Assembly: GCF_010671925.1 (NCBI RefSeq) | Contig: NZ_JAAHIH010000001.1 | Span: forward strand, 310,001-374,000 | From: Moorena sp. SIOASIH | GTDB taxonomy: Bacteria > Cyanobacteriota > Cyanobacteriia > Cyanobacteriales > Coleofasciculaceae | Direction of reading: 5' to 3' | Length of the DNA: 64,000 nucleotides | Shown here: piece after piece, positions 1 to 64,000 of the stretch | Layout: every line of letters begins with the position of its first letter | Numbering within the stretch: the stretch's first letter is position 1 | Notes under the pieces: model-generated | What the model saw: only the letters and a program-made list of their open reading frames with translations | Databases searched by the model: none | What the model was told of the DNA's origin: nothing | Position numbers and translations under genes: made by a program

Positions 1-1
1 G

Positions 2-724
2 GCCAAAAAAATAGGGGAAACTGCGGAAGTTTTGGCAGCTTCCGGTAAGGCAAAAAATGTTCCTATTAATACCACAGAACTGTTTACCGCTAACTATCTT
101 CCCCCAACAGCTGAGCAAAGTATAGCTACAACCCCTCCGACTGATCAGAATCCGCCGGAAGTTGTGGCTCAAGCTCAGGTAGCTGATTCTACTGAAGCCG
201 ATCAAGCTCAGGGATCACAACCGGAAAAAACCGTTGCTCAACCAGAACAAAAACCTGATTCTACCGCCACTCAAGTGGCTGAGGCAGATGATAAAGCCAA
301 GGAATCGCAACCAGAACAAAAATCTGAACCTAATCGGACTAAAGTTGCAGAGGCTGAGGGACAAAACCCCCAGCCGCTAACTAACTTAGAAGTTTTAGGT
401 GAAGTCAAGTTTGCCAGGGCTTCGTTTCAATTAAGTCCCCAGCAGCAGCAAAAGCTCACTGATTTGGCAGAGGCAATTCAGAAATTTAGCCCCAGTAGTG
501 TAGTTGTGAAGGTGCAAGGTCATACCTCCCGTACTGGCAATCCTGAATCTAACCAGATACTCTCTCAAGCCAGGGCTCAAGAGGTAGTGAACTATCTCAA
601 AAGCAAGTATCCCTCCCATCAATTCGTTGTGGAAGGATTAGGTTTCTCTGAACCCCAACCTGGTACTGACCCGACTTCTCCTGTTAACCAACGTACTGTG
701 ATTAGTTTGCTTCATGGAAATTAG
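2..724 (+). CDS. OmpA-family C-terminal domain protein (5' end outside window)
   Basis: The reading frame is open to the left edge, so the true start lies upstream; the TTG at 32 is only the first internal start-like codon. The visible N-terminal two thirds is low-complexity, rich in Q, E, P, A and T, with repeated Q-P-E-Q-K segments. From about position 390 it becomes an OmpA-like peptidoglycan-binding domain: LGEVKFARASFQLSP, then VVVKVQGHTS, a NQILSQARAQEVVNYL helix, and VNQRTVISL. In the family this domain binds diaminopimelate in the cell wall and tethers outer-membrane or secreted proteins. The fold is clear; the cellular role cannot be told from the fragment. Confidence 0.8.
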   Translation, partial: AKKIGETAEVLAASGKAKNVPINTTELFTANYLPPTAEQSIATTPPTDQNPPEVVAQAQVADSTEADQAQGSQPEKTVAQPEQKPDSTATQVAEADDKAKESQPEQKSEPNRTKVAEAEGQNPQPLTNLEVLGEVKFARASFQLSPQQQQKLTDLAEAIQKFSPSSVVVKVQGHTSRTGNPESNQILSQARAQEVVNYLKSKYPSHQFVVEGLGFSEPQPGTDPTSPVNQRTVISLLHGN

Positions 725-898
725 TCACACACCAAGGCGTTGCTCAATTGTGGAATAGCCAATGGTAATTGGTATAGAAAAGGGAACAGGGAACACAGAG
801 TAGGGAGTAGGGAACGATGAACAAAAATTATCACAATTAATTTAGGTACCCTATAACTGGCTCAATTATCAGCTGTTGTGCATTGAAACTGTATATTA
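725..898. other. Intergenic, heptamer-like repeats
   Basis: About 175 bp between the OmpA-like gene and ureD. It holds short AGGGAACAGGGAAC and AGGGAGTAGGGAAC repeats of about 7-bp period (776-815) and an AT-rich stretch. I see no convincing gene or strong promoter. Confidence 0.5.
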
Positions 899-1927
899 AT
901 GAAATCAGATCAAAAAGATAGATCCCAATCCCCTTTTGCCTTTTGCCTTTTGCTTTCTCGATGGCATGGCAGCCTTGAATTACGCTTTGCCTTAGCCCAT
1001 GGAAAAACTCAACCTATTCACACCTACGCCAAAGCTCCCTTGAAGGTACAGCGACCGTTTTATCCAGAAGGGTTAGGGGTTTGTCATACTGTGGTACTTC
1101 ATACCGCTGGAGGAATGGTAGCAGGGGACAGGTTGTCTCAAGATATCCACCTTGAATCGGGTACTCATGCTTTAATCACCACTGCTGCTGCTAGTAAAGC
1201 TTATGGTAGGGGCAGTTCTAGCGCTAGTCTAATCAACTATAGCGCTAGTTTAAACCAACCAGAAGCTAAAGAAAAATTATCTAGCGCTAGTTTAAAAAAG
1301 CCAGAAGCTAGACAAATCAGATCTAGCGCTAATCAAAAAAACTATAGCGCTAGTTTAAAAAAGCCAGAAACTAGACAAATCATCCGGATCCAAGTAGAGA
1401 CTGGTGCTTGTTTAGAATGGTTGCCCCAGGAAACGATTGTATTCAATGGTGCAGTTTACCGGCAGGATTTGCAGGTAGAATTAGCGCCGGGAGCCAGTTG
1501 GTTAGGCTGGGAAATTACCCGATTTGGACGGAGTGCCAGAGGAGAAAGGTTTGTGGAGGGAAATTGGCGATCGCATACGGAAGTTTGGCAGCAAGGACAT
1601 CCACAGTGGATTGACCGACAATGGTTACCAGCTAGCGAAGCCACCTTCTCTAGTCCTTATGGTTTAGCGGGACAACCAGTGGTAGGAACATTAGTTTTGG
1701 TAGGGGAACCGGTATCATCAGAGATTCTCGAACAAGCCAGGGAACTTTGGAGTGCTAGGAAGTATGTAGGGGAAGCTGGGGTAACTCAGCTGATGTCAGG
1801 ATTATTATGCCGCTATCGTGGTGCTTCGACTGAGGAGGTGAGACACTGGTTTACAGAGGTTTGGCAACTGTTGCGCGTTAATCTATTCGGGCGTCCTATT
1901 ATTAAGCCACGAGTTTGGCCGTTGTAA
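899..1927 (+). CDS. ureD: Urease accessory protein UreD with repeat-encoded insertion
   Basis: UreD is the scaffold that, with UreF and UreG, delivers nickel to apo-urease in the cytoplasm. The family signature is visible: HTAGGMVAGDRLSQDI, LITTAAASKAYGRG, then ETGACLEWLPQETIVFNGA and the C-terminal AGVTQLMSGLLCRYRG. The protein is 342 aa, against roughly 270-290 aa usually. The excess is residues about 106-160, a repetitive S-A-S-L-K-K-P-E-A-R-Q segment placed between the conserved SKAYGRG and the next strand. At DNA level this segment is built from AGCGCTA palindromes and 40-bp repeats. The frame stays open, so the protein may still fold with a disordered loop. It begins a ureD-ureA-ureB-ureC run; ureE, ureF and ureG are not in the window. 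Confidence 0.92.
   Translation: MKSDQKDRSQSPFAFCLLLSRWHGSLELRFALAHGKTQPIHTYAKAPLKVQRPFYPEGLGVCHTVVLHTAGGMVAGDRLSQDIHLESGTHALITTAAASKAYGRGSSSASLINYSASLNQPEAKEKLSSASLKKPEARQIRSSANQKNYSASLKKPETRQIIRIQVETGACLEWLPQETIVFNGAVYRQDLQVELAPGASWLGWEITRFGRSARGERFVEGNWRSHTEVWQQGHPQWIDRQWLPASEATFSSPYGLAGQPVVGTLVLVGEPVSSEILEQARELWSARKYVGEAGVTQLMSGLLCRYRGASTEEVRHWFTEVWQLLRVNLFGRPIIKPRVWPL
1216..1385 (+). repeat. AGCGCTA-containing repeat array inside ureD
   Basis: Five copies of the palindromic core TAGCGCTA (near 1219, 1241, 1283, 1324 and 1346) are spaced by AAAAAAGCCAGAAGCTAGAC-type segments; two units of about 40 bp near 1280 and 1345 are almost identical. Total length keeps the ureD frame open. It encodes S, A, L, K, P, E and R residues. 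Confidence 0.8.
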
Positions 1928-2085
1928 TATCAAAATTACTATCGCAAAGGGAACAGGGAACAGGGCGCAGGGAGTAGGGAACAAAAATTCTCAAAATTCC
2001 TACACGGATTGCTGTATTAACCAAAATTGCTACTAACCAGGATTGCTATATATACCAAAATTGCTACTAACCATAGGATCAAACA

Positions 2086-2388
2086 ATGCAACTGACACCC
2101 CAAGAAAAGGATAAACTACTAATTTTTACTGCCGCTTTATTAGCAGAACGACGCAAGGAAAAGGGGTTGAAGCTAAATTACCCAGAAGCCGTTGCCTACA
2201 TTTCTGCGGAAATTTTGGAAGGTGCCAGGGAAGGACGTCCAGTAGCTGATTTAATGAGTTACGGCACCACGCTGCTGACGCGGGATGATGTGATGGAAGG
2301 AGTCCCCGAAATGGTGAATGAAGTCCAGGTAGAAGCAACCTTTCCCGATGGGACTAAACTGGTTACTGTACATGACCCAATTCGTTAA
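2086..2388 (+). CDS. ureA: Urease gamma subunit
   Basis: 100-aa structural subunit of urease, which hydrolyses urea to ammonia and carbamate in the cytoplasm. It starts [20 protein letters not shown] and ends [19 protein letters not shown], both hallmark ends of UreA, and the length is exactly the family size. In many bacteria ureA, ureB and ureC are adjacent or overlapping; here ureB is 1.18 kb downstream, which is unusual. The ATG at 2086 follows an AGGATC stretch that is only a weak ribosome-binding site. Confidence 0.96.
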
Positions 2389-3567
2389 TCCCACAAAAAG
2401 CTTGATAAGTAACTCTTTAACTCATCTTAAATCATCAGAGGATTCACAGAAGTTGACAGAGTTCTTCTCTGAGATAGATAAGTTGGTTTCTCAGGTCATT
2501 GATTTGCTCACTGCTCAGTTGTGCAGTTCCTTTATGATCTACGATGTTATTCAGGCTATTGATACAGTCATCAGTCGTATTACGACAGTTGTGAACAACC
2601 TGGATTCGTTCGTTAAAGATTTCTTGGAACTTAGGCTCAGCTGATTGAATAATAGTATTGTTGTTGGGTTGAGATTCATTCAGTTGGAACTTGAAAATGT
2701 TCCATAATTGAACTAGTGAAGGGAGTCCCATAAGCACCAAACAATGGTAAAAAACCTTTAAAACTAAATCAAACACCAGACAGGAAAACTAAAAAAGTAG
2801 GGAGAGTATTCATGACTATAGTCATAACTAATTTAAGATTGCAAGAATTAATTGCGAAAATAGTTGCCAAAATAAATTTCTGAATATAGCACTACGCATT
2901 AAGGTGCTTGACATTGATACAAGCTGACAACCTGTTGTAGTAAACTGTTGCCTTTTGCCTTTTGCATCTTGCCTTGCGCGTAGCGCTATAACCGGCTGCT
3001 GATCAAGCAAAATTTTTCCATAAGTATGATAAATTTCTGGCCATTAGTATAGCTTTAAAAGCCATGTAAGATGTCATAGTTGACCAAAAAGGAATCATTA
3101 ACTGTAGAAATAAAACCATCAACGATTTAATAAAGACAATAACACCTATATAGATTATTCAGAACAGACTATAAAAGTCAGGATTAATTGATTAAAGACT
3201 GTGTAAAGAAAAGAGAAACTAGATAAAAAATATGGTAATGGTAATAGGTAATAAGCAATAAGTAGTAGGTAATAAGCAATAAGTAATAGGTAATAAGCAA
3301 TAAGTAATAGGTAATAAGTAATAGGTACCAAAAAAGCAGTTGACAGCTTCTGTGCTAAGAGAGGGCAGCTTCATACCCTTGTCAGAATCCTAGAGCCATT
3401 AAATGTAGACCCCTTATGCCTAAGCCTAGAACCTTAAAAAAAAACTAAACTCCACTTCCCATATACTTCAGTGTGTCAGTTAAGGCTACAAAAAAAATCG
3501 AATGTACGAGATAATCAACTAATTCACGAGATAATAAAAAGCTAGTCAGGGTTTAAGGAGTTAGTTA
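2389..3567. other. 1.18-kb gap between ureA and ureB
   Basis: This stretch separates two subunit genes that are normally contiguous. Both strands carry open frames of 98 and 110 codons between 2350 and 2776, but they antisense each other, lack a clear ribosome-binding site and match no family I know. The middle is AT-rich with no recognisable gene. The 3' part holds the 7-bp repeat array at 3235-3335. It may be the scar of an excised or decayed insertion. Confidence 0.5.
3235..3335. repeat. 7-bp tandem repeat array (GTAATAR/GCAATAA)
   Basis: About 13 consecutive heptamers of three alternating types: GTAATAG, GTAATAA and GCAATAA. The strict 7-bp period matches the short tandemly repeated sequences known from filamentous cyanobacteria. 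Confidence 0.85.
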
Positions 3568-3885
3568 GTGATTCCAGGCGAAATCATTCCCCAAACAGGG
3601 GAAATAGAACTCAATGCTGGTCGTGCCACCATCAGAGTACGGGTAGCTAATACAGGCGATCGCCCTATTCAAGTAGGGTCTCATTTTCACTTCTTTGAAG
3701 TCAACGAAGCTCTCCAATTTGACCGGGAAGCCACTAAAGGCATGCGCTTAAATATTCCAGCTGGCACCGCTATCCGCTTTGAACCGGGAGACGAACGAGA
3801 GGTGGAATTAGTCACTCTTGTCGGTAGTCGTCAGGTCTACGGCTTCAATGGCAAAATTAATGGTCAACTTGATAGCTCAAGTTGA
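3568..3885 (+). CDS. ureB: Urease beta subunit
   Basis: 105-aa urease beta subunit, of normal length. It starts at GTG 3568 ([19 protein letters not shown]) with an ideal AAGGAG ribosome-binding site at 3555-3560, which decides the start. Family motifs [37 protein letters not shown] and [16 protein letters not shown] are all present. It lies 127 bp before ureC; the spacer contains a 7-bp ATTACCC repeat. Confidence 0.96.
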
Positions 3886-3959
3886 TATATAATTATCAGT
3901 TTTTTTTCTAAAGCAAGCGCTACCCACAGGTAATCCGAGAGTTTGGCCGAGGGAATAAA

Positions 3960-3995
3960 ATTACCCATTACCCATTACCCATTACCCATTACCCT
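3960..3995. repeat. ATTACCC heptamer repeat between ureB and ureC
   Basis: Five tandem ATTACCC-type heptamers just upstream of the ureC ribosome-binding site, in the presumed urease transcript. Confidence 0.8.
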
Positions 3996-4012
3996 CAATC
4001 AAGGAGTTATTG

Positions 4013-5731
4013 ATGAGTTATCGTATGGATCGTCGTGCCTACGCCGAAACTTATGGTCCTACCGTAGGCGATCGCATCCGCTTGGCTGATACAGAACTAG
4101 TGATCGAAGTGGAACAGGACTACACCACCTATGGTGATGAAGTTAAATTCGGTGGTGGTAAAGTGATTAGAGATGGAATGGGACAATCCCCCATCTCCCG
4201 CGCCGAGGGTGCTGTGGATTTGGTGATCACTAATGCCCTCATCCTGGATTGGTGGGGTATTGTTAAAGCCGATATTGGTATTAAAGATGGCAAAATAGTC
4301 AACATTGGCAAAGCCGGAAATCCCTACATCCAGGACAATGTCACTATTATTATTGGTCCTAGCACCGAAGCAGTTGCTGGGGAAGGCATGATTGTCACCG
4401 CTGGGGGGATTGATGCTCACATTCACTTTATTTGTCCCCAACAGATTGAAACTGCGATCGCATCTGGTATCACTACTATGATCGGGGGTGGTACAGGTCC
4501 AGCCACTGGCACTAACGCCACAACCTGTACTCCTGGTGCTTGGAATATTCACCGGATGCTCCAAGCTGCCGATGCATTTCCTGTGAATCTAGGGTTTTTA
4601 GGGAAAGGCAATAGTGCCAAACCCGAGGGATTACAGGAACAAGTGATAGCGGGTGCGATGGGATTGAAGCTGCACGAAGACTGGGGCACTACTCCAGCCG
4701 CTATTGATACCTGTTTAAGTGTAGCGGATCAGTTTGATGTCCAGGTGGCAATTCATACCGATACCCTTAATGAAGCCGGGTTTGTGGAAAATACCATTGC
4801 TGCCTTCAAAAACCGAGTCATTCACACCTACCACACCGAAGGAGCAGGGGGAGGTCATGCTCCAGATATTATTAAAGTGTGTAGTGAAGCTAATGTATTG
4901 CCCTCTTCTACCAATCCTACTCGTCCCTATACCCTTAATACCCTAGAAGAACATCTCGATATGCTCATGGTCTGCCATCACCTAGACCGGGGGATTCCTG
5001 AAGATGTGGCCTTCGCTGAGTCCCGGATTCGTCGGGAAACTATTGCTGCTGAGGATATCCTTCATGATTTAGGGGCATTTAGTATGATTGCCTCTGATTC
5101 TCAAGCCATGGGACGGGTGGGTGAAGTGATTATCCGTACCTGGCAGACAGCCCACAAAATGAAAGTGCAACGGGGAATGTTATCCACCACTACTGGGGAA
5201 ACTGGGGAAAATGACAATTTCCGAGCCAAGCGTTACGTTGCCAAGTATACGATTAATCCTGCGATCGCTCACGGAATTGCTAATTATGTCGGTTCCATCG
5301 CAGAAGGGAAGCTAGCGGATTTGTGTCTGTGGCGTCCAGCCATGTTTGGAGTCAAGCCAGAGATAGTGATTAAAGGTGGTGCGATCGCATGGTCCCAAAT
5401 GGGTGATGCCAATGCTAGTATTCCCACACCCCAGCCGATTCATATGCGTCCGATGTTTGGTAGTTTTGGTGGTGCGATCGCAGCCACATCCGTTACCTTT
5501 GTCTCCCAAGCTGCCTTAGACCAAGACATCCCAGCTCAAATTGGCTTACAAAAATCCGCTGTTGCCGTTTCCAACACCCGAAACTTGAGCAAGACCGACA
5601 TGAAACTCAACGATGCCTTGCCACAGATTGAGGTCAACCCAGAAACCTATGAAGTCAGAGCTGATGGGGAATTATTAACATGCGAACCCGCAACGGTTTT
5701 ACCTATGGCACAGCGTTACTTCTTATTTTGA
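4013..5731 (+). CDS. ureC: Urease alpha (catalytic) subunit
   Basis: 572-aa catalytic subunit carrying the dinickel site. The start is ATG 4013, with AAGGAG at 4001-4006 six bases before it; an in-frame TTG lies one codon upstream. All expected ligands are visible: GGIDAHIHF (two His), GLKLHEDWG (the carbamylated Lys and a His), [28 protein letters not shown] (two His), the flap cysteine in LMVCHHLDR, and the Asp of [14 protein letters not shown]. The last residues RYFLF are the conserved tail. The protein looks fully functional. With UreA and UreB it forms the trimer (alpha-beta-gamma)3. Confidence 0.98.
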
Positions 5732-5933
5732 TAATAGCAGTTATCAATTGGGTGAGGTACAAATCCTTGGGTTTTAGGGAGCAGGGAGCAGGGAGTAGGG
5801 AATAGGTGTAAGATTTGTGGAGTTGGAGACCCGGAGCCAGGGAGGGGGGGGAGTGAACAAAAATCCTGTGTACCTGATGAGTATGATAATTGCTATAGCC
5901 CTCTTCTGTCACAATCCTAAAACAAAGCGACCC

Positions 5934-6005
5934 GTGGAATGGGCATCTTGCCCGTTGTGGAATGGGCATCTTGCCCGTTGTGGAATGGGCATCTTGCCCG
6001 TTCCT
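5934..6005. repeat. 23-bp unit repeated three times, with GGGCATCTTGCCC palindromes
   Basis: Three tandem copies of a 23-bp unit made of GTGGAATGGGCAT plus CTTGCCCGTT. The core GGGCAtctTGCCC is an inverted repeat. A related module, GGGCAGGATGCCCACTC, occurs at 6068-6085, and both types recur at 18465-18572. Confidence 0.8.
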
Positions 6006-6239
6006 GACAGTGCGACCCGTGGCGAATTTAATTCTTAATCGGTCAAGCGCACCGGATCTTTTGGGGCGGGCAGGATGCCCACTCTACTCCTATTAATTCG
6101 AAGATTCAGCAACGCCGATTTTAGGACTACCTTTGGCTGTATCAAATGACTGATAAAGCTTTTGGAGACTGCCTTCTCGGAAACTGACAGAAGAAGGTTA
6201 TAGGGTTTCCCATATTTATAAGGTACATTCAACTAGTTA

Positions 6240-6307
6240 CCCCTACTCCCTACTCCCTACTCCCTACTCCCTACTCCCTACTCCCTACTCCCTACTCCCT
6301 ACTCCCT
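6240..6307. repeat. CCCTACT heptamer array
   Basis: About nine perfect tandem CCCTACT units in the gap upstream of the TMEM14-like gene. The same heptamer recurs near 10105, 36920 and 39175. Confidence 0.9.
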
Positions 6308-6389
6308 AATGTTAAGTTTTCTGCTGAACTGACCAAAGAAGTATCGAGCGAGAGGTATAAATGAGTTCAGTTTGAGAAGAAATTTAACG

Positions 6390-6704
6390 ATGAATCTAAG
6401 TATTGCAGCAGTACTCTTATACGGCATCTTAGCCCTGATCGGGGGAATCATGGGCTATGCTAAAGCCAAAAGCAAAATATCTCTCATTTCTGGTCTAATT
6501 AGCGGTTTATTGCTAATATTTGCTGGAATAATGCAGCTTCAAGGACAACCCTGGGCACAAACCTTAGGGATAGCCGTAGCAGCTGCACTGGTGATTGTCT
6601 TTGCCATCCGGCTCGCTAAAACTCGCAAGTTTATGCCAGCTGGACTAATGATCATTGCTGGTGTGGTGTCTCTAGGGGTGATGCTTTATCCAGCTATGGC
6701 GTAA
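6390..6704 (+). CDS. TMEM14/FAX-like small membrane protein
   Basis: 104-aa integral membrane protein, MNLSIAAVLLYGILALIGG at its start. Four hydrophobic helices: about 4-20, 30-47, 55-72 and 85-103. The glycine-rich first helix, the GYAKAKSKISLISGLISG loop and the final LGVMLYPAM resemble the TMEM14/FAX family. Eukaryotic members have been linked to fatty-acid or heme-precursor export; the bacterial role is not established. I prefer ATG 6390 to a TTG six codons upstream because homologues start near MNLS. It appears to be a single-gene unit. Confidence 0.8.
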   Translation: MNLSIAAVLLYGILALIGGIMGYAKAKSKISLISGLISGLLLIFAGIMQLQGQPWAQTLGIAVAAALVIVFAIRLAKTRKFMPAGLMIIAGVVSLGVMLYPAMA

Positions 6705-6773
6705 AACCACGCTTTTATAGTCCCCTCTGAATGCATTTGATCAACCAGAAAAGCACACCATGGGTTTTTACAT

Positions 6774-6827
6774 ACAGATACCGGATAGGCTAACCGATCG
6801 ACTAATCTGAGTCTATCCGGTATCTGT
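6774..6827. terminator. 15-bp perfect inverted repeat downstream of the TMEM14-like gene
   Basis: Arms ACAGATACCGGATAG (6774-6788) and CTATCCGGTATCTGT (6813-6827) pair perfectly around a 24-base loop. No clear T-run follows, so it could be a weak terminator, a protein-binding site or a relic of a small palindromic element. Confidence 0.45.
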
Positions 6828-7049
6828 GTACATCGGTCTCGTGCTGAGAAGATCAAAATGCCAACAGTCTTAGCCCCTAAACTTCCTTTGAGCTTATTTT
6901 TCTTCCTGTCTTCGCAGTTGACTTATGTATAAATACTATCGATTAATCTTATCTATAAAATGGTAAAATTTGTCTAGAAACCCCTATAGCCTTGCAATTA
7001 AGTAGCCAAAAATCGTGATAAAACGGGATTTAATACCGCAAAACAGACA

Positions 7050-7078
7050 TTGACATTTGAATAGCGCTAGAGTATACT
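7050..7078 (+). promoter_or_regulatory. Near-consensus sigma-70 promoter for the TnpB-like gene
   Basis: TTGACA at 7050-7055, exactly 17 bases, then TATACT at 7073-7078, leaving a leader of about 20 bases before ATG 7106. This is far closer to consensus than typical insertion-sequence promoters. The spacer contains AGCGCTA, the same core as in the ureD repeats. Confidence 0.8.
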
Positions 7079-7105
7079 TAAGGTACAAGAGACAGTTAAC
7101 CAACA

Positions 7106-8542
7106 ATGCCTAAAACTGTAGGAGTAACCAAGAAAATATCGACTCAGATTGTCCCCGTAGTGGGGATGGCTGAGTCGGTTGAAGTTGAGTTGCTGTCTAC
7201 AATGAAGAAGCTAGGCACAGTCAGGTCTGAGTCTTACAACAAGTTAGGCAGCATCAGTCACTGGAAGCTTGATTGGAAAAAAGCCTACCCAGAAGTCAGG
7301 AGTTTTAGAACTCCTGAGTCTTTGGGACTGCCTTCCAAGTTGATGGAATGGACAGTTAGCGATGTTGCCAAAGCCATTACAGCGAGCCAGGCAGCTTGCA
7401 CTGATGCAGTCGTCAAGAAGATCTACAAAAGGTTTCCCGGGAAAGATAACCAAAAAACAAGAAAAGAACTTTGCAACCAGCTAAAAACCTTAGCCTTTTT
7501 AGATAATCCCCTTCTGCATAGATTCGTAAGAAAGGAATTCCAGAGAGGGCATTCTTGGGTTAATAACCAGATAGTTTATCAACAGGGAGGGTATAAATGC
7601 AAAAGGCTCTCCCGCAATACCTATCAACTGGAGTTAGCTGGTTTAAGGAGAGGAAAAAGGAACAAAATAGTTGTTAGGTCTAATCGCCATATAAAGGGTC
7701 AGATTAGACTGATACATAACCAGCTACTGCAAAAGTTTGAGATTTATTTCCTAGTAGACCATGGAACCGTCGAAATCCCTGCTGATCGCCGTGCTGTAGG
7801 AATAGATAAGGGATATACTGAAGCTTTCTATGATTCAGATGGGCAGGCCCATGGAAAAGATTTAGGCAAGATAGCAACCAAAAAGTCTGATCGCATATGT
7901 GCCAAAAACCGCAACAGAGGAAAACTCTGGGCGCTTCATAGAAAGCTAGAAAAAATAGACCCAGCTAAGTCGGCTCGAATACTAAAAAACAACCTAACCA
8001 GAAAGACAGAAAACCGCCGTTACAGAAAGAATCAATCAGAAATTACGGCAATTATAGGAGCTGCGTCTAAATCTCTTTTCAATGGAGAGTCATTAAAAGT
8101 ATTTGCTGAGGACTTAACACAACCAATCCGAAATAAACGCCAGTCTAAGGCCGTGTCCCGTAAACTTAATAGTTGGATGAAGGGAGTAATGCGGGACTCT
8201 TTGCAGAAATGGGCTGATTGGACTGGCTCGGTTGTCACAGAAGTTCAACCTAGTTACACGTCGCAAATTGACTCCGTGACTGGAACCCTATTAGGGAAAA
8301 GGAGCGGGGACAGTTTTACCAGATTTGATGGGGTCGTGTTGCAGGCTGACCACAATGCTGCTCAAAACATCCTTGCTCGGGGTACAGACAAGGAGATCTC
8401 CCGGTATATGAATAAAGCCGAGGTTCAAGCGGTGTTGTTGCGCCGTACCGCGCGTTTCTTGAAAGGTATGGGACTGAGTTTGGCTGATGCAGTTGAGCTT
8501 GGCTGGCTTGATTCTAAGCATGAGCTTTGCTCGGGCTTTTAA
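7106..8542 (+). CDS. TnpB-like RuvC nuclease without zinc ribbon
   Basis: 478-aa protein with the TnpB/Cas12-type split RuvC: Asp in RAVGIDKGYTEAF (about residue 234), Glu in LKVFAEDLTQP (about 334) and Asp in LQADHNAAQNIL (about 415). Known TnpBs are omega-RNA-guided nucleases from IS200/IS605 and IS607 elements. Normally four zinc-binding Cys sit between the second and third motifs; here the segment reads SYTSQIDSVTGTLLGKRSGD with no Cys at all, although YTSQ and DHNAAQNI are kept, so it is replaced rather than deleted. There is no TnpA neighbour. The N-terminal 200 residues are unlike standard IS605 TnpB. It is transcribed from the strong promoter at 7050. It may be a distinct TnpB lineage, active or domesticated; the catalytic triad argues against a nuclease-dead repressor. 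Confidence 0.8.
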   Translation: MPKTVGVTKKISTQIVPVVGMAESVEVELLSTMKKLGTVRSESYNKLGSISHWKLDWKKAYPEVRSFRTPESLGLPSKLMEWTVSDVAKAITASQAACTDAVVKKIYKRFPGKDNQKTRKELCNQLKTLAFLDNPLLHRFVRKEFQRGHSWVNNQIVYQQGGYKCKRLSRNTYQLELAGLRRGKRNKIVVRSNRHIKGQIRLIHNQLLQKFEIYFLVDHGTVEIPADRRAVGIDKGYTEAFYDSDGQAHGKDLGKIATKKSDRICAKNRNRGKLWALHRKLEKIDPAKSARILKNNLTRKTENRRYRKNQSEITAIIGAASKSLFNGESLKVFAEDLTQPIRNKRQSKAVSRKLNSWMKGVMRDSLQKWADWTGSVVTEVQPSYTSQIDSVTGTLLGKRSGDSFTRFDGVVLQADHNAAQNILARGTDKEISRYMNKAEVQAVLLRRTARFLKGMGLSLADAVELGWLDSKHELCSGF

Positions 8543-8548
8543 GGAACT

Positions 8549-8566
8549 CCTGGTCAGGATACCAGG
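8549..8566 (+). other. 6-bp hairpin just after the TnpB-like gene
   Basis: CCTGGT, loop CAGGAT, ACCAGG, seven bases after the stop codon. In TnpB elements the guide RNA scaffold and right end occupy this position, so the hairpin could belong to an omega RNA 3' end or be a short terminator. Confidence 0.4.
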
Positions 8567-8583
8567 AAAGTCCAGATAGATAA

Positions 8584-9087
8584 GTGGGAGGCTTGACTCC
8601 AATTGCTGCACGACCACTTCTCACTCGGACAACAATAGATTGCACCTTGACCCGTGGTACCGGGTTTCTCCCGATCAATCCCGGTTCAAGAGTATCCCTA
8701 GGCGGTGCTTTACCTGTAACCTTACCAATAGTAATAATTATTAGTCAAGTGTCTCTCACCACAGATATCTATTATAACTCAACCAGTCCAGCCATCGCCA
8801 GGACTGCTAACGGTAGCCGTAACTTGGTTTTTGAAGAATTAGCCGAAGTCAGTCCGATGGATCAAGCTGTTTCTCTAGTGTTGATCAATCCCCAACAGCC
8901 TAGTTATGAACCTAGTTATTCTTATTTCCAAGAAGTCCAGTTTAACAATCCCATAAATCTGGAAAATGTGGTCAGACCGACAGTCAATTTTCTTGAAAAC
9001 CCTCAATCTACCCTACCTGTCGAGAATCTCGTTATTGGTATTGTCCTAATTTCCATTTTCTCTTTCATATTTATGAAGAGTTCTTGA
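8584..9087 (+). CDS. Hypothetical protein with C-terminal membrane segment
   Basis: Not recognised. A 167-codon frame from GTG 8584 begins 41 bases after the TnpB-like gene. The centre, NLVFEELAEVSPMDQAVSL and following, is of soluble character with many N, P and Q residues; the last 20 residues (ENLVIGIVLISIFSFIFMKS) form a likely transmembrane helix, with a weaker hydrophobic stretch near residues 45-55. There is no signal peptide and no good ribosome-binding site, so the N-terminal part may be a relic and the gene truncated by the neighbouring element. Confidence 0.4.
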   Translation: MGGLTPIAARPLLTRTTIDCTLTRGTGFLPINPGSRVSLGGALPVTLPIVIIISQVSLTTDIYYNSTSPAIARTANGSRNLVFEELAEVSPMDQAVSLVLINPQQPSYEPSYSYFQEVQFNNPINLENVVRPTVNFLENPQSTLPVENLVIGIVLISIFSFIFMKSS

Positions 9088-9098
9088 AAGCTGAAAAC

Positions 9099-9117
9099 CC
9101 CCGTGCTTGGCGCGGGG
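9099..9117 (+). other. GC-rich hairpin resembling IS200/IS605 end hairpins
   Basis: CCCCGTGC, loop TTG, GCGCGGGG: eight pairs, one a G-T wobble. Very similar hairpins bound the TnpB relic near 20996 and 21430, which suggests a shared IS605-type end, although I see no transposase fragment attached here. Confidence 0.4.
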
Positions 9118-9367
9118 TACAAAAGCGATACCAAGTCTAGTACCTTGGGTTTCTGAGTTAGTAATTTTTAGGGTATAAATCCAGGTTAATTAGCTATAAA
9201 TAAGAGCTTGAGCAGCAAAAAAATTCGGTATTATCTCCATAAATAATCGATTATTTGGCTGAATTATTATTACTTGTTAATTGTTAAGTATTACTTGAAA
9301 ATTTACCCTTGACAAGTAACAAGTAACAAGTAACAAGTGTCAATTTTCAAACCTAGGAGAGATGTGA
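9118..9367. other. Intergenic, no gene seen
   Basis: AT-rich spacer. It contains short direct repeats TGACAAGTAACAAGTAACAA at 9309-9339 and an AGGAGAG ribosome-binding site at the end that serves the next gene. Confidence 0.5.
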
Positions 9368-9970
9368 ATGTCTTATAGTGATTTTAAATCTCTAGACACA
9401 CTAGCTTCTCTAGGGATTGATATGCTAGAACCTGTCCCATCCCTGATTCAAGCAGACCCAATTTCCCCCACTAACTTTCTTCAGGAAGCTCTCAAACGCT
9501 TTGTGCCACTAGCAACTGCTATCAATACTGAAAAAGCTCGCTCTGAATATCTAATCGCTCCTATTTTAAGTGAAATTACAGTCATCAACCCTCGTATTAG
9601 TCTGTTTTCTGGCAAAAACTTTAATGTAGACCCAGCACAGGGACTTACTGGATTTTTTGATTTCATACTTACTGATCACCCAGATAAGTTAACCATCAAA
9701 GCTCCAGTGGTGGTAGTGGTAGAGGCAAAAAACGAAAATATAAATGAAGGACTCCCTCAATGCCTTGCTACGATGTATGCAGCTCTATTGGTTAACCAAA
9801 AAGAGCCAGAGATGGCTGAGCGAACAGTATACGGAACTGTTACGACGGGACAAGTGTGGCGATTCCTGGCTCTGACACAAGAAGGCAAGGCAATCGTGGA
9901 TCTTAATGACCGCTATCTAACACCTGTGGATGAGTTACTGGGAGTGCTGGTTGCTATGACAACTCGATAG
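9368..9970 (+). CDS. PD-(D/E)XK-nuclease-like hypothetical protein
   Basis: 200-aa soluble protein common in filamentous cyanobacteria and usually left unnamed. The region GLTGFFDFILTDHP followed by VVVVVEAKNENINEG has the D...ExK pattern of the PD-(D/E)XK superfamily: Asp about residue 98, then Glu and Lys near 118-120, then a Q in LPQCLATMYAA. Such domains occur in restriction-like nucleases and in many uncharacterised proteins (compare the Uma2 group), so nuclease activity is inferred, not shown. A good ribosome-binding site (AGGAGAG) precedes ATG 9368. It looks like a single-gene unit. Confidence 0.6.
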   Translation: MSYSDFKSLDTLASLGIDMLEPVPSLIQADPISPTNFLQEALKRFVPLATAINTEKARSEYLIAPILSEITVINPRISLFSGKNFNVDPAQGLTGFFDFILTDHPDKLTIKAPVVVVVEAKNENINEGLPQCLATMYAALLVNQKEPEMAERTVYGTVTTGQVWRFLALTQEGKAIVDLNDRYLTPVDELLGVLVAMTTR

Positions 9971-10097
9971 TTGACTTGGTCAAAGTTGATCTTGATTTAA
10001 TCTACACCATTGACGCAACGGTTTTTTTGATTGACCCTCAACCCTCCACAAATAAGTGCGATCGCATAACGACTCAATGCTTAGTATCCCATTTGCC

Positions 10098-10147
10098 TCT
10101 TCCCTACTCCCTACTCCCTACTCCCTACTCCCTATTCCCTTCTCCCT
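10098..10147. repeat. CCCTACT heptamer array
   Basis: Five to six CCCTACT/CCCTATT heptamers. They run up to, and provide the last codons of, the truncated TetR frame on the minus strand. Confidence 0.8.
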
Positions 10148-10535
10148 AATAATGCTGAAGCAACGGTTTTTGCTTGTGCTGCTGCTATCGAGTTCCCTTC
10201 CATCATCGCCACCACAATTGAGCCTTGCACAAGCAGTAAAAACTGTCGAGCCAATAATTCAGGATCAGTAATGCCTGCAGCCTGAGCCAGATCCAGAATA
10301 TAGGCATAAACAGCTTGTTGCTGCTCCAAAGCCGCCTGATAACCTGGGTGCTTGGGCTTGGCCAACTCTACAGTAGCGTTAATGAAAGCACAGCCACGAA
10401 AATCTGGAGCTTCAAACCATAATTGAAGCACATCAAAGATTGCTAATAGACGCTCTTTGGGATCTGAACTATGTTGGGCAACAGTTTCTATAAACCAGGC
10501 ACGCCAAGACTCGCCCCGCAGTGTCGGTAACTTGT
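10132..10535 (-). pseudogene. TetR-family regulator, C-terminal fragment
   Basis: On the minus strand the frame reads KLPTLRGESWRAWFIETVAQ, then KERLLAIFDVLQLWFEAPDF, RGCAFINATVELAKPKHPGY and DPELLARQFLLLVQGSIVVA. This is the ligand-binding half of a TetR repressor (RGCAFINA is typical). The whole N-terminal helix-turn-helix, about 60 residues, is missing: at 10530 the sequence changes into the hydrolase fragment on the other strand. It cannot bind DNA as a TetR and is a relic. The first start-like codon inside it is the GTG at 10431. Confidence 0.75.
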
Positions 10536-10548
10536 CTGAAAGCGATCG

Positions 10549-11203
10549 CGTTTTTCTATTTTTGATGGATTACGCTCACCGTCGCCGATTAAAGATTTGG
10601 AGAGGTCTATTAGATTTACAACAATACTTTCTCTATTTGATGGACTATGGCGCACCAGTAGGTTACCGTCTAGCCAGCAAAAATGCCAATAAAGTGCTAG
10701 GGCTGATTGTGCAGAATGGTAATGCCTATGAGGAAGGTTTGCGAGAGTTTTGGGAACCACTCAAGGCTTACTGGCAGGACAAAACTCCCGAAAATGCTCA
10801 AGTTCTAGCGGATTTTTTAACCCTCGAATCGACTAAGTGGCAATACACTAATGGAGTTCGCAATCCAGAAGCCATTGCTCCAGACAATTGGTTCCATGAT
10901 CAATATTTGCTCGACCGTCCTGGCAACAAAGAAATTCAATTAGAACTGTTTTACAGCTACGGTACTAACCGGACTCTCTACCCACAATGGCAAGACTATT
11001 TCCGTCAGTTTCAACCTCCAACCCTAATTGTTTGGGGCAAAGGTGACTACATCTTTCCGGAAGAAGGAGCCCATCCCTACAAGCGGGATCTCAATAACCT
11101 CGAATTCCATATCCTAGATACCGGTCATTGTGCCCTTGAGGAAGATCTAGAGTTGATTGCTAATTACATTCGCAACTTCGCTCGCTCTAATTCCCCTAAG
11201 TAG
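10549..11203 (+). pseudogene. Alpha/beta hydrolase (dehalogenase/epoxide-hydrolase type), N-terminally truncated
   Basis: The C-terminal two thirds is clear: YFLYLMDYGAPVGYRLA is the nucleophile elbow (Asp nucleophile in MDYGAPVG), WGKGDYIFPEEGAHPY carries the acid, and LDTGHCALEEDLELIANYI the catalytic His. Roughly the first 80-100 residues, including the oxyanion-hole region, are absent. An open frame extends back to 10457 but runs through the antisense of the TetR fragment and is not homologous. Just before the elbow, FLFLMDYAHRRR (from 10550) is a diverged duplicate of FLYLMDYGAPVG 80 bp later, so the junction carries an internal duplication. Function is probably lost. Confidence 0.7.
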
Positions 11204-11401
11204 TCAGGCACATTAGTCAAGTACAATTAGGCATAATGACAGTATAAGTAGTCGGACAAACATTTTTGGCTCTGTCTAAAGTTTTGTCAACATTGCCAAA
11301 ACCCTTGTGGCCTAAAAATTAGTCTTATTCATCTCCAACTACTTAGCTGTCATGAAGTGTCAACGGGTAAGAATCTTTGAACTAAATTGGAGGTAAATAG
11401 T
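11204..11401. other. Intergenic, upstream of the SDR gene
   Basis: No gene seen. It ends with a GGAGG ribosome-binding site at 11389-11393, which fixes the SDR start at 11402. Confidence 0.5.
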
Positions 11402-12163
11402 ATGGCGACTCAAACTGTTATTATTACTGGTGGCGCGACTGGCATAGGCTATGCAATTGCTGAAGGGTTTCTGAACACTGGGGCAAATGTAATGATCAAT
11501 GGCAGAACTCTCTCGAAGCTTGAAAGTGCAGCCCAAAAACTGAATCAGCCTGATCGCATCCAGATTATAGCAGGAGACATTACTGATCCTACATTCGCTC
11601 CTAAACTCGTTACTGAAACCGTTGCCAAGTTTGGTAGAGTTGATGTTTTGATTAATAATGCAGGAATCTTTGCCGTCAAGAACTTCACGGATTACACAAT
11701 TGACGACCTCTCACGGTACCTGGGATATGTAAGAGGTACTTTTGCGCTAACCCAGGAAACCGTCAAACAGATGAGAGAGCAGGGGGATGGTGGCGCGGTT
11801 GTCAACATCAGTACAATACTTGCATTTAATGGGGTTAAGGCTTTGCCCTCTTCTGCACCGATTATGGCGAAGGCTGCTATCACAGCAATGGTAAAAAACT
11901 TATCTGTGGAGCTAGCAGCAGACAAGATTCGGATTAATGCTGTAGCCCCTGGCATTGTTCTGACACCATTGCTGGGGGAAGTAAACCAAGAAACTGTGGA
12001 TGATTTGAATCAGCAGCAGCCTCTTGGCAGGATTGGCACACCGAAAGATATTGCTGATGCAGTGCTGTATCTGGCTAATGCCAAGTGGGTTACCGGTGTG
12101 ATTCTTCCTGTGGATGGTGGGGTTGATGCTGGTGGTGATGGTACTAGCAATCTCAGGCAATAA
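11402..12163 (+). CDS. SDR-family oxidoreductase lacking the catalytic Tyr
   Basis: 253-aa Rossmann-fold short-chain dehydrogenase/reductase starting MATQTVIITGGATGIGYAIA, with the TGxxxGIG cofactor loop, DVLINNAGIF (NNAG), a Ser in VVNISTILAF and the PG motif in INAVAPGIVLTPLL. The usual YxxxK is PIMAK here (about residue 153): Lys is kept but Tyr is Pro. Related SDRs with altered active sites exist, so it may be an unusual or non-catalytic member. The GGAGG at 11389 favours ATG 11402 over the TTG five codons upstream. It is followed after 40 bp by the bicupin gene, probably in one transcript. Confidence 0.85.
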   Translation: MATQTVIITGGATGIGYAIAEGFLNTGANVMINGRTLSKLESAAQKLNQPDRIQIIAGDITDPTFAPKLVTETVAKFGRVDVLINNAGIFAVKNFTDYTIDDLSRYLGYVRGTFALTQETVKQMREQGDGGAVVNISTILAFNGVKALPSSAPIMAKAAITAMVKNLSVELAADKIRINAVAPGIVLTPLLGEVNQETVDDLNQQQPLGRIGTPKDIADAVLYLANAKWVTGVILPVDGGVDAGGDGTSNLRQ

Positions 12164-12203
12164 TTAGAGATTCCAACAATAAACATAATGTCAGGAGGTT
12201 GCC

Positions 12204-12857
12204 ATGCAGATTCATGCAGATTTAAGTCAGCGAGTCGTTGTCTATAGCGAAGAGCTACCTTGGCTTGATTCTCCTATGGCCGGTGTACAGCGTCGGATGT
12301 TGGAAAGGGATGGAGACGAAGTAGCCAGAGCAACGTCTCTAGTTCGCTATGAAACTGGTAGTTCCTTTTCTGCTCATACTCATGGTGGTGGTGAAGAATT
12401 TCTGGTTTTAGAGGGCATATTTTCTGATGAAAAAGGAGATTATCCCCCTGGTACTTATGTCCGCAATCCCGTAGGTTCAAGCCATACTCCTAAGAGTGAA
12501 TCAGGTTGTACGATTCTGGTGAAACTATGGCAAATGTCTCCTGAGGATCAAGAGCGAGTAGTAATCGATACAAGTAACAACTCTTGGGTTCCAGGTTTAG
12601 TTAAAGGATTACAGGTAATGCCCTTACATACTCATAGTACAGAGAATGTTGCTCTAGTGAAATGGGAACCTGGAACTGTTTTTAAACACCATAGTCATTT
12701 TGGTGGAGAAGAAATTTATGTAATTGACGGGGTATTTGAAGATGAGCATGGAACTTATCCAAAAGGAACTTGGATACGTAATCATCATGGCAGTACTCAT
12801 ACTCCATTTAGTCAAGAAGGCTGTTTAATTTACGTTAAAACAGGACATCTTAATTAA
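12204..12857 (+). CDS. ChrR-like bicupin protein
   Basis: 217 aa made of two homologous cupin halves. The first has the metal-site motif HTHGGGEEFLVLEG, then YPPGTYVRNPVGSSHTP; the second has HHSHFGGEEIYVIDGVFEDE and YPKGTWIRNHHGSTHTP. Each half keeps the two His, Glu and distal His expected of a metal-binding cupin. This resembles the C-terminal domain of ChrR anti-sigma factors, but the zinc-binding N-terminal anti-sigma domain is absent. A strong AGGAGG precedes ATG 12204. It is likely co-transcribed with the SDR upstream. An oxidative-stress role is an inference. Confidence 0.85.
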   Translation: MQIHADLSQRVVVYSEELPWLDSPMAGVQRRMLERDGDEVARATSLVRYETGSSFSAHTHGGGEEFLVLEGIFSDEKGDYPPGTYVRNPVGSSHTPKSESGCTILVKLWQMSPEDQERVVIDTSNNSWVPGLVKGLQVMPLHTHSTENVALVKWEPGTVFKHHSHFGGEEIYVIDGVFEDEHGTYPKGTWIRNHHGSTHTPFSQEGCLIYVKTGHLN

Positions 12858-12889
12858 CCTCAAATTATATGCTGATAGTTTAAGTATTC

Positions 12890-13196
12890 AGCTATCAGCT
12901 ATCAGCTTTCAGCTTTCAGCTTTCAGCTTTCAGCTTTCAGCTTTCAGCTATTAGCTATAAGTTATCAGCTATCAGCTAATGCGCTACTTGAGATGCTACT
13001 TGAGGTGCTATAAGTTATCAGCTTTCAGCTAAAGGCTGACGGCTGACGGCTGACGCCTGAATGCTTACCTTTCAGCTTTTGAATAAAACAGCTAACCATT
13101 GGCTTAATCTCTGTTACATCAGCTGACTGCTGACTGCTGACCAATGACCACTGACCCCTGACCGCTGACCGCTGACCACTGACCGCTGAATGCTTA
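12890..13196. repeat. TTTCAGC / CTGACYGCTGACC repeat region
   Basis: First a run of ATCAGCT and TTTCAGC heptamers (12890-12965), then GGCTGACGGCTGACG (13029-13060), then reverse-sense GCTGACC/ACTGACC units (13120-13190). The two halves are partly inverted relative to each other. No gene seen. Confidence 0.8.
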
Positions 13197-13234
13197 CGAG
13201 AGCTTTTATTCCAAATCACTACAGAGATAATATC

Positions 13235-14227
13235 ATGAAACTCAAAAAACAAAATCTTCAAGAATCCACTGACAAAATTTACGACACCATTATTGTGGGA
13301 GGTGGCGCAGGAGGTCTCTCTGCTGGAATCTATCTCCAGCGTTACTTACTCAATACTTTGATTATCGATAAAGGCAAAGCCCGCTCTTTTTGGATGCAGG
13401 AACTCCACAATTATCTGGGTTTACCTCCCGATACCCCTGGTCGTTCTGTTCTCAGACAAGGTAAAGAGCATTATTTGTCTATCGGTGGCGATTTACTAGA
13501 TGCTTTTGTCGAAGAATTAATTGATGAGGGTGAGACCTTTGCTGTGCGAGTAAAAGTTGGTCGAAACAACAGTGAATACTATACCTTTCGGGCTAAATAC
13601 CTGATTGCTGCTAGTGGCATTATTGACTATCTGCCAGCCTTGGAAAATATGCGAAATGTCTATGACTACGCAGGTTATAACCTCCATGTCTGTCTGATTT
13701 GTGATGGATATGAAATGGCTGATAAAAAGGTGGGGGTATTTGCTAGCACGGCAGGTAATGCGGAAGTAGTTTTTCCTCTGGGTTGGTTTACTTATGAAAT
13801 TACTTTATTTACCCAAGGATTGTTCGAGGTAAATGATGAATTGCGACAAAAAATAGAACAACAGGGTTATCAAATCATAGAAACCCCTGTTGAGCAATTT
13901 TTAGGGGAAGACCATCAGATGACTGGAGTGGAATTAACCGATGGTCGAGTAATTGAGTTAGAAGCTGGCTTGATTTCCATGGGTTCCAAATACCATGCCC
14001 AATATCTAGATACATTTGATTTGGAGAAGAAGGGAGGCAATCTGGTTACAGATAAAATGGCCCGCACTTCCCATCCTCGTATCTTTGCCATTGGTGATTT
14101 AAAGGTAGGACTGAATCAGGTTGTCATTGCTGCTGCTGATGGAGCCTTAGCAGCTACTCAAATTTGGCGGGATATCCGTCGTAGTCAGCCTCCCAAAGCC
14201 GCTAATACCGATAAGGTTTTGCGGTGA
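13235..14227 (+). CDS. Thioredoxin-reductase-like FAD/NAD(P) oxidoreductase
   Basis: 330-aa flavoprotein. The FAD site is TIIVGGGAGGLSAGIYLQR near the N terminus; a CxxC in HVCLICDGYE (about residues 152-155) matches the redox-active site of the thioredoxin reductase family. The second nucleotide-binding site is degenerate: KKVGVFASTAGNAE instead of GGGxSA. The C-terminal FAD motif is RIFAIGDLKVGLNQVVIAAADG. The start is ATG 13235 (MKLKKQNLQ); an in-frame ATG at 13190 lies within repeat DNA. It may reduce a thiol partner or use another electron donor. It converges with the STAND gene, with a shared hairpin terminator between them. Confidence 0.85.
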   Translation: MKLKKQNLQESTDKIYDTIIVGGGAGGLSAGIYLQRYLLNTLIIDKGKARSFWMQELHNYLGLPPDTPGRSVLRQGKEHYLSIGGDLLDAFVEELIDEGETFAVRVKVGRNNSEYYTFRAKYLIAASGIIDYLPALENMRNVYDYAGYNLHVCLICDGYEMADKKVGVFASTAGNAEVVFPLGWFTYEITLFTQGLFEVNDELRQKIEQQGYQIIETPVEQFLGEDHQMTGVELTDGRVIELEAGLISMGSKYHAQYLDTFDLEKKGGNLVTDKMARTSHPRIFAIGDLKVGLNQVVIAAADGALAATQIWRDIRRSQPPKAANTDKVLR

Positions 14228-14306
14228 TCAGGTTTTAGCAGCTGCAAATCCTGAATGTCTGAGTTTGAGCCAATTTTTCCTTTCCTTTTCCTGCTCTATT
14301 GTGTTG

Positions 14307-14335
14307 ATGCAGTCGCTGCCCATGAGCGACTGCAT
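14307..14335. terminator. Bidirectional terminator between convergent genes
   Basis: Perfect 11-bp arms ATGCAGTCGCT (14307-14317) and AGCGACTGCAT (14325-14335) around GCCCATG. It sits between the oxidoreductase (ends 14227, plus) and the STAND gene (ends 14431, minus). Confidence 0.7.
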
Positions 14336-14430
14336 TGCTTTTGGAAGTGGTACAATTTGTTGTACGTTAGTAAAATGACTCATGAAAATTATCAGTGTCA
14401 CCGAAGCTAGAGCCAATTTGTTGTGTCCTT

Positions 14431-17400
14431 TTACCTCACCCATGTAATGCTCAATACTGCTGACCCAATCTTAATCTGATGGGTGGCTTTTTGGTTAGTA
14501 TTTTCCAATCCCTGCTTAGCCTGCTTAGCTTGTTTTAGTTTTGTAATTAACTCATCTAACTTCAGTGCTGGTTGTCGTAGATAAGAAACAAGATAATCAT
14601 GCACCAATTGATAGCGGTGAGCAACAATATCCGGTACCTTAACCACCAACCCCGACTCTACTAAAATCCTTAACACCAACTCTAATTTATCAGCTTCTGT
14701 TCCTAAATGATTAGCTAACTCAGCCTTGGTCTTCAGTGGACGATTCCCTTTTTCATCTGTCAGTAAATATAGCACCAGTTCCACCACCTGCTGATTCTCT
14801 GGTCCACAATCCTCCACTACTCCAGTCAAATACCGCGCCATCAATCCTTGCTTTGAACCCCCTTCCCAATAGTGTTCCAGGGTAGTAATACTTTCCGCCT
14901 GCAATTGCGCTCCTACTACCTGCAATTCAATCGGACGTACTTCCGAGAACTCCCCAGCTAAATCCTGTACCAATTCTTCAATCAAAGCTGGTTCCAGGTA
15001 AAAATGCGATTGTTTAGTTAATTGCTCAATCACGGACTTGGCATCATCTCGGGAAAAATTCCCTAAAGGATAGCGCACATGCTTACTCAATATGTCATTG
15101 CCAATAATTTCCATACTCAGCATGGGATTAGCGCTACCCCACCATGCTGCGCGTTCGCTGAAAGCGGGACTCTCGGCAGAGCCGACGCTACGCGAACGTC
15201 CATCGCATTCGAGTAAATAATGGAGATAATCCTCCCGCATCGACAGAATCACCTTCACTGACGGACTATTAAGACACTCTCCTAGGAATTCAAAAAATTG
15301 CCGTCGCTCAGCTTTATCCAGGTAAACAAAGAAAAATTCTTCAAACTCGTCAAAAATCAGTACTGTCCGCAAATTGTGCTGTTCATTTTGCCGCAATTGC
15401 TGTATAATAATATCTGGACTTTGTAGAGATGTTCCATGCAATGTCTCTAAATTTATTCCGTTTAATGCCTCTGCCAATAACCGTCCCAATTCTTCTACCC
15501 AATTGCTATAGACTGCCATCACTACAGGCAACACATCTTCTGTACCAATCACAGTCTGTTTCAACCCTGGTACTAATCCCCCATTCACCAGAGAACTCTT
15601 TCCCACCCCCGATTCCCCATGAATCACAATTAGCCTGTAATCATTCCGTCCAATCCGTTCAATCAATCCATTGACATCCTGCTGTCGCCCAGATTGCGCA
15701 ATTTCTAGCGCTATAGTTTCTCGATTTTCCTCCTCTAGGGGCGCAAGGCGTTGCGCTCCGATCAAATTTGTTGGCAACCCCACCAACCTTATCCTTTGTC
15801 GTGGCTGTAATCGACTAGCACCAATAAACCCTCCCCAACCATACTGTTGCGCTAACGATTGTTGATATTGCTTAAGTTGGAAAGCTTGGAGATACTGCCC
15901 CTGCTGGAAATAAAGGGAACGCAATCCCTGCAAAATCCGACTGTAAAACCGAGGATTATCCTGAGGTGCAATAACCCTTGCCTGTTCTAGATGTTGGAGT
16001 GCAGCTTCAGCTTCACCTAGCCGTTGCTCAGATTGAGCTAACAGTAGTAGATACAGACTAGTTTGAAGTGAGTGCATTGTCTGGAGTGCATTCTCCTGAA
16101 TGCCGACTCCTGAGTTAAGACATGGTTTTGTGCCCTCTGTACCCTCTGTTTCCTCTGTTTCCTCTGTGCCCTCTTGTGCCACACCAGAGGAAACTGTCGC
16201 TATAGTGTCTAATGCTTTCTGAGCATTTTGCTTAGCCTCTTGCCAACGAGATTGGTTAAGAGCGACTTCTGCTAAAAATCCGTAAGTTTGGGCTTTTAGT
16301 GGTGCCAGACCTTGCGCCCCTAATAGGATTTGGCGTTGCTGTAACCCTAGGGAATTGTGAGCCAAGTGATACAAATCATCCCAATCCTCCAGACGTTGCA
16401 AGACCTCACCTAGTTGATTGATAAACTTAGTGACTAAATCATGACGATTCAACTGCTCAAACCTATCAAGACACTGCTGGAATAATCCTCTAGCATCGTT
16501 CCAATAGAGACAGTTTTCTGGTTCCGGAGACTTTTCCCCCTGCTGGAAATAACACAACCCAATGTAAAACAGGACGATTCCCTGACGCTCCAGGAATTGC
16601 TGCTCACAAACGGTAATCTCATTTCCTGTAGTATCACTCCCGTTTTCTAAGTTATTTAGATCGTCTAAGTTATCTAGATCTTCTAAGTTATTTAGATCTT
16701 CTAAGTTATCTAGATCTAAGTTATCTAGATCTTCTAAGTTATCTAAATTAGATGAACAAACATTGTTCCCACTCTCCCCATCTCCTGATCTCGTGATCTC
16801 GTGATCTCCCCATCTCTCAGTCTCCCTTGCCGCTGGTTGCCAAAATGCCAAACTTTGCTCATAGTGAGTTACTGCACTACCCAACTGATAGTTAGCATAA
16901 GCCTCTTGACCACGAAGGAATTCTATACTAGCTTTGAGAGCAGGTTCAAGGGTTTCACCCCGATGCTGTAAATCCTTCAGAGCAGCATCAATTTCCCGGT
17001 GACGTAGAACACCTATATCAGTAGGAACAAAATATGCTATACTATTTGATTTTAAAATATAGTCAAAGATAGCATCGGTAGTCTCTTTGAGTTCAGTAAT
17101 TAAGGTTTCTGTTGCGTTCGCGTAGCGGTTCCAAAGGAACATCGCAAATTCTATCCGTGTCCCCAAACTCTCGAAATCTGGAGCAAACTGGGTTAGTTGC
17201 TGCTGAACGTCATCTGTAATCCATAACACTAAGGGGAAAGGAAGATTTTTCTGAAACTCTTCGAGCACTTGATTAGTCACACTCAGCATCTGTGCTAGAT
17301 TCTGCACCGATTCTAAGCCCAACACCATCACAGCAGTAGGGCGTTGTTCTCCCAGTATTGACCGAATGGTGTCATAGAGCACTTTGTCCGATGGCTTAAG

Positions 17401-17583
17401 GGTTAGGGTATTAATGTCAACCGAGCAGAGTGTTGGTAATTGCGCTACCAAACGGAAACGCACCCTGATATAATTGCAGCGGGCTAAAATCAGCTTGAAC
17501 TGTCCCTGAGAGGCTTCTACTGCCGACGCCAGTTTTTTCAGGGCATGCTGATTATCAGTTGCGATCGCATTAGATTTGTCCAT
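14431..17583 (-). CDS. TPR-linked STAND-type P-loop ATPase
   Basis: 1050 aa. The N-terminal 200 residues form a domain with VLWITDDVQQQL and similar to cyanobacterial effector/TPR proteins; residues about 200-620 are helical TPR-like repeats (QEAYANYQLGSAVTHYEQSL, LGEAEAALQHLEQA). The NTPase begins near 640: Walker A VIHGESGVGKSSLVNGG (about 655), Walker B TVLIFDEFEEFF (about 741), then a winged-helix-like tail. This is the STAND arrangement seen in signalling and defence ATPases, but no WD40, protease or nuclease effector is attached. Two oddities: an Asn/Asp-Leu repeat at about 275-314 and a palindromic-repeat insertion encoding SRSVGSAESPAFSERAAWWG near 793-820. Both keep the frame. Function unknown. 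Confidence 0.8.
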   Translation of the reverse strand: MDKSNAIATDNQHALKKLASAVEASQGQFKLILARCNYIRVRFRLVAQLPTLCSVDINTLTLKPSDKVLYDTIRSILGEQRPTAVMVLGLESVQNLAQMLSVTNQVLEEFQKNLPFPLVLWITDDVQQQLTQFAPDFESLGTRIEFAMFLWNRYANATETLITELKETTDAIFDYILKSNSIAYFVPTDIGVLRHREIDAALKDLQHRGETLEPALKASIEFLRGQEAYANYQLGSAVTHYEQSLAFWQPAARETERWGDHEITRSGDGESGNNVCSSNLDNLEDLDNLDLDNLEDLNNLEDLDNLDDLNNLENGSDTTGNEITVCEQQFLERQGIVLFYIGLCYFQQGEKSPEPENCLYWNDARGLFQQCLDRFEQLNRHDLVTKFINQLGEVLQRLEDWDDLYHLAHNSLGLQQRQILLGAQGLAPLKAQTYGFLAEVALNQSRWQEAKQNAQKALDTIATVSSGVAQEGTEETEETEGTEGTKPCLNSGVGIQENALQTMHSLQTSLYLLLLAQSEQRLGEAEAALQHLEQARVIAPQDNPRFYSRILQGLRSLYFQQGQYLQAFQLKQYQQSLAQQYGWGGFIGASRLQPRQRIRLVGLPTNLIGAQRLAPLEEENRETIALEIAQSGRQQDVNGLIERIGRNDYRLIVIHGESGVGKSSLVNGGLVPGLKQTVIGTEDVLPVVMAVYSNWVEELGRLLAEALNGINLETLHGTSLQSPDIIIQQLRQNEQHNLRTVLIFDEFEEFFFVYLDKAERRQFFEFLGECLNSPSVKVILSMREDYLHYLLECDGRSRSVGSAESPAFSERAAWWGSANPMLSMEIIGNDILSKHVRYPLGNFSRDDAKSVIEQLTKQSHFYLEPALIEELVQDLAGEFSEVRPIELQVVGAQLQAESITTLEHYWEGGSKQGLMARYLTGVVEDCGPENQQVVELVLYLLTDEKGNRPLKTKAELANHLGTEADKLELVLRILVESGLVVKVPDIVAHRYQLVHDYLVSYLRQPALKLDELITKLKQAKQAKQGLENTNQKATHQIKIGSAVLSITWVR
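15129..15208. repeat. Palindromic dispersed repeat inserted in the STAND gene
   Basis: Contains GCGTTCGC...GCTACGCGAACG inverted arms and AAAGCGGGACT, modules also found at 23100, 28820, 40855 and 41960. It is inserted in frame, after the conserved HYLLECDG segment of the ATPase. Confidence 0.7.
16640..16757. repeat. 18-bp coding minisatellite in the STAND gene
   Basis: Repeats of GATCTTCTAAGTTATCTA with some shortened or mutated copies encode LDNLEDLDNL-type repeats. A related 9-bp repeat encodes the acidic tract of the HTH protein at 56810. Confidence 0.8.
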
Positions 17584-17679
17584 CGATCAATGTAGAGTTT
17601 TCCCGCCATTCAAGTAGCCATCTCAACTCTCAACTCTAACATCCAAACTCCAAAAAGGGACGCCAAGGGCGAACAACCC

Positions 17680-18378
17680 TCAACCACCGATTGCTAGGAT
17701 AACTGTTGCAAAGCCAGTCACATTCAGACGGTCTTCGTTATAGAAGGCAGTACGCACTACTAAATCGAGATAAACTCTAGGGCGTAATTCTCCTCGCCAA
17801 CTAATCGAGTCACCCCCTTGGCGGTAAGGAGACTCTCCGGTCGGTAATCCACCCAACTGCGCACCTTTTTCGGTTTTGCCGGTATAACTCAAAGTGGTAC
17901 CAGGAATTGTTTCTCCCTGCTTGACTCGGTATAAAACTGGAACCTTGTAAACCACTAGACTGGGGTTTGTTTGATCCGGTACCTGCGGTACCCAACCAGG
18001 TTGAGAAGATACCCCATCTACCGTTAGACGAACAGTACCACCAGCCTGTAGGCGTTCATCACTATAAACTAATACCCGCTGGTTGAGGCGCATTTCGACT
18101 CCCCTCAGAGGACTTCCAGTCCAGTCTAGAGAGTCACCACTGCGCTTGAATGCCCGCTGTCCATTGATCAACACTTCAGCAGTTTTATCCTCCGTCCTAC
18201 TGATGTACCGAATATCAGTCCCTGGTATCAATGAACCAGCTTTCACCTCCTGGGTAACTGGTCCTTTGTAGACCAAGGTAGAGTTTGACCGAGGCTGCCG
18301 TTCCAGTAGACTGCAACTAGTCGTCGTAGGGACAACAGCCAACAGCACCGTTGTGGTAATTAGTAAACGTTTAAGCAA
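17680..18378 (-). CDS. Putative lipoprotein with two repeated halves
   Basis: About 232 aa if started at TTG 18378 (MLKRLLITTTVLLAVVP..., then TTTSC, a plausible lipobox for lipid attachment). The mature part has two homologous segments: LVYKGPVTQEVKAGSLIPGT ... RVLVYSDERLQAGGTV and VVYKVPVLYRVKQGETIPGT ... RTAFYNEDRLNVTG. Each looks like a small beta domain. The frame is open to ATG 18684, but those 102 extra codons translate dispersed repeat DNA (SRVGILPAR, GKMPVLRKMPVPP) and would destroy the signal peptide, so I reject them. The family is seen in cyanobacteria without a known function. It follows the STAND gene's upstream region on the same strand. Confidence 0.65.
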   Translation of the reverse strand: MLKRLLITTTVLLAVVPTTTSCSLLERQPRSNSTLVYKGPVTQEVKAGSLIPGTDIRYISRTEDKTAEVLINGQRAFKRSGDSLDWTGSPLRGVEMRLNQRVLVYSDERLQAGGTVRLTVDGVSSQPGWVPQVPDQTNPSLVVYKVPVLYRVKQGETIPGTTLSYTGKTEKGAQLGGLPTGESPYRQGGDSISWRGELRPRVYLDLVVRTAFYNEDRLNVTGFATVILAIGG

Positions 18379-18464
18379 ACTCAGTGCTGAATTTTGAGTG
18401 CTCAGTCCATTGTCTTGAGTGCATTTTCCGGCGTTGCTGAATAATGGAATGATTTTAAGAGTTT

Positions 18465-18572
18465 TGTAGAATGGGCATCTTGGTGGAACTGGCATCTTGC
18501 GTAGAACTGGCATCTTGCCAGTTTCCTCCTTATTTCGCGCGGGCAGGATGCCCACTCTACTCCTATTCATTA
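18465..18572. repeat. Dispersed repeat encoding VGILPA/KMPVP-like peptides
   Basis: Contains ATGGGCATCTTGGTGG, two GAACTGGCATCTTGC units and GCGGGCAGGATGCCCACTCT. The latter matches 6066-6085 almost exactly, including the following CTACTCCTATT. Present in two intergenic places in this window, once reading into the lipoprotein frame. Confidence 0.75.
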
Positions 18573-18775
18573 CTTGATTGAGCAACGCCCATTTTCCTAA
18601 GTCGTAAGACCTGCTCAATACTGAATCACCTAGTCTATGATCAGCTCTTGCAGTGTAGGATCTGTTTTCCAAGTCAGGTTTCATGTTTGGCCTCTTTTAC
18701 ATGCAAGCTTGCCCCCCGATCTTCGGTGAGTATTGGGGGATAACCTTTTGCTTGTCTTAATTCCTACTATAGCGA

Positions 18776-20581
18776 TTACCAAAACCTATCTGGCTTGGTT
18801 AACATCAAATTGGTCACCGTTTCCGCAGTCAGGGCTTCATCAAATAAGAATCCTTGTCCATATTCACATCCTAAACTTTGCAAAAATTCCTTTTGTTCTT
18901 GGGTTTCTATGCCCTCAGCAATTACCTGAATTTTTAGCTTTTTAGCTAGATTTACAATCGCTTCTACTGTATCCAAATTTTTGCCTTTTGTAAATCCTTT
19001 GCTAATAAAAGAACGGTCAATTTTAATGATATCGATCGGCCAATCATTTAGATAGGAAAACGATGAGTATCCGGTGCAAAAATCATCGATACACAACTGT
19101 ATATTCCTGTCTTTTAGTTTCTTCAAGATAGTGGTAGCAACTGAGGCATTATCCACCAACACACTCTCAGTAATTTCCAGCTTCAACTTCGCCCCACTCA
19201 ATTCTAACGTGGTGCAGATTTGGTCAATCTGGTCAATCAGCTGGGGTTGGTTGAGTTGAATACCAGACAGATTCACACTGATACTCAAAGAAGAATAATC
19301 AGGAAACTGCTCTTGCCAAAGGCTTAACTGTTTGCAGGCTTCCCGCAAAATCCATTCACCAAGGGGGATAATTAGTCCTGTTTCTTCTGCTACCGGAATA
19401 AACTCACTAGGACTAATCTTGATGCGAGTGCGGTGCTGCCACCTCGCCAAGGCTTCAAAACCAATAGTTTTACCCGTTGTCAGGGACACAATGGGTTGAT
19501 AATTAAGATGCAATGTTTCGTATTCAATTGCCTGTTGTAAGTCGGTTTCTAACTCTAGTCGCTCAATAGCTCTCTGTTGCATACTAGGATGAAAAACTTC
19601 TGAGGAGCCAATACCTTCTAATTTGGCATAATACATCGCCGTATCTGCCGCTCGCAGCAAATCTTTCGGTTGCTCATACCCCATGGTACTCAGGACAATA
19701 CCAATGTAGCAATTAGAAGACACGACTCGCCCATTGAGTTCAAATGGGATGGAAATCTCCTGATGGATACGCTCAGCTGTCTCTTTCACCTGATCTAAGT
19801 CTTGGATATTCGAGAGCAAAATCCCAAATTTATTCTCTCTCATCTGTGCCACTATATCCTGATCACCGATGCATTTCTGTAAGCGTTGAGCAGTAGCAAC
19901 TAGGAGTTGTTCACTGAGTAGATCACCTAGACTGTATTGGATAAGTAGGTAGCGACTAAGAGTCAGACATAGCACAGCAAATACATTATCCTTCTGAGTG
20001 TTTCCAACAATTGGTTCATCCCAGCAAAGAGTTGGTAGAATCGGGTATGCCATCGGTAGACATTTGCGATTGTGAGTTGGCTGTACTGGCTTAAAACACC
20101 GGCGCAGGTAGTATAAAAACAATGTCCGATTAGGCAAACCGGTCAATTCGTCATAAAACGTCAGGTCTTGTAACCTCTTGATTGCCTTCCGGTAATTTTT
20201 GCGCACCTTTGCTTCTCTTAACTCCCGCTCCACCGCCGGAACTAATCGTGCTAACTGGTGTTTAAGGAAATAGTCATGGGCTCCCGCTTTCATAGCAGCG
20301 ATTGCCATATTTTCCTTAATCGAGCCGGAGACGATAATAAACGGTAAGTCTAACCCTTTTTTTTGTAAGAGGAGTAAGGCACCAATGGCGCTAAACTTAG
20401 GCATGAAGTAATCGGCAATCACAAGATCCCACCCCTTATTATCTAAGGCTTCGTTCATTGCTCCTGGTGCTTCCACTCGTTCATAAATTGCTTCGTAGCC
20501 ACCATTTTTTAGTTCAACCACCAGCAACTCAGCATCATCTTGTGAGTCTTCAACAATCAAAACTCGCAGTGGTTTATTCAT
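18776..20581 (-). CDS. Response regulator with degenerate GGDEF and intact EAL domain
   Basis: 601 aa. Residues 1-125 are a CheY-like receiver (VLIVEDSQDD, phospho-acceptor Asp in LVIADYFMP, Lys in YFLKHQ). A GGDEF-like domain (about 160-320: DLTFYDELTGLPNRTLFLYY) carries MRENKFGILLS where GGDEF should be, so diguanylate cyclase activity is unlikely. The EAL domain (about 335-590) retains EALARW, ITES, DDFCTGYSS, IKID and VIAEGIET, the metal and c-di-GMP ligands. It is therefore probably a phosphorylation-regulated c-di-GMP phosphodiesterase. No histidine kinase is adjacent, but an orphan kinase lies 1.1 kb upstream on the same strand. Confidence 0.92.
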   Translation of the reverse strand: MNKPLRVLIVEDSQDDAELLVVELKNGGYEAIYERVEAPGAMNEALDNKGWDLVIADYFMPKFSAIGALLLLQKKGLDLPFIIVSGSIKENMAIAAMKAGAHDYFLKHQLARLVPAVERELREAKVRKNYRKAIKRLQDLTFYDELTGLPNRTLFLYYLRRCFKPVQPTHNRKCLPMAYPILPTLCWDEPIVGNTQKDNVFAVLCLTLSRYLLIQYSLGDLLSEQLLVATAQRLQKCIGDQDIVAQMRENKFGILLSNIQDLDQVKETAERIHQEISIPFELNGRVVSSNCYIGIVLSTMGYEQPKDLLRAADTAMYYAKLEGIGSSEVFHPSMQQRAIERLELETDLQQAIEYETLHLNYQPIVSLTTGKTIGFEALARWQHRTRIKISPSEFIPVAEETGLIIPLGEWILREACKQLSLWQEQFPDYSSLSISVNLSGIQLNQPQLIDQIDQICTTLELSGAKLKLEITESVLVDNASVATTILKKLKDRNIQLCIDDFCTGYSSFSYLNDWPIDIIKIDRSFISKGFTKGKNLDTVEAIVNLAKKLKIQVIAEGIETQEQKEFLQSLGCEYGQGFLFDEALTAETVTNLMLTKPDRFW

Positions 20582-20989
20582 AGATTTATCCTATCTATTG
20601 ATTAATAATTGACTAGTTGATTAGAAAGCTTTTGTATTATGAGATTATTCATCTCATAATCTACACATTTATGGTCTATTTTACCTCACTTAAATGTCAT
20701 TAGTTGCCTGGTTTTGAGGAGTATACAGAAGACATAATTCAGAAATCAGGATAAGAATTTAGCAAGGTTAGCGGGAGGCGCAATAACGATTAGTGGATTC
20801 CCAAGCCAATTTCTCTTAAAAATTCCTGGAAAATCAATTATTATGACTTGAAGCTCCTGACTCGAAGCTCCTGACTCAGAGGATAGTTGGTTATGTCGAA
20901 ATCAGGTAATTTTAGGTTTAATCCCAACGGATAAATGGCTTCTCGTAAAGTATCCTTAGACTAGAACTAGCTAAAACAATTGAACTATC
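20582..20989. other. Intergenic, no gene seen
   Basis: AT-rich upstream region of the REC-GGDEF-EAL gene. It contains ATTATGAGATTATTCATCTC followed by ATAATC, a small inverted repeat near 20637-20660, and no recognisable coding sequence. Confidence 0.4.
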
Positions 20990-21445
20990 CTCCCCGTCAA
21001 GCACAGGGGATTCTGATTGGTTATAAGAAAAGCAGGCTTTAACTACCGACTTGAGTACCTGTTGACCTTGCGGAGCACCTAGTGCTTAGTAGTGGGGATT
21101 ATCCTTGAAATCTTTGCAACGTTGACCATAGCTAACCTTAATACTCCTGTCTTTTCGACCAACTCGGTACATCTCATAAGCATCAAAGTAAGTGTAATAC
21201 TGACAGTTTTCAAAATAAGTCTGTCTTACTGCCTACCAAGCCTGGTTGTACAGGTTGTTGGCTTGTTCACACCAGAAAACAAGGAGGTCATTAGTTTCAT
21301 CGGGTATGTTCCCAGACAATAATCCAGATAATAATATTTTCTTTGTCCCGTATTGCACTAGTTAGATCACCTCCTAATCACAAACAAAGTAGACCAGGGG
21401 TGTGCATCCCCTAACTTGTTTTCATGCCCCGCACCAAGCATGGGG
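20990..21445 (-). mobile_element. Internally deleted IS200/IS605-type relic
   Basis: Bounded by CCCCGTCAAGCACAGGGG at 20994-21011 and by CCCCGCACCAAGCATGGGG near 21427-21445, both able to form short hairpins and related to 9099-9117. It contains the TnpB N-terminal relic only, so it would have been mobile only in trans. The exact ends are uncertain by some bases. Confidence 0.5.
20996..21325 (-). pseudogene. Decayed TnpB N-terminal fragment
   Basis: Read on the minus strand, the frame gives NDLLVFWCEQANNLYNQAW, stop, AVRQTYFENCQYYTYFDAYE, MYRVGRKDRSIKVSYGQRCK, DFKDNPHY, stop, ALGAPQGQQVLKSVVKACFS. This is the N-terminal helical part of an IS200/IS605 TnpB. It holds two in-frame stops and ends abruptly after about 110 codons, joining straight to a GC-rich end hairpin. 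No RuvC motif remains. Confidence 0.75.
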
Positions 21446-21682
21446 TCAAACAAGCTGCAATTTCTGTAAATTTAATTCCTAACAGCTTAAATTGCCTAAG
21501 CGCCGTAATTCCCTTTGCCATCTTAAAGCCTGTATTATCATAAAAATGAAACACATGGCTGCCATTTTGCCATTTTTATGTTTGGACAGATATCATCAAT
21601 TGTAATTTAACTATTGCTAATCATTATATCAGTAGTGATTGCAATAGTTTTCAGGTGTGGAGGAGACGAAGCAATGGTGTTA

Positions 21683-22867
21683 TTATAGCGAATAATTTCT
21701 GAAGGGTGGAAGGGTAAAATAAAACGTTGCTCCTTGTTCAATTGCACTTTTAGCCCAGACTCTGCCACCATGTCGGTGAATAATACGCTTTACAGTAGCG
21801 AGTCCAATGCCATTGCCAGGAAACTCGGCTTCGGTGTGCAAGCGTACAAAAGGGATAAATAATCTGTCAGCGTCAGCCATATCAAAGCCAGCTCCATCAT
21901 CCCGGACAAAATAGGCGATCGCTTGATCACTGGTTTGCTCTTGCCCCTCTATCTGAGGTGCGGACAATGGGCAAACTCCAAATTCAATCCTGGCTTGGGG
22001 ATGATGGCATGTGTATTTCCAGGCGTTGTGGAGTAGATTCTGTAAAACAATCCGGAGCAACCTACTATCTCCATAGGCCTGAATTCCTTCAGCAATGACC
22101 CATTCCACGCTCCGTTCAGGTTGGGTTTGTGTGAGTTCTAAGCTAATTTCAGCAACCATCTTACTCAAATCAACCTGCTGGTAGTGCATCGGGTCACCGC
22201 TAACTCTCGAAAGCTCTAGCAAATCGTCAATGAGTTTCCACATATGCTGACTGTTAGCAGATATACGTTGGAGATAGTGTTGTCCTTTGAGATCCAACTG
22301 GTGATGATAGTCCTCTGATAGAACCTTAATAAAATTCTTAATCCTTCGTAGTGGAGCGCTTAACTCGTGGGATACTGAATAGGCGAATGCTTCTAGTTCC
22401 TGATTTGTGGCTTCTAGTTGAGCAGTGGGCTGATTAACTCGGTCTACCACCTGTTGATTAGTAGCCAACATTGTTGCTGGTTCTAGCACTTGCAACAAAC
22501 TATTTTCTGTAATGATACCTGTCGGTCGTCCACATTCCTCTACAACTGGTAGATGACGAATCCGATGTTGGCGCAATCGAGACAGTAGCTTGACTATATT
22601 CTCGACATTCTCGACTTCAGTAGCTGGTTGTGTAATTAACTCTGTGGTCATCACGTCAGCGATCGCTAGTCCAGAAAGCCCAATCCCTTCGACTATGACC
22701 TTCAGCAAATCTCGCTCAGTAAAAATGCCTACTAATGACAGTTGGCACTGGACGAGTACGTAACTAGAGTCCAACTGGATCATGCGGGCAATTGCCTCTG
22801 TTACTAGAGTTTCGGGAGATACAATCAGAGGATCCCTATTAATTGCTGCGTCTAGGTTCAAATACAT
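21683..22867 (-). CDS. CBS-domain sensor histidine kinase
   Basis: 394 aa from ATG 22867 (MYLNLDAAINRDPLIV); an in-frame TTG at 22939 would add 24 residues of unlikely sequence. Two CBS repeats (about 5-125; LVGIFTERDLLKVI, PTGIITENSLLQVL) probably sense an adenosine nucleotide. After a coiled linker comes the HisKA domain with the phospho-acceptor His in AYSVSHELSAPLRRIKNF (about 168), then the ATPase with NLLHNAWKYT (N box), RDDGAGFDM (G1) and GNGIGLATVKRI (G2). It resembles phytochrome-like cyanobacterial kinases without the photosensory part. No cognate regulator is adjacent; the REC protein at 18776 or the receiver at 26899 are candidates. Confidence 0.9.
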   Translation of the reverse strand: MYLNLDAAINRDPLIVSPETLVTEAIARMIQLDSSYVLVQCQLSLVGIFTERDLLKVIVEGIGLSGLAIADVMTTELITQPATEVENVENIVKLLSRLRQHRIRHLPVVEECGRPTGIITENSLLQVLEPATMLATNQQVVDRVNQPTAQLEATNQELEAFAYSVSHELSAPLRRIKNFIKVLSEDYHHQLDLKGQHYLQRISANSQHMWKLIDDLLELSRVSGDPMHYQQVDLSKMVAEISLELTQTQPERSVEWVIAEGIQAYGDSRLLRIVLQNLLHNAWKYTCHHPQARIEFGVCPLSAPQIEGQEQTSDQAIAYFVRDDGAGFDMADADRLFIPFVRLHTEAEFPGNGIGLATVKRIIHRHGGRVWAKSAIEQGATFYFTLPPFRNYSL

Positions 22868-22939
22868 CGGGTAAGAGTTTAGCACAAATCTCAACAATCT
22901 AGCAGTAGGAAGTGGTGAAATTATAGCGATTGTGATCAA

Positions 22940-23800
22940 ACAAATTCATTCCAAAATGGCGAAAAATTTAAATTTAACTACTCAAGATAGAGGGGAATTT
23001 TTATTTTTCCCTCTCTCTCTTACCCTTTCACCAGAATTTTAACCAACTGCACCAGTAAATTAATCAGCAAATTAATACGCTGTCAGCATTCAGCATATGC
23101 GCATTCGCGCACGCTACGCGAACAGAATTCAGCCATTCCTAATCAGCCCTTAGCTACAAGGAATCTTGAATCAAACAACCTTTAAGAAAGAACATTCTCG
23201 CCCGAATACTTATGTACTCGCATCATGTACTCCCATCATGTACTCGCATCCAGACCCAAATACCTAAGTTTGCGTCGATGCTTTAGCTTACTACTGAGCA
23301 GCTTATCCCTGAAGGCTTACCGTTTAGCTCCAATTGACCAGGTTTTTTGTTGATCCTTGACTGTTCACTGCTGATAGTAAACGTCATATAGTATTTCCAA
23401 ATAAATCATGAAACCCAATTCTGATTTCTCATAACACCAAAAAATCCTCGGTTCTCTTTCCTACTGTTACCTACCCCCCTTATTAAGGTTAGGAGGGATT
23501 CCTGTACCCTTTTTAAATCAATCCTAGTTTCACATCTCAAATGAAAACCCTATAGACTGTGAACAGTCAACAACCAAACTATTACGTTTATTTTTACCGT
23601 CCCACTTACTGGATGACGATACTGCTATATTAGTATGGATTTCTTGAACAAGACTTCCCTGGCTAGATAGTCATTAGTTATTAGCTTCCGGCAAAAGAAG
23701 CGCCACATCTCAAAACGTTCGCGTAGCGTGGCCTACGGCCAAGGGTGAGTGTGGGATGAATTTTGCACAAAGTCTTTCACAAAAAACCGGCACGATGTGT
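22940..23800. other. Intergenic, repeats only
   Basis: No gene seen. Holds CGCATTCGCGCACGCTACGC (23101-23120), three ATGTACTCGCATC-type direct repeats (23213-23250) and GTTCGCGTAGCGTGGCC (23719-23735), all members of dispersed repeat types in this window. Confidence 0.5.
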
Positions 23801-23806
23801 TATAGT
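23801..23806 (+). promoter_or_regulatory. Extended -10 promoter element for RNA candidate
   Basis: TGTTATAGT gives TG-N-TATAGT at 23798-23806. TTCACA lies 19 bases upstream as a weak -35. The predicted start, about seven bases downstream, coincides with the 5' base of the closing stem of the RNA candidate. Confidence 0.45.
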
Positions 23807-23812
23807 CTATGT

Positions 23813-23988
23813 AGTGACAAGCAAAGCCGAGAATGCTGGCTTGTTGGTGAAAGATTATTCAAAAAAAAGTCAAACAAAAACAGAGCGGCAGGGCAGTCCG
23901 TTCATAAAGCCCAGCGCCTCCTAAGCAATAGCTGGATTGGCTGGGAAGCCTACACTGATTCTATAGAATCAGTGTAGGAGCTGTCACT
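23813..23988 (+). ncRNA. Candidate structured non-coding RNA of about 176 nt
   Basis: The ends AGTGACA (23813-23819) and TGTCACT (23982-23988) pair perfectly. Inside are CAAGC/GCTTG (23818-23822 with 23839-23843), CCCAGC/GCTGGG (23910-23915 with 23940-23945) and a 30-bp perfect palindrome (23949-23978), a 15-bp hairpin. A -10 element lies at the right distance. Alternatives: the right end and omega RNA of a lost TnpB element (a GGAAGCC...GTAGGAGCTGTCAC pattern fits such ends), or a 6S-like RNA by size. A 73-codon frame across it has no homology I recognise. Confidence 0.45.
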
Positions 23989-24111
23989 CCAGTTATTCGT
24001 CCATTGTCGTCAACAATAAGTCTTCTGGTCTTTAGCAATGACTAATTAGCAAAGACCAAAGACCAAAGACTAATGACCAATGACTAATGACTAATCATTA
24101 ATAGATTAATG

Positions 24112-25995
24112 CTATAGCCAACGACTAGCAATTGGCATCCGCCAGCCAGTACCAAAGGCGCGGTCAGTAACCTTTAAGCCTGGCGGGGCTTGTCGGCGCT
24201 TAAATTCAACACGAGCGACTAGTCGGATGATTTTGTTAACCACTTCTGGCTGATGACCTGCATCAATAATTTGCTCTGGGGCTTGGTGCTGGTGGATCAG
24301 TCGCTCCAGAATATCATCTAGGATATCGTAGGATGGCAAGGAATCTTGGTCTACTTGACCAGGTTTTAATTCAGCGCTGGGGGGCTTGATTAGGATGTTA
24401 GCAGGAATAATTTCTGTTTGGCTTAAAGGTTGTTCGCCTTTGGCGTTCGAGTCGGTTAGGTTAGCAGGTTGAAGCTGATCAGGTTGAAGGTTAGAAGAGG
24501 AGTCTGAAGGTTCAACCTTCACCGTACTAACCTGCAAATCCTGATTAACCTGGGACTCCTCTGCCTTAGAATTTAGCCACCGACATAGGGAGTAGACCCG
24601 GGTTTTGGGAACATCGGCAATTACAGCTAATCCACCATTCATATCACCATAGAGGGTACAGTAACCCACTGCCATCTCTGACTTGTTGCCAGTAGATAGC
24701 AGGAGATAGCCATATTTATTGGAGATCGCCATCAGTAAGCTGCCCCGAATTCGGGATTGAATATTCTCTTCAGCCACACCAAACTCTGTCCCGGCAAATA
24801 GGGAGGCTAAGGTTTGGTCAAACCCCTCCATCAAGGAACCAATGGCTAGGGTGTGAGTCTTAATACCTAGGTTTTGTGCTAATGAGAGAGCATCTTTGAC
24901 GGAGTGGTCAGAACTGTAGGGAGAAGGCATGAGAATCCCCAAGACATTCTCTGGTCCTAAGGCAGCGGTGGCAATAGCAGCCACAAGAGCAGAATCAATC
25001 CCACCACTCAAACCAATTACGACTTTTTTAAAACCACACTTACGGGTGTAATCCCGGACTCCTAGGACTAAGGCTGACCAAATTTCTTCGTCTAGGCTGG
25101 CTGGGGCTGGTGCTATTGCTGCCGATGGTGGAGACTGTATAGTTGTTTCTGGTTGGGTGACCAGATCGTTTGTTTCTCGGTCATATTCCACAATGACTAA
25201 GTCTGTTTCAAAGGCACGGGCGCGACATACCATCTCACCAGCCTGATTAAATGCTACACTACACCCATCAAATATCAGGTCATCATTGCCTCCTAGCTGA
25301 TTGGCGTAGAGGATAGGTGTATGGTAACGGCTAGCGCTATGGCGCAACATTGCTTCCCGAGTTTTCTGTTTACCTGCGCTATAGGGTGAGGCGGACAGGT
25401 TGACCACTAGGTCTACACCCTGTTGAACTAAGTCTGTGATGGGATTGACTTGATAGCTGCGTTTGCCCCAAAACTCTTCATCGTTCCACAAGTCTTCGCA
25501 AATGGTAACACCGATTTTAATTGGGGAGTGGGGATTCTGAGTTGTGATTGCTGATGGCTGGTCATCAATGGTGAAGGAATTACTCTCCCGTCCTGGTTCA
25601 AAGTAGCGGTTTTCATCGAAAACATCATAGGTGGGCAAAAGTCGCTTGTGAAAAATCTGCCGTACTTTTCCCCCCTCTAGTAGAGCAATGCTGTTATATA
25701 AAGGTTTGCCACCAGCAAGCTCTGCTTTGGTATTCGGTGTTACTGTCCCCACCAAAACAGCTAGAGACAATGGTAGCTGCTGAGCTAGTTGTTGCACTTG
25801 TGTAGTCATCGATTCTCGAAACTTGGGATTGAGCAGCAAATCTCGTGGTGGATAGCCACACAAGGATAATTCTGGTGTCAGCAACAGACGCACATCCTGA
25901 CTCGCAGCAGTGTTGGCTACTTCAAGAATCTGTTGAGCGTTACCTGTAATATCACCAATGGTGGGGTTGAGTTGAGCGATCGCAATCTTCATCAT
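24112..25995 (-). CDS. nadE: Glutamine-dependent NAD(+) synthetase with repeat-derived insertion
   Basis: Catalyses the last step of NAD synthesis: deamido-NAD + Gln + ATP to NAD. Start at ATG 25995/25992 (MMKIAIAQLNPTIGDITGN). The N-terminal nitrilase-like glutaminase has Glu in LLTPELSLCGYPP, Lys in FHKRLLPTYD and Cys in IGVTICEDLWND; the synthetase has the PP-loop VIGLSGGIDSALVAAI (about 325). It is 627 aa, roughly 60 longer than usual. The excess is at about 475-530 (KAEESQVNQDLQ ... SNAKGEQPLSQTE), encoded by dispersed repeats and lying just before the conserved IPANILIKPPSAELKPGQ. The frame is intact and the motifs are complete, so it is probably functional. It shares the minus strand with the other NAD genes. 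Confidence 0.95.
   Translation of the reverse strand: MMKIAIAQLNPTIGDITGNAQQILEVANTAASQDVRLLLTPELSLCGYPPRDLLLNPKFRESMTTQVQQLAQQLPLSLAVLVGTVTPNTKAELAGGKPLYNSIALLEGGKVRQIFHKRLLPTYDVFDENRYFEPGRESNSFTIDDQPSAITTQNPHSPIKIGVTICEDLWNDEEFWGKRSYQVNPITDLVQQGVDLVVNLSASPYSAGKQKTREAMLRHSASRYHTPILYANQLGGNDDLIFDGCSVAFNQAGEMVCRARAFETDLVIVEYDRETNDLVTQPETTIQSPPSAAIAPAPASLDEEIWSALVLGVRDYTRKCGFKKVVIGLSGGIDSALVAAIATAALGPENVLGILMPSPYSSDHSVKDALSLAQNLGIKTHTLAIGSLMEGFDQTLASLFAGTEFGVAEENIQSRIRGSLLMAISNKYGYLLLSTGNKSEMAVGYCTLYGDMNGGLAVIADVPKTRVYSLCRWLNSKAEESQVNQDLQVSTVKVEPSDSSSNLQPDQLQPANLTDSNAKGEQPLSQTEIIPANILIKPPSAELKPGQVDQDSLPSYDILDDILERLIHQHQAPEQIIDAGHQPEVVNKIIRLVARVEFKRRQAPPGLKVTDRAFGTGWRMPIASRWL
24420..24560. repeat. 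Dispersed repeat insertion inside nadE
   Basis: Contains GTTCGCCTTTGGCGTTCGAG (also the reverse complement at 40758-40777) and AGGTTGAAGCTGATCAGGTT with AGGTTGAAGGTTAGAAG, the same vocabulary as the arrays at 31.9 and 40.7 kb. Confidence 0.7.
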
Positions 25996-26206
25996 TTTTG
26001 CTTGTTTTTTATAGTTTATGCCATCTACTTCACACAATCTTTAGTAATCTGGGTTTGGTTAGTAATTAAAGGCGAAAATATACAGTTGATATCGTCTTGA
26101 AAAAAATTGGTTTTTCTAGAAAAAAAAAGTAACTGGAACATGATTAGTTATTTTTTGGATATTGGTTGACTAGTTTTATGAGTTTGTTACCTTATTAAAT
26201 AAACTC

Positions 26207-26255
26207 CCAAGCTTGCTCATGATAGATTTGCAAAATTTATCATGAGCAAGCTTGG
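26207..26255. other. 18-bp perfect inverted repeat upstream of nadE
   Basis: Arms CCAAGCTTGCTCATGATA (26207-26224) and TATCATGAGCAAGCTTGG (26238-26255), 13-base loop, followed on the plus strand by CTTACTATTAC and a run of nine T. It reads like an intrinsic terminator but no plus-strand gene precedes it; an operator for nadE or the end of an unseen small transcript are alternatives. Confidence 0.5.
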
Positions 26256-26457
26256 CTTACTATTACTTTTTTTTTAACAACTATATTTGTCTTAGATTAT
26301 CAAATTTAAGTATTATTAATTTGGAATGGTAGATGATTTTAAATTAACACATATTAATAGGGGTTTTGCCGAAAGCAAACATAAACGTAAACTCGAACGT
26401 AAACCCTAACGCAAACCTAATACTTGATAGTGTAGATTAAGTGATCAGAAATAAATC

Positions 26458-26640
26458 ATGAACGTAGAAGAACTAGAAAACCGTTATCGAGAAGAGATTC
26501 AAAGTCTAGCCAACCAACTTCAAAATGCAGTTCTCGGACTGTCTCAGACAGAAGCAAAAATTGCTAAGATGGGACGGTCTATAGAGAACCTGAGCGAAAT
26601 CCTTGAGGAATTTATCCTACAGCAGAATCAAAAAAACTAA
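26458..26640 (+). CDS. Small coiled-coil protein
   Basis: 60-aa protein, MNVEELENRYREEIQSLANQ to the end QQNQKN, almost entirely predicted helix with heptad-like spacing of L, I and A. Composition and clean ends suggest a real gene; I do not recognise the family. Short coiled-coil proteins of this kind occur widely next to signalling genes. It is divergent from nadE and convergent with the receiver gene at 26899. No strong ribosome-binding site precedes the ATG. Confidence 0.5.
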   Translation: MNVEELENRYREEIQSLANQLQNAVLGLSQTEAKIAKMGRSIENLSEILEEFILQQNQKN

Positions 26641-26684
26641 TTCCATGACTGATGAGACAATTAATGTCAATGATTTCCTTAACA

Positions 26685-26750
26685 GGATTTACGCAACAAC
26701 CTTATCTGTACGGTGCGTTATTAACGAACCCTACTTACTACTTAAGGGAA
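26685..26750. repeat. Dispersed repeat (CAGGAYTTAC ... GTTATTAACC family), copy 1
   Basis: AACAGGATTTACGCAACAAC followed by GGTGCGTTATTAACGAACCC and TACT. Related copies are at 29022-29075 and 42112-42170. It runs through a small open frame that I therefore do not call as a gene. Confidence 0.65.
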
Positions 26751-26898
26751 CTTGTGGCCTAGTTTTGCGTAAGTCCTGCCTAAAACTTCAAACTCATATC
26801 ATCTCCGGTACCATCGGTATTGTATACCACAACAGTCTTTGGCAGGTGGCTCAACTTTGTGGCTCTCAAGACAAATGACAAAAAAAGCGGACTGGATA

Positions 26899-27264
26899 TC
26901 AATTGGTTATTTCTTCCTCTATGGCTTGTTCTATTTCTCTGAGAAGCGCTGGTTTGACTAGATAACGACGAGCTCCTAGTCTGAGAGCTCGCTTTTTGTC
27001 TGCTGGGAAGGAGTAGGCAGAAAGGATAACTATAGGGATTGTTGCCCATTGGGATTTCTTGAGTTTTTCGATCAAGGTAAAGCCATCAACTTCTGGTAAT
27101 TTGAGATCCAGCAGAATCAAGTCAGGTTGAAAGTCGGCGAGGTCTCGTTTAATGGTTAACCCATGGGGTAAAGCGCAAACGTCATACCCTTGCAACTGAA
27201 GGTATTCAGTGATAACTTCTCGATTGAAATCGTCATCCTCAATGAATAGGATTTTCTGAACCAC
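26899..27264 (-). CDS. Single-domain response regulator (CheY-like)
   Basis: 121 aa, one receiver domain and no output domain. It has the acidic pair in ILFIEDDDFNRE, the phospho-acceptor Asp in LILLDLKLPEVDGF (about 52), Ser/Thr in IVILSAYS and the conserved Lys in RYLVKPALL. The start is GTG 27264. Such stand-alone receivers often act downstream of hybrid or phytochrome-type kinases; the orphan CBS kinase 4 kb away is a possible partner but this is inference. Confidence 0.9.
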   Translation of the reverse strand: MVQKILFIEDDDFNREVITEYLQLQGYDVCALPHGLTIKRDLADFQPDLILLDLKLPEVDGFTLIEKLKKSQWATIPIVILSAYSFPADKKRALRLGARRYLVKPALLREIEQAIEEEITN

Positions 27265-27382
27265 AATTACAGATGTTTTTTCATTGCTACATAAATACCA
27301 ACGGTTTATCCTTTAAACGAGCATATGCCTCCGCATCAAAGCGGTACAAACTTCATGGACGACCTGCTCCATGAGATACTTT

Positions 27383-28087
27383 TCAACTAGTATCCGCCAG
27401 GAAGCATAGCTTTAAAAGACGAGGGCTAAAATTGTAATAATCCGAGACGTTTTCCCAAAAAACTGTGGTGTACAGTTGATAAATATTATAGATATTATTG
27501 AGGGTAAATACATCTCGGAACACGTCAAAGCCGACAGGATTGTCTGCCAATTTGTTGCGCAAATGCCTTTGACCATAGTCCAAAATTGGATTATGCTCAA
27601 AGGGGACTTGCGGCACATGCTCGATGGAATACCAGGTAATACCACTGACATCATCTGTGTTGAATTTAGCTTCTTCTAGTCCCACTAGGGCAAAGTAACT
27701 GACGGATAGGTAACCCATGGCGTAGTGGTGGTTATAGGTAACCTCGACTCTAACCAATTTTGGTTGATAACGACCTAGTTCTCCGAAAGTGTACAGTTGC
27801 TCTAGGTTCACGTTGTTAACTCGAATTTTCTCTGCCCAAATCCGGTCGCGTAGCTTGGCCATTCGCGTAGCGTGGCCGATTGGCCTTGGCCAATCGGCAG
27901 CATTGTCTAATGATTCTCCGTCCCACACCAAGGTTCCTGGTAAACTCGATTTACTGAGGAAGGCTTCCTCTTGGAGTACCAAAAGGCGGCTTTGTTGGGT
28001 ATTGACGGAAAAAATCACATGATCAACCCCGACCTGGACGTTGGCTAGAGCTGGTAGTTTGACCTGTCTGGTGCTGCTTTGGGTCAT
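27383..28087 (-). CDS. NrtR-like Nudix-fold regulator of NAD metabolism, degenerate
   Basis: 234 aa. The N-terminal Nudix fold is recognisable ([50 protein letters not shown]), and the C-terminal [20 protein letters not shown] corresponds to the NrtR winged helix. The catalytic box REXXEEXG is not kept: after [16 protein letters not shown] the sequence reads [14 protein letters not shown], as expected for a regulator that binds ADP-ribose without cleaving it. A dispersed repeat adds [13 protein letters not shown] in this segment. The winged helix ends unusually. The start codon overlaps the nadD stop by 4 bases (ATGA), so the two are translationally coupled; context fits NAD control. Confidence 0.7.
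27843..27902. repeat. Palindromic repeat inserted in the NrtR-like gene
   Basis: CGCGTAGCTTGGCC, ATTCGCGTAGCGTGGCC and GATTGGCCTTGGCCAATC (a 16-base palindrome within) are inserted in the Nudix-box region. The same GCGTAGCGTGGCC occurs at 23723. Confidence 0.7.
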
Positions 28088-28650
28088 TGGTACAACTGCT
28101 CTTGATGGATATAGTCCTTAACCAGAGGAGTCAGTGCTGTTGTATCACCATTCTCACGATACGCTGTAGAGGAAACTGATGGTACCGTAATATTAGCGAT
28201 CGCTAATTGTGCTCCTAGATGCTTCAACTTTTCTAAACTAGCCTGATCTACTCCATATCCTGAACGAGGTATCACCAGCAACTGTACTTGTTTTAACAAT
28301 TGTTCAATTTGATACCAACGGGGCATCTGACGGATTAAATCAGTACCAATCACCAGAGTCAAGTTTGCCTGTAATCCCCAGCGCTGTTTAACTAGTGCTA
28401 TGGTTTCCCAGGTTCTTGGGCTACTCAAGTCGGGGCTGACACGGATCGGATTTTGATACGGGTCAATCTCCTCAATCAGTAACTTGAGCATGTGGGAACG
28501 TTGTTCGAGGGTGGTCTGATGAGACTTGAATGGATTATCTGAGGCCCAAACCACCACTTGGTCATAGTGATGGGATAGCCACTGGAGAATGGCTTGATGA
28601 GCACAAGTTGGGGGATCTGCACTGGTACCAAACAGGGCAATATTGACCAT
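28084..28650 (-). CDS. nadD: Nicotinate-nucleotide adenylyltransferase
   Basis: 188 aa. Transfers AMP from ATP to nicotinate mononucleotide, giving deamido-NAD, the substrate of NadE. Signature: [21 protein letters not shown] (variant of GGxFDPxHxGH), [20 protein letters not shown] (substrate-binding region), [16 protein letters not shown] and the C-terminal SSTAYR (ISSTxxR). [11 protein letters not shown] departs from the common GGSFDPIHxGH, yet the second His of the HxGH motif is kept in CAH. It overlaps the NrtR-like gene by 4 bases. Role is well supported by family and context. Confidence 0.9.
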
Positions 28651-28904
28651 AGTTAGTTAAAAGTTAGTTAAAAGCTCAAAGGGGTTTGAGATTAGGTTTG
28701 CTCTTCAGCATCTAGTGCGTGAAAAGTGATCTAAGCCTAGCGTTGGGTTTTAGCTTCAGAATTATAAAATTTAAACGCGCCACGGCTTAGGGTACACTCA
28801 AAGGAAACAGGATGCGATGGACTTCGTCCCGCTTTCAGCGAACGCTTGAACTGCTACAAGCTATATATAGCTTATTTGCTTAAGTCCTGATACCAATGGT
28901 GATA

Positions 28905-28944
28905 GCCCCCTAGTTGAAGGACTTTTGTCAATCAACTAGGGGGC
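28905..28944. terminator. 13-bp perfect stem-loop
   Basis: GCCCCCTAGTTGA (28905-28917) and TCAACTAGGGGGC (28932-28944), loop of 14 bases. It lies downstream of the MscS gene on the minus strand and may terminate that transcript, or be a small palindromic element. Confidence 0.55.
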
Positions 28945-29021
28945 ATGACAGTAGGTACAATGGACAGAACCTGAGAAATGGGGCAACTCAAATAGGATTT
29001 ACCCAGAACTCCAACTGATCA

Positions 29022-29075
29022 GGACTTACCTAGTAACTCCCTTGAGTAGGGTGTGTTATTAACCCACCCTACTAA
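29022..29075. repeat. Dispersed repeat (CAGGAYTTAC ... GTTATTAACC family), copy 2
   Basis: TCAGGACTTACCTAGTAACT then GGGTGTGTTATTAACCCACC and CTACT. Shares the order and wording of copies at 26685 and 42112. Confidence 0.7.
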
Positions 29076-29347
29076 GCTGTCGCCTATTTAACTTGTCTAT
29101 TTTTGAGTAAGGGGGAAAAACTCTACAATCCTCTCCCCTTGACGATTCAATTTATAAATCAATTAGATGTAGATACGACCGATATATGCTTGATATAGAT
29201 GCCTGACAGCTTACTTATCCCTCTTACCGCTGTTCTATCTCTTCCATCCCACCACAAATCATCTCTCTAAAAGTGCAATGCCCCTCAAACTGCGGGAGTT
29301 TCAACTGCCTGCTCAACTGCTGGAATCTCACCTCCATTGCCTAAGCC

Positions 29348-30925
29348 CTATTGTTTCAAAATAAACACCGGATCCTGAGCGTTTAATTCAATTCCCTCCT
29401 GGTCAAAGGCATCCTTGATCATTTTACGAAGCACTAGCTTAATCAGGCGGTGCTTTCCAGGTTTAACTTTGGTAATGGTTCGTATGGACAGATCAAAATC
29501 CCCAAAGTCCTCGATTCCATCCACTTTGGTCGGTTCAAGTACCTCCGAATACTTCTCTTTTAACTGGTGTCCCACCTTTTCGATCACCCTGTACACCTGA
29601 TCGAGGTCAGCATCATATTCTATGCCAACTTCCACTACAGCATAGATATAGTCCTTGGAGTAGTTGGTAATTGAGCCAATATCCCCGTTCCGAATAATAT
29701 GCATTTGACCATTGAAGTGTCGAATACGGGTAGTTCTCAGTTCAATCGCCTCCACAATCCCCTCGGCTTCCCCTGTTTGGATATAGTCACCTACCAGGTA
29801 GTAGTTTTCAAAGAGAATAAAGAATCCACTAACCATATCGTTAATGAGATTCTGCGCCCCAAGACCGACCGCTAGCCCCACAATGCCAGCACCCGCTAGG
29901 ATTGGGGTGGCGTCAATTTCTATGGTATCGAGGATCAATATACCCGAACCGAAGTAAATCAAGTACTTCAGTAAACTCTCTAGTACCGGAATAATCGTTA
30001 ACCGCTTTTTTCGCTGCACATCAGTCAGCTTCGGGTACCTAAGCAGTGCTTCTTCGAGGAACAAATTGGCGATCACGATCAAGCCACGACTCAGGAAGAT
30101 GATACCGATAATTTTGACAGCTTTCGATCCATAGGTGGCTAAGTTAGCAATTATCTCTACCTGCTCAACCACCAGGGTGGCCATGGTAACATAGATTATA
30201 TATTCTAGGCACCGCTTAAAGAAAGGAATCAGATGCCTGAGATTGCTATAGAATCGCAGGATATTATCAGGGCTAGAGTATTGAACAGTCAGGTTGTCTA
30301 TGCTATCGATAATGACCACGATGGATCTCAGAATGAGCAACCCGATTCCAATAATCACATAGATGTTCAGAACAACGTACAGATACTTAGATATGGATTC
30401 TGGCACTTTTAGAAACTGGCTACACCAGATTAGGGAAAGCAGCCAGAGTCCACTGCTAAGGATTTTGGTTAAGTAACTAAAGAAATCCTCAATGCTTTCA
30501 TCACTAGCAGTGATTTGTTCTAGTTTCTTTGCCCGAACGCAGCCATAGTTGAGCAAACGCTGCAAGGGTTTCATGGCGAACGCAACTAGCATCAGAAGGC
30601 AGATGCATTTGCCTAACCCAGTGCCAAGGGTTATCCAGAATCCTTTGGGAATATTGCTCACTAACCCGAGTGTGTATTCCTTGAGGTCTTTCCCGCGATA
30701 GATCAGCCAACCGTTGCCACCAACAATTACAAGGCATAGCGCTATACAACAGATAACGATCAGCGCCTGGAGGTTCCGGCGGAGGTTTCTAGCATTGCTG
30801 TTCACCTTTTGGAACCAAGCAACTCTGATCAGTTGCTTGAATAGTCTACCCACCAGCCAGTTGACTAGACCGAAAACTAAGATGACCAGGCTGATTTCAG
30901 CCAAGATAATAATTATGTTGTTCAC
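29348..30925 (-). CDS. MscS-family mechanosensitive ion channel
   Basis: 525-aa membrane protein from GTG 30925. Several N-terminal hydrophobic helices (about 5-25, 50-75, 95-120, 150-170, 190-210, 235-260, 275-290) precede the pore and the beta domain: GAGIVGLAVGLGAQNLINDM, then VSGFFILFENYYLVGDYIQT and VEAIELRTTRIRHFNGQMHI. The Gly/Ala-rich pore helix and the conserved FENYYLVGDYI are diagnostic. It resembles the larger MscS-like/YnaI group. In the family these channels release solutes under osmotic downshock. It diverges from the receptor-channel fusion gene across 1.5 kb of repeats. Confidence 0.92.
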   Translation of the reverse strand: MNNIIIILAEISLVILVFGLVNWLVGRLFKQLIRVAWFQKVNSNARNLRRNLQALIVICCIALCLVIVGGNGWLIYRGKDLKEYTLGLVSNIPKGFWITLGTGLGKCICLLMLVAFAMKPLQRLLNYGCVRAKKLEQITASDESIEDFFSYLTKILSSGLWLLSLIWCSQFLKVPESISKYLYVVLNIYVIIGIGLLILRSIVVIIDSIDNLTVQYSSPDNILRFYSNLRHLIPFFKRCLEYIIYVTMATLVVEQVEIIANLATYGSKAVKIIGIIFLSRGLIVIANLFLEEALLRYPKLTDVQRKKRLTIIPVLESLLKYLIYFGSGILILDTIEIDATPILAGAGIVGLAVGLGAQNLINDMVSGFFILFENYYLVGDYIQTGEAEGIVEAIELRTTRIRHFNGQMHIIRNGDIGSITNYSKDYIYAVVEVGIEYDADLDQVYRVIEKVGHQLKEKYSEVLEPTKVDGIEDFGDFDLSIRTITKVKPGKHRLIKLVLRKMIKDAFDQEGIELNAQDPVFILKQ

Positions 30926-31479
30926 TTAACAAATCAGCTCAACCTTTCAGTATAATAGAATACTTTACTCATTAAATATAAATTATATTCTTAACTACAA
31001 TTAAATTGATACCACTACAGGAAGGTTCATCCACCGCCTCATAGCCATAAGTTCATGAAGGTTTCACAAGGTTTTTCTTGACAGTGTTCCATGGAAAGGA
31101 AACGCCTAGGTCGATTTGCGCCATTTGATCACAACTTGAGATCAGATCATAACTTGAGCTTTATTTCACATTTATTTCACATTTATTTCACATTTATTTC
31201 ATAATTAATCCCTGTTTTTACTTATGCTTCATAATCTTTGCTTAAAAGGTTTAATGGTGTATTGTTTTATTTAATGAAAGAATTAAACAGGTATTTAAAC
31301 ATGGAAAAGCCCACATTCAGATGATAGCAACAGAAGTTAACCCTTCCAAAGCTGACTGCTGAGGGGCTGAGCTCTGAATGCTTACGAGTTATTAGTTTAT
31401 CCAATTTATAGCACGGAAGTCCCAGTCATCAACCTGAGGATCTTACCTAAAAGCAATTGCTATTGCCCTATTACAGAAA

Positions 31480-31541
31480 ATAGGGAATAGGGAATAGGGA
31501 ATAGGGAATAGGGAATAGGGAATAGGGAATAGGGAATAGGG
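31480..31541. repeat. GGGAATA heptamer array
   Basis: Eight perfect tandem GGGAATA units. Confidence 0.9.
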
Positions 31542-31879
31542 TAACAATCCTGTATACATCATTAATATGATAACCTCTATATTAAAAATAAGTAATACAT
31601 AAATAGAGAGAATAAAATGACAAAATTTTTGATAAAATTGCCACATAGTTGAGTATAAAATACCTAAGGGATGTTTGTTGTTTTTAGACAGGATTGATTG
31701 GAAAAACGTTGAATTGGCTAGACTTCAGTCTATTAATTATTGGTTATTGGTCATTTTTAACAAGCCTTTATCCTGTTTTCAATGATGTTATTGACAGTTC
31801 TAATTCGTGGTTTTTAGAAAGGCTTAATCGCCGCCATTGCAGCAAGGGGGTGATTGCCCAGTCACGAAGCCAGGTAAGG

Positions 31880-32450
31880 TTGAACGCGATCGCGTGGCCT
31901 TTTGGCCAAGGTTTGAAGGTTGAAGGTTGAAGGTTGAAGGTTGATGGTTGATGGTTGAACGCGATCGCGTGGCCTTTTGGCCAAGGTTTGATGGTTTAGG
32001 CTTGAAGGTTGATGGTTTGATGGTTTAAGCTTGAAGGTTGATGGTTTGATGGTTTAGGCTTGAAGGTTGATGGTTTGATGGTTTAAGCTTGAAGGTTTGA
32101 TGGTTGAACGCGATCGCGTGGCCTTTTGGCCAAGGTTTGATGGTTTGATGGTTGAAGATTAGAGGCTTAAGAACTGAAAGCCGGATGTATAACTGGCAAC
32201 CTGTAACGTTAAACATGTAACATGTAACATGTAACGTAAAATATCAACTTTATAACGTTAAACCTGTAAACTATAACGTTAAACCTGTAACCTGTAACCT
32301 TGGCCAAAAGGCCACGCGATCGCGTTCAACCTGTAACCTTGGCCAAAAGGCCACGCGATCGCGTTCAACCTTCAACCTGTAACTTTAAACCTGTAACTTT
32401 CAACCTGTAACGTTAAACCTGTAACCTGTAACCTGTAACCTGTAATCTGT
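31880..32450. repeat. Composite array with inverted halves around GGCCTTTTGGCC modules
   Basis: Left half: GAAGGTTGAAGGTTGA and TTTGATGGTTTAGGCTTGAA repeats with three copies of GAACGCGATCGCGTGGCC-TTTTGGCCAAGG (near 31884, 31957 and 32106). Right half (32215-32450): CTGTAACCTGTAACC and CATGTAA repeats with two copies of the same module in reverse orientation (near 32300 and 32338). The module contains HIP1 and the palindrome TTGGCCAAAAGGCC-type core. Confidence 0.85.
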
Positions 32451-32475
32451 GACCATTCAACTGATCAGGTGATAT

Positions 32476-34728
32476 ATGCTAAAAAAAGCCATCGTATTAG
32501 TATCTATCGTACTGCTTGCCTGCGCTACAGTTGTAGCAATTGATACCTTCGAGGGATATCAAGAGAGGATAACCATTGCGATCGCAGCTCCGTTAAGCAA
32601 TGCTAGTGAATCAGCACAACGCTCAGGCAGAGCAATGGTAGACGGTGCTGAACTTTACATTAACCAAGTTAACAAGGCTGGCGGTGTTAAGGGTAAAAAG
32701 TTTAAGCTAGAGGTTTATGATGACCAAGGCAATCCGGATGTGGCACGCCAGGTTGCGAAGAAGATTGCTCAATCAAATGCGATCGCAGTGATTGGTCATT
32801 ACAGTAGTGGCGTATCTACGGCTGCTGGCAAAGTTTATCAAGACCATAAGATTCCTGCGGTGACCGGCTCAGCTACTGCTGATGCGGTCACCGAATCGAA
32901 CCGTTGGTATTTTCGCACCATTTTTTCGAATAGTGCTCAGGGTACTTTTATTGCCAATTATATCCAAAAAATTCTGGGATCTTCAAAGATTAGCCTAGTT
33001 TCCAGCCCCAGCACTTATGGCTTGACCTTAGGGAAGACTGTTGAAGAGACGTTTCGGGAGTTAGGGGGAGAAGTAGTCAGTAAGTGGGTATTAGGGGATG
33101 ATATAGACCAAGCCATAGAAACGATTTATCAAGATTTATTGGCTTTAAAAAATAGCGGGAAAGACCCAGGAGTGATTGTGATGACAGCGAATCGCAATCA
33201 AGTGGCTGGATTAATTGCCAAAATGAAGAGTTCTGGGATGGATTTCCCCATTTTTGGCGGTGACTCTTTAGCGGAAATATCGCTGGGGCAAAGGTTTGAA
33301 GACTCCCCAGAGGAGAGGAATGAACCAGGCTTCTTTACCAATGGAATTTATGCCATAGCTCCGATTATTTTTGATATTTCTGATGATAGCGGTCAACAGT
33401 TCAGAAACGAATTTGAAAAGCAGTACAAACAAGCGCCGGGATGGGTGGCGACTTGCTATTATGATGCGGCAAAAGCCATTGTTGAGGGAATTAAACGCTC
33501 TGATATTACCTGGGACGATTTACCGAAAGACCGTTTGATGCTCAAAGAAAGCTTAGCAACTATTAATAGCCAGGAAACGGCTTTCAAGGGGGCAACCAGA
33601 AATATTTATTTTGACTATTACGGCAATGCAGTAGCACCAGTTTTTGTGGGTATTTTTGATAGAAGAAATTTTATTTCAGCGTTTAGCCAGCTGCAAATAA
33701 TCCCGGACTTACGGGCTGTTGCTAATCTGGAGGAACAGCTCGACAGTGGTGAAATTGTAAAGGTTGGTAATAACTATATGGTAAAAACCCATATCGTTTA
33801 CACCGGGATGGATATCAATGAAATTAGTCACATAGATGAAAAAACGTCCTCCTATTTGGTGGATTTTTACATTTGGTTTAGGTACCAAGGCGATATTCCA
33901 GCAGACCAAATCGAGTTCACAAATTATGGCATTGAGCGGCTAGATTCAGGAGAAAAATTGACCTTAAAGGAACCGATAGATACAGATTTAAATGATGGGA
34001 TTAATTATAAAGTCTACCGGGTTAAAGGCGATTTTCATGAAAAGTTTGATTTTCACGATTACCCGTTTGACCATCAGACTCTATCAGCCAGATTTCGACA
34101 TCTCAACCTAACCCGGGACAAGCTAATTTATGTAGTGGACTTCGTGGGAATGCGAGATACCACTACAGAAGAAGTTCTCAAAAATTGGGAGAGAGCTAAA
34201 GTGTTTCAGCAGATTACCGATTGGAGTGTTGAGAATGCTACCTTTTTCCAGGATACGGTGATTAACGATTCCACCTTGGGCAATCGACGATTTATCGACA
34301 CAGATTCAGATATCGAATATTCCCGATTCAATGTGGTTATTAAAATCAAGCGGGATTTAGTCAGTTTCAGTATCAAGAATCTATTGCCTCTACTGTTTTT
34401 TGTGGTGGTGGGATACCTGTTCATGTTTCTCCCTTTCGATCACATGTCCGTAGAAGCAGTAAGTGGCTTGCTACTAGCGATTGTCTTTTACCATTTGAGC
34501 TTGATAGAAGGACTACCGGAGGGGGTTGGCTATGTAGTGGCTCTCGACTATGCCTTTTTTATCGTTTATGTACTCAATGGCTTACAGTTGTTGATGGTGG
34601 TGATTGGGAATAGTGAGGGGTTTCAGTCTGGTAAAATCAAGATTAGCAAATTAATGGAGTTTGGAAGAGTGGCGTTTCCAGTGATTTTGGTAGTTTACAC
34701 GTCTCTTCTGTGCTGGCGGTATTTGTAG
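32476..34728 (+). CDS. Periplasmic-binding-protein / pentameric ligand-gated ion channel fusion
   Basis: 750 aa. Residues 1-25 are a signal sequence with a possible lipobox (VLLAC, Cys16). About 32-400 is a type I periplasmic binding domain of the LivJ/URT class: ITIAIAAPLSNASES, AELYINQVNKAGGVKGKK, VIGHYSSGVSTAAG, IFGGDSLAEIS, PGWVATCYYDAAKAI. About 425-625 is a Cys-loop-receptor beta-sandwich: VYTGMDINEISHIDEKTSSY, LVDFYIWFRYQGD and the Pro-loop FHDYPFDHQTL (524-534). Four membrane helices follow, about 630-655, 657-680 (pore-lining), 683-710 and 728-750, with EGLPEGVGYVVALDY between M2 and M3. AGGTGA at 32467-32472 supports ATG 32476. Prediction: an ion channel opened by an amino-acid-like ligand bound in the outer domain. 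Confidence 0.88.
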   Translation: MLKKAIVLVSIVLLACATVVAIDTFEGYQERITIAIAAPLSNASESAQRSGRAMVDGAELYINQVNKAGGVKGKKFKLEVYDDQGNPDVARQVAKKIAQSNAIAVIGHYSSGVSTAAGKVYQDHKIPAVTGSATADAVTESNRWYFRTIFSNSAQGTFIANYIQKILGSSKISLVSSPSTYGLTLGKTVEETFRELGGEVVSKWVLGDDIDQAIETIYQDLLALKNSGKDPGVIVMTANRNQVAGLIAKMKSSGMDFPIFGGDSLAEISLGQRFEDSPEERNEPGFFTNGIYAIAPIIFDISDDSGQQFRNEFEKQYKQAPGWVATCYYDAAKAIVEGIKRSDITWDDLPKDRLMLKESLATINSQETAFKGATRNIYFDYYGNAVAPVFVGIFDRRNFISAFSQLQIIPDLRAVANLEEQLDSGEIVKVGNNYMVKTHIVYTGMDINEISHIDEKTSSYLVDFYIWFRYQGDIPADQIEFTNYGIERLDSGEKLTLKEPIDTDLNDGINYKVYRVKGDFHEKFDFHDYPFDHQTLSARFRHLNLTRDKLIYVVDFVGMRDTTTEEVLKNWERAKVFQQITDWSVENATFFQDTVINDSTLGNRRFIDTDSDIEYSRFNVVIKIKRDLVSFSIKNLLPLLFFVVVGYLFMFLPFDHMSVEAVSGLLLAIVFYHLSLIEGLPEGVGYVVALDYAFFIVYVLNGLQLLMVVIGNSEGFQSGKIKISKLMEFGRVAFPVILVVYTSLLCWRYL

Positions 34729-34859
34729 CAATTTGTTATAGCGGTTTGCGACTTGATTAAGTACATATTTCTGGTTTTTTAGGGAGTAGGGAGTAGGGAG
34801 CAGGGAGTAGGGAATAGAGCAGTTGGCATTCAATCTAAGTTATTGATTAATGTGTAAGC

Positions 34860-36212
34860 TTACCCTTTGGAGGTAGCTATGGTTAGTTGTTGTAGGCAAT
34901 CAGAAATTTCTACAGGTAGTGGGGTTGGCTGATGAAGTTGTCGGGTTGAAGTGGTAAGACTGGCAACAGAGGCAGCTGTGCGTTTTTGGATGGTGTCTAA
35001 GGATTCTGGTGGCTTGAGTCGTTGACCTTGTTTCATGACTTGTTGCAGCAGAGGTTGTTCATGATCTTGGCAGGATTCAGCCATCAATCCTAGCCGGTCT
35101 TTGATAACTGTATCTTGGTGAAATTGGCGATAGATTTGCTTGCGTCCTGGATAGGTGATTTTGCTACTGGACTGTTTCATGGTGGGAATGCCATCAATGT
35201 CTACTAATTTGTAGACTCCATTGACTGGGTTTCCAGTGACTAGCCGAGTTCCAAGTCCATAACCGTCGATACAAGCACCAGCCTGTTTGAGTTTGGCTAT
35301 TTCATACTCGTCTAAATCCCCACTGGCAAAAATTGCGACATTGGGTAAATGCGATCGCACCTTTTGGGACAAGGTCACTAAATCCCCAGAATCCAAACGT
35401 ACTCCAGTCACTTGGATTTCCCCAGCTGCGATTCGTTGAGCCAGACTCTTAGCGGCTGCTACAGTATCATAGGTATCTATTAATAAGGGAGCATTGGGAA
35501 AATAGCGATAAAAGGCCGTAAAGGCATCCTGCTCACTGCCAGATACTGCTGTGATCGCCATGACCAAAGCATGAGCCATGGTTCCTTGAGGCTGACATCC
35601 TAATTTAAGGGCTGCTAATACATTAGATGTGCCATCCAATCCAGCTGCTATAGCTGCTCGTGCTGCCCACAGGGATGCCTGAGGACTAAAGGCCCGTCGA
35701 GTGCCAAACTCTAGTAAGGTAGCCTCGGCCCCCACCACATCTCTTAGCCGTGCTGCCTTAGTGGCAATTAAGGTCTGATAGTTAATTGTATTGAGTAGGT
35801 AAGTTTCTACTATCTGTGCTTGCCACAGAGGAGCATCCACCCGCAAAAACGGTTCATTAGCAAACATTGCTGTTCCCTCGGGCACTGCCCAGACATCACC
35901 GGTGAAGCTTCCTTCTGCTAAGAGTGACCAAAACTGTTCCGGTGCTCCCTGAAAAATGTCTGTTTGTTGTAATCGCTCCAGTGCCTGGGGACTAAAGCGA
36001 AACTGCTCCAGGTAGTCGAGTACCTGAGCGAGTCCCATAGCAATCAAGTAACCAAAGCCATTAGGTAAACGTCGGGCAAATAGTTCAAAGGAGGCTGGTT
36101 TTTGGGCTAAGCCTTCACCGGTATAACAGGCTGTCATGGTCAGCTGATACAGGTCAGTTAATAAGCTATAATCCTTAGCCGTAGGTATTAATTCCTGGTC
36201 TTTATAATTCAT
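34860..36212 (-). CDS. pncB: Nicotinate phosphoribosyltransferase
   Basis: 450 aa from ATG 36212 (MNYKDQELIPTAKDYSLLTD); the frame extends 30 codons further but the conserved start is here. Makes nicotinate mononucleotide from nicotinate and PRPP (Preiss-Handler salvage). Signatures: SLLTDLYQLTMTACY, LLEFGTRRAFSPQASLWAAR, TSNVLAALKLGCQPQGTMAH with the catalytic His, VRLDSGDLVTLSQKVR and DGYGLGTRLVTG. It completes PncB-NadD-NadE, all on the minus strand in this window although not contiguous. Length is near the family norm. Confidence 0.95.
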   Translation of the reverse strand: MNYKDQELIPTAKDYSLLTDLYQLTMTACYTGEGLAQKPASFELFARRLPNGFGYLIAMGLAQVLDYLEQFRFSPQALERLQQTDIFQGAPEQFWSLLAEGSFTGDVWAVPEGTAMFANEPFLRVDAPLWQAQIVETYLLNTINYQTLIATKAARLRDVVGAEATLLEFGTRRAFSPQASLWAARAAIAAGLDGTSNVLAALKLGCQPQGTMAHALVMAITAVSGSEQDAFTAFYRYFPNAPLLIDTYDTVAAAKSLAQRIAAGEIQVTGVRLDSGDLVTLSQKVRSHLPNVAIFASGDLDEYEIAKLKQAGACIDGYGLGTRLVTGNPVNGVYKLVDIDGIPTMKQSSSKITYPGRKQIYRQFHQDTVIKDRLGLMAESCQDHEQPLLQQVMKQGQRLKPPESLDTIQKRTAASVASLTTSTRQLHQPTPLPVEISDCLQQLTIATSKG

Positions 36213-36585
36213 GGTAGTACTGTGTGAAGAGTAATGTTTAACATAAGGTAAAGAAAGTTTAAATAGGTACAGATTTGTTAACAAGCCTCTCAAAATTACC
36301 AAACAAATCTTAGTGATTAGTTAAGCTTGATCAAAGTATTGCAAATATTACCAAACAAATATTACTAATCCTGGCACTGAATCGATAATCCTCGATAAGA
36401 TATAAGTACAGGCAGAAAGAAACATCTTTCAGTCTGTAGTCACAGTTAAGAATCAATGATTTGAGGACAGCCATTTGAGGACAGCGGGACAGTAATCGTG
36501 AACCACCAGAAAAGGTAAACGCTCGCGCTAATTATAACCACTGCTGTTTTCAACTCTAACTCAACTAATTCAGGAGAGCAATTTT

Positions 36586-36735
36586 ATGGGTTTTTACAAA
36601 CTATTGGAAAGCAGTATTCAATATCTTTCTGAAGCGGTAGCTAGGATTTTTGGACCTAATGATGACATTTATCCTGCTATTGGTGTTCAACCCTTTAGCG
36701 GTGATCCCTTTGAGCAGAAAGAAGCATCTTGGTAA
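36586..36735 (+). CDS. Conserved small cyanobacterial protein (49 aa)
   Basis: A 49-codon gene, MGFYKLLESSIQYLSEAVAR, then IFGPNDDIYPAIGVQPFSGD and PFEQKEASW. AGGAGA at 36572-36577, eight bases before the ATG, is an excellent ribosome-binding site, and a perfect hairpin terminator follows at 36803. An N-terminal amphipathic helix precedes the motif YPAIGVQPFSGDP. To my recollection similar peptides occur across cyanobacteria, sometimes misnamed. Function unknown. Confidence 0.75.
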   Translation: MGFYKLLESSIQYLSEAVARIFGPNDDIYPAIGVQPFSGDPFEQKEASW

Positions 36736-36802
36736 ATTCTTCGATTTTAGCTATATTTTGAACCCTGAATTATAGCGGTTCTTGCTGGCATAGACAACAC
36801 CC

Positions 36803-36829
36803 TTAGGGACCCACGCCGTGGGTCCCTAA
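36803..36829. terminator. Perfect 13-bp hairpin after the 49-aa gene
   Basis: TTAGGGACCCACG and CGTGGGTCCCTAA flank a single C at 36816. It is the first strong stem after the small gene, 68 bases past its stop, but without a T-run. Confidence 0.6.
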
Positions 36830-36985
36830 AGCTAATGTGGGGTTGCCTATTGGCGGGATGATTTAAGCTGGGAGCGAACACTGTGATCCAGGTCATGTGG
36901 TAATGTAGCGGTTCTGATAACTCCCTACTCCCTACTCCCTACTCCCGACTCCCATTAACTCAGACGTTGCCAATTTTCTAGTGGT

Positions 36986-37636
36986 TTACCGTGACAAAAT
37001 TGCTTTCACCTTTGCTTTAAAGATTTCAAACTGCTCTGGTGTTGGTTGAACTTGCTGCCAACTTTCCCGTTGCTGTAAAGCTGTTTGCCAATTTTGGACT
37101 GAGGGATAGTCAGCTAAAGAAACGCCGATCTTGCTGAGAAAATAGACGGACAAACCGGCGACAATATCGGCTAAGGTAAATTGCCCTTCTACAAAGTAGT
37201 TTTTATCGCCCAATTTTTCGTTATAAAATTTCATCACTGTGGCAACTTGTTTTTGAGCTTGTTCTAATTTTTTTGCTTCTACTTCAATCTCCAATTTATG
37301 GCGCATACAGGTTACGATAGCAGGAGCTAGCTCATTGACGTTGACCAGTTCTATCATCCTCACTGTAGCAATAGCTTGGGGGTCAGTGGGCATGAGAGCA
37401 GGAGTTGGATATTTAGCTTCTAAATAATCTAAGATGGCTAAGGATTCTATCACTTTAAATCCATCATCGATTAGGACTGGAACGTGATGAAAAGGATTGA
37501 TTTCAATAAATTCTGGCGTAAATTGATCTCCATCTAATTTTATTTCAACAGGCTCAAAATCAATCTTTTTTTCTAATAAAGCAATCCATACCCGTCGGGC
37601 ATTGTTGGACATGGGATTATTGTAAAACTGTAACAT
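36986..37636 (-). CDS. Glutathione S-transferase family protein
   Basis: 216 aa. N-terminal thioredoxin-like domain: MLQFYNNPMSNNARRVWIAL, then EINPFHHVPVLIDDGFKVIESLAILDYL with the cis-Pro (VPVL) and the ES pair that binds the gamma-glutamyl group. The helical C-terminal domain has YFVEGQFTLADIVAGLSVYF, the conserved N-capping box. The expected Ser/Cys in the first loop is in NPMSNNARR. Family reaction: glutathione conjugation or reduction; substrate unknown. Next on the same strand is a membrane kinase-like gene 97 bp upstream. Confidence 0.9.
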   Translation of the reverse strand: MLQFYNNPMSNNARRVWIALLEKKIDFEPVEIKLDGDQFTPEFIEINPFHHVPVLIDDGFKVIESLAILDYLEAKYPTPALMPTDPQAIATVRMIELVNVNELAPAIVTCMRHKLEIEVEAKKLEQAQKQVATVMKFYNEKLGDKNYFVEGQFTLADIVAGLSVYFLSKIGVSLADYPSVQNWQTALQQRESWQQVQPTPEQFEIFKAKVKAILSR

Positions 37637-37733
37637 TGAATCAATTATCTCTTACTATCAAGGTTGGATTTATTCTTATTTTAATATCTACTTTCAAGCA
37701 CAAGCTCATAAACTGAGCTATTCCAAGAACCCT

Positions 37734-38441
37734 TTAACCCAAGCTGAGGATTTGACTTAAAAAGAACCCTACTGCTGCACTACCGATAGGAACTGTGAGA
37801 TTATCAATACCGAACTTGGAGAAGGCTTCTAAGACTGTGGCAAAGAATGCGATCGCAATTGACATCAACCAGGTTTGCCAGACATTACCTTGAACAGCGA
37901 AAAGGATCAGGCTACTGACTACATAGCTAGTTACCGCCATGGTCAGAGAACCTTCCCAGCTTTTTTGCATCCCCCAAGCCTGATAGGGATGTTGGCCAAA
38001 TTTCTGACCAATCAGTCCTGCCAGTCCATCTCCCCATGCCATCACTAAAATACCAATAGCGGCATACTGGAATTGTTGTAAGGGCCAAAACCAGGCAATC
38101 ACGACACCAATACTGACAGCATAGAAGAAAGTGCCTAGGCTTTTGCGCCCAACGCTGTTAATACCAGGCAAAATAGGAATGTAATAGGACAAAAGAGCGA
38201 TCGCACCAGCGATAACTGATGCCAAGATACCTACCCAGCCAGGTATTTGTAGCCACCAAGCCACTAAAATCACGTTACCCGTGCCAATGTGAACAATTTT
38301 ACGGGTAATTTCTGAATCCCTGGCGGTGCGCTGATGTAGCGTTTCCGCCAGCAGCACAATCGCACCGAGACCGACAGCAATCAGCGCAATTTGCAGCCAT
38401 AGGGTTGGGATTGATTCTATCCAGGGTACAGAATTAAACAA
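37734..38441 (-). CDS. Phytol/dolichol-kinase-like membrane protein
   Basis: 235 aa, about seven hydrophobic helices. The cytidylyltransferase/dolichol-kinase family core is visible: ITRKIVHIGTGNVILVAWW, SVGRKSLGTFFYAVSIGVV, ILVMAWGDGLAGLIGQKFG and SWEGSLTMAVTSYVVS. Cyanobacterial and plastid members (VTE5/VTE6 group) phosphorylate phytol or phytyl phosphate for tocopherol and phylloquinone synthesis. The start is taken as TTG 38441 because no ATG or GTG lies near in frame; this start is uncertain. Confidence 0.82.
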   Translation of the reverse strand: MFNSVPWIESIPTLWLQIALIAVGLGAIVLLAETLHQRTARDSEITRKIVHIGTGNVILVAWWLQIPGWVGILASVIAGAIALLSYYIPILPGINSVGRKSLGTFFYAVSIGVVIAWFWPLQQFQYAAIGILVMAWGDGLAGLIGQKFGQHPYQAWGMQKSWEGSLTMAVTSYVVSSLILFAVQGNVWQTWLMSIAIAFFATVLEAFSKFGIDNLTVPIGSAAVGFFLSQILSLG

Positions 38442-38503
38442 GGATTTGATGGCAGCATACTTTAAGACCTATTTATTACTGTATTAGATGGGGTGACCAT
38501 TAC

Positions 38504-38815
38504 ATGAAACTTTTACTGATTTGGCTAATTCGAGGCTATCGAGCTTTTATTTCGCCCCTATTTCCCCCAGTCTGTCGCTTTCGACCAACCTGTTCCCAGT
38601 ATGCTATCCAAGCGATTGAGCGCTTTGGTGTCTGTCGGGGGGGTTGGCTAGGAATTCGCCGTATTCTACGGTGTCATCCTCTCTATCCAGGGGGTTATGA
38701 TCCCGTGCCTGACGTTTATCCTAATGGTAATAGGGATAAATCTAGAAGTGTTGAACTTCGGAACAGGGAACAGGAAACAGAGAACAGGGAACAGGGAACA
38801 GGGAACGGGGAATAA
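38504..38815 (+). CDS. yidD: Membrane protein insertion efficiency factor YidD with repeat-encoded tail
   Basis: 103 aa. The conserved first 75 residues match Yid[58 protein letters not shown]. YidD assists YidC in inserting inner-membrane proteins. Residues 84-103 ([17 protein letters not shown]) are translated from GGGAACAG-type repeats that have replaced the natural end, so the tail is probably disordered and dispensable. It is divergent from the phytol-kinase-like gene. Confidence 0.93.
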
Positions 38816-38867
38816 GTAGTGGCTCTTGTGGTTTGAGTATGGTAAAAAAGTAGTTAGATCATGCAAG

Positions 38868-38965
38868 AGGCAAGAGGCAAGAGGCAAGAGGCAAGAGGCA
38901 AGAGGCAAGAGGCAAGAGGCAAGAGGCAAGAGGCAAGAGGCAAGAGGCAAGAGGCAAGAGGCAAG
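38868..38965. repeat. GCAAGAG heptamer array
   Basis: About 14 perfect tandem GCAAGAG units, the longest and purest array in the window. A shorter array of the same unit is at 49773-49808. Confidence 0.95.
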
Positions 38966-39259
38966 AGTTTTTTTAGTTTGATTGTTTTATTAGTTAAAAA
39001 TGTTACCGTTCAAAGACTTTAAAGATTTTCTAATTTTGCCAAAAGATATGCTTCGAGCTGATCAACGCTTTTGTTTTATAACTCAAAAAATTCCCAAAAG
39101 AAAAACTATACCGGTTCTCATAGTAATGAGAGTAATGAGGTAAACATAATTTTTTACCCTTTCTTTCTTCCCTACTCCCTACTCCCTACTCCCTACTCCC
39201 TACTCCCGCGCAACCCACTCCTAGTAAGTACTTCAACCAATTGAGAACTGCTATAACTT

Positions 39260-39970
39260 ATGAAATCTTATCAGCAAATCCCAATTGTAGAGTGTGGAGA
39301 ACCCCTCATCCCCATTCCCTTAGAACAATTTGCCGCTCGTACCCCTCACCCCTACCAAAAACTGGGGGCACCTTATGGTAAGGCTTCTCCTTATTATCTG
39401 CGCCAGAGTGTGATCGAAGCACTAATGATGGCTCAAAGCCAACTCCAACAGCAGCATCCAGGTTGGCGCATCCAGATTTTTGATGGCTATCGACCGGTGG
39501 AAGTCCAACAATTCATGGTTGACCATACCTTTGCCCAAGTAGCTCAGGCACAACAACTCAACCCAACCACCCTATCGGAAAAACAACAGCAAGCCATTTG
39601 GGAACAAGTCTATCAATTTTGGGCAGTACCCAGCTCTAACCCCATGACTCCACCCCCTCACAGTACAGGTGCTGCCTTAGATATTACCCTGGTGGATGCT
39701 ACTGGTGAAACCATTGATATGGGCTCTGAGATTGATGAAGTCTCACCACGCTCCCATCCCGATTATTACGCCAATCAGCAAGACTTGCCTTATCACCACA
39801 ATCGACAGCTGTTAAAAAATTTAATGTACTCGGCTGGGTTCCGGTGTCATCCTAGAGAGTGGTGGCATTTTTGCCTCGGAGACCAAATGTGGGCTTGGCT
39901 GCGCAATCAAGAAGATTCAACCAATACCTTTATGGCACGATATGGTGGTGTTGACTGCGAAGCGTTTTAA
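39260..39970 (+). CDS. D-alanyl-D-alanine dipeptidase (VanX/DdpX, M15D)
   Basis: 236 aa. Zn-dependent hydrolysis of D-Ala-D-Ala. Metal and catalytic residues: RIQIFDGYRPVEVQQFM (the Arg of YRP), HSTGAALDITLVD (His and Asp, about 134-141) and REWWHFCLG (catalytic Glu and third ligand His, about 199-203). No signal peptide, so cytoplasmic. In bacteria without vancomycin resistance it recycles peptidoglycan-derived dipeptide; the nearby murQ supports that. A 150-bp copy of its 3' part lies at 46236. Confidence 0.93.
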   Translation: MKSYQQIPIVECGEPLIPIPLEQFAARTPHPYQKLGAPYGKASPYYLRQSVIEALMMAQSQLQQQHPGWRIQIFDGYRPVEVQQFMVDHTFAQVAQAQQLNPTTLSEKQQQAIWEQVYQFWAVPSSNPMTPPPHSTGAALDITLVDATGETIDMGSEIDEVSPRSHPDYYANQQDLPYHHNRQLLKNLMYSAGFRCHPREWWHFCLGDQMWAWLRNQEDSTNTFMARYGGVDCEAF

Positions 39971-40252
39971 GTCCTGAGACTGAGTCGGAGAGTGGATCAG
40001 TCCTAAGTGGGGAGCGTGCTAAGTGCGGAGCGTGGTGATAGCTCAGTTGCTGCTAAGATGGTTTAGCAGTGGCATTGTAGTGGAATTATTAATCAAGTAG
40101 CTCAAAGAATGCTACAAATAGACCATTTTTTATTGCCCCTCTTGCCTCTCTTGGCCCTCCTGCTATCTCTCCCTGGCATTAAAGCAAAATGGTATCAGAT
40201 ATCCTATAAAAACAATGAAAAAATAACGATTACTTAAGGTTATATAAGATTT

Positions 40253-40627
40253 ATGATGGCACCTAAGCAAGTATACGTCCTTTTATTTAATGCCCGGACA
40301 GAAAACGAGGGAATTCACACTATCCAAATTGGCGATAAGCAAACGGTATTGATGTTTGAAAAAGAAGACGATGCTACCCGCTTTGCTTTATTGCTCGAAG
40401 CCCAGGATTTCCCAACACCCACCGTAGAAGCTATCGATCTAGAAGAGATTGAGGAGTTTTGCCAATCGGCTGGTTATGACTCGGAGTTGGTTACTGAAGG
40501 AATGTTGGCCATGCCACCGGAAACAAATCTAGAAAAGACTGATTGGCAACCTGACGTCAAGAAAACCGAAGAACCAGAAATCTCAGATCTAGACCGCATT
40601 CGCCGTCAGTTGGAAAATTTATTGTAA
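40253..40627 (+). CDS. DUF3110 protein
   Basis: 124 aa. The N-terminal 85 residues, KQVYVLLFNARTENEGIHTI, then VLMFEKEDDATRFALLLEAQ and VEAIDLEEIEEFCQSAGY, are typical of DUF3110, which is restricted mainly to cyanobacteria and plastids. The acidic C-terminal tail ends SDLDRIRRQLENLL. Function unknown. Two adjacent ATGs (40253 and 40256) are possible starts. A single-gene unit upstream of the repeats and murQ. Confidence 0.88.
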   Translation: MMAPKQVYVLLFNARTENEGIHTIQIGDKQTVLMFEKEDDATRFALLLEAQDFPTPTVEAIDLEEIEEFCQSAGYDSELVTEGMLAMPPETNLEKTDWQPDVKKTEEPEISDLDRIRRQLENLL

Positions 40628-40689
40628 ACTTATAAAAATTTGAGGAAGACTTTTTAACTGTCCACCTTGAGCCGTCAACCAAACAACCT

Positions 40690-40930
40690 TCAACGGTTCA
40701 ACCTTCAACGGTTCAACCTTGGCATTTCGGCCACGCTACCCGAACAACCTACCCTACGGGAACGCCAAAGGCGAACAACCTTGGCCAAAAGGCCAAGCTA
40801 CGCGAACAACCCTTCAACCAAATAACCTTCAACCTTGGCATTTCGGCCACGCGCTTCGCAGCAAAGCGGGACTTCGTCCATCGCGTTCAACCTTGGCCAA
40901 AAGGCCACGCTACGCGAACAACCCTTCTAC
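40690..40930. repeat. Array of CCTTGGCCAAAAGGCC/TACGCGAACAACC modules upstream of murQ
   Basis: Repeated TTCAACC stretches, TTGGCATTTCGGCCACGC (twice), TTGGCCAAAAGGCCAAGC and TTGGCCAAAAGGCCACGC, each followed by TACGCGAACAACC or similar, plus the reverse complement of the nadE insertion module. It ends within 20 bases of the murQ start. Confidence 0.8.
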
Positions 40931-40943
40931 CAATGACTAAATA

Positions 40944-41882
40944 ATGCAAAATTTAGAACAACGAGGACATCTACTGACCGAACAGATTAATCCCAATAGT
41001 CAGAACCTTGACCAGCTGACATCCCTAGAGTTAGTGGATCTGTTTAATCAAGAAGATACCAAAACCCTAGATGCGATCGCAGCAGCTCGTAGCCAGCTAG
41101 CTCAAGCCATTGACAGCACAGCATTGGCATTGCGTCAAGGAGGATGCCTCTTCTACGTGGGGGCTGGTACCAGTGGACGCTTGGGAGTCCTCGATGCTGC
41201 CGAATGTCCCCCCACCTTTTGTACACCCCCAGACCTAGTCCAAGGGATCATTGCTGGAGGAGCAGGGGCATTGGTGCGGAGTTCTGAAGATTTGGAAGAC
41301 CGACGGGAAGATGGTGCAAAAGCGATCGCCCATCGCCGGGTACATGACCTAGATGTGGTGGTAGGCATTACCGCAGGTGGTACCACACCCTTTGTCCATG
41401 GCGCACTCCAAGAGGCACGACGGCGGGGCGCAACCACGATTGCGATCGCTTGTGTCCCCCCTGAACAGGTCAGTATTGATGCTGATATCGATATTCGGCT
41501 GCTAGTTGGTCCGGAAATCCTAGCTGGCTCTACTCGCCTCAAAGCCGGTACTGTCACTAAAATGGCCTTGAATATCCTTTCCACTGGAGCCATGGTAAAG
41601 CTTGGCAAAGTCTACGGCAATCGCATGGTAGATGTGGCAGTGACCAACAAGAAACTTCATGACCGAGCCCTGCGTATCCTCAAAGACCTGACCAACCTCA
41701 GCCGAGAAGACTGCGCTCACTTACTAGAGCGCAGTGGAAGGCAGGTAAAACTAGCGCTACTAATGTACTGGACAGGATTAGACCAGGTAGAGGGAGCCAG
41801 CTTCCTACAGCAAAACCAAAGTGATCTCAGAGCCGCTCTCCAAAGTTGGAAACAAACTAGTACTCCATCAAAATTGAATTGA
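40944..41882 (+). CDS. murQ: N-acetylmuramic acid 6-phosphate etherase
   Basis: 312 aa, of the usual size. Cleaves the lactyl ether of MurNAc-6-phosphate to GlcNAc-6-phosphate in cell-wall recycling. The SIS domain shows LFYVGAGTSGRLGVLDAAEC with PPTFCTPPDLVQG; the catalytic Glu lies in SSEDLEDRREDG, and VVVGITAGGTTPFVHGAL, AGSTRLKAGTVTKMALNIL and YGNRMVDVAVTNKKL are all family hallmarks. It is near the D-Ala-D-Ala dipeptidase, consistent with a recycling role. Its upstream region is entirely repeat DNA. Confidence 0.96.
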   Translation: MQNLEQRGHLLTEQINPNSQNLDQLTSLELVDLFNQEDTKTLDAIAAARSQLAQAIDSTALALRQGGCLFYVGAGTSGRLGVLDAAECPPTFCTPPDLVQGIIAGGAGALVRSSEDLEDRREDGAKAIAHRRVHDLDVVVGITAGGTTPFVHGALQEARRRGATTIAIACVPPEQVSIDADIDIRLLVGPEILAGSTRLKAGTVTKMALNILSTGAMVKLGKVYGNRMVDVAVTNKKLHDRALRILKDLTNLSREDCAHLLERSGRQVKLALLMYWTGLDQVEGASFLQQNQSDLRAALQSWKQTSTPSKLN

Positions 41883-41954
41883 AAATGAATTGAGGGCTAT
41901 AGCGTTTCCTAGTAAGGGTGAGGTACATCTAAATTTTATTACTTGGTCCGTTCC

Positions 41955-42170
41955 CGTTCGCGCAGCGTCGGCTTTGGCGAAAGCGTGGCCCACGGCCTTA
42001 GCTCCCTACTCCCAGCTCCCTAAAACAAATAAGGAAAGTACCCTAAGGGGCTACAGGCTCAGGGCTGAAAGCTGACCGCTGAAAGCTGACCGCTCAAGGT
42101 ATATAGTAAAAAGACCAGGACTTAGCCAGGAACTAGATCTCTAAGGTGCGTTATTAACCCACCCTACTCA
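41955..42170. repeat. Dispersed repeats downstream of murQ
   Basis: GTTCGCGCAGCGTCGGCTTT-GGCGAAAGCGTGGCC (41958-41992) is a long form of the TTCGCGTAGCG family. GCTGAAAGCTGACCGCTGAA follows at 42063-42085. Copy 3 of the CAGGACTTA ... GTTATTAACCCACC family is at 42116-42165. Confidence 0.75.
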
Positions 42171-42289
42171 GGAGGAAGGAACTAGTTAGTGGTCAGGTAT
42201 TAGTGGTCAGTGGTGATTCATCAATAGATATTGATGAATCACCACTGACTAATGACCAAAGACCAATGATTAATAACCAACGATAGAAA

Positions 42290-43831
42290 ATGTTTAACGG
42301 ATCAGAGACTACTGTCACTTTGGTAATCATACTCGTAGCCCTTGGTGTTCTAGGTTGGGGCTATAACCGCGCTCGTTCTTACGGCAAGCTGGGAATTTTA
42401 GCCTGGTTACAGTCAGTAGTCTTGACACTGCCCTGGCTATTATTCTTTGGCTTAGTCAGCATCGGAATTTACCTGAATATCGTTGGGATCCTATTTCTGC
42501 TACTCGCTTCCACCGGCATATACATCTACTTGGGCAGGCTCTTACGTGCAGCAGGTCAAGATGAGGTTTGGCGGGAGCGTGCCACCAAACTGTTCGAGGA
42601 TCAACAACAAAGCAAAGATGCCCAAAAGTCTGAGGAGCAAGATACTGCAACTTACAACAATTTAACTGCCGTATCCGAGGGTCCGAATACTACCAGGATC
42701 GGAGTAGCTACAATTCCTGATGAAGACCTACAACTGATTAAAGAGATTTTTGGGATTGATACCTTCTTTGCGACGGAAACTATAAAATATCAGGAAGGAG
42801 CAATTTTTACAGGCAATCTGCGGGGAAACGATGCAGAAGTTGTACATTCTCGTTTGTCAGCTAATCTAAAGGAAAAATTAAGCGATCGCTATCGGCTATT
42901 TTTAGTCGATAGTCCAGAAGGGAAACCAGTTGTCATTGTCTTGCCCAGTACCAATGACCCACGAACCACTACAGTTCCCCAGAAAATCTTGGCCCTTGTC
43001 CTGCTCATTGCTACATTTTTCACCACTTTAGAAGTATCTGGGTTACTGCTTGACTTTGATTTATTCAGTGAACCCCAACGGTTTCGGGAAGCCTTACCGA
43101 TTACCATCGGAATTTGGATAGTTCTAATTACCCATGAACTCGGTCACTGGTGGCAAGCCAAAAGTCACGAGGTTCGCCTCAGCCTACCCTTTTTCCTTCC
43201 CAGCTTGCAAATCGGCTCATTTGGTGCTATGGTTCGCTTCGAATCATTATTACCCAATCGAAAAGTATTATTTGATATTTCTATAGCCGGACCAGCAGTA
43301 GGTGGTATAGTCTCTCTACTGATGCTGATGGCGGGATTAGTCCTTTCTCATCAAGGCAGTGCCTTTCAGGTGCCAGCGGAATTCTTCCAAGAGTCAATTT
43401 TAGTCGGAGGGCTGGCAAAGTTAGTGCTCGGTAGTGCTCTCCAAGAGCCTTTAGTGGATGTTCACCCTCTGACCATTGTCGGTTGGCTAGGTTTAACCAT
43501 AACAGCCTTGAACCTAATGCCAGCAGGACAACTAGATGGTGGGCGAATTGTCCAAGCTATCTACGGACGCAAAACTGCTCGACTTGCTACCATTGCCACC
43601 CTAGTAATTTTGGGGATTCTGGCCTTAATCAATCCAGCCAATCCCATAATTTTGTACTGGGGAATCTTGATTTTGTTCTTGCAGCGGGGTTTAGAGCGTC
43701 CTAGCCTCAATGAAATTACCGAACTTGATGATACTCGAGCATTGTGGGGGTTATTGGCATTATTTTTAATGGTCGCAACTCTGATACCCATTAATCCCGC
43801 TTTGGCAGGAAGGCTGGGAATTGGGGGCTAA
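42290..43831 (+). CDS. Site-2-protease family M50 metalloprotease
   Basis: 513 aa, multi-pass. N-terminal helices at about 6-22, 42-60 and 62-78; a soluble segment (110-230, DEDLQLIKEIFGIDTFFATE) typical of the plant/cyanobacterial EGY type; then the catalytic core: WIVLITHELGHWWQAK (HELGH, about 281), FFLPSLQIGSFGAMVRFESL, and TALNLMPAGQLDGGRIVQAI with the third ligand Asp (about 414). It is homologous to chloroplast EGY1/EGY2 proteases, and in bacteria the class cleaves membrane-bound anti-sigma factors or other single-pass proteins. All active residues are present. Confidence 0.93.
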   Translation: MFNGSETTVTLVIILVALGVLGWGYNRARSYGKLGILAWLQSVVLTLPWLLFFGLVSIGIYLNIVGILFLLLASTGIYIYLGRLLRAAGQDEVWRERATKLFEDQQQSKDAQKSEEQDTATYNNLTAVSEGPNTTRIGVATIPDEDLQLIKEIFGIDTFFATETIKYQEGAIFTGNLRGNDAEVVHSRLSANLKEKLSDRYRLFLVDSPEGKPVVIVLPSTNDPRTTTVPQKILALVLLIATFFTTLEVSGLLLDFDLFSEPQRFREALPITIGIWIVLITHELGHWWQAKSHEVRLSLPFFLPSLQIGSFGAMVRFESLLPNRKVLFDISIAGPAVGGIVSLLMLMAGLVLSHQGSAFQVPAEFFQESILVGGLAKLVLGSALQEPLVDVHPLTIVGWLGLTITALNLMPAGQLDGGRIVQAIYGRKTARLATIATLVILGILALINPANPIILYWGILILFLQRGLERPSLNEITELDDTRALWGLLALFLMVATLIPINPALAGRLGIGG

Positions 43832-43839
43832 TTTCAAGG

Positions 43840-43945
43840 GTTGAACGCGCACCCGTGGCCAATAGGCCAAGGTTGTTAAGTTGAAAGTTGAACGGTTGAA
43901 GGCGTACCGGTGGCCAATAGGCCAAGGTTGTTAAGTTGTTCGCCA
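43840..43945. repeat. Two copies of a GTGGCCAATAGGCCAAGG module
   Basis: GTGGCCAATAGGCCAAGGTT (43854 and 43910) follow GAACGCGCACCC and GAAGGCGTACCG, each then TGTTAAGTTG. A variant of the GGCCTTTTGGCC module with an AATA centre. Confidence 0.8.
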
Positions 43946-44239
43946 TAAGCGTCCTTTGTAGTGGCGTGGCAAGCTTAAAATAGTGCAATAGATTTTTGCT
44001 CCCCATATTCCCGCGCCCCCGCCCCACACCTCCCACACCTCCCACACCCCCCACACTACCCCATCTGTTTCTAATGCAACATTTAAGGCTTGCCACGCCA
44101 GTAGGGTGGGTTGAGAATTACACGCTTCTTGTGGAAAACTTCAACCTTAGTTAATCATACTTACACAGGATAAGCAAATTTGGTAATAATGGTGAAAAAG
44201 CGATGCATTGCTATTCCATCAAATCCCAAACTTGTTTAT

Positions 44240-45665
44240 TAGAAAACCCAACACTGAAAACTCCGTCTCTTTAAAGGGGAGATGAAAGTGACTAGCGAGT
44301 TTAGTCGCCGTGAGAAAAATATAGGCAAAATATTTTTAATTTTGTGCTAGGTGTGTTAGCCTAATCATATAACAGAAGAGGTCGAATTCTGATGATAATA
44401 CTTGAGTTCAAAGCATACGGCAAGAAAACACAGTATCAATCTATAGACGAAGCTATTCGGACTACTAAATTTGTGCGAAACAGTTGTCTTCGTCTATGGA
44501 TGGACAACAAAGGGTTGAATAAGTACGATTTAAATAAGTACTGTAAAACCTTGGCTAAGAATTTTTCTTTTGCTAATGAACTGAACTCAACTGCTCGACA
44601 GGCTGCGGCTGAACGAGCATGGTCATCAATCGCTCGTTTCTTTGAAAATTGCAAAAAGAAAGTACCTGGGAAGAAAGGTTTCCCTAAATTTCAAAAACAT
44701 TGCAGATCGGTCGAATACAAGCAGTCAGGATGGAAGTTGTCTCCTGATAAAAAATCGATCACTTTTAGCGATAAAAAAGGAATTGGAAAGCTAAAACTCA
44801 AGGGTACATGGGACTTGTGGCGTTTCGATAAGAAGCAAGTTAAGCGAGTTCGCATAGTAAAGAGGGCTGATGGTTACTATGTTCAGTTGTGCATCTCTGT
44901 TGATGTAAAAGAACAATTAAAACCTGCTGACGCAACTGTGGGACTAGATGTAGGGTTGAAAGAATTCTACACCGACTCCAGAGGTAAAACTGAACCTAAT
45001 CCCCGTTTCTATAGAGCCGGGGAAAAACGTTTGAAGTTTTATCAACGTCGAGTTTCTCGAAAGAAAAAAGGCTCGGCCAACCGTAAAAAAGCCATTAATA
45101 GATTAGGCAGGCAACACCTCAAAATAAGTAGGCAGCGTGTTGGCGAAGCCTGCGCGAAGCGCATAGAACATGCCAAGAGACTGGCACGTTGCGTAATCCA
45201 ATCTAACGACTTGGTCGCCTACGTTCGCGCAGCGTGCCGTAAGGCAAGACTTGAGAGTCAAGAATCTGGTAAAAAATCATTGTCTTGCTAAGTCTATCAA
45301 TGACGCAGGTTGGTATCAATTCAGGAAATGGTTAGAGCATTTTGGAACTAAATTTGGCAGGGTTACTGTTGCAGTAAATCCTGCCTATACAAGCCAGAAT
45401 TGCTCTGAATGCGGCGAGGTAGTGAAGAAGTCACTATCAACCAGAACTCATATCTGTAAATGTGGTTGTAGGTTAGATCGCGACCACAACGCCGCAGTCA
45501 ACATTCTTAATAGAGCCTTGGGTACGGTGGGGCACACCGGAACCTGGATCATTGATCCGAACGCTTTAGGAGATTTGGCCTCTACTGTTCTTGATTCCGG
45601 TCAGGTTCAGCAAGTCGAGTCAACGAGTGAAGAATCCCCGTCTCGCGATTAGCGGGGAGTGTCAA
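44240..45665 (+). mobile_element. IS200/IS605-type element carrying a broken tnpB only
   Basis: The left end (ACTGAAAACTCCGTCTC..., then GTGACTAGCGAGTTTAGTCG) matches the left end of the element at 55532, and both are preceded by TTATTAG. The right end has the hairpin CCCCG...CGGGG (45636-45657) and AGTGTCAA, also shared with the other element. There is no tnpA, so mobility would need help in trans. About 1.43 kb. On its right is a methyltransferase fragment with no 5' part. Confidence 0.75.
44392..45652 (+). pseudogene. TnpB frameshifted by a dispersed-repeat insertion
   Basis: First part 44392-45226: MIILEFKAYGKKTQYQSIDE, helical N-terminal, RuvC-I GLDVGLKEFYTD. Second part continues in another frame (LRVKNLVKNHCLAKSINDAG, then NPAYTSQNCSECGEVVKKSL with a Cys4 zinc ribbon and RLDRDHNAAVNIL, RuvC-III). 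Between them, after NDLVAY, a roughly 23-bp GTTCGCGCAGCGTGCCGTAA-type repeat replaces the Glu-Asp of the expected YEDLRV (RuvC-II) and shifts the frame; the first frame stops at 45291. A second, in-frame repeat adds VGEACAKRI after ISRQR. The nuclease is therefore inactive as encoded. Confidence 0.88.
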
Positions 45666-46111
45666 TTGGGGTTGACCTATCCCCCGCTTATCTACGCAAA
45701 GCCAACCAACTATTTTCAAAAAACCCTGAAGAATTGCCTCAACTCGTGCAGGCCAATGCCGAAAAGTTACCTTACCCAGATAATTTTTTTCACGGCATAA
45801 GCAGTGTATTTCTATTCCATGAATTACCACCAGCAGCTCGTCAGCGAGTAATTGAAGAATGTTTCCGAGTCACTAAACCAGGGGGGGTATTGACCATCTG
45901 TGATTCGATGCAACTATTGGATTCTCCTGAGTTTGAGGTATCGATGGAGAATTTTATGGCTATTTATCACGAGCCTTATTACAGAAATTACATTATAGAT
46001 AACTTAGTCGAACGTCTCGAAAAAGCTGGCTTTGAACAGGTTGAAACTAAAAATCACTTTGTTAGTAAATATTGGATTGCGCGCAAGCCGGAAATTCTAT
46101 CTGATTGTTGA
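45666..46111 (+). pseudogene. SAM-dependent methyltransferase, 5' part missing
   Basis: The frame abuts the TnpB element right end and begins inside motif I: IGVDLSPAYLRKANQLF, then ANAEKLPYPDNFFHGISSVF (motif II), ECFRVTKPGGVLTICDSMQ (post-II) and EKAGFEQVETKNHFVSKYW. This is a UbiE-like class I methyltransferase lacking its first 60-80 residues with the GxGxG loop. I do not find the missing part left of the element, so a deletion accompanied or followed insertion. Confidence 0.75.
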
Positions 46112-46235
46112 ACGGGCACTTATGCTTAGAGATTAGTAAAAATAGCTGCTTCGGGATGCTTATGACCCAGACTATACTCCAGAAGTGGGGGAACTTTTCG
46201 GAGTTGCTTGCCCTTTGTAGGGTCTAAAAAAACCA

Positions 46236-46390
46236 GAAGACTTGCCTGATCACCACCATCGACAGCTGTTAAAAAATTTAATGTACTCGGCTGGGTTCCG
46301 GTGTCATCCTAGAGAGTGGTGGCATTTTTGCCTCGGAGACCAAATGTGGGCTTGGCTACGCAATCAAGAGAATGCAACCAATTCTGCTCC
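46236..46390 (+). pseudogene. Partial duplicate of the D-Ala-D-Ala dipeptidase gene
   Basis: About 150 bp nearly identical to 39780-39930, encoding RQLLKNLMYSAGFRCHPREW and WHFCLGDQMWAWLRNQE. Only a few base differences, for example CGCAAT in TGCGCAAT becoming ACGCAAT. No start and only one of the three metal-ligand segments, so it cannot be functional. Confidence 0.85.
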
Positions 46391-46439
46391 CGACAGTCGT
46401 CAACCACTTCGAACCTGGTATTCTAGCTTAGGGAATCGG

Positions 46440-46780
46440 AGACCGTAGTCCAATCACCTTTGAACTGGTGTGGCCGTACGAAGCGTTTGTGGCAGTGTTT
46501 GTTGTATGTTACCGATGGTTTCAAGGTGTATCCCAACTACATCCCGGATGGAGACCAGATATCGTGAACAAGTTGTATATGACCCGAGTCTAGGGTGATT
46601 GCACTCGATTGAGGCACTATCTGGCTCGGCTACATCCCAAGACTTTGTGTTACTCGAAGTCAGTAGAAATGCTGAAGCATTCGATAGGACTGTTAGTGGA
46701 TTACCTGAAGTTAGCCGGAGGTGCCGGTGCCACCGAGGCAAATACCTGTCTATCCCTGATTCATCCCGTAATTCAGTAAC
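46440..46780 (+). pseudogene. IS1-family transposase remnant
   Basis: Two frames together read YVTDGFKVYPNYIPDGDQI, frameshift near 46562, VNKLYMTRV, stop, GDCTRLRHYLARLHPKTLCY and SKSVEMLKHSIGLLVDYLKL. This is the C-terminal part of an IS1 InsB transposase (TRLRHYLARLHRKTLCYSKS is diagnostic). The N-terminal half and inverted repeats are not recognisable. Confidence 0.75.
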
Positions 46781-46824
46781 GCCTTGGAGTTTAGTCATTT
46801 CTATGTTGAATTGGAGAAGCAAAC

Positions 46825-47460
46825 ATGCTCAATCTGCATAAGAAGTACGAAGTTCAGAATGTTCAACAAAATCGTTCAGAACACGACTCTTTTACTTTGA
46901 AAAGGTACGAACAATTCTTCAGTTTTTTTCAGAAAGAAGCTGTCAATATTCTTGACGTAGGTTGCAATACCGGTAGAGGTGGATTACGTTTGAAGGAGTT
47001 GAACCCGAACCTGACATTATTTGGTCTTGATTGTGTACAAGAAAGATTAGATGTTTTGCCTGATTGCTATTCACAAAAAGTCTATGGTCTTTCAACAGAC
47101 ATACCTATGGAAGATCGATTTTTTGATGTAATTACTGCTGGTGAGTTTATTGAACACCTGTATCCTGCCGATGTAGATAAAACATTATGTGAATTCCAAA
47201 GAGTGTTGAAGATTGGCGGAAGGCTGTTGCTTACCACTCCCAATCCTAATTACATAAAAAATAAAATCCTTGGAATGTCAGTATACGGTGTCAGCCATTT
47301 AACTCAGCATTTTCCAGAAGTTCTGCGATTGAGATTGCAAATGCATGGATTCTCAGGAGTTAAAGTCTATGGATCAGGTAAGGTATCCCAGTATTTAGGT
47401 TGGCATTTTCCGTTGATGCCAATCTATGGTAGCTATCTCGTTGTAGCAAATAAGTACTGA
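46825..47460 (+). CDS. Class I SAM-dependent methyltransferase
   Basis: 211 aa. Motif I is VNILDVGCNTGRGGLRL (about 40-55), motif II/acidic loop LFGLDCVQERLDVLPD, then FFDVITAGEFIEHLYPADVD and LKIGGRLLLTTPNPNYIKNK, the usual Methyltransf_11/23 pattern. The C-terminal part (HFPEVLRLRLQMHGFSGVKV) is like glycan or lipid methyltransferases. Substrate cannot be told. It follows the IS1 remnant, and the ATG at 46825 has a GGAGAAG ribosome-binding site nine bases upstream. It may be a cargo gene of the rearranged block. Confidence 0.85.
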   Translation: MLNLHKKYEVQNVQQNRSEHDSFTLKRYEQFFSFFQKEAVNILDVGCNTGRGGLRLKELNPNLTLFGLDCVQERLDVLPDCYSQKVYGLSTDIPMEDRFFDVITAGEFIEHLYPADVDKTLCEFQRVLKIGGRLLLTTPNPNYIKNKILGMSVYGVSHLTQHFPEVLRLRLQMHGFSGVKVYGSGKVSQYLGWHFPLMPIYGSYLVVANKY

Positions 47461-47847
47461 GCAGGCTAAGATTCCCGGGGTGCATCTCACTGTCTTGATC
47501 CAAAGCGCGAGTGGGGGAAACCCCCTCAGGTCGGCGCATCCCTTGCTTTTGCAATTAGGCAAAAATTCCCGCGAAAATTCCCGCGCCCCCGCCCCACGCT
47601 TCCCACACTTCCCCTTCTTTTTTACAAATATGAGATGCACCCTCCCACTCTCCCCCTAGTAGCCCTGATCGAGAATGTAGGCAAATTCCGAAAAATCACC
47701 CTTCTCTATTTCCAGCACCAAGAACCAAAATTAAAAATAAATAGTGAAAATAAATAGTACCCCGAAGGGTACTGTCAAAGACCAATAGCTATAGAACACT
47801 AGAATTATCAGTTAATCAAGTTGTTCAGGAATTGGGGTGAGGGAAAC
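47461..47847. other. Intergenic, no gene seen
   Basis: GC-rich start with CCCGCGAAAATTCCCGCGCCCC duplications in part, then AT-rich DNA; GAGGGA near 47838 serves as ribosome-binding site of the next gene. Confidence 0.4.
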
Positions 47848-49419
47848 ATGGCCAGTAATCAAGAACGTTCTTACGATGTCATTGGATTTGGTGATGAAGT
47901 TCCAGGTATCTTAGCGCTGATCGCTGCTGGGAAAGAGTATCGCCGCCGGACAGGTAAGTATCCACGCATTCTATTAATGTCCAAAGGCAGTAAACATGAA
48001 GGTGTTGGTGGTCATCTGGTCAGGGGAGGTCTGGCCTACCTTGATCGCTGCCAGATTCCTCGTAACCTGCGTAAATCCCTCAAGCTCGGCACCTTTGGCT
48101 CACCCCCTACCCTCTACAAAGAATTTTTACAGCGCTCAGGTGTTACCTTAATTGCTCTTGACCCCCGCAAAGCTGATGCCGCCCTCAAGAAAATGATGCA
48201 AGAAGCAGGTGTGGCTCTGATCCGGGAAGTCAAGATTGCATCAGTCATTAAAGACGGTCCAAAGCTAGCTGGCATCAAGTTAGCTAGAGGCGAAACCTAT
48301 TTTGCCAAGCAATTTATCGATTCCACAGTCAATGGAGAATTAGCCCAAGCGGCTGGAGTTAGGAAACTAAAAGGATTTAACACCTTTGGCTTGCCCGAAT
48401 CTGAACTACCAGTCACCCTAGTATTTGAAACTGAGGGACTCAGTATCAGAAGACTAAAGCAGGTAGAGTATGCTTATCTCAAGCGCTTCGCTAATCCTGC
48501 TGATCAAGAAGCTCAACGGTGGTTAAAGCAGGCTGCTGGGTCTGATGCTCAGTTTGCTGAACGACTCAGGAAGAATATGAGAGACCCCAGGGGTAATCTG
48601 AAAACCATGTGGGTCGGTAAAGATTACATCGACATTCGCTCCCCAGCCCTATCCGTAGCGTACCACTCCTTTAGAGGTAAGACTTTCTCTCTAGCAAAAA
48701 GTGGTGTCATCCTCGATGAAGGAAATGTGGCAATTCTTCCAGGAGGTAGGCTTTCCTGGAATGCTCTCCTGTGTAAGGTTAATGGCAGTGAAGCAGAGGA
48801 ATTAGCTCAAGGAGGTGCTAAACCCTCTGCTAAGATTCTCGAAGAGATGAATTTTGTTGAAACTTGGCTCAAGGGTTTTGGAGCGAAAGCCGTTAAGCCA
48901 GCTTCTGAGCTTTATATCCGCCATGCAGGCAATATTACTGGTGTAGTAGACCCTCTCTATGGATCCCAAATGCTCTTAGGTGGCACACCCAATTGGTCTG
49001 CTTTGGGAACCTTTGGCTATCATTTTGATGTGCGCGGGGGTATCGAAGGTCTTGGTAACAGAGCGTCTCAGAACGGGTTTAAAAGTGTAAGTTTTAGTAA
49101 GCCAATTTTCAACATAGGCATCCAGCATGCCCAAATTAAGGCAGTCCCTAATTTAGCCGTTGTCAGTCCTGGTTCTGGGTTTCAAGGGTTTGCTTCCTCC
49201 GCTGGTAGAATTGTGGAATTCAATGCTGGTGTTGGTCAGGCATTGGGAATTGCCGCCATTACTGCCCTTCTTTCTGGCAGGAACCTAAGTAATGTATCCA
49301 ACTCTGAGGTCAGAAAAGTACTTTTAAGCACTAAGCAACTTCCTCGGGTTTATGGATATGCTAATAATAATGAAGCTAAGAAATTGAAAAATTTCGAGTC
49401 TTTATTAGTGCTGGTTTGA
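47848..49419 (+). CDS. FAD-dependent oxidoreductase-like protein
   Basis: 523 aa from ATG 47848 (MASNQERSYDVIGFGDEVPG), preceded by GAGGGA; an in-frame TTG nine codons upstream is less likely. The N-terminal dinucleotide fold is altered to VIGFGDEVPG instead of GxGxxG, but the following KGSKHEGVGGHLVRGGLAYL resembles FAD-dependent oxidoreductases of the xanthan-lyase-associated family. IDSTVNGELAQAAGV is the classic D-x-T/S second FAD motif, and the C-terminal PNLAVVSPGSGFQGFASSAG closes the FAD site. Substrate unknown. Apparently a single-gene unit. Confidence 0.75.
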   Translation: MASNQERSYDVIGFGDEVPGILALIAAGKEYRRRTGKYPRILLMSKGSKHEGVGGHLVRGGLAYLDRCQIPRNLRKSLKLGTFGSPPTLYKEFLQRSGVTLIALDPRKADAALKKMMQEAGVALIREVKIASVIKDGPKLAGIKLARGETYFAKQFIDSTVNGELAQAAGVRKLKGFNTFGLPESELPVTLVFETEGLSIRRLKQVEYAYLKRFANPADQEAQRWLKQAAGSDAQFAERLRKNMRDPRGNLKTMWVGKDYIDIRSPALSVAYHSFRGKTFSLAKSGVILDEGNVAILPGGRLSWNALLCKVNGSEAEELAQGGAKPSAKILEEMNFVETWLKGFGAKAVKPASELYIRHAGNITGVVDPLYGSQMLLGGTPNWSALGTFGYHFDVRGGIEGLGNRASQNGFKSVSFSKPIFNIGIQHAQIKAVPNLAVVSPGSGFQGFASSAGRIVEFNAGVGQALGIAAITALLSGRNLSNVSNSEVRKVLLSTKQLPRVYGYANNNEAKKLKNFESLLVLV

Positions 49420-50007
49420 GAGACTTTTGATAAAGTAAATCTTAAGAAAGTAAGGCTCTCCTAGGGTGGTTATGACAAATTAGTATAAAATAATCGCTAT
49501 AACCCTTAATAAGTAAGGCTTTGATTAATTTAAAAATGCAGTTTTTATGAAAATTGATTTTTAGTTTACTGAATCCCTTGCTAGTTAAGGTTTTAAGCCC
49601 ATTTAAACTACTCATTTACTATAATCAGTCTAGGAGAGCCGAAAGTAATTATTCGCTGACTATTGCTCGATTTATGATATAGCGTTTATCATAGCTATTA
49701 TATAGCGGTTTTCAATTTGGTGAGGTACAGATTTCCTGGTTTTAGGGAACAGGGAACAGGGAACAGAGAATAGGCAAGAGGCAAGAGGCAAGAGGCAAGA
49801 GGCAAGAGGTAAAAAATCCTGTGCACCTCATTAGGTTAGAAACCGCTATAAACGCTATAAAATATTTCTGAGTGGGTGACAATTCGCCTGCAAGCTTTGT
49901 GTGGTAAGGGGATGTGCTGCATTTTTTAGTTGTCTCTTCGCCAGAGTGTTGTAATGATAAGCATTATAACAATTAAGTGAACGTGAGTCTGGTTAATTCC
50001 TGATTAA
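49420..50007. other. 590-bp intergenic, repeats only
   Basis: No gene seen. Holds GGGAACA repeats and a five-copy GCAAGAG array (49740-49808), flanked by the direct/inverted TATAGCGGTTT-type and AACCGCTATAA segments (49702 and 49845), so the array sits between imperfect inverted flanks. Confidence 0.5.
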
Positions 50008-50778
50008 ATGAATCTTGAAAACTTGTCAATTTCAGAAAAGACATTCCTAGTAACAGGTGCAGGAACGGGAATCGGTTACTCGATTGCCGATCGCCTGATC
50101 ACCTTAGGAGCAAAAGTTATCCTGCACTGCAATTCCCATATCGGTTCAGCCCAAGAACTGGCATCCAAGGCAAAAACCAATTGTGTCGTCATTCAAAAAG
50201 ACTTATCCCAGCCCCAAGCAGGACAACAATTGGTAGAGGAAGTTCTCAATCTGGGATATGCCCTTGATGGTGTTGTGAATAATGCCGCGATCATGACCGA
50301 ACTCAGCTTGGATGATAATCCCTCAGTCTGGGAAGAGAAATGGCTGAAAACTCTTCAAGTTAACCTGATTGCTGTTAGTTCCATCACCCGACGCGCCATA
50401 GAACACTTTAAGTCCAAGGGAGGAGGAATTATTGTTAACATCTCTAGTCGTGCAGCTCATCGAGGCGACACCCCAGAGTATATACACTATGCAGCCTCCA
50501 AAGCAGCACTGAGTAATTTAACCAAAAGTATTGCTCGAAACTTTGCTGCTGATGGCATACTTGCCTATTCTATTTGTCCGGGCTTTGTTGATACCGAAAT
50601 GGCTGTGGAATTTACCCAAAACTATCCTCTGTCTCAGATTGTATCCGGTATTCCCCTACAGCGAATCGCCCAGCCAGAGGAAATTGCTGCAATGGTGGTT
50701 TTCCTCTTATCCGGACAAGTCCCCTCGGCAACTGGAACCAACATTGATATTAACGGAGCCTCATACGTCCGCGCTTAG
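50008..50778 (+). CDS. SDR-family oxidoreductase
   Basis: 256 aa classical short-chain dehydrogenase: TFLVTGAGTGIGYSIADRL (TGxxxGIG), DGVVNNAAIMTE, the catalytic Ser in IIVNISSRAAHRG, YIHYAASKAALSNLTK with intact YxxxK, and YSICPGFVDTEMA. Likely NADP-dependent because HCNS follows the second strand (VILHCNS). Family substrates are diverse (3-oxoacyl-ACP, sugars, steroids); nothing in the neighbourhood narrows it. Complete active site, in contrast to the SDR at 11402. Confidence 0.92.
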   Translation: MNLENLSISEKTFLVTGAGTGIGYSIADRLITLGAKVILHCNSHIGSAQELASKAKTNCVVIQKDLSQPQAGQQLVEEVLNLGYALDGVVNNAAIMTELSLDDNPSVWEEKWLKTLQVNLIAVSSITRRAIEHFKSKGGGIIVNISSRAAHRGDTPEYIHYAASKAALSNLTKSIARNFAADGILAYSICPGFVDTEMAVEFTQNYPLSQIVSGIPLQRIAQPEEIAAMVVFLLSGQVPSATGTNIDINGASYVRA

Positions 50779-50794
50779 CGCAGCAGAGAAGTGG

Positions 50795-50845
50795 TGTTAG
50801 GTTTTAGGTGTTAGGTTTTAGGTGTTAGGTTTTAGGTTTTAGGTA
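50795..50845. repeat. GTGTTAGGTTTTAGG tandem repeats
   Basis: TTAGGTTTTAGGTG repeats of 7- and 14-bp period immediately downstream of the SDR gene. Similar arrays on the far side of the IscB element: 52955-53008 (same sense) and 53111-53142 (reverse sense, CCTAACA). Confidence 0.8.
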
Positions 50846-50867
50846 AAACGCTAATTATTCGGATAGC

Positions 50868-51041
50868 CTAATTTTTCTTCTTCTCCTTTAGTTTTTCCAT
50901 CAGACTGTTGAGCATTCTTCCTATTTCATCGCTTAACTCTAAAACGGGCTGTAACTCAGAGTTTTTAAGATAAGATAATCTGCCAGTAATTAGCAAATGT
51001 GTTTCCAATTCTTTGAGAGATCCATTAGCTATGGAGAGATG
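50868..51041 (-). pseudogene. Four-helix-bundle (S23-like) protein, 3' half
   Basis: Minus strand: HLSIANGSLKELETHLLITG, RLSYLKNSELQPVLELSDEI, GRMLNSLMEKLKEKKKN, stop. This is the C-terminal half of the S23/four-helix-bundle family. It joins directly to the left end of the IscB element; the matching N-terminal half is on the other side at 52671-52880. Confidence 0.85.
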
Positions 51042-51046
51042 GTCAA

Positions 51047-51275
51047 CAACTCACCGCTAAGTCCTTCAGACTATAGCGGGAGCTTGTAAAAAGCTCATAG
51101 TTGACCAGACTAAGCTCTAAGCGAGCTACGTTATCTAGCTCATGACACCTACAAATGCGTGCCAGTTTGTAGCAACTGTCGTACAGCTTTAAACAGGTGT
51201 AGCGAGTTAAGCCAGTGAGCTGTACCGAACAAAGCTAGATAACATTGTCTAGGCAAACTTTACCCACATTGTGGA
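51047..51275 (+). ncRNA. Predicted IscB omega RNA
   Basis: Known IscB omega RNAs are encoded directly upstream of iscB. This segment has the required structure: an ACTAT/ATAGT plus AGCTT/AAGCT stem (51070-51101), GAGCTA/TAGCTC (51123-51141), GTACAGCT/AGCTGTAC (51181-51188 with 51218-51225) and a long-range 11-bp pairing GTTATCTAGCT/AGCTAGATAAC (51130-51140 with 51233-51243). The guide would be the last bases before the element's left end, that is the S23 gene sequence. Confidence 0.7.
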
Positions 51276-51287
51276 GTGTTCAAAGTA

Positions 51288-52571
51288 ATGCGAGTTTTCG
51301 TTCTAGATCAAAATAAGAAACCACTGGATCCATGCCACCCGGCACGAGCAAGAGAGCTATTGAACATGGGAAGGGCTAAAGTATTTAAACGGTACCCATT
51401 TACAATTGTATTAAAAGACAGGATTTTAGAAAAATCTGTCACTCATTCACATCGTTTAAAGATAGACCCTGGTAGTAAAACAAGCGGGATGGCTATTGTT
51501 CAAGAAGAAACAGGACGTGTCACAAGCGCCTTAGAAATATCTCACAGGGGACAACAGATTAAGAATTCTCTAGACTCTCGCAGGGCATTAAGGAGAGGTA
51601 GACGCAACCGTAAGACTCGATATCGCAAACCTCGTTTTTTGAACAGAACTCGTAGACAAGGATGGTTACCCCCATCTCTTGAAAGCCGAATTAACAATAT
51701 TGAGACTTGGGTGAAACGAATTAGAAAAGTCTGTCCGATTAGCGCTATTTCTCAAGAGTTAGTCAGGTTTGATTTGCAGCAAATGCAAAACCCTGAAATT
51801 AGCGAGGTTGAATATCAACGCGGTGAGTTATTCGGCTTTGAGGTCAAGGAATACTTGCTTGCCAAATGGGGAAGAAAATGTGTCTACTGCAACGCTGAAA
51901 ACACCCCATTGGAAATAGAACACATTGTCCCCAAATCAAAAGGAGGTTCTAACAGAGTAAGCAATCTAACCTTAGCTTGTAGACCTTGTAATCATAAAAA
52001 AGGTAACAAATATGTAGAAGATTTTTTAAGTAAAAAGCCTGAACTCTTGAAGAAAATTAAGGGGAAAACCAAGACTTCACTTAAAGACGCGACTGCGGTT
52101 AATACTACCCGATGGGAATTGTATAGAAGACTTCAAGAAACCGGGTTACCTGTAGAAGTAGGTTCTGGGGGACTGACCAAATTTAACCGTAAGGTCAGAA
52201 TGATTGAAAAACACCATTGGACTGATGCTTCTTGTGTTGGTAAATCAACACCTGAGCGGCTACTTATCAGGGGAATAAAACCGCTGTTAATTGCAGCTAA
52301 AGGACACGGAACTAGGCAGCGTTGTCGTCCTAACAAATATGGGTTTCCGAAAGCTCACGCTCCAAAAGCTAAGTTTTTTCAGGGTTTTCAAACAGGTGAT
52401 ATTGTTAAAGCTGATGTCATCAAAGGTAAGTTTGCTGGTCAATATGTCGGACGTATTGCAATTCGCTTTAGACCTAGCTTTACCCTTCAACTACCAACTC
52501 AAAAATTTGACGTACATCCCAAATACTTGAAAACTATTCACAAGGCTGACGGCTATGAATATCAATCTTGA
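51288..52571 (+). CDS. iscB: IscB RNA-guided endonuclease (Cas9 ancestor family)
   Basis: 427 aa. Starts MRVFVLDQNKKPLDPCHPAR, the PLMP domain of IscB; a GTG four codons upstream is less likely. RuvC-I HRLKIDPGSKTSGMAIV (Asp about 60), an Arg-rich bridge helix RRALRRGRRNRKTRYRKPRF, RuvC-II ISQELVRFD (Glu about 156), HNH domain CVYC...IEHIVPKSKGGSNRVSNLTL...CRPCNHKKGN (His about 212), and RuvC-III HHWTDASCVG (about 309-317). The C-terminal domain (GFPKAHAPKAKFFQGFQTGD) is the target-adjacent-motif-interacting region. All catalytic residues and both zinc Cys pairs are present. Family: omega-RNA-guided double-strand DNA nuclease. Confidence 0.95.
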   Translation: MRVFVLDQNKKPLDPCHPARARELLNMGRAKVFKRYPFTIVLKDRILEKSVTHSHRLKIDPGSKTSGMAIVQEETGRVTSALEISHRGQQIKNSLDSRRALRRGRRNRKTRYRKPRFLNRTRRQGWLPPSLESRINNIETWVKRIRKVCPISAISQELVRFDLQQMQNPEISEVEYQRGELFGFEVKEYLLAKWGRKCVYCNAENTPLEIEHIVPKSKGGSNRVSNLTLACRPCNHKKGNKYVEDFLSKKPELLKKIKGKTKTSLKDATAVNTTRWELYRRLQETGLPVEVGSGGLTKFNRKVRMIEKHHWTDASCVGKSTPERLLIRGIKPLLIAAKGHGTRQRCRPNKYGFPKAHAPKAKFFQGFQTGDIVKADVIKGKFAGQYVGRIAIRFRPSFTLQLPTQKFDVHPKYLKTIHKADGYEYQS

Positions 52572-52670
52572 AAATAAGGATACCCTATCGGGTAGTTTAC
52601 TAGAAGCGCGGCAATTCCCCTCCCGCTAACCCGTGCCGGGTATAACGGGAGTCCCCTTGCCGCATCTCAG

Positions 52671-52880
52671 ATGGATATAGTCTCCCAAATGCTGTCTCCC
52701 TTTGCCCTCAGCGATATTAGCTGGAATCGAAACAGCAGCTCGTTGAATTTGGCTGCTCAGTCCATAAATCTCAGTTTTTGGTAACTTAGAAGTAAGTTTG
52801 TAGCATAGTACAACCAAGTCCATTGCCCGATTCCAAACCTTTAAGTCTCGATAACTCTTAACTTCGAGCACCCTGATCAC
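52671..52880 (-). pseudogene. Four-helix-bundle (S23-like) protein, 5' half
   Basis: Minus strand from a start at 52880: VKSYRDLKVWNRAMDLVVLC, YKLTSKLPKTEIYGLSSQIQ, RAAVSIPANIAEGKGRQHLG, DYIH, after which the reading enters the IscB right end. Family members (ribosomal intervening sequence/S23) are about 115-125 aa pentameric proteins of unknown function. The two halves join without loss as DYIH-LSIANGS, a normal family sequence. Confidence 0.85.
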
Positions 52881-52954
52881 CTTTTTTGTTTAGTGGTTAT
52901 CTAAAACCTAACACCTAATACCCTCACGGGGTAACAACAAAGCTTAAACCTAGA

Positions 52955-53145
52955 TAGGTGTTGGGTTTTAGGTTTTAGGTTTTAGGTTTTAGGTTTTAGG
53001 TATTGGGTAAAATGAGCGCAATGAGTCATTTGTATTTCCCAGAAATTGAAGCAATTTTAACCAATTCAAGTTCATAGATAGTTTTAATCAATCCATCCCG
53101 CTTGACAATTTTACCTAACACCTAACACCTAACACCTAACACCTG
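52955..53145. repeat. TTAGGTTTTAGGT array and reverse CCTAACA array
   Basis: GTTTTAGGTTTTAGG repeats (52965-53002) and, 110 bp further, CACCTAACACCTAACACCTA (53114-53142). Opposite orientations. Confidence 0.8.
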
Positions 53146-53210
53146 TAAGATTTTCAATTAGCTTGTCACCCCGTGAGGTTGATACCAACAGACTTCAATT
53201 CAGCAACGCC

Positions 53211-55133
53211 TCAATTGGATTTCTTCCAATCCTCTATATCTGGTGCTTTCACAAATTCAGGAAACATGACCTCAAAACCGCTCTGACGCTTAGAAGCTGG
53301 TTCATCACTCATATTCAACAACGTTTCATAAAAGAAAAACGACACACCAGCAAATCCCCGCAGTCGCACAGCATCCACTTGCCGCTGAATTTGTGATACC
53401 GGAACTAAGCGAGTTCTTAGACCACTTAAAATCCCAATCCCTACCGGAATATGACTCTGTGCTCTTTTGACTTCTGTCTGGTCTAATTCCGAAATGAAAG
53501 TGCTGAAATTATCTCGATAAATCTGGACAATTAGTTCCTCTACCAAACCCCGTTGTTCCCAACTTGCCCAATCAGCTAAAAAGAATTGGTAAGAAAAACG
53601 CTGGGGATTAGGAGATAGGGAAATAATCACATCATTGTTACTGTCTTCAACACTGTCTTTAACTGCTCGAAACAGCTTGGTTAGGAAATCCGTAATTTTA
53701 TTTGCTCGCCAGCGTACCCATTCCTGATCCTTTGGGTCAGTGGGGGGAGATTTACCTTGGTGTTCTTTTTTGTACAATTCTACTGTGAAGTCATCGTAAC
53801 CAAAGGTCACTGGCAAGCCAAAGTGGTCATCGAATTGGATACCATCAACATCATAGTTGCTGACAATTTCGATAACTAAATCTTGAATAAATTGCTGTAC
53901 CTCTGGTTTAAAAGGATTGAGCCAAACAATCTCTTGTAGTCTTTCATCCTCTGGCTCTAACCCTTTAGTGGTTTGAGTCTTGACCCCATCTTTGGTTTGA
54001 GTCAGCCAATCTGGGTGGCGTTTGGCTAACTCAGAATAGGAGGGTGCTTTGAAGCCAAATTCAAACCAGGGAATAACTCTCAAACCATTGTCATGTCCCA
54101 CCTCGACAATCTCCTTGAGAACATCTCGCCCTCCCTGCACCCCCTTGTCTGGGTCAAATAAGTCTTTCTCTAACTCCGTCGATATTCGTGCTTCCAGTCC
54201 CACTACCCGTTTAGCTACTTGAGACGGATATAGTGTATAACCCCAGTTCCACACTGTAGGATATACCGTGTTAAAGTTCAGCTCCTTAAGTTTTTCTAGG
54301 CTATCCGTTACTGCTGTAGTAGAAAAAAGTACCTCACTATCAATATTAGTCAGCCATACCCCTCTTAACTCCGCTTCAGTAGAACCAGGAGTTGGTGGCT
54401 CAACCTTAGCAATGTATTGATTAGGAATCAATCCAGTGGTTTGGGTAGCTTGGCACAAGAAAGCAGCTACCTCAGCTCGACTAGCTTGTTGGTTAGGTTT
54501 GAATTGCTTCACATTAGGGCGATTGACCACAATCTGATTTTCCGTAGCCGCTGCGATCGCATTTTGGGCATAGTTCGGAATTGTTGTAGCATCAGTAAAC
54601 GCTGCCTTTAAAGTTTCTAGGGAAGGCTTGACCGGTTTATACTTCAATCCACTAGCTAAAGATACTAACGCTTGGACACGAGGGATATTTTGCTTAGGGC
54701 GAAAAACTCTACCAGGATAGCCAGCCAAAAAGCCCGTTTTATCAGCATTACGAATAGCCTGATTAGCCCAGTAATTAGTTGGTACATCTACGAATTTTTG
54801 GTCACTGCGGACTTGAGGAGCACTAGGGAAAGCCTTCAGAAGCAGTGCAGCAAACTCAGCTCTGGTGATCGGAGCATTCGGTTTAAAGGTACCATCTGGG
54901 TAACCCCTGATAATATTTTGTTGTGCTAATTTAGTGATACACGGTTGAGCCCAATCATTCTCTGGGACATCTCTAAAAGTGCTACTGGCGTAGGATGGGG
55001 AAAGCTGGCATAGAGGAATTATCATCCCGATTACAAATAGCAAAATCCACCAACCCTGATGTTTAATGGTTTGCTGAAAGGAAACCAGTCTATTTGCCAA
55101 GGCTATAGGCCAGAGTCTGAGTAACGGTTTCAT
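53211..55133 (-). CDS. SLH-domain protein with GHL10-type glycoside hydrolase domain
   Basis: 640 aa, exported: N-terminal basic segment then a hydrophobic helix WWILLFVIGMIIPLCQL (about 28-44). Three SLH repeats follow: FRDVPENDWAQPCITKLAQQ ... GYPDGTFKPNAPITRAEFAA (about 52-110), FVDVPTNYWANQAIRNADKT (about 113-170) and one to about 235. From about 254 is the glycosidase-like (DUF187/GHL10) barrel: ELRGVWLTNIDSEVLFS, FNTVYPTVWNWGYTLYPSQV, GLRVIPWFEFGFKAPSYSEL, VDGIQFDDHFGLPVTFGYDD and DVIISLSPNPQRFSYQFF. The DDHFG segment carries the likely acidic catalytic residues. In cyanobacteria it is probably anchored to the cell wall and cleaves polysaccharide. Confidence 0.92.
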   Translation of the reverse strand: MKPLLRLWPIALANRLVSFQQTIKHQGWWILLFVIGMIIPLCQLSPSYASSTFRDVPENDWAQPCITKLAQQNIIRGYPDGTFKPNAPITRAEFAALLLKAFPSAPQVRSDQKFVDVPTNYWANQAIRNADKTGFLAGYPGRVFRPKQNIPRVQALVSLASGLKYKPVKPSLETLKAAFTDATTIPNYAQNAIAAATENQIVVNRPNVKQFKPNQQASRAEVAAFLCQATQTTGLIPNQYIAKVEPPTPGSTEAELRGVWLTNIDSEVLFSTTAVTDSLEKLKELNFNTVYPTVWNWGYTLYPSQVAKRVVGLEARISTELEKDLFDPDKGVQGGRDVLKEIVEVGHDNGLRVIPWFEFGFKAPSYSELAKRHPDWLTQTKDGVKTQTTKGLEPEDERLQEIVWLNPFKPEVQQFIQDLVIEIVSNYDVDGIQFDDHFGLPVTFGYDDFTVELYKKEHQGKSPPTDPKDQEWVRWRANKITDFLTKLFRAVKDSVEDSNNDVIISLSPNPQRFSYQFFLADWASWEQRGLVEELIVQIYRDNFSTFISELDQTEVKRAQSHIPVGIGILSGLRTRLVPVSQIQRQVDAVRLRGFAGVSFFFYETLLNMSDEPASKRQSGFEVMFPEFVKAPDIEDWKKSN

Positions 55134-55262
55134 GGGTTGAACAAGCTCCGGGTAAAGGTGTTGGGTTGATCAGGATTTTGATTAACCGCGAAGATGCAAA
55201 GAACACGACACTAGATTAGCAAACGTTATGGATTAGAAGAGGAATTATCCCATGGAGCTAAT

Positions 55263-55531
55263 ATGGAGCTAATTCACCGTTACCGTGGTAGTCTCTTAGG
55301 ATTGGCTGTTGGGGATGCAGTCGGTACTACTTTAGAGTTTAAGGCACCAGGCTCCTTTACCCCGATTGAAGATATGGTGGGTGGTGGACCTTTTGGTTTG
55401 AAGCCAGGCTACTGGACTGATGATACATCCATGGCCCTGTGTTTAGCCCATAGTTTGATTGAGCAACAGGGGTTTGATCCAGTACATCAATTACAGCAGT
55501 ATTTGCGATGGTCCCGAGAAGGACAGGTTAT
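55263..55531 (+). pseudogene. ADP-ribosylglycohydrolase, 5' part
   Basis: [60 protein letters not shown] and [14 protein letters not shown]: the DraG/ARH family with its first metal-binding motif GxxxGDAxG and WTDDT. After about 90 codons it runs into the left end of an IS605-type element. The remainder of the frame to 55655 translates that element. Confidence 0.9.
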
Positions 55532-56078
55532 TAGGAATCCAAGCACTGAAAACTCCGCCTCAAAGCGAGCCCAGATGAAAGTGGCTAGCGAGTTTAGTCG
55601 CCTAGAAAGAAATATTGCAACCGGGGTTGATAATTGTCTAGCCAGAGTATACTAGTAGTATGAGTACAGGCTGAAAAACCGAGGCGCAACCGGGAGAGAG
55701 ACCCGCCACTGCATGACCTGAAAGTAGTAATGCTCGGAGGGTAGGGAAAGTCCTCCTTAAAAACCCAATCGTTAATTAGCAGTTAACGTGTGAACCTAGC
55801 AGAACACGACTTGAGATAGAAAACGGTACGGCGGGGCACGCCGGAACCAGGTGAATAGGGAAGAAACGGACTATGCACATGCACTTTCCTGCAAGTAGCC
55901 AAACGCCTAAGGAGAATTGCCCGCTGGGTCTACTGTGAACTAAACTGAATTCTTGGTCTTGACGGGTCTTTGGTTTAGATATTGCCTACTTTTTGGCGGC
56001 GTCAAAGATTAGGACACAGTGGTTTAAGGCAGCTCGTTGATCTAGGAATCGCCGTTCTTTCAAGACGGCGAGTGTCAA
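55532..56078 (+). mobile_element. Non-autonomous IS200/IS605-type element with unusual internal segment
   Basis: The left end ACTGAAAACTCCGCCTC..., GTGGCTAGCGAGTTTAGTCG matches the element at 44240; the right end has CGCCGT...ACGGCG (56050-56070) and AGTGTCAA. About 547 bp, with no intact tnpB; GTAGHAGTR-like and LGHSGLRQLV-like codons near 55835 and 55990 may be TnpB tails. The centre, about 55650-55930, is GC-richer and looks structured (GGAGGGTAGGGAAAGTCCTCC-like stem at 55736-55757). It could be a truncated group II intron or a guide-RNA scaffold; I cannot decide. Confidence 0.6.
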
Positions 56079-56180
56079 GGAGCTCAAGGGATACCAGAAT
56101 CTTGGCGTTCCCGACTGGTTAAACGGGAACTGATTGAGTCCACAGCTGACCAACTCTTTGCCCTCGCTCAACGCGCTTAA
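56079..56180 (+). pseudogene. ADP-ribosylglycohydrolase, 3' end
   Basis: Directly after the element: GAQGIPESWRSRLVKRELIE and STADQLFALAQRA, stop. It is the characteristic C-terminus of the family (GIPxxW...L...LADxL). The middle of the gene, roughly 150 codons with the second metal motif, is missing, so insertion was accompanied by deletion. Confidence 0.8.
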
Positions 56181-56312
56181 GTTATATCAATTAAGTGATA
56201 TCAAGTAAGTTATATCAATAATTTATAGCGTTTCAAATACTTATGAAGTACATTCCATTTGCTTCCCCCCTCCCACCCTTCCGCCAGCAGTAGGGAGGAT
56301 TACGACTCCCAA

Positions 56313-56375
56313 CTCCCGACTTCCGACTCCCGACTCCCGACTCCCGACTCCCGACTCCCGACTCCCGACTTCCTA
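56313..56375. repeat. CGACTCC heptamer array
   Basis: About seven tandem CCCGACT-type heptamers (CTCCCGACTCCCGACT and similar) downstream of the HTH gene. Confidence 0.85.
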
Positions 56376-56423
56376 AAACCCTAAGGGCGAAAGTCCCTCA
56401 CCCAGAAGCAACGGGACTTGATA

Positions 56424-57443
56424 TCAAAGAGAATAGACCTGACCATCAATTAATAATCGGGTAATTCCTTTAGCTTGCAAATAGGAAGAGGTCTTCTGAA
56501 GCATCTGAGCATCAGGAACCTTGATGACTCGCTCAGAACGGTTAGAAAAACGCCGTGCCACCCTATGGTTTTCGAATACTGGCAAAGTTGTCTCTTGAAC
56601 TTCTTCGTCAGGAATTTGTCCGAGGTCGCTAAACTCATTCAGAGGGCGAGCAATTAACTCCGCCGCTCGGCTGACTACCAAATAGCAGGTTTTAGGAAGA
56701 GAAGCTTCCGAGAGGGGCAAAATTTCAATGTAAGAACCGCTTTTAGCCACAGAGGTTCTGATCGATTCGTGAATCTCGGCATCTGGCAAGTCATCGTCCC
56801 AATCTTCATCTAGGTCATCTAGGTCATCTAGGTCATCTAGATCATCTAGATCATCTAGGTCATCCAAATCCTCTAAATCATCATCTTGATCCAAATCCCC
56901 TAAATCTTCGTCCAGCAACTCAGCGAATCTCCTAGTTGCTAGTCCCTTATCCTCAGGTAAGAATTCATCTTGGTCATCAACATACTTATCTTCATCTGAA
57001 CCTGATGTGGTAATATCAAGTTGCAATTGGGTATGTTGCTCCTCTTCCTCCACTGGTGGTTGAGCAGCCACAGAGGAACGCTTACGCCGCCGACGTCCAT
57101 CAGTAGAGGTTGAAGTCAATAAATCACTGATAGATTCTGCTAATGGTTCATTTGCTAATGGTTCATTTTCGAGTCCAACTAGTGATGGTTGAGCTGCTGA
57201 TTCTACCACAGGCTTAGACGTTTTGACAGTAGAAGAGGAAACATGATCAGCAGTACGATTAGAGCGCTTTTGTTGAATTAGAGCCTCGTATTCTGGCTCC
57301 AACAAGTTGCTCTTAAGGATACGGCTAATGGTGGAGTTACTAACTCCATAACGGTCAGCCAGCGTTGAGGTTGTCTCTGCTGTCTGTCGATATAGTTCTA
57401 GGATGTCCTGTTTATCGACATCAGATAGTTTTCTTGGACTCAT
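56424..57443 (-). CDS. HTH DNA-binding protein with acidic Asp-Leu repeat
   Basis: 339 aa. N-terminal helix-turn-helix of transposase/Trp-repressor-like type: MSPRKLSDVDKQDILELYRQ, TAETTSTLADRYGVSNSTIS, RILKSNLLEPEY (residues 1-55). A long acidic linker includes a repeat of LDDLDDLDD type (about 190-215) encoded by 9-bp units, then a conserved C-terminal domain (GSYIEILPLSEASLPKTCYL, VIKVPDAQMLQKTSSYLQAK, GITRLLIDGQVYSL). Possibly a cyanobacterial transcription factor; regulon unknown. It overlaps the membrane-protein gene upstream by four bases, so they form an operon. Confidence 0.8.
   Translation of the reverse strand: MSPRKLSDVDKQDILELYRQTAETTSTLADRYGVSNSTISRILKSNLLEPEYEALIQQKRSNRTADHVSSSTVKTSKPVVESAAQPSLVGLENEPLANEPLAESISDLLTSTSTDGRRRRKRSSVAAQPPVEEEEQHTQLQLDITTSGSDEDKYVDDQDEFLPEDKGLATRRFAELLDEDLGDLDQDDDLEDLDDLDDLDDLDDLDDLDDLDEDWDDDLPDAEIHESIRTSVAKSGSYIEILPLSEASLPKTCYLVVSRAAELIARPLNEFSDLGQIPDEEVQETTLPVFENHRVARRFSNRSERVIKVPDAQMLQKTSSYLQAKGITRLLIDGQVYSL
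56808..56880. repeat. 9-bp coding minisatellite (TCATCTAGG)
   Basis: Seven to eight tandem TCATCTAGG/TCATCTAGA units encoding repeated Leu-Asp-Asp. Related in wording to the 18-bp repeat in the STAND gene. Confidence 0.9.
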
Positions 57444-58474
57444 GCTACTTTTTCAGCTCGCCTGCGTGAACCACGACGGGAACGGCTCGATATTTGATAT
57501 TCCAGGGCAGCCCCTATTGCAAACAATACACCACTGAATACAAAAAAGACTTCTGGTAAACCGCCACTTTCGTAGTTCGGTCTAGTCTCAGCATACTTAA
57601 ACCACATATCTGCAATGTACAGGCAAAATGTTGCAGCGGCAATCATTTGCCAGGATTGGGAAAAACGTCCACCCCAAAAAGCTAACAGTAGGGATGAGGC
57701 AATAATCAGCAGAATTACATCGAAAGCAATGTAGAGGGTCGTCAATTGGTTTGAATAGGCACTCAGTGACTTGTCAAGTTCGATAGCCCACCTTGGAGAA
57801 TTATGATTAGTACTCTGATTAGCCTCAGAGTTGGTTATTTCAGATGGCTTTGCCGAGATGACCATAGCATTATTTTCCAAGACCCCCAGTGGTGTGGTCG
57901 AGTCAGAAATAGAATACGCAATTGTCACATCACCAGATTCAGGAGTGCTGGATTCGAGGGAAGGGGCAAGTAACAGCAAAGCAGCTAAGGCCATCCCCAC
58001 TATGGCAATCGCTACAATCGTTAACCCTTGCCAAAGTTCTAAGTTTAAGCGTCTGGGAATAACTGCTAAAAACATGCCTACCCCAAGACATACGTAGGAG
58101 GATAAGTAAAACACATCTGCTAGTGATACATCAGGGTTAAGGTGAAAATACAGCTCCCACACACCGAATATCAAGTCACCCATCAAATAGAACAGATTCC
58201 CCAGAGCGAGTCCTAGCCAGACATTTCGTCCACTGGCAATCTGAGGGCTACGCCAATTTCTGAAACAGAGAATACTTGCTACTAGGAAGGGTATACATTC
58301 TAAAAAGTAGGTACTAATCAGGTACCAAAATGGACTTTCTTGCCCAGGGGATGTAATCCCAAACAGCAAGAAGAATAATAGGGAGATAATCGCCCAAGCA
58401 ATACCACCATAGATGATGGTCTGGCTGCTGAGGGGGGATAGATTACCTGATGACCGTTCTGCAGAGCTGCTCAT
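57440..58474 (-). CDS. Polytopic membrane protein, operon partner of the HTH protein
   Basis: 344 aa from ATG 58474 (MSSSAERSSGNLSPLS). About eight hydrophobic helices: near 23-40, 58-76, 88-108, 120-140, 150-170, 245-265, 275-290 and 310-330, with a soluble 60-residue loop between helices 5 and 6 (SSTPESGDVTIAYSISDSTT). Not assigned to a named family by me; the layout is like 7TM signalling modules of diguanylate cyclases but there is no output domain. The stop overlaps the start of the HTH gene (ATGA), implying coupled translation. A membrane sensor or regulator of the HTH protein is a reasonable inference. Confidence 0.7.
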   Translation of the reverse strand: MSSSAERSSGNLSPLSSQTIIYGGIAWAIISLLFFLLFGITSPGQESPFWYLISTYFLECIPFLVASILCFRNWRSPQIASGRNVWLGLALGNLFYLMGDLIFGVWELYFHLNPDVSLADVFYLSSYVCLGVGMFLAVIPRRLNLELWQGLTIVAIAIVGMALAALLLLAPSLESSTPESGDVTIAYSISDSTTPLGVLENNAMVISAKPSEITNSEANQSTNHNSPRWAIELDKSLSAYSNQLTTLYIAFDVILLIIASSLLLAFWGGRFSQSWQMIAAATFCLYIADMWFKYAETRPNYESGGLPEVFFVFSGVLFAIGAALEYQISSRSRRGSRRRAEKVA

Positions 58475-58567
58475 AAGGAATTTCACACTTATCACTGACT
58501 AGCACAATAAGACTATGGTTAGGCAGCTAAAATATCTATGATTCTTAAGCTTATTTTCAATTGTAGA

Positions 58568-59227
58568 TTATTGCCATAGATTACCAAGATCAGAGTTGTT
58601 AAGCCAGTTGATAAACTGAGTTTGCTCCTGAGGGGGCATATCCTGCAATATATCGCTAACCCCATCAGCAAAGTTGGTATTGCCAAAATAGTCTTTACCT
58701 AAGCGATAGAGTTCTTGCAACAGGGTGATCAGATGATGTTCTTCCCAGGTAGGAAAATCAGAGTTGGTAAGGGGGTCGATTTTGAGCAATTGTTGTACAG
58801 CTTGGGTCGATTCAACCTGGGGAAAGTTTGAATCTATCAAGATCTTGGCGATATCCTTCTGAAACAACCCAGCTTGTCTAGCTCCTAAGAAGTCTTCCAC
58901 ATCCATATACACCGTCTGTAGTAGCAAAAGACAGGCTTGAATGTAGGATACCCTAGTGCCCTCAGAGCTGGGTTCAGTGCCTAATTGATCCAGACGGATT
59001 TTTCCCCAAACGCTGTAGCGCTCAGGTTCTTCCAACAATACACAAGCTTTTCCCCGATGATCGGTGAGGTCTCGCCAGAAAGCTATGGCTTCCTCTTCCT
59101 GAGTGGCACCAAATACACTGAGCAGGCGAAAGGTTTGCCCCTGGTAATTGAGAATCGGGATTTGCTGCTCCCTCTGTGGGTGCTGAATACTAGAGATTTC
59201 AACATCCTGCCTTTTCAAAATAAACAT
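58568..59227 (-). CDS. Npun_F0813-like conserved cyanobacterial protein
   Basis: 219-aa soluble protein: MFILKRQDVEISSIQHPQRE, VFGATQEEEAIAFWRDLTDH, RGKACVLLEEPERYSVWGKI, YIQACLLLLQTVYMDVEDFL, and the C-terminal PPQEQTQFINWLNNSDLGNL. I recognise it as a cyanobacterial family without known function, named from Nostoc punctiforme; this naming is from memory. No catalytic motif seen. The start ATG at 59227 is natural. Confidence 0.7.
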   Translation of the reverse strand: MFILKRQDVEISSIQHPQREQQIPILNYQGQTFRLLSVFGATQEEEAIAFWRDLTDHRGKACVLLEEPERYSVWGKIRLDQLGTEPSSEGTRVSYIQACLLLLQTVYMDVEDFLGARQAGLFQKDIAKILIDSNFPQVESTQAVQQLLKIDPLTNSDFPTWEEHHLITLLQELYRLGKDYFGNTNFADGVSDILQDMPPQEQTQFINWLNNSDLGNLWQ

Positions 59228-59288
59228 GATACTGGCACATGACTCCTGACAGGGTCAGGGGGTGCTGTTGACGAAGTGTTCTAACCCC

Positions 59289-59432
59289 CTAGTACTCTGT
59301 CAATTTAGTTTTGAGGGTTAGGGCAAGGTCGCACGGTGGCACGGTGTTAAGTCATACCTAATGCCTAGTAAAAGCGTGCCTAATCCGGAAAAGTATAGTT
59401 TACCCCTCAATTCAATTTTGACAGAGTACTAG
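59289..59432. mobile_element. MITE with 29-bp imperfect terminal inverted repeats
   Basis: Left arm CTAGTACTCTGTCAATTTAG... (59289-59317) and right arm ...TTTTGACAGAGTACTAG (59404-59432) are inverted repeats with the outer 15 bases perfect. 144 bp, no coding. The CTAG at each outer end may be part of the arm or the target-site sequence. Non-autonomous, presumably moved by a DDE transposase. Confidence 0.75.
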
Positions 59433-59701
59433 TCACTATCTCCTGATCAGAATCCTGGTGACAGGGTCTGACTAAGTTCTGATCAGTGACACTGACTATG
59501 TACCTACCTTAACTCGGGTTCGAGCTAAGTGCCTTGAGTCTTACCGCTAATTGAGACAAGCAATCGATTGTGGTGGCTATCCACTTAAGCCCAAGGCTCT
59601 CCTGAGATCGGGAACGGGGAACGGGCAACGCTTAACGGGAAATGCTTTCTGTTACCGGAGCCATTGTTCCTTTATCCTAAGTTCCCTGTTCCGCCTTGAC
59701 C

Positions 59702-59730
59702 TTGACTGTCCCGTTTTAAATTGGTATAAT
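59702..59730 (+). promoter_or_regulatory. Near-perfect sigma-70 promoter upstream of tRNA-Arg
   Basis: TTGACT (59702-59707), 17 bases, TATAAT (59725-59730). It lies 137 bp before the tRNA. It could drive the tRNA with a long leader or a short RNA ending near the AAACAGTTTTTTC at 59837-59848. Confidence 0.7.
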
Positions 59731-59866
59731 AATCGTTTATGGTTTATCGAAACAGTAGTGAATACCCCCAAAGCGCCTTCATAGGACTAGGTATTAGCCA
59801 CACAGAGACTGGTACCCGATCACCAGCCAAGCAAAAACAGTTTTTTCTGATGTATGATATAGCTAT

Positions 59867-59939
59867 GCCCTCGTAGCTCAGTGGATAGAGCAAGGGATTT
59901 CTAATCCCTGGGTCGTGGGTTCAAATCCTACCGAGGGCG
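59867..59939 (+). tRNA. tRNA-Arg (anticodon TCT)
   Basis: 73 nt without CCA. Acceptor GCCCTCG/CGAGGGC, D arm with TAGCTCAGTGGATAGAGC, anticodon stem AGGGA-TTTCTAA-TCCCT giving TCT (reads AGA), T arm GTGGGTTCAAATCCTAC, discriminator G. Confidence 0.97.
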
Positions 59940-60151
59940 CTCTTTGGTCATTGGTTATTGGTCAAAAGTCAATACCATCTGGCTTAATTTGCCTCACAAA
60001 ATACATAGGACTAAGGATTAATGACTAATGACTAAATGTAAATCTAAATGTAAAGTGATGTTGCGCTCCTCTTAAAAATTATTGAGAAATCCCCCAAACC
60101 TGGATGAGACGCATATGCTAAGAAAAATAAAGAAATGTGTCAAGAGATGCC

Positions 60152-60463
60152 ATGGATAACTTACAACGATATCGCATTGTCTGCACCCTAAGCTTTGGTG
60201 ACATTTATGGACAAATTATGGTTTGGTTAATCGTAATTTTCCTGAGTCTCGCCTCAGCCTTAGCTCTTTGGAGTGCTGACCGCCAAATTTACGCTCTGGC
60301 AACTGTCGGGCTGATTTTGGTACTATCTCTGCCCTTCCTGCTCTTTGCCTTCGTGACTACATTGTTAAACCATATTGAAATTGCTCAGATGGAAGAGGAG
60401 GAAACCACATCAACAGCTGGAGGCAGAGCCCCTAGACAGAAACCTATTGGGGCGACCGGTTGA
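60152..60463 (+). CDS. Conserved two-helix membrane protein
   Basis: 103 aa from ATG 60152 (MDNLQRYRIVCTLSFGDIYG); an upstream GTG at 60137 adds five residues. Two transmembrane helices: IMVWLIVIFLSLASALALW (about 22-40) and YALATVGLILVLSLPFLLFA (about 47-66), then an acidic cytoplasmic tail QMEEEETTSTAGG. Resembles unnamed cyanobacterial proteins; function unknown. It lies 170 bp before sdhA on the same strand, possibly in one transcript. Confidence 0.65.
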   Translation: MDNLQRYRIVCTLSFGDIYGQIMVWLIVIFLSLASALALWSADRQIYALATVGLILVLSLPFLLFAFVTTLLNHIEIAQMEEEETTSTAGGRAPRQKPIGATG

Positions 60464-60633
60464 AGAGAATCCGGACCATCCCCGGCTTTTTCCGCAACCC
60501 GGGGAAGGGGAGTTGAGAGCCTCCGTGCTTGAGGAGGGGCGCTTCATACTTTTTCAGAATCCTAGATGGTAAATGCCTAGAGGCTAGAACCTAGAGCATA
60601 AAATAGGAATTCGGATTCCATAATACGACCGAG

Positions 60634-62361
60634 ATGCTAGAACACGATGTCATTATTGTCGGTGGGGGATTAGCTGGATGTCGCGCTGCTTTAGAGATTA
60701 AACGCTCTGAGCCTAAGCTGGATGTCGCCATTGTGGCTAAAACTCACCCAATTCGTTCCCATTCGGTGGCTGCCCAAGGGGGTATGGCAGCTACTCTGAA
60801 GAATGTTGATGCGTCCGATAGCTGGGAAGCCCATGCCTTTGACACGGTGAAAGGGTCTGACTACTTGGCAGACCAGGATGCAGTAGAAATCCTCACCAAA
60901 GAGGCTCCAGAGGTGGTCATTGAGCTGGAACACATGGGGGTGCTGTTTTCCCGCTTACCGGATGGTCGGATTGCTCAGAGGGCTTTTGGAGGGCATTCCT
61001 ATCGCCGCACTTGCTACGCGGCAGATAAGACGGGTCACGCCATTTTGCATGAACTGGTGAACAATCTCCGGCATAACGGTGTCAAACTCTACGATGAGTG
61101 GTACGTTATGCAGCTGATTTTGGAAGAGGGCCAGGCAAAAGGGGTGGTGATGTTCCAGCTCCTAGACACGAAGGTGGAAGTAGTACGGGCAAAAGCGGTC
61201 ATGTTTGCTACTGGGGGTTATGGACGGGTATTTAATACGACCTCCAATGACTTTGCCTCCACTGGGGATGGTCTGGGAATGTCAGCTCTGGCTGGGGTGC
61301 CTTTGGAAGATATGGAGTTTGTACAGTTTCACCCTACGGGCTTGTATCCGGTGGGGGTTTTGATTTCTGAGGCGGTACGAGGGGAAGGGGCTTATCTGAT
61401 TAACTCAGAAGGCGATCGCTTTATGAGCGACTACGCCCCCAAACAAATGGAACTGGCACCCCGGGATATTACTTCAAGAGCGATTACCCTAGAACTCAGA
61501 GCTGGTCGTGGCATTCACCCTGATGGCAGGGCAGGGGGACCTTTTGTTTACCTTGACCTGCGCCACATGGGCAAAGACAAGATTATGAGTCGGATTCCGT
61601 TTTGCTGGGAAGAAGCCCATCGATTGGTTGGTATTGACGCAGTACATCAACCAATGCCAGTACGACCAACTGCCCACTACTCTATGGGGGGAATCCCTGT
61701 CAACACCGATGGGCAAGTCCATAGTGGTAAAGATGGGTTAATTGAAGGCTTCTTTGCCGCTGGGGAATCAGCCTGTATCTCTGTTCATGGGGCAAATCGC
61801 CTTGGGAGTAATTCCCTGTTGGAATGTGTCGTTTATGGCAAAAGAACTGGTGCTGCGATCGCAAAATACGTCCAAGACCGGAAGTTACCAGACATTGACG
61901 AGCAATCCTACCTCAATGCAGCCCAGGCAAAAATCAAAGCCCTTGTGGAAAAATCTGGCACCTTACGGCTTAACCAGTTGCGTCAAGCCTTCCAAGACTG
62001 TATGACCCAATTCTGTGGCGTTTTCCGTAACCAAGCTTCCATGGAGGAGGGGTTAAACCAACTGGAACAATTGAAACAACAGTACCAGCAAATTTATTTG
62101 GATGACAAAGGCAACTGCTGGAACACGGAAATTATCGAAGCCTTGGAACTGCGCAATTTAATGATAGTCGGAGAAATCATTCTTACATCTGCCCTGAACC
62201 GACGAGAAAGCCGGGGTGCCCATAGCCGGGAGGATTATCCCCAACGGGATGATCCCAATTTTCTCAAACACACCCTAGCGTTTTACTCATCCGCAGGTAT
62301 TGACCTGCAATATAAACCGGTAAGCATCACCTTGTTTGAACCGAAAGAGCGGAAGTATTGA
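60634..62361 (+). CDS. sdhA: Succinate dehydrogenase/fumarate reductase flavoprotein subunit
   Basis: 575 aa. Oxidises succinate to fumarate and feeds electrons to the quinone pool at the thylakoid or plasma membrane. FAD site HDVIIVGGGLAGCRAALEIK; the FAD-linking His region RSHSVAAQGGMAATLKN; substrate site GYGRVFNTTSNDFASTGDG, EFVQFHPTGLYPVGVLISEA (catalytic His/Arg), RPTAHYSMGGIPVNTDGQVH, and the adenine loop SVHGANRLGSNSLLECVVYG. The C-terminal helical domain ends YKPVSITLFEPKERKY. Typical length, all motifs intact. sdhB is not adjacent, as is common in cyanobacteria. Confidence 0.96.
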   Translation: MLEHDVIIVGGGLAGCRAALEIKRSEPKLDVAIVAKTHPIRSHSVAAQGGMAATLKNVDASDSWEAHAFDTVKGSDYLADQDAVEILTKEAPEVVIELEHMGVLFSRLPDGRIAQRAFGGHSYRRTCYAADKTGHAILHELVNNLRHNGVKLYDEWYVMQLILEEGQAKGVVMFQLLDTKVEVVRAKAVMFATGGYGRVFNTTSNDFASTGDGLGMSALAGVPLEDMEFVQFHPTGLYPVGVLISEAVRGEGAYLINSEGDRFMSDYAPKQMELAPRDITSRAITLELRAGRGIHPDGRAGGPFVYLDLRHMGKDKIMSRIPFCWEEAHRLVGIDAVHQPMPVRPTAHYSMGGIPVNTDGQVHSGKDGLIEGFFAAGESACISVHGANRLGSNSLLECVVYGKRTGAAIAKYVQDRKLPDIDEQSYLNAAQAKIKALVEKSGTLRLNQLRQAFQDCMTQFCGVFRNQASMEEGLNQLEQLKQQYQQIYLDDKGNCWNTEIIEALELRNLMIVGEIILTSALNRRESRGAHSREDYPQRDDPNFLKHTLAFYSSAGIDLQYKPVSITLFEPKERKY

Positions 62362-62457
62362 TTGTTACTCCGATACTGCCTCACTGGTCGAGTCATGAGT
62401 AACTAGCGTTACCACTGTGTTTTGGTTACTTATGACTAATCATGCTTTGGGCAATGA

Positions 62458-63297
62458 CTAATTTTCTGGAGTTTCTGGAGTTTCTGGCGTTTCTGGAGTT
62501 TCCGCTGCTAACTGTTTGACTTGGTCTTTGTACTTGGCTGGTGCTAGGGATGCAGCCTGGTCAAACAGGGGTTTAGCCTTTTCAGTGTTACCCTGTTCTT
62601 TAAAAATCATGGCTTTAGCTAGCACTGGTCTCCAGTCATCTTGGTTGCCTTTGATCGCCTGGTCATAGATAGCTGTGGCTTCGTCATAACGCTTCTGATT
62701 CGCGTAAACTTGACCTAACAACAACTGCACAGAAATGACATCAATGCTCCCAGGCTTAATCTCATTGACTTGCTGGGAACTTTTTAAGGTGTCTTGCAGC
62801 AAACCGATGGCTGCTTCTGGGCGGTTTTCCTGGGTTAGCAAACTAACTAACCCTTGCAGAGCATTCATATCCCCAGGCTTAGCGTTTAATATGTCCCGAT
62901 AGGCTTGAGCTGCTCCTTCGCGATCGCCAATTTGTTGTTTTACCTGAGCCAGCAAGACTCCATAATCTGTCTGGTCTGTATTGAGTTTGGCTAACTTTTC
63001 TAAGGGTTCAATGGTGCCTTTGATGTCTCTGAGCTGCAGCCGTATCTCCAGCAGACCTCTCAAAGCCGTTAAATTTTCTGGTTCTCGCTGCAAGACTAGT
63101 TCATAACCCTTGGCTTGAGCTTCTAGTTCTGCTTGCTGCTGGGCAGAAATATTTGGTGTAGCTGTAGGTGTTGCCCCAACAGAGGCGGGATTATCCTTGA
63201 AAATATTCCCTAGCAAAGGAATCATCGAAATACCGATAAAGGCTAGCACAGCTAGTACTAGCACTATTTTGATCCAGAGACTGCGCTTTTGAGACAC
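62458..63297 (-). CDS. TPR-repeat membrane-anchored protein
   Basis: 279 aa from GTG 63297. MSQKRSLWIKIVLVLAVLAF with a single N-terminal membrane helix (9-30), then TPR repeats: LVLQREPENLTALRGLLEIR, AAQAYRDILNAKPGDMNALQ, LLLGQVYANQKRYDEATAIY and MIFKEQGNTEKAKPLFDQAA. The end is a short coding repeat ETPETPETPETPEN from 12-bp units. TPR scaffolds in cyanobacteria often assist photosystem or pilus assembly; the particular role is not known. It converges with sdhA. Confidence 0.85.
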   Translation of the reverse strand: MSQKRSLWIKIVLVLAVLAFIGISMIPLLGNIFKDNPASVGATPTATPNISAQQQAELEAQAKGYELVLQREPENLTALRGLLEIRLQLRDIKGTIEPLEKLAKLNTDQTDYGVLLAQVKQQIGDREGAAQAYRDILNAKPGDMNALQGLVSLLTQENRPEAAIGLLQDTLKSSQQVNEIKPGSIDVISVQLLLGQVYANQKRYDEATAIYDQAIKGNQDDWRPVLAKAMIFKEQGNTEKAKPLFDQAASLAPAKYKDQVKQLAAETPETPETPETPEN

Positions 63298-64000
63298 AAA
63301 ACTTTCTTAAACTGTTCTATAAAACGTGAACATCGCGGACAAAAACGTCACAACGACGCCTGTTTACTTCCTGTTTCAACTAGGACTGTCGGCAGCACCC
63401 TATCCACAGGCTTCAAATCGGCTGGAACCCAACCTAATATTGAATTTGAGGTGACAACTTTGTTGCTTATCTCCGTTATTTTCGGGAGATTTAAAACTGA
63501 TGGCTTTACTCAGTTACCTTTTCGCAGGCTACCCACTCTTGTAGAAGATTATCTGGATGTCAAGCCTAATACTGTTATTGCTTGGTTATTGCATAGGCCC
63601 ATTGTACCACAATCCCAGAGGAGTTTTGTTGAAAACATGCGTAAAGTTACGCATGCGTAACTTTACGCATGTACTAGATTGCTACTCTCTTCCCATTATG
63701 AAACGATTTGGGGGTTTTCAAGTCTCCTCCCATCAATCCCATCCATTAAATACGCTAGCATTAAGGCTCAGTTAAATCGGCTAGAAACCGCTCAGATTAA
63801 AGATTCCATAAACTTTGCGGATCTAACCTTTCTCTCACTGCATTCTGTACAGTGGGTAGACTAGTACCAAGTGCGCTCACCCTCCAGTTTTGTGGTGGCA
63901 ACAGTCCAGGATAATTTTTTCTGGAAAGGACACCGGAAAGCTGGAGGATGTTGAAAAATAATGCTGCCAATGTCAGTCAAAACCACCCATGGGAATGTGT
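63298..64000. other. 700-bp right end, no gene seen
   Basis: Contains open frames of 123 and 72 codons without family resemblance or ribosome-binding sites, the 38-bp palindrome, and at 63882-63955 a CCTCCAG/CTGGAGG inverted pair that may belong to a gene or element beyond the window. Confidence 0.5.
63635..63672. repeat. 38-bp perfect palindrome of nested 16-mers
   Basis: ACATGCGTAAAGTTACGCA (63635-63653) and TGCGTAACTTTACGCATGT (63654-63672) are exact reverse complements with no loop. Each half also contains the inverted pair GCGTAA/TTACGC. Confidence 0.85.

Follow-up and report, generated by a model that had tools for sequence, protein, structure and literature searches.

The IscB element and its omega RNA

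Within the window, i.e. the whole 64,000-nucleotide stretch of Moorena sp. SIOASIH DNA analysed here, an intact IscB element with an omega RNA splits a host gene of the S23 type (Pfam PF05635), as the sequence-only reading had proposed; its features are listed in Table 1. IscB is an RNA-guided nuclease of the type ancestral to Cas9. The iscB frame is open throughout, and its product belongs to NCBIfam NF040563 (guided_IscB), with a score far over the cut-off of 175 bits. By sequence the protein is homologous to the IscBs of solved structure, and aligning the RuvC and HNH motifs to these locates the catalytic residues D60, E157 and H310/D313 in RuvC and E211-H212, N226 and N235 in HNH, and the zinc pairs C198/C201 and C231/C234 (numbers counted by hand), which confirms the two nuclease domains that had been recognized by eye.

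The locus shares with IscB/OMEGA systems (HEARO ORF, NF040563) the PLMP-RRXRR part, a split RuvC, the HNH, a TAM-interacting C-terminus, an omega RNA directly upstream and a guide in the left flank, but its TAM appears to be ATGG, whereas ATGA adjoins a number of the genome's other IscB and IsrB families. An IscB element with a HEARO RNA is an already known kind, of which this locus is a new member. The IsrB proteins (DtIsrB, BbIsrB) follow a common RNA-guided principle but have RuvC without HNH and about 350 aa; as the IscB of the window has HNH, it falls outside that family.

The Rfam scan of the window returned one HEARO RNA, covering the whole model (E 2.6e-31; gathering cut-off of RF02033, 83 bits), with the same stems as the family and no difference beyond family variation. 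This covariance match to known IscB omega RNAs bears out the RNA predicted earlier. The proposed 11-bp long-range pairing is perfect as well, and the covariation found in its variable half goes beyond what inspection of a single sequence had offered. A promoter scan, a weak test in cyanobacteria, showed no promoter-like site above chance 5′ of the omega RNA. Elsewhere in the window, positions 4168-4454 (minus strand) match the Rfam 5′ ureB small RNA family at 120.7 bits, perhaps merely as the antisense of a ureB-type gene.

The dN/dS of iscB is 0.26 against L071, a copy in the same genome, 0.10 against L112 and 0.11 against L114; the 99% identical copy L113 has too few changes for the ratio to be judged. 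By these values the nuclease is, or was until recently, under constraint.

Table 1. Features of the IscB element and the interrupted host gene, in window coordinates
Feature	Position	Strand	Basis
3′ part of interrupted S23-type gene	50868..51041	-	runs co-linear with its G001/G003 counterpart
Host-derived guide stretch, 20 nt shown, CCATTAGCTATGGAGAGATG	51022..51041	+	left flank, adjoining the HEARO start; no mismatch to empty G003, one to G001
Whole IscB element, 1629 bp	51042..52670	+	clean insertion, target bases neither duplicated nor lost; empty sites in G001, G003, G006 and sister copy L071 (equal length and ends)
Omega RNA scaffold (HEARO RNA)	51042..51263	+	RF02033, 149.1 bits, model 1-211; RNAalifold on 13 related omega RNAs: compensatory changes (one or more) in 31 of 71 pairs
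5′ arm of long-range omega RNA stem, GTTATCTAGCT	51130..51140	+	100% complementary to 51233-51243; compensatory changes in variable half
3′ arm of long-range omega RNA stem	51233..51243	+	perfect pairing with 51130-51140
iscB, 427 aa, start ATG 51288 (GTG 51276 possible)	51288..52571	+	Pfam RRXRR 2.4e-73, HNH_5 1e-14; NF040563 470.8 bits; alignment to solved IscBs
Subterminal hairpin, right end (if IS605-like, the bottom-strand left end of the transposon)	52608..52663	.	21-nt arms 71% complementary; similar copies (up to 92% identity) adjoin Y1 TnpA genes
ATGG, putative TAM, host DNA at right border	52671..52674	+	ATGG at 5/5 sister insertions in the genome; empty sites ATGG or ATGA
5′ part of interrupted S23-type four-helix-bundle gene	52671..52880	-	PF05635 1.5e-22 on 84-aa stub

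Empty sites in relatives define the junction

We searched 59 relatives for the empty site, using the joined flanks of the sequence-only reading as the query. The S23 gene is uninterrupted in three of them, Moorena bouillonii PNG (G001), a further member of the genus (G003) and a member of another genus at ~81% identity (G006), and a fourth, Moorena sp. SS36440bin_2 (G002), carries the same insertion. Aligned base by base, the uninterrupted alleles read GAGAGATG followed directly by ATGGATAT, with small substitutions between relatives, and the form GAGAGATGATGGATAT or a close variant of it, present in all three, has three more bases than the earlier junction, in which GAGAG was joined to ATGGATAT. 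Because three relatives have these extra bases, the left border lies after the ATG at 51041 and not after GAGAG at 51038, and with this border the joined flanks align gap-free with all three alleles. The insertion is thus placed between host ...CTATGGAGAGATG and ATGGATAT, and ...CTATGGAGAGATG is the natural guide end. The interrupted gene's protein reads DYIHHLSIANGS, its counterpart in G006 is EYIHHLSIANGS, and the S23 gene of the same-genus relatives reads GDYIHHLSIANG.

The earlier version, with the insertion between GAGAG and ATGG, ATGG at both borders and a guide ending CTATGGAGAG (3 nt short), had in its favour that the joined flanks are in frame, giving DYIH-LSIANGS without apparent loss. 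However, the frame was kept only because exactly three bases were missed, and one of two His was dropped. The three additional bases in three relatives, one of another genus, already refute that junction, though not the element; the HEARO model starts at 51042 and not at 51039, at odds with a 51038/51039 border, and none of the other four sister copies has ATGG on its left border, so we consider it to have next to no chance of being right. The right flank does begin with ATGG, as had been stated, and its reading as a TAM is supported, but the motif is not a duplicated border: the left ATGG is made of host ATG and the first element base, G, while the right one is host DNA. A target-site duplication of ATGG was ruled out by the empty sites. 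Joining flanks by eye can therefore yield a plausible, in-frame and wrong junction, which here would shift the guide by three bases relative to the TAM.

Runs of TTAGGTGTTAGGTTTTAGG-type repeats flank the S23 gene on both sides (window 50799-50850, 52960-53010 and 53110-53145).

Sister copies in the genome and in relatives

Of 44 HEARO matches in the genome, 28 exceed the cut-off. There are also about 34 IscB genes that pass the curated cut-off, a few of which contain stops. Four copies have the same ends as the window element, namely L071 (97% amino acid identity, and also of the same length), L074 (79%), L092 (78%) and L095 (76%). All five start with GTCAA after unrelated left flanks and are followed by ATGG. 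For each of these insertions, relatives provide an empty site in which the left and right flanks meet without a base missing or extra; farther out, the alignments show ordinary substitutions and small indels, and in some empty alleles the fourth motif base is A, not G. At the sequence level, five sites thus have their guide and motif resolved to the base. The statement that few IscB elements let guide, target and motif be read from one locus was accordingly too strong, as in the same genome the empty sites of four other sister loci were verified and about 10 loci of other families have a readable right border.

An IscB 99% identical to that of the window occurs in M. bouillonii PNG (L113), with the same scaffold bar a short insertion but at another position, the S23 site there being empty, and a second 99% copy occurs in Moorena sp. 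SIO3I8. ATGG follows both, and their left flanks are different; the copies of 77-99% identity in other Moorena also have an ATGG right flank and unrelated left flanks. Since the 99% copies stand at other positions with other left flanks, the scaffold and the gene move together and the guide stretch is host DNA. At the DNA level, the omega RNA adjoins iscB and carries a host-derived guide at its 5′ end, the left flank differing from copy to copy and matching the empty-site sequence.

Several further loci were noted. L092 (C1:850377) and L095 (C2:406419) appear to share one 2.3 kb group II intron (RF00029, with RT and HNH frames), which lies in the omega RNA at scaffold position ~183, and the joined exons give the uninterrupted scaffold as in L122. 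Related group II introns lie across the genome (29 matches), so this intron is not omega-specific. L068 (C9:128205), L082 (C8:174511) and L087 (C8:257778) are HEARO RNAs with no IscB frame behind them, one of them with the highest HEARO score in the genome (151.9 bits); these are possibly stand-alone omega RNAs using IscB in trans. Four loci of the IsrB type (RuvC without HNH) have weak HEARO matches, of which L109 and L111 look full length and L107 and L108 truncated. A second IscB group (L085-L105) has ends like CTCCTAGT...GTCCTA and lower HEARO scores, and its borders do not fit the GTCAA/ATGN rule.

ATGG and ATGA as target-adjacent motifs

RNA-guided, TAM-dependent double-strand cleavage is predicted for the window IscB, and we infer its TAM, from the right border alone, to be ATGG. 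Other IscB families of the genome abut ATGA, as read from empty sites (L073, L078 and L081), from the right border (L072) or from the right end (L070, L075, L076, L077, L079, L080 and L083), and empty sites place ATGA beside the IsrB loci L107 and L109. GTGG adjoins the related IscB L084 and copies in other cyanobacteria (L118, L119 and L121).

In DtIsrB, R323 and Q326 read the motif, NTGA; the wild type accepts TTGA/ATGA, and Q326R additionally accepts TTGG/ATGG. BbIsrB prefers NTGG, and its RNA-guided cutting with NTGG motifs has been demonstrated (PMC9581776). In an alignment to the solved chain, R323 and Q326, if numbered as counted, fall in the RIGQF motif of the genome's IsrB, consistent with its ATGA; the motif is kept in both full-length proteins, L109 (at ATGA) and L111. 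A residue-for-residue match of the Q326 reader to IscB was rejected, as the families align too poorly there to call. Among the aligned cyanobacterial IscB copies, those that abut ATGA have RK[TS]G[SYF]F in a stretch of the TAM domain, and those that abut NTGG have R[FYH][RK]PSF there. We treat this as a lead only, since the two sets are separate clades and the association is confounded with phylogeny. A joint reading, in which the TAM of the lineage went from A to G at its fourth base along with the transposition target, and in which the nucleases of L092 and L095, their omega RNA being split by the intron, would depend on splicing, is tentative and in our view somewhat doubtful.

Escape of empty sites from cutting by loss of the TAM was considered as a general pattern and rejected. 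Empty alleles with ATGA do occur (G003 for the window site, G001 for L071 and G002 for L074), but some alleles that match the guide next to the insertion keep ATGG (L074 in G003/G004, and L092 in G001/G002/G004).

Mobilisation

The ORFs of the element include no TnpA, while 25 TnpA matches lie elsewhere in the genome. The element resembles IS200/IS605 (Y1 TnpA) in its subterminal hairpin and in its precise insertion beside a fixed tetranucleotide at one border without target duplication, as seen from the empty sites of the five sister loci; it differs in having no tnpA, and for this reason we name it IS200/IS605-type and non-autonomous rather than an autonomous IS. The right-end hairpin recurs beside four Y1 TnpA matches (C2:81454, C3:563368, C12:55835 and C3:1171500), and at the TnpA-side ends that were read a TTGG-like sequence follows, not ATGG. 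TnpA in those copies points towards the hairpin end, and in IS605-type elements tnpA points to the left end. Judged by this orientation, what is here the right end of the IscB element would correspond to the left end of the transposon, with CCAT as the target and ATGG as its complement. It is plausible that TnpA is supplied in trans. An association with TnpA is reported for only a few of the HEARO nucleases (PMC9755519), so its lack in the window element is usual.

Proposed mechanism and alternatives

We propose that read-through from the left flank would produce an RNA whose 5′ end is host flank, serving as the guide, and whose remainder is scaffold. IscB would bind this RNA and cut guide-matching DNA next to ATGG; only the uninterrupted allele would be cut, as the guide match and ATGG are no longer adjacent once the element is inserted. 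TnpA of IS200-type elements would act in trans, excising the element and inserting it 5′ of ATGG. Should the empty site arise again, by excision or through a new allele, cutting by IscB followed by recombination with an occupied copy would restore the element. A gene-drive effect of the related TnpB has been reported in a preprint (PMC11870625). Several observations support such a mechanism: the HEARO and IscB matches far over their cut-offs, the covariation of the RNA, purifying selection on iscB, five real empty sites, the ATGG flanks, the 99% copy L113, by which the element moves and leaves its guide behind, end hairpins in common with Y1 TnpA insertion sequences, and the cutting by BbIsrB with NTGG. 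Counted against it are the missing promoter-like site, the absent TnpA, TTGG at the TnpA-type ends and the G002 copy with a broken iscB. Taken together with this mechanism, it is highly probable that the element is a non-autonomous IS200/IS605-type (OMEGA) element composed of an omega RNA and IscB.

The G002 copy and the lack of a promoter-like site could also mean that the element is an inert relic of a past insertion, with no active RNP formed any more. The insertion shared by G002 (L050) is kept there although iscB is broken by another IS, presumably IS66-like as judged from its ORF sequence, and there is further damage; the nuclease is therefore dispensable for keeping that copy there, and the insertion can outlive its nuclease. 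In the window, however, the ORF is intact with its catalytic motifs, dN/dS is low against several relatives, and near-identical copies at other sites show recent mobility of the lineage, which makes a relic unlikely. A role in host defence or regulation, with the guide aimed at foreign or other host DNA, could be suggested by the relationship of IscB to Cas9 and by the origin of the guide-acting flank in a conserved gene. Yet in all copies checked the guide is simply the flank of the insertion, no exact match to ATGG with 17 nt of guide occurs in 2.9 million viral contigs, and across the own genome and the 59 relatives only the S23 site matches, apart from one site with three mismatches in G012, the own genome having no second site at up to three mismatches. 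We regard this role as very improbable, even more so than a relic, and favour the guide-directed restoration proposed above.

The value of the locus lies in the base-exact guide and motif verified by empty sites, together with a series of sister loci. The locus gives the natural guide and target motif to the base for an uncharacterised 427-aa IscB, from real empty sites and not by assumption. With its sister copies the locus turns this Moorena genome, in which ATGA families and an ATGG family occur side by side, into a ready natural TAM experiment; if the change of the fourth base is true, a TAM switch of IscB would be mappable from natural insertions alone.
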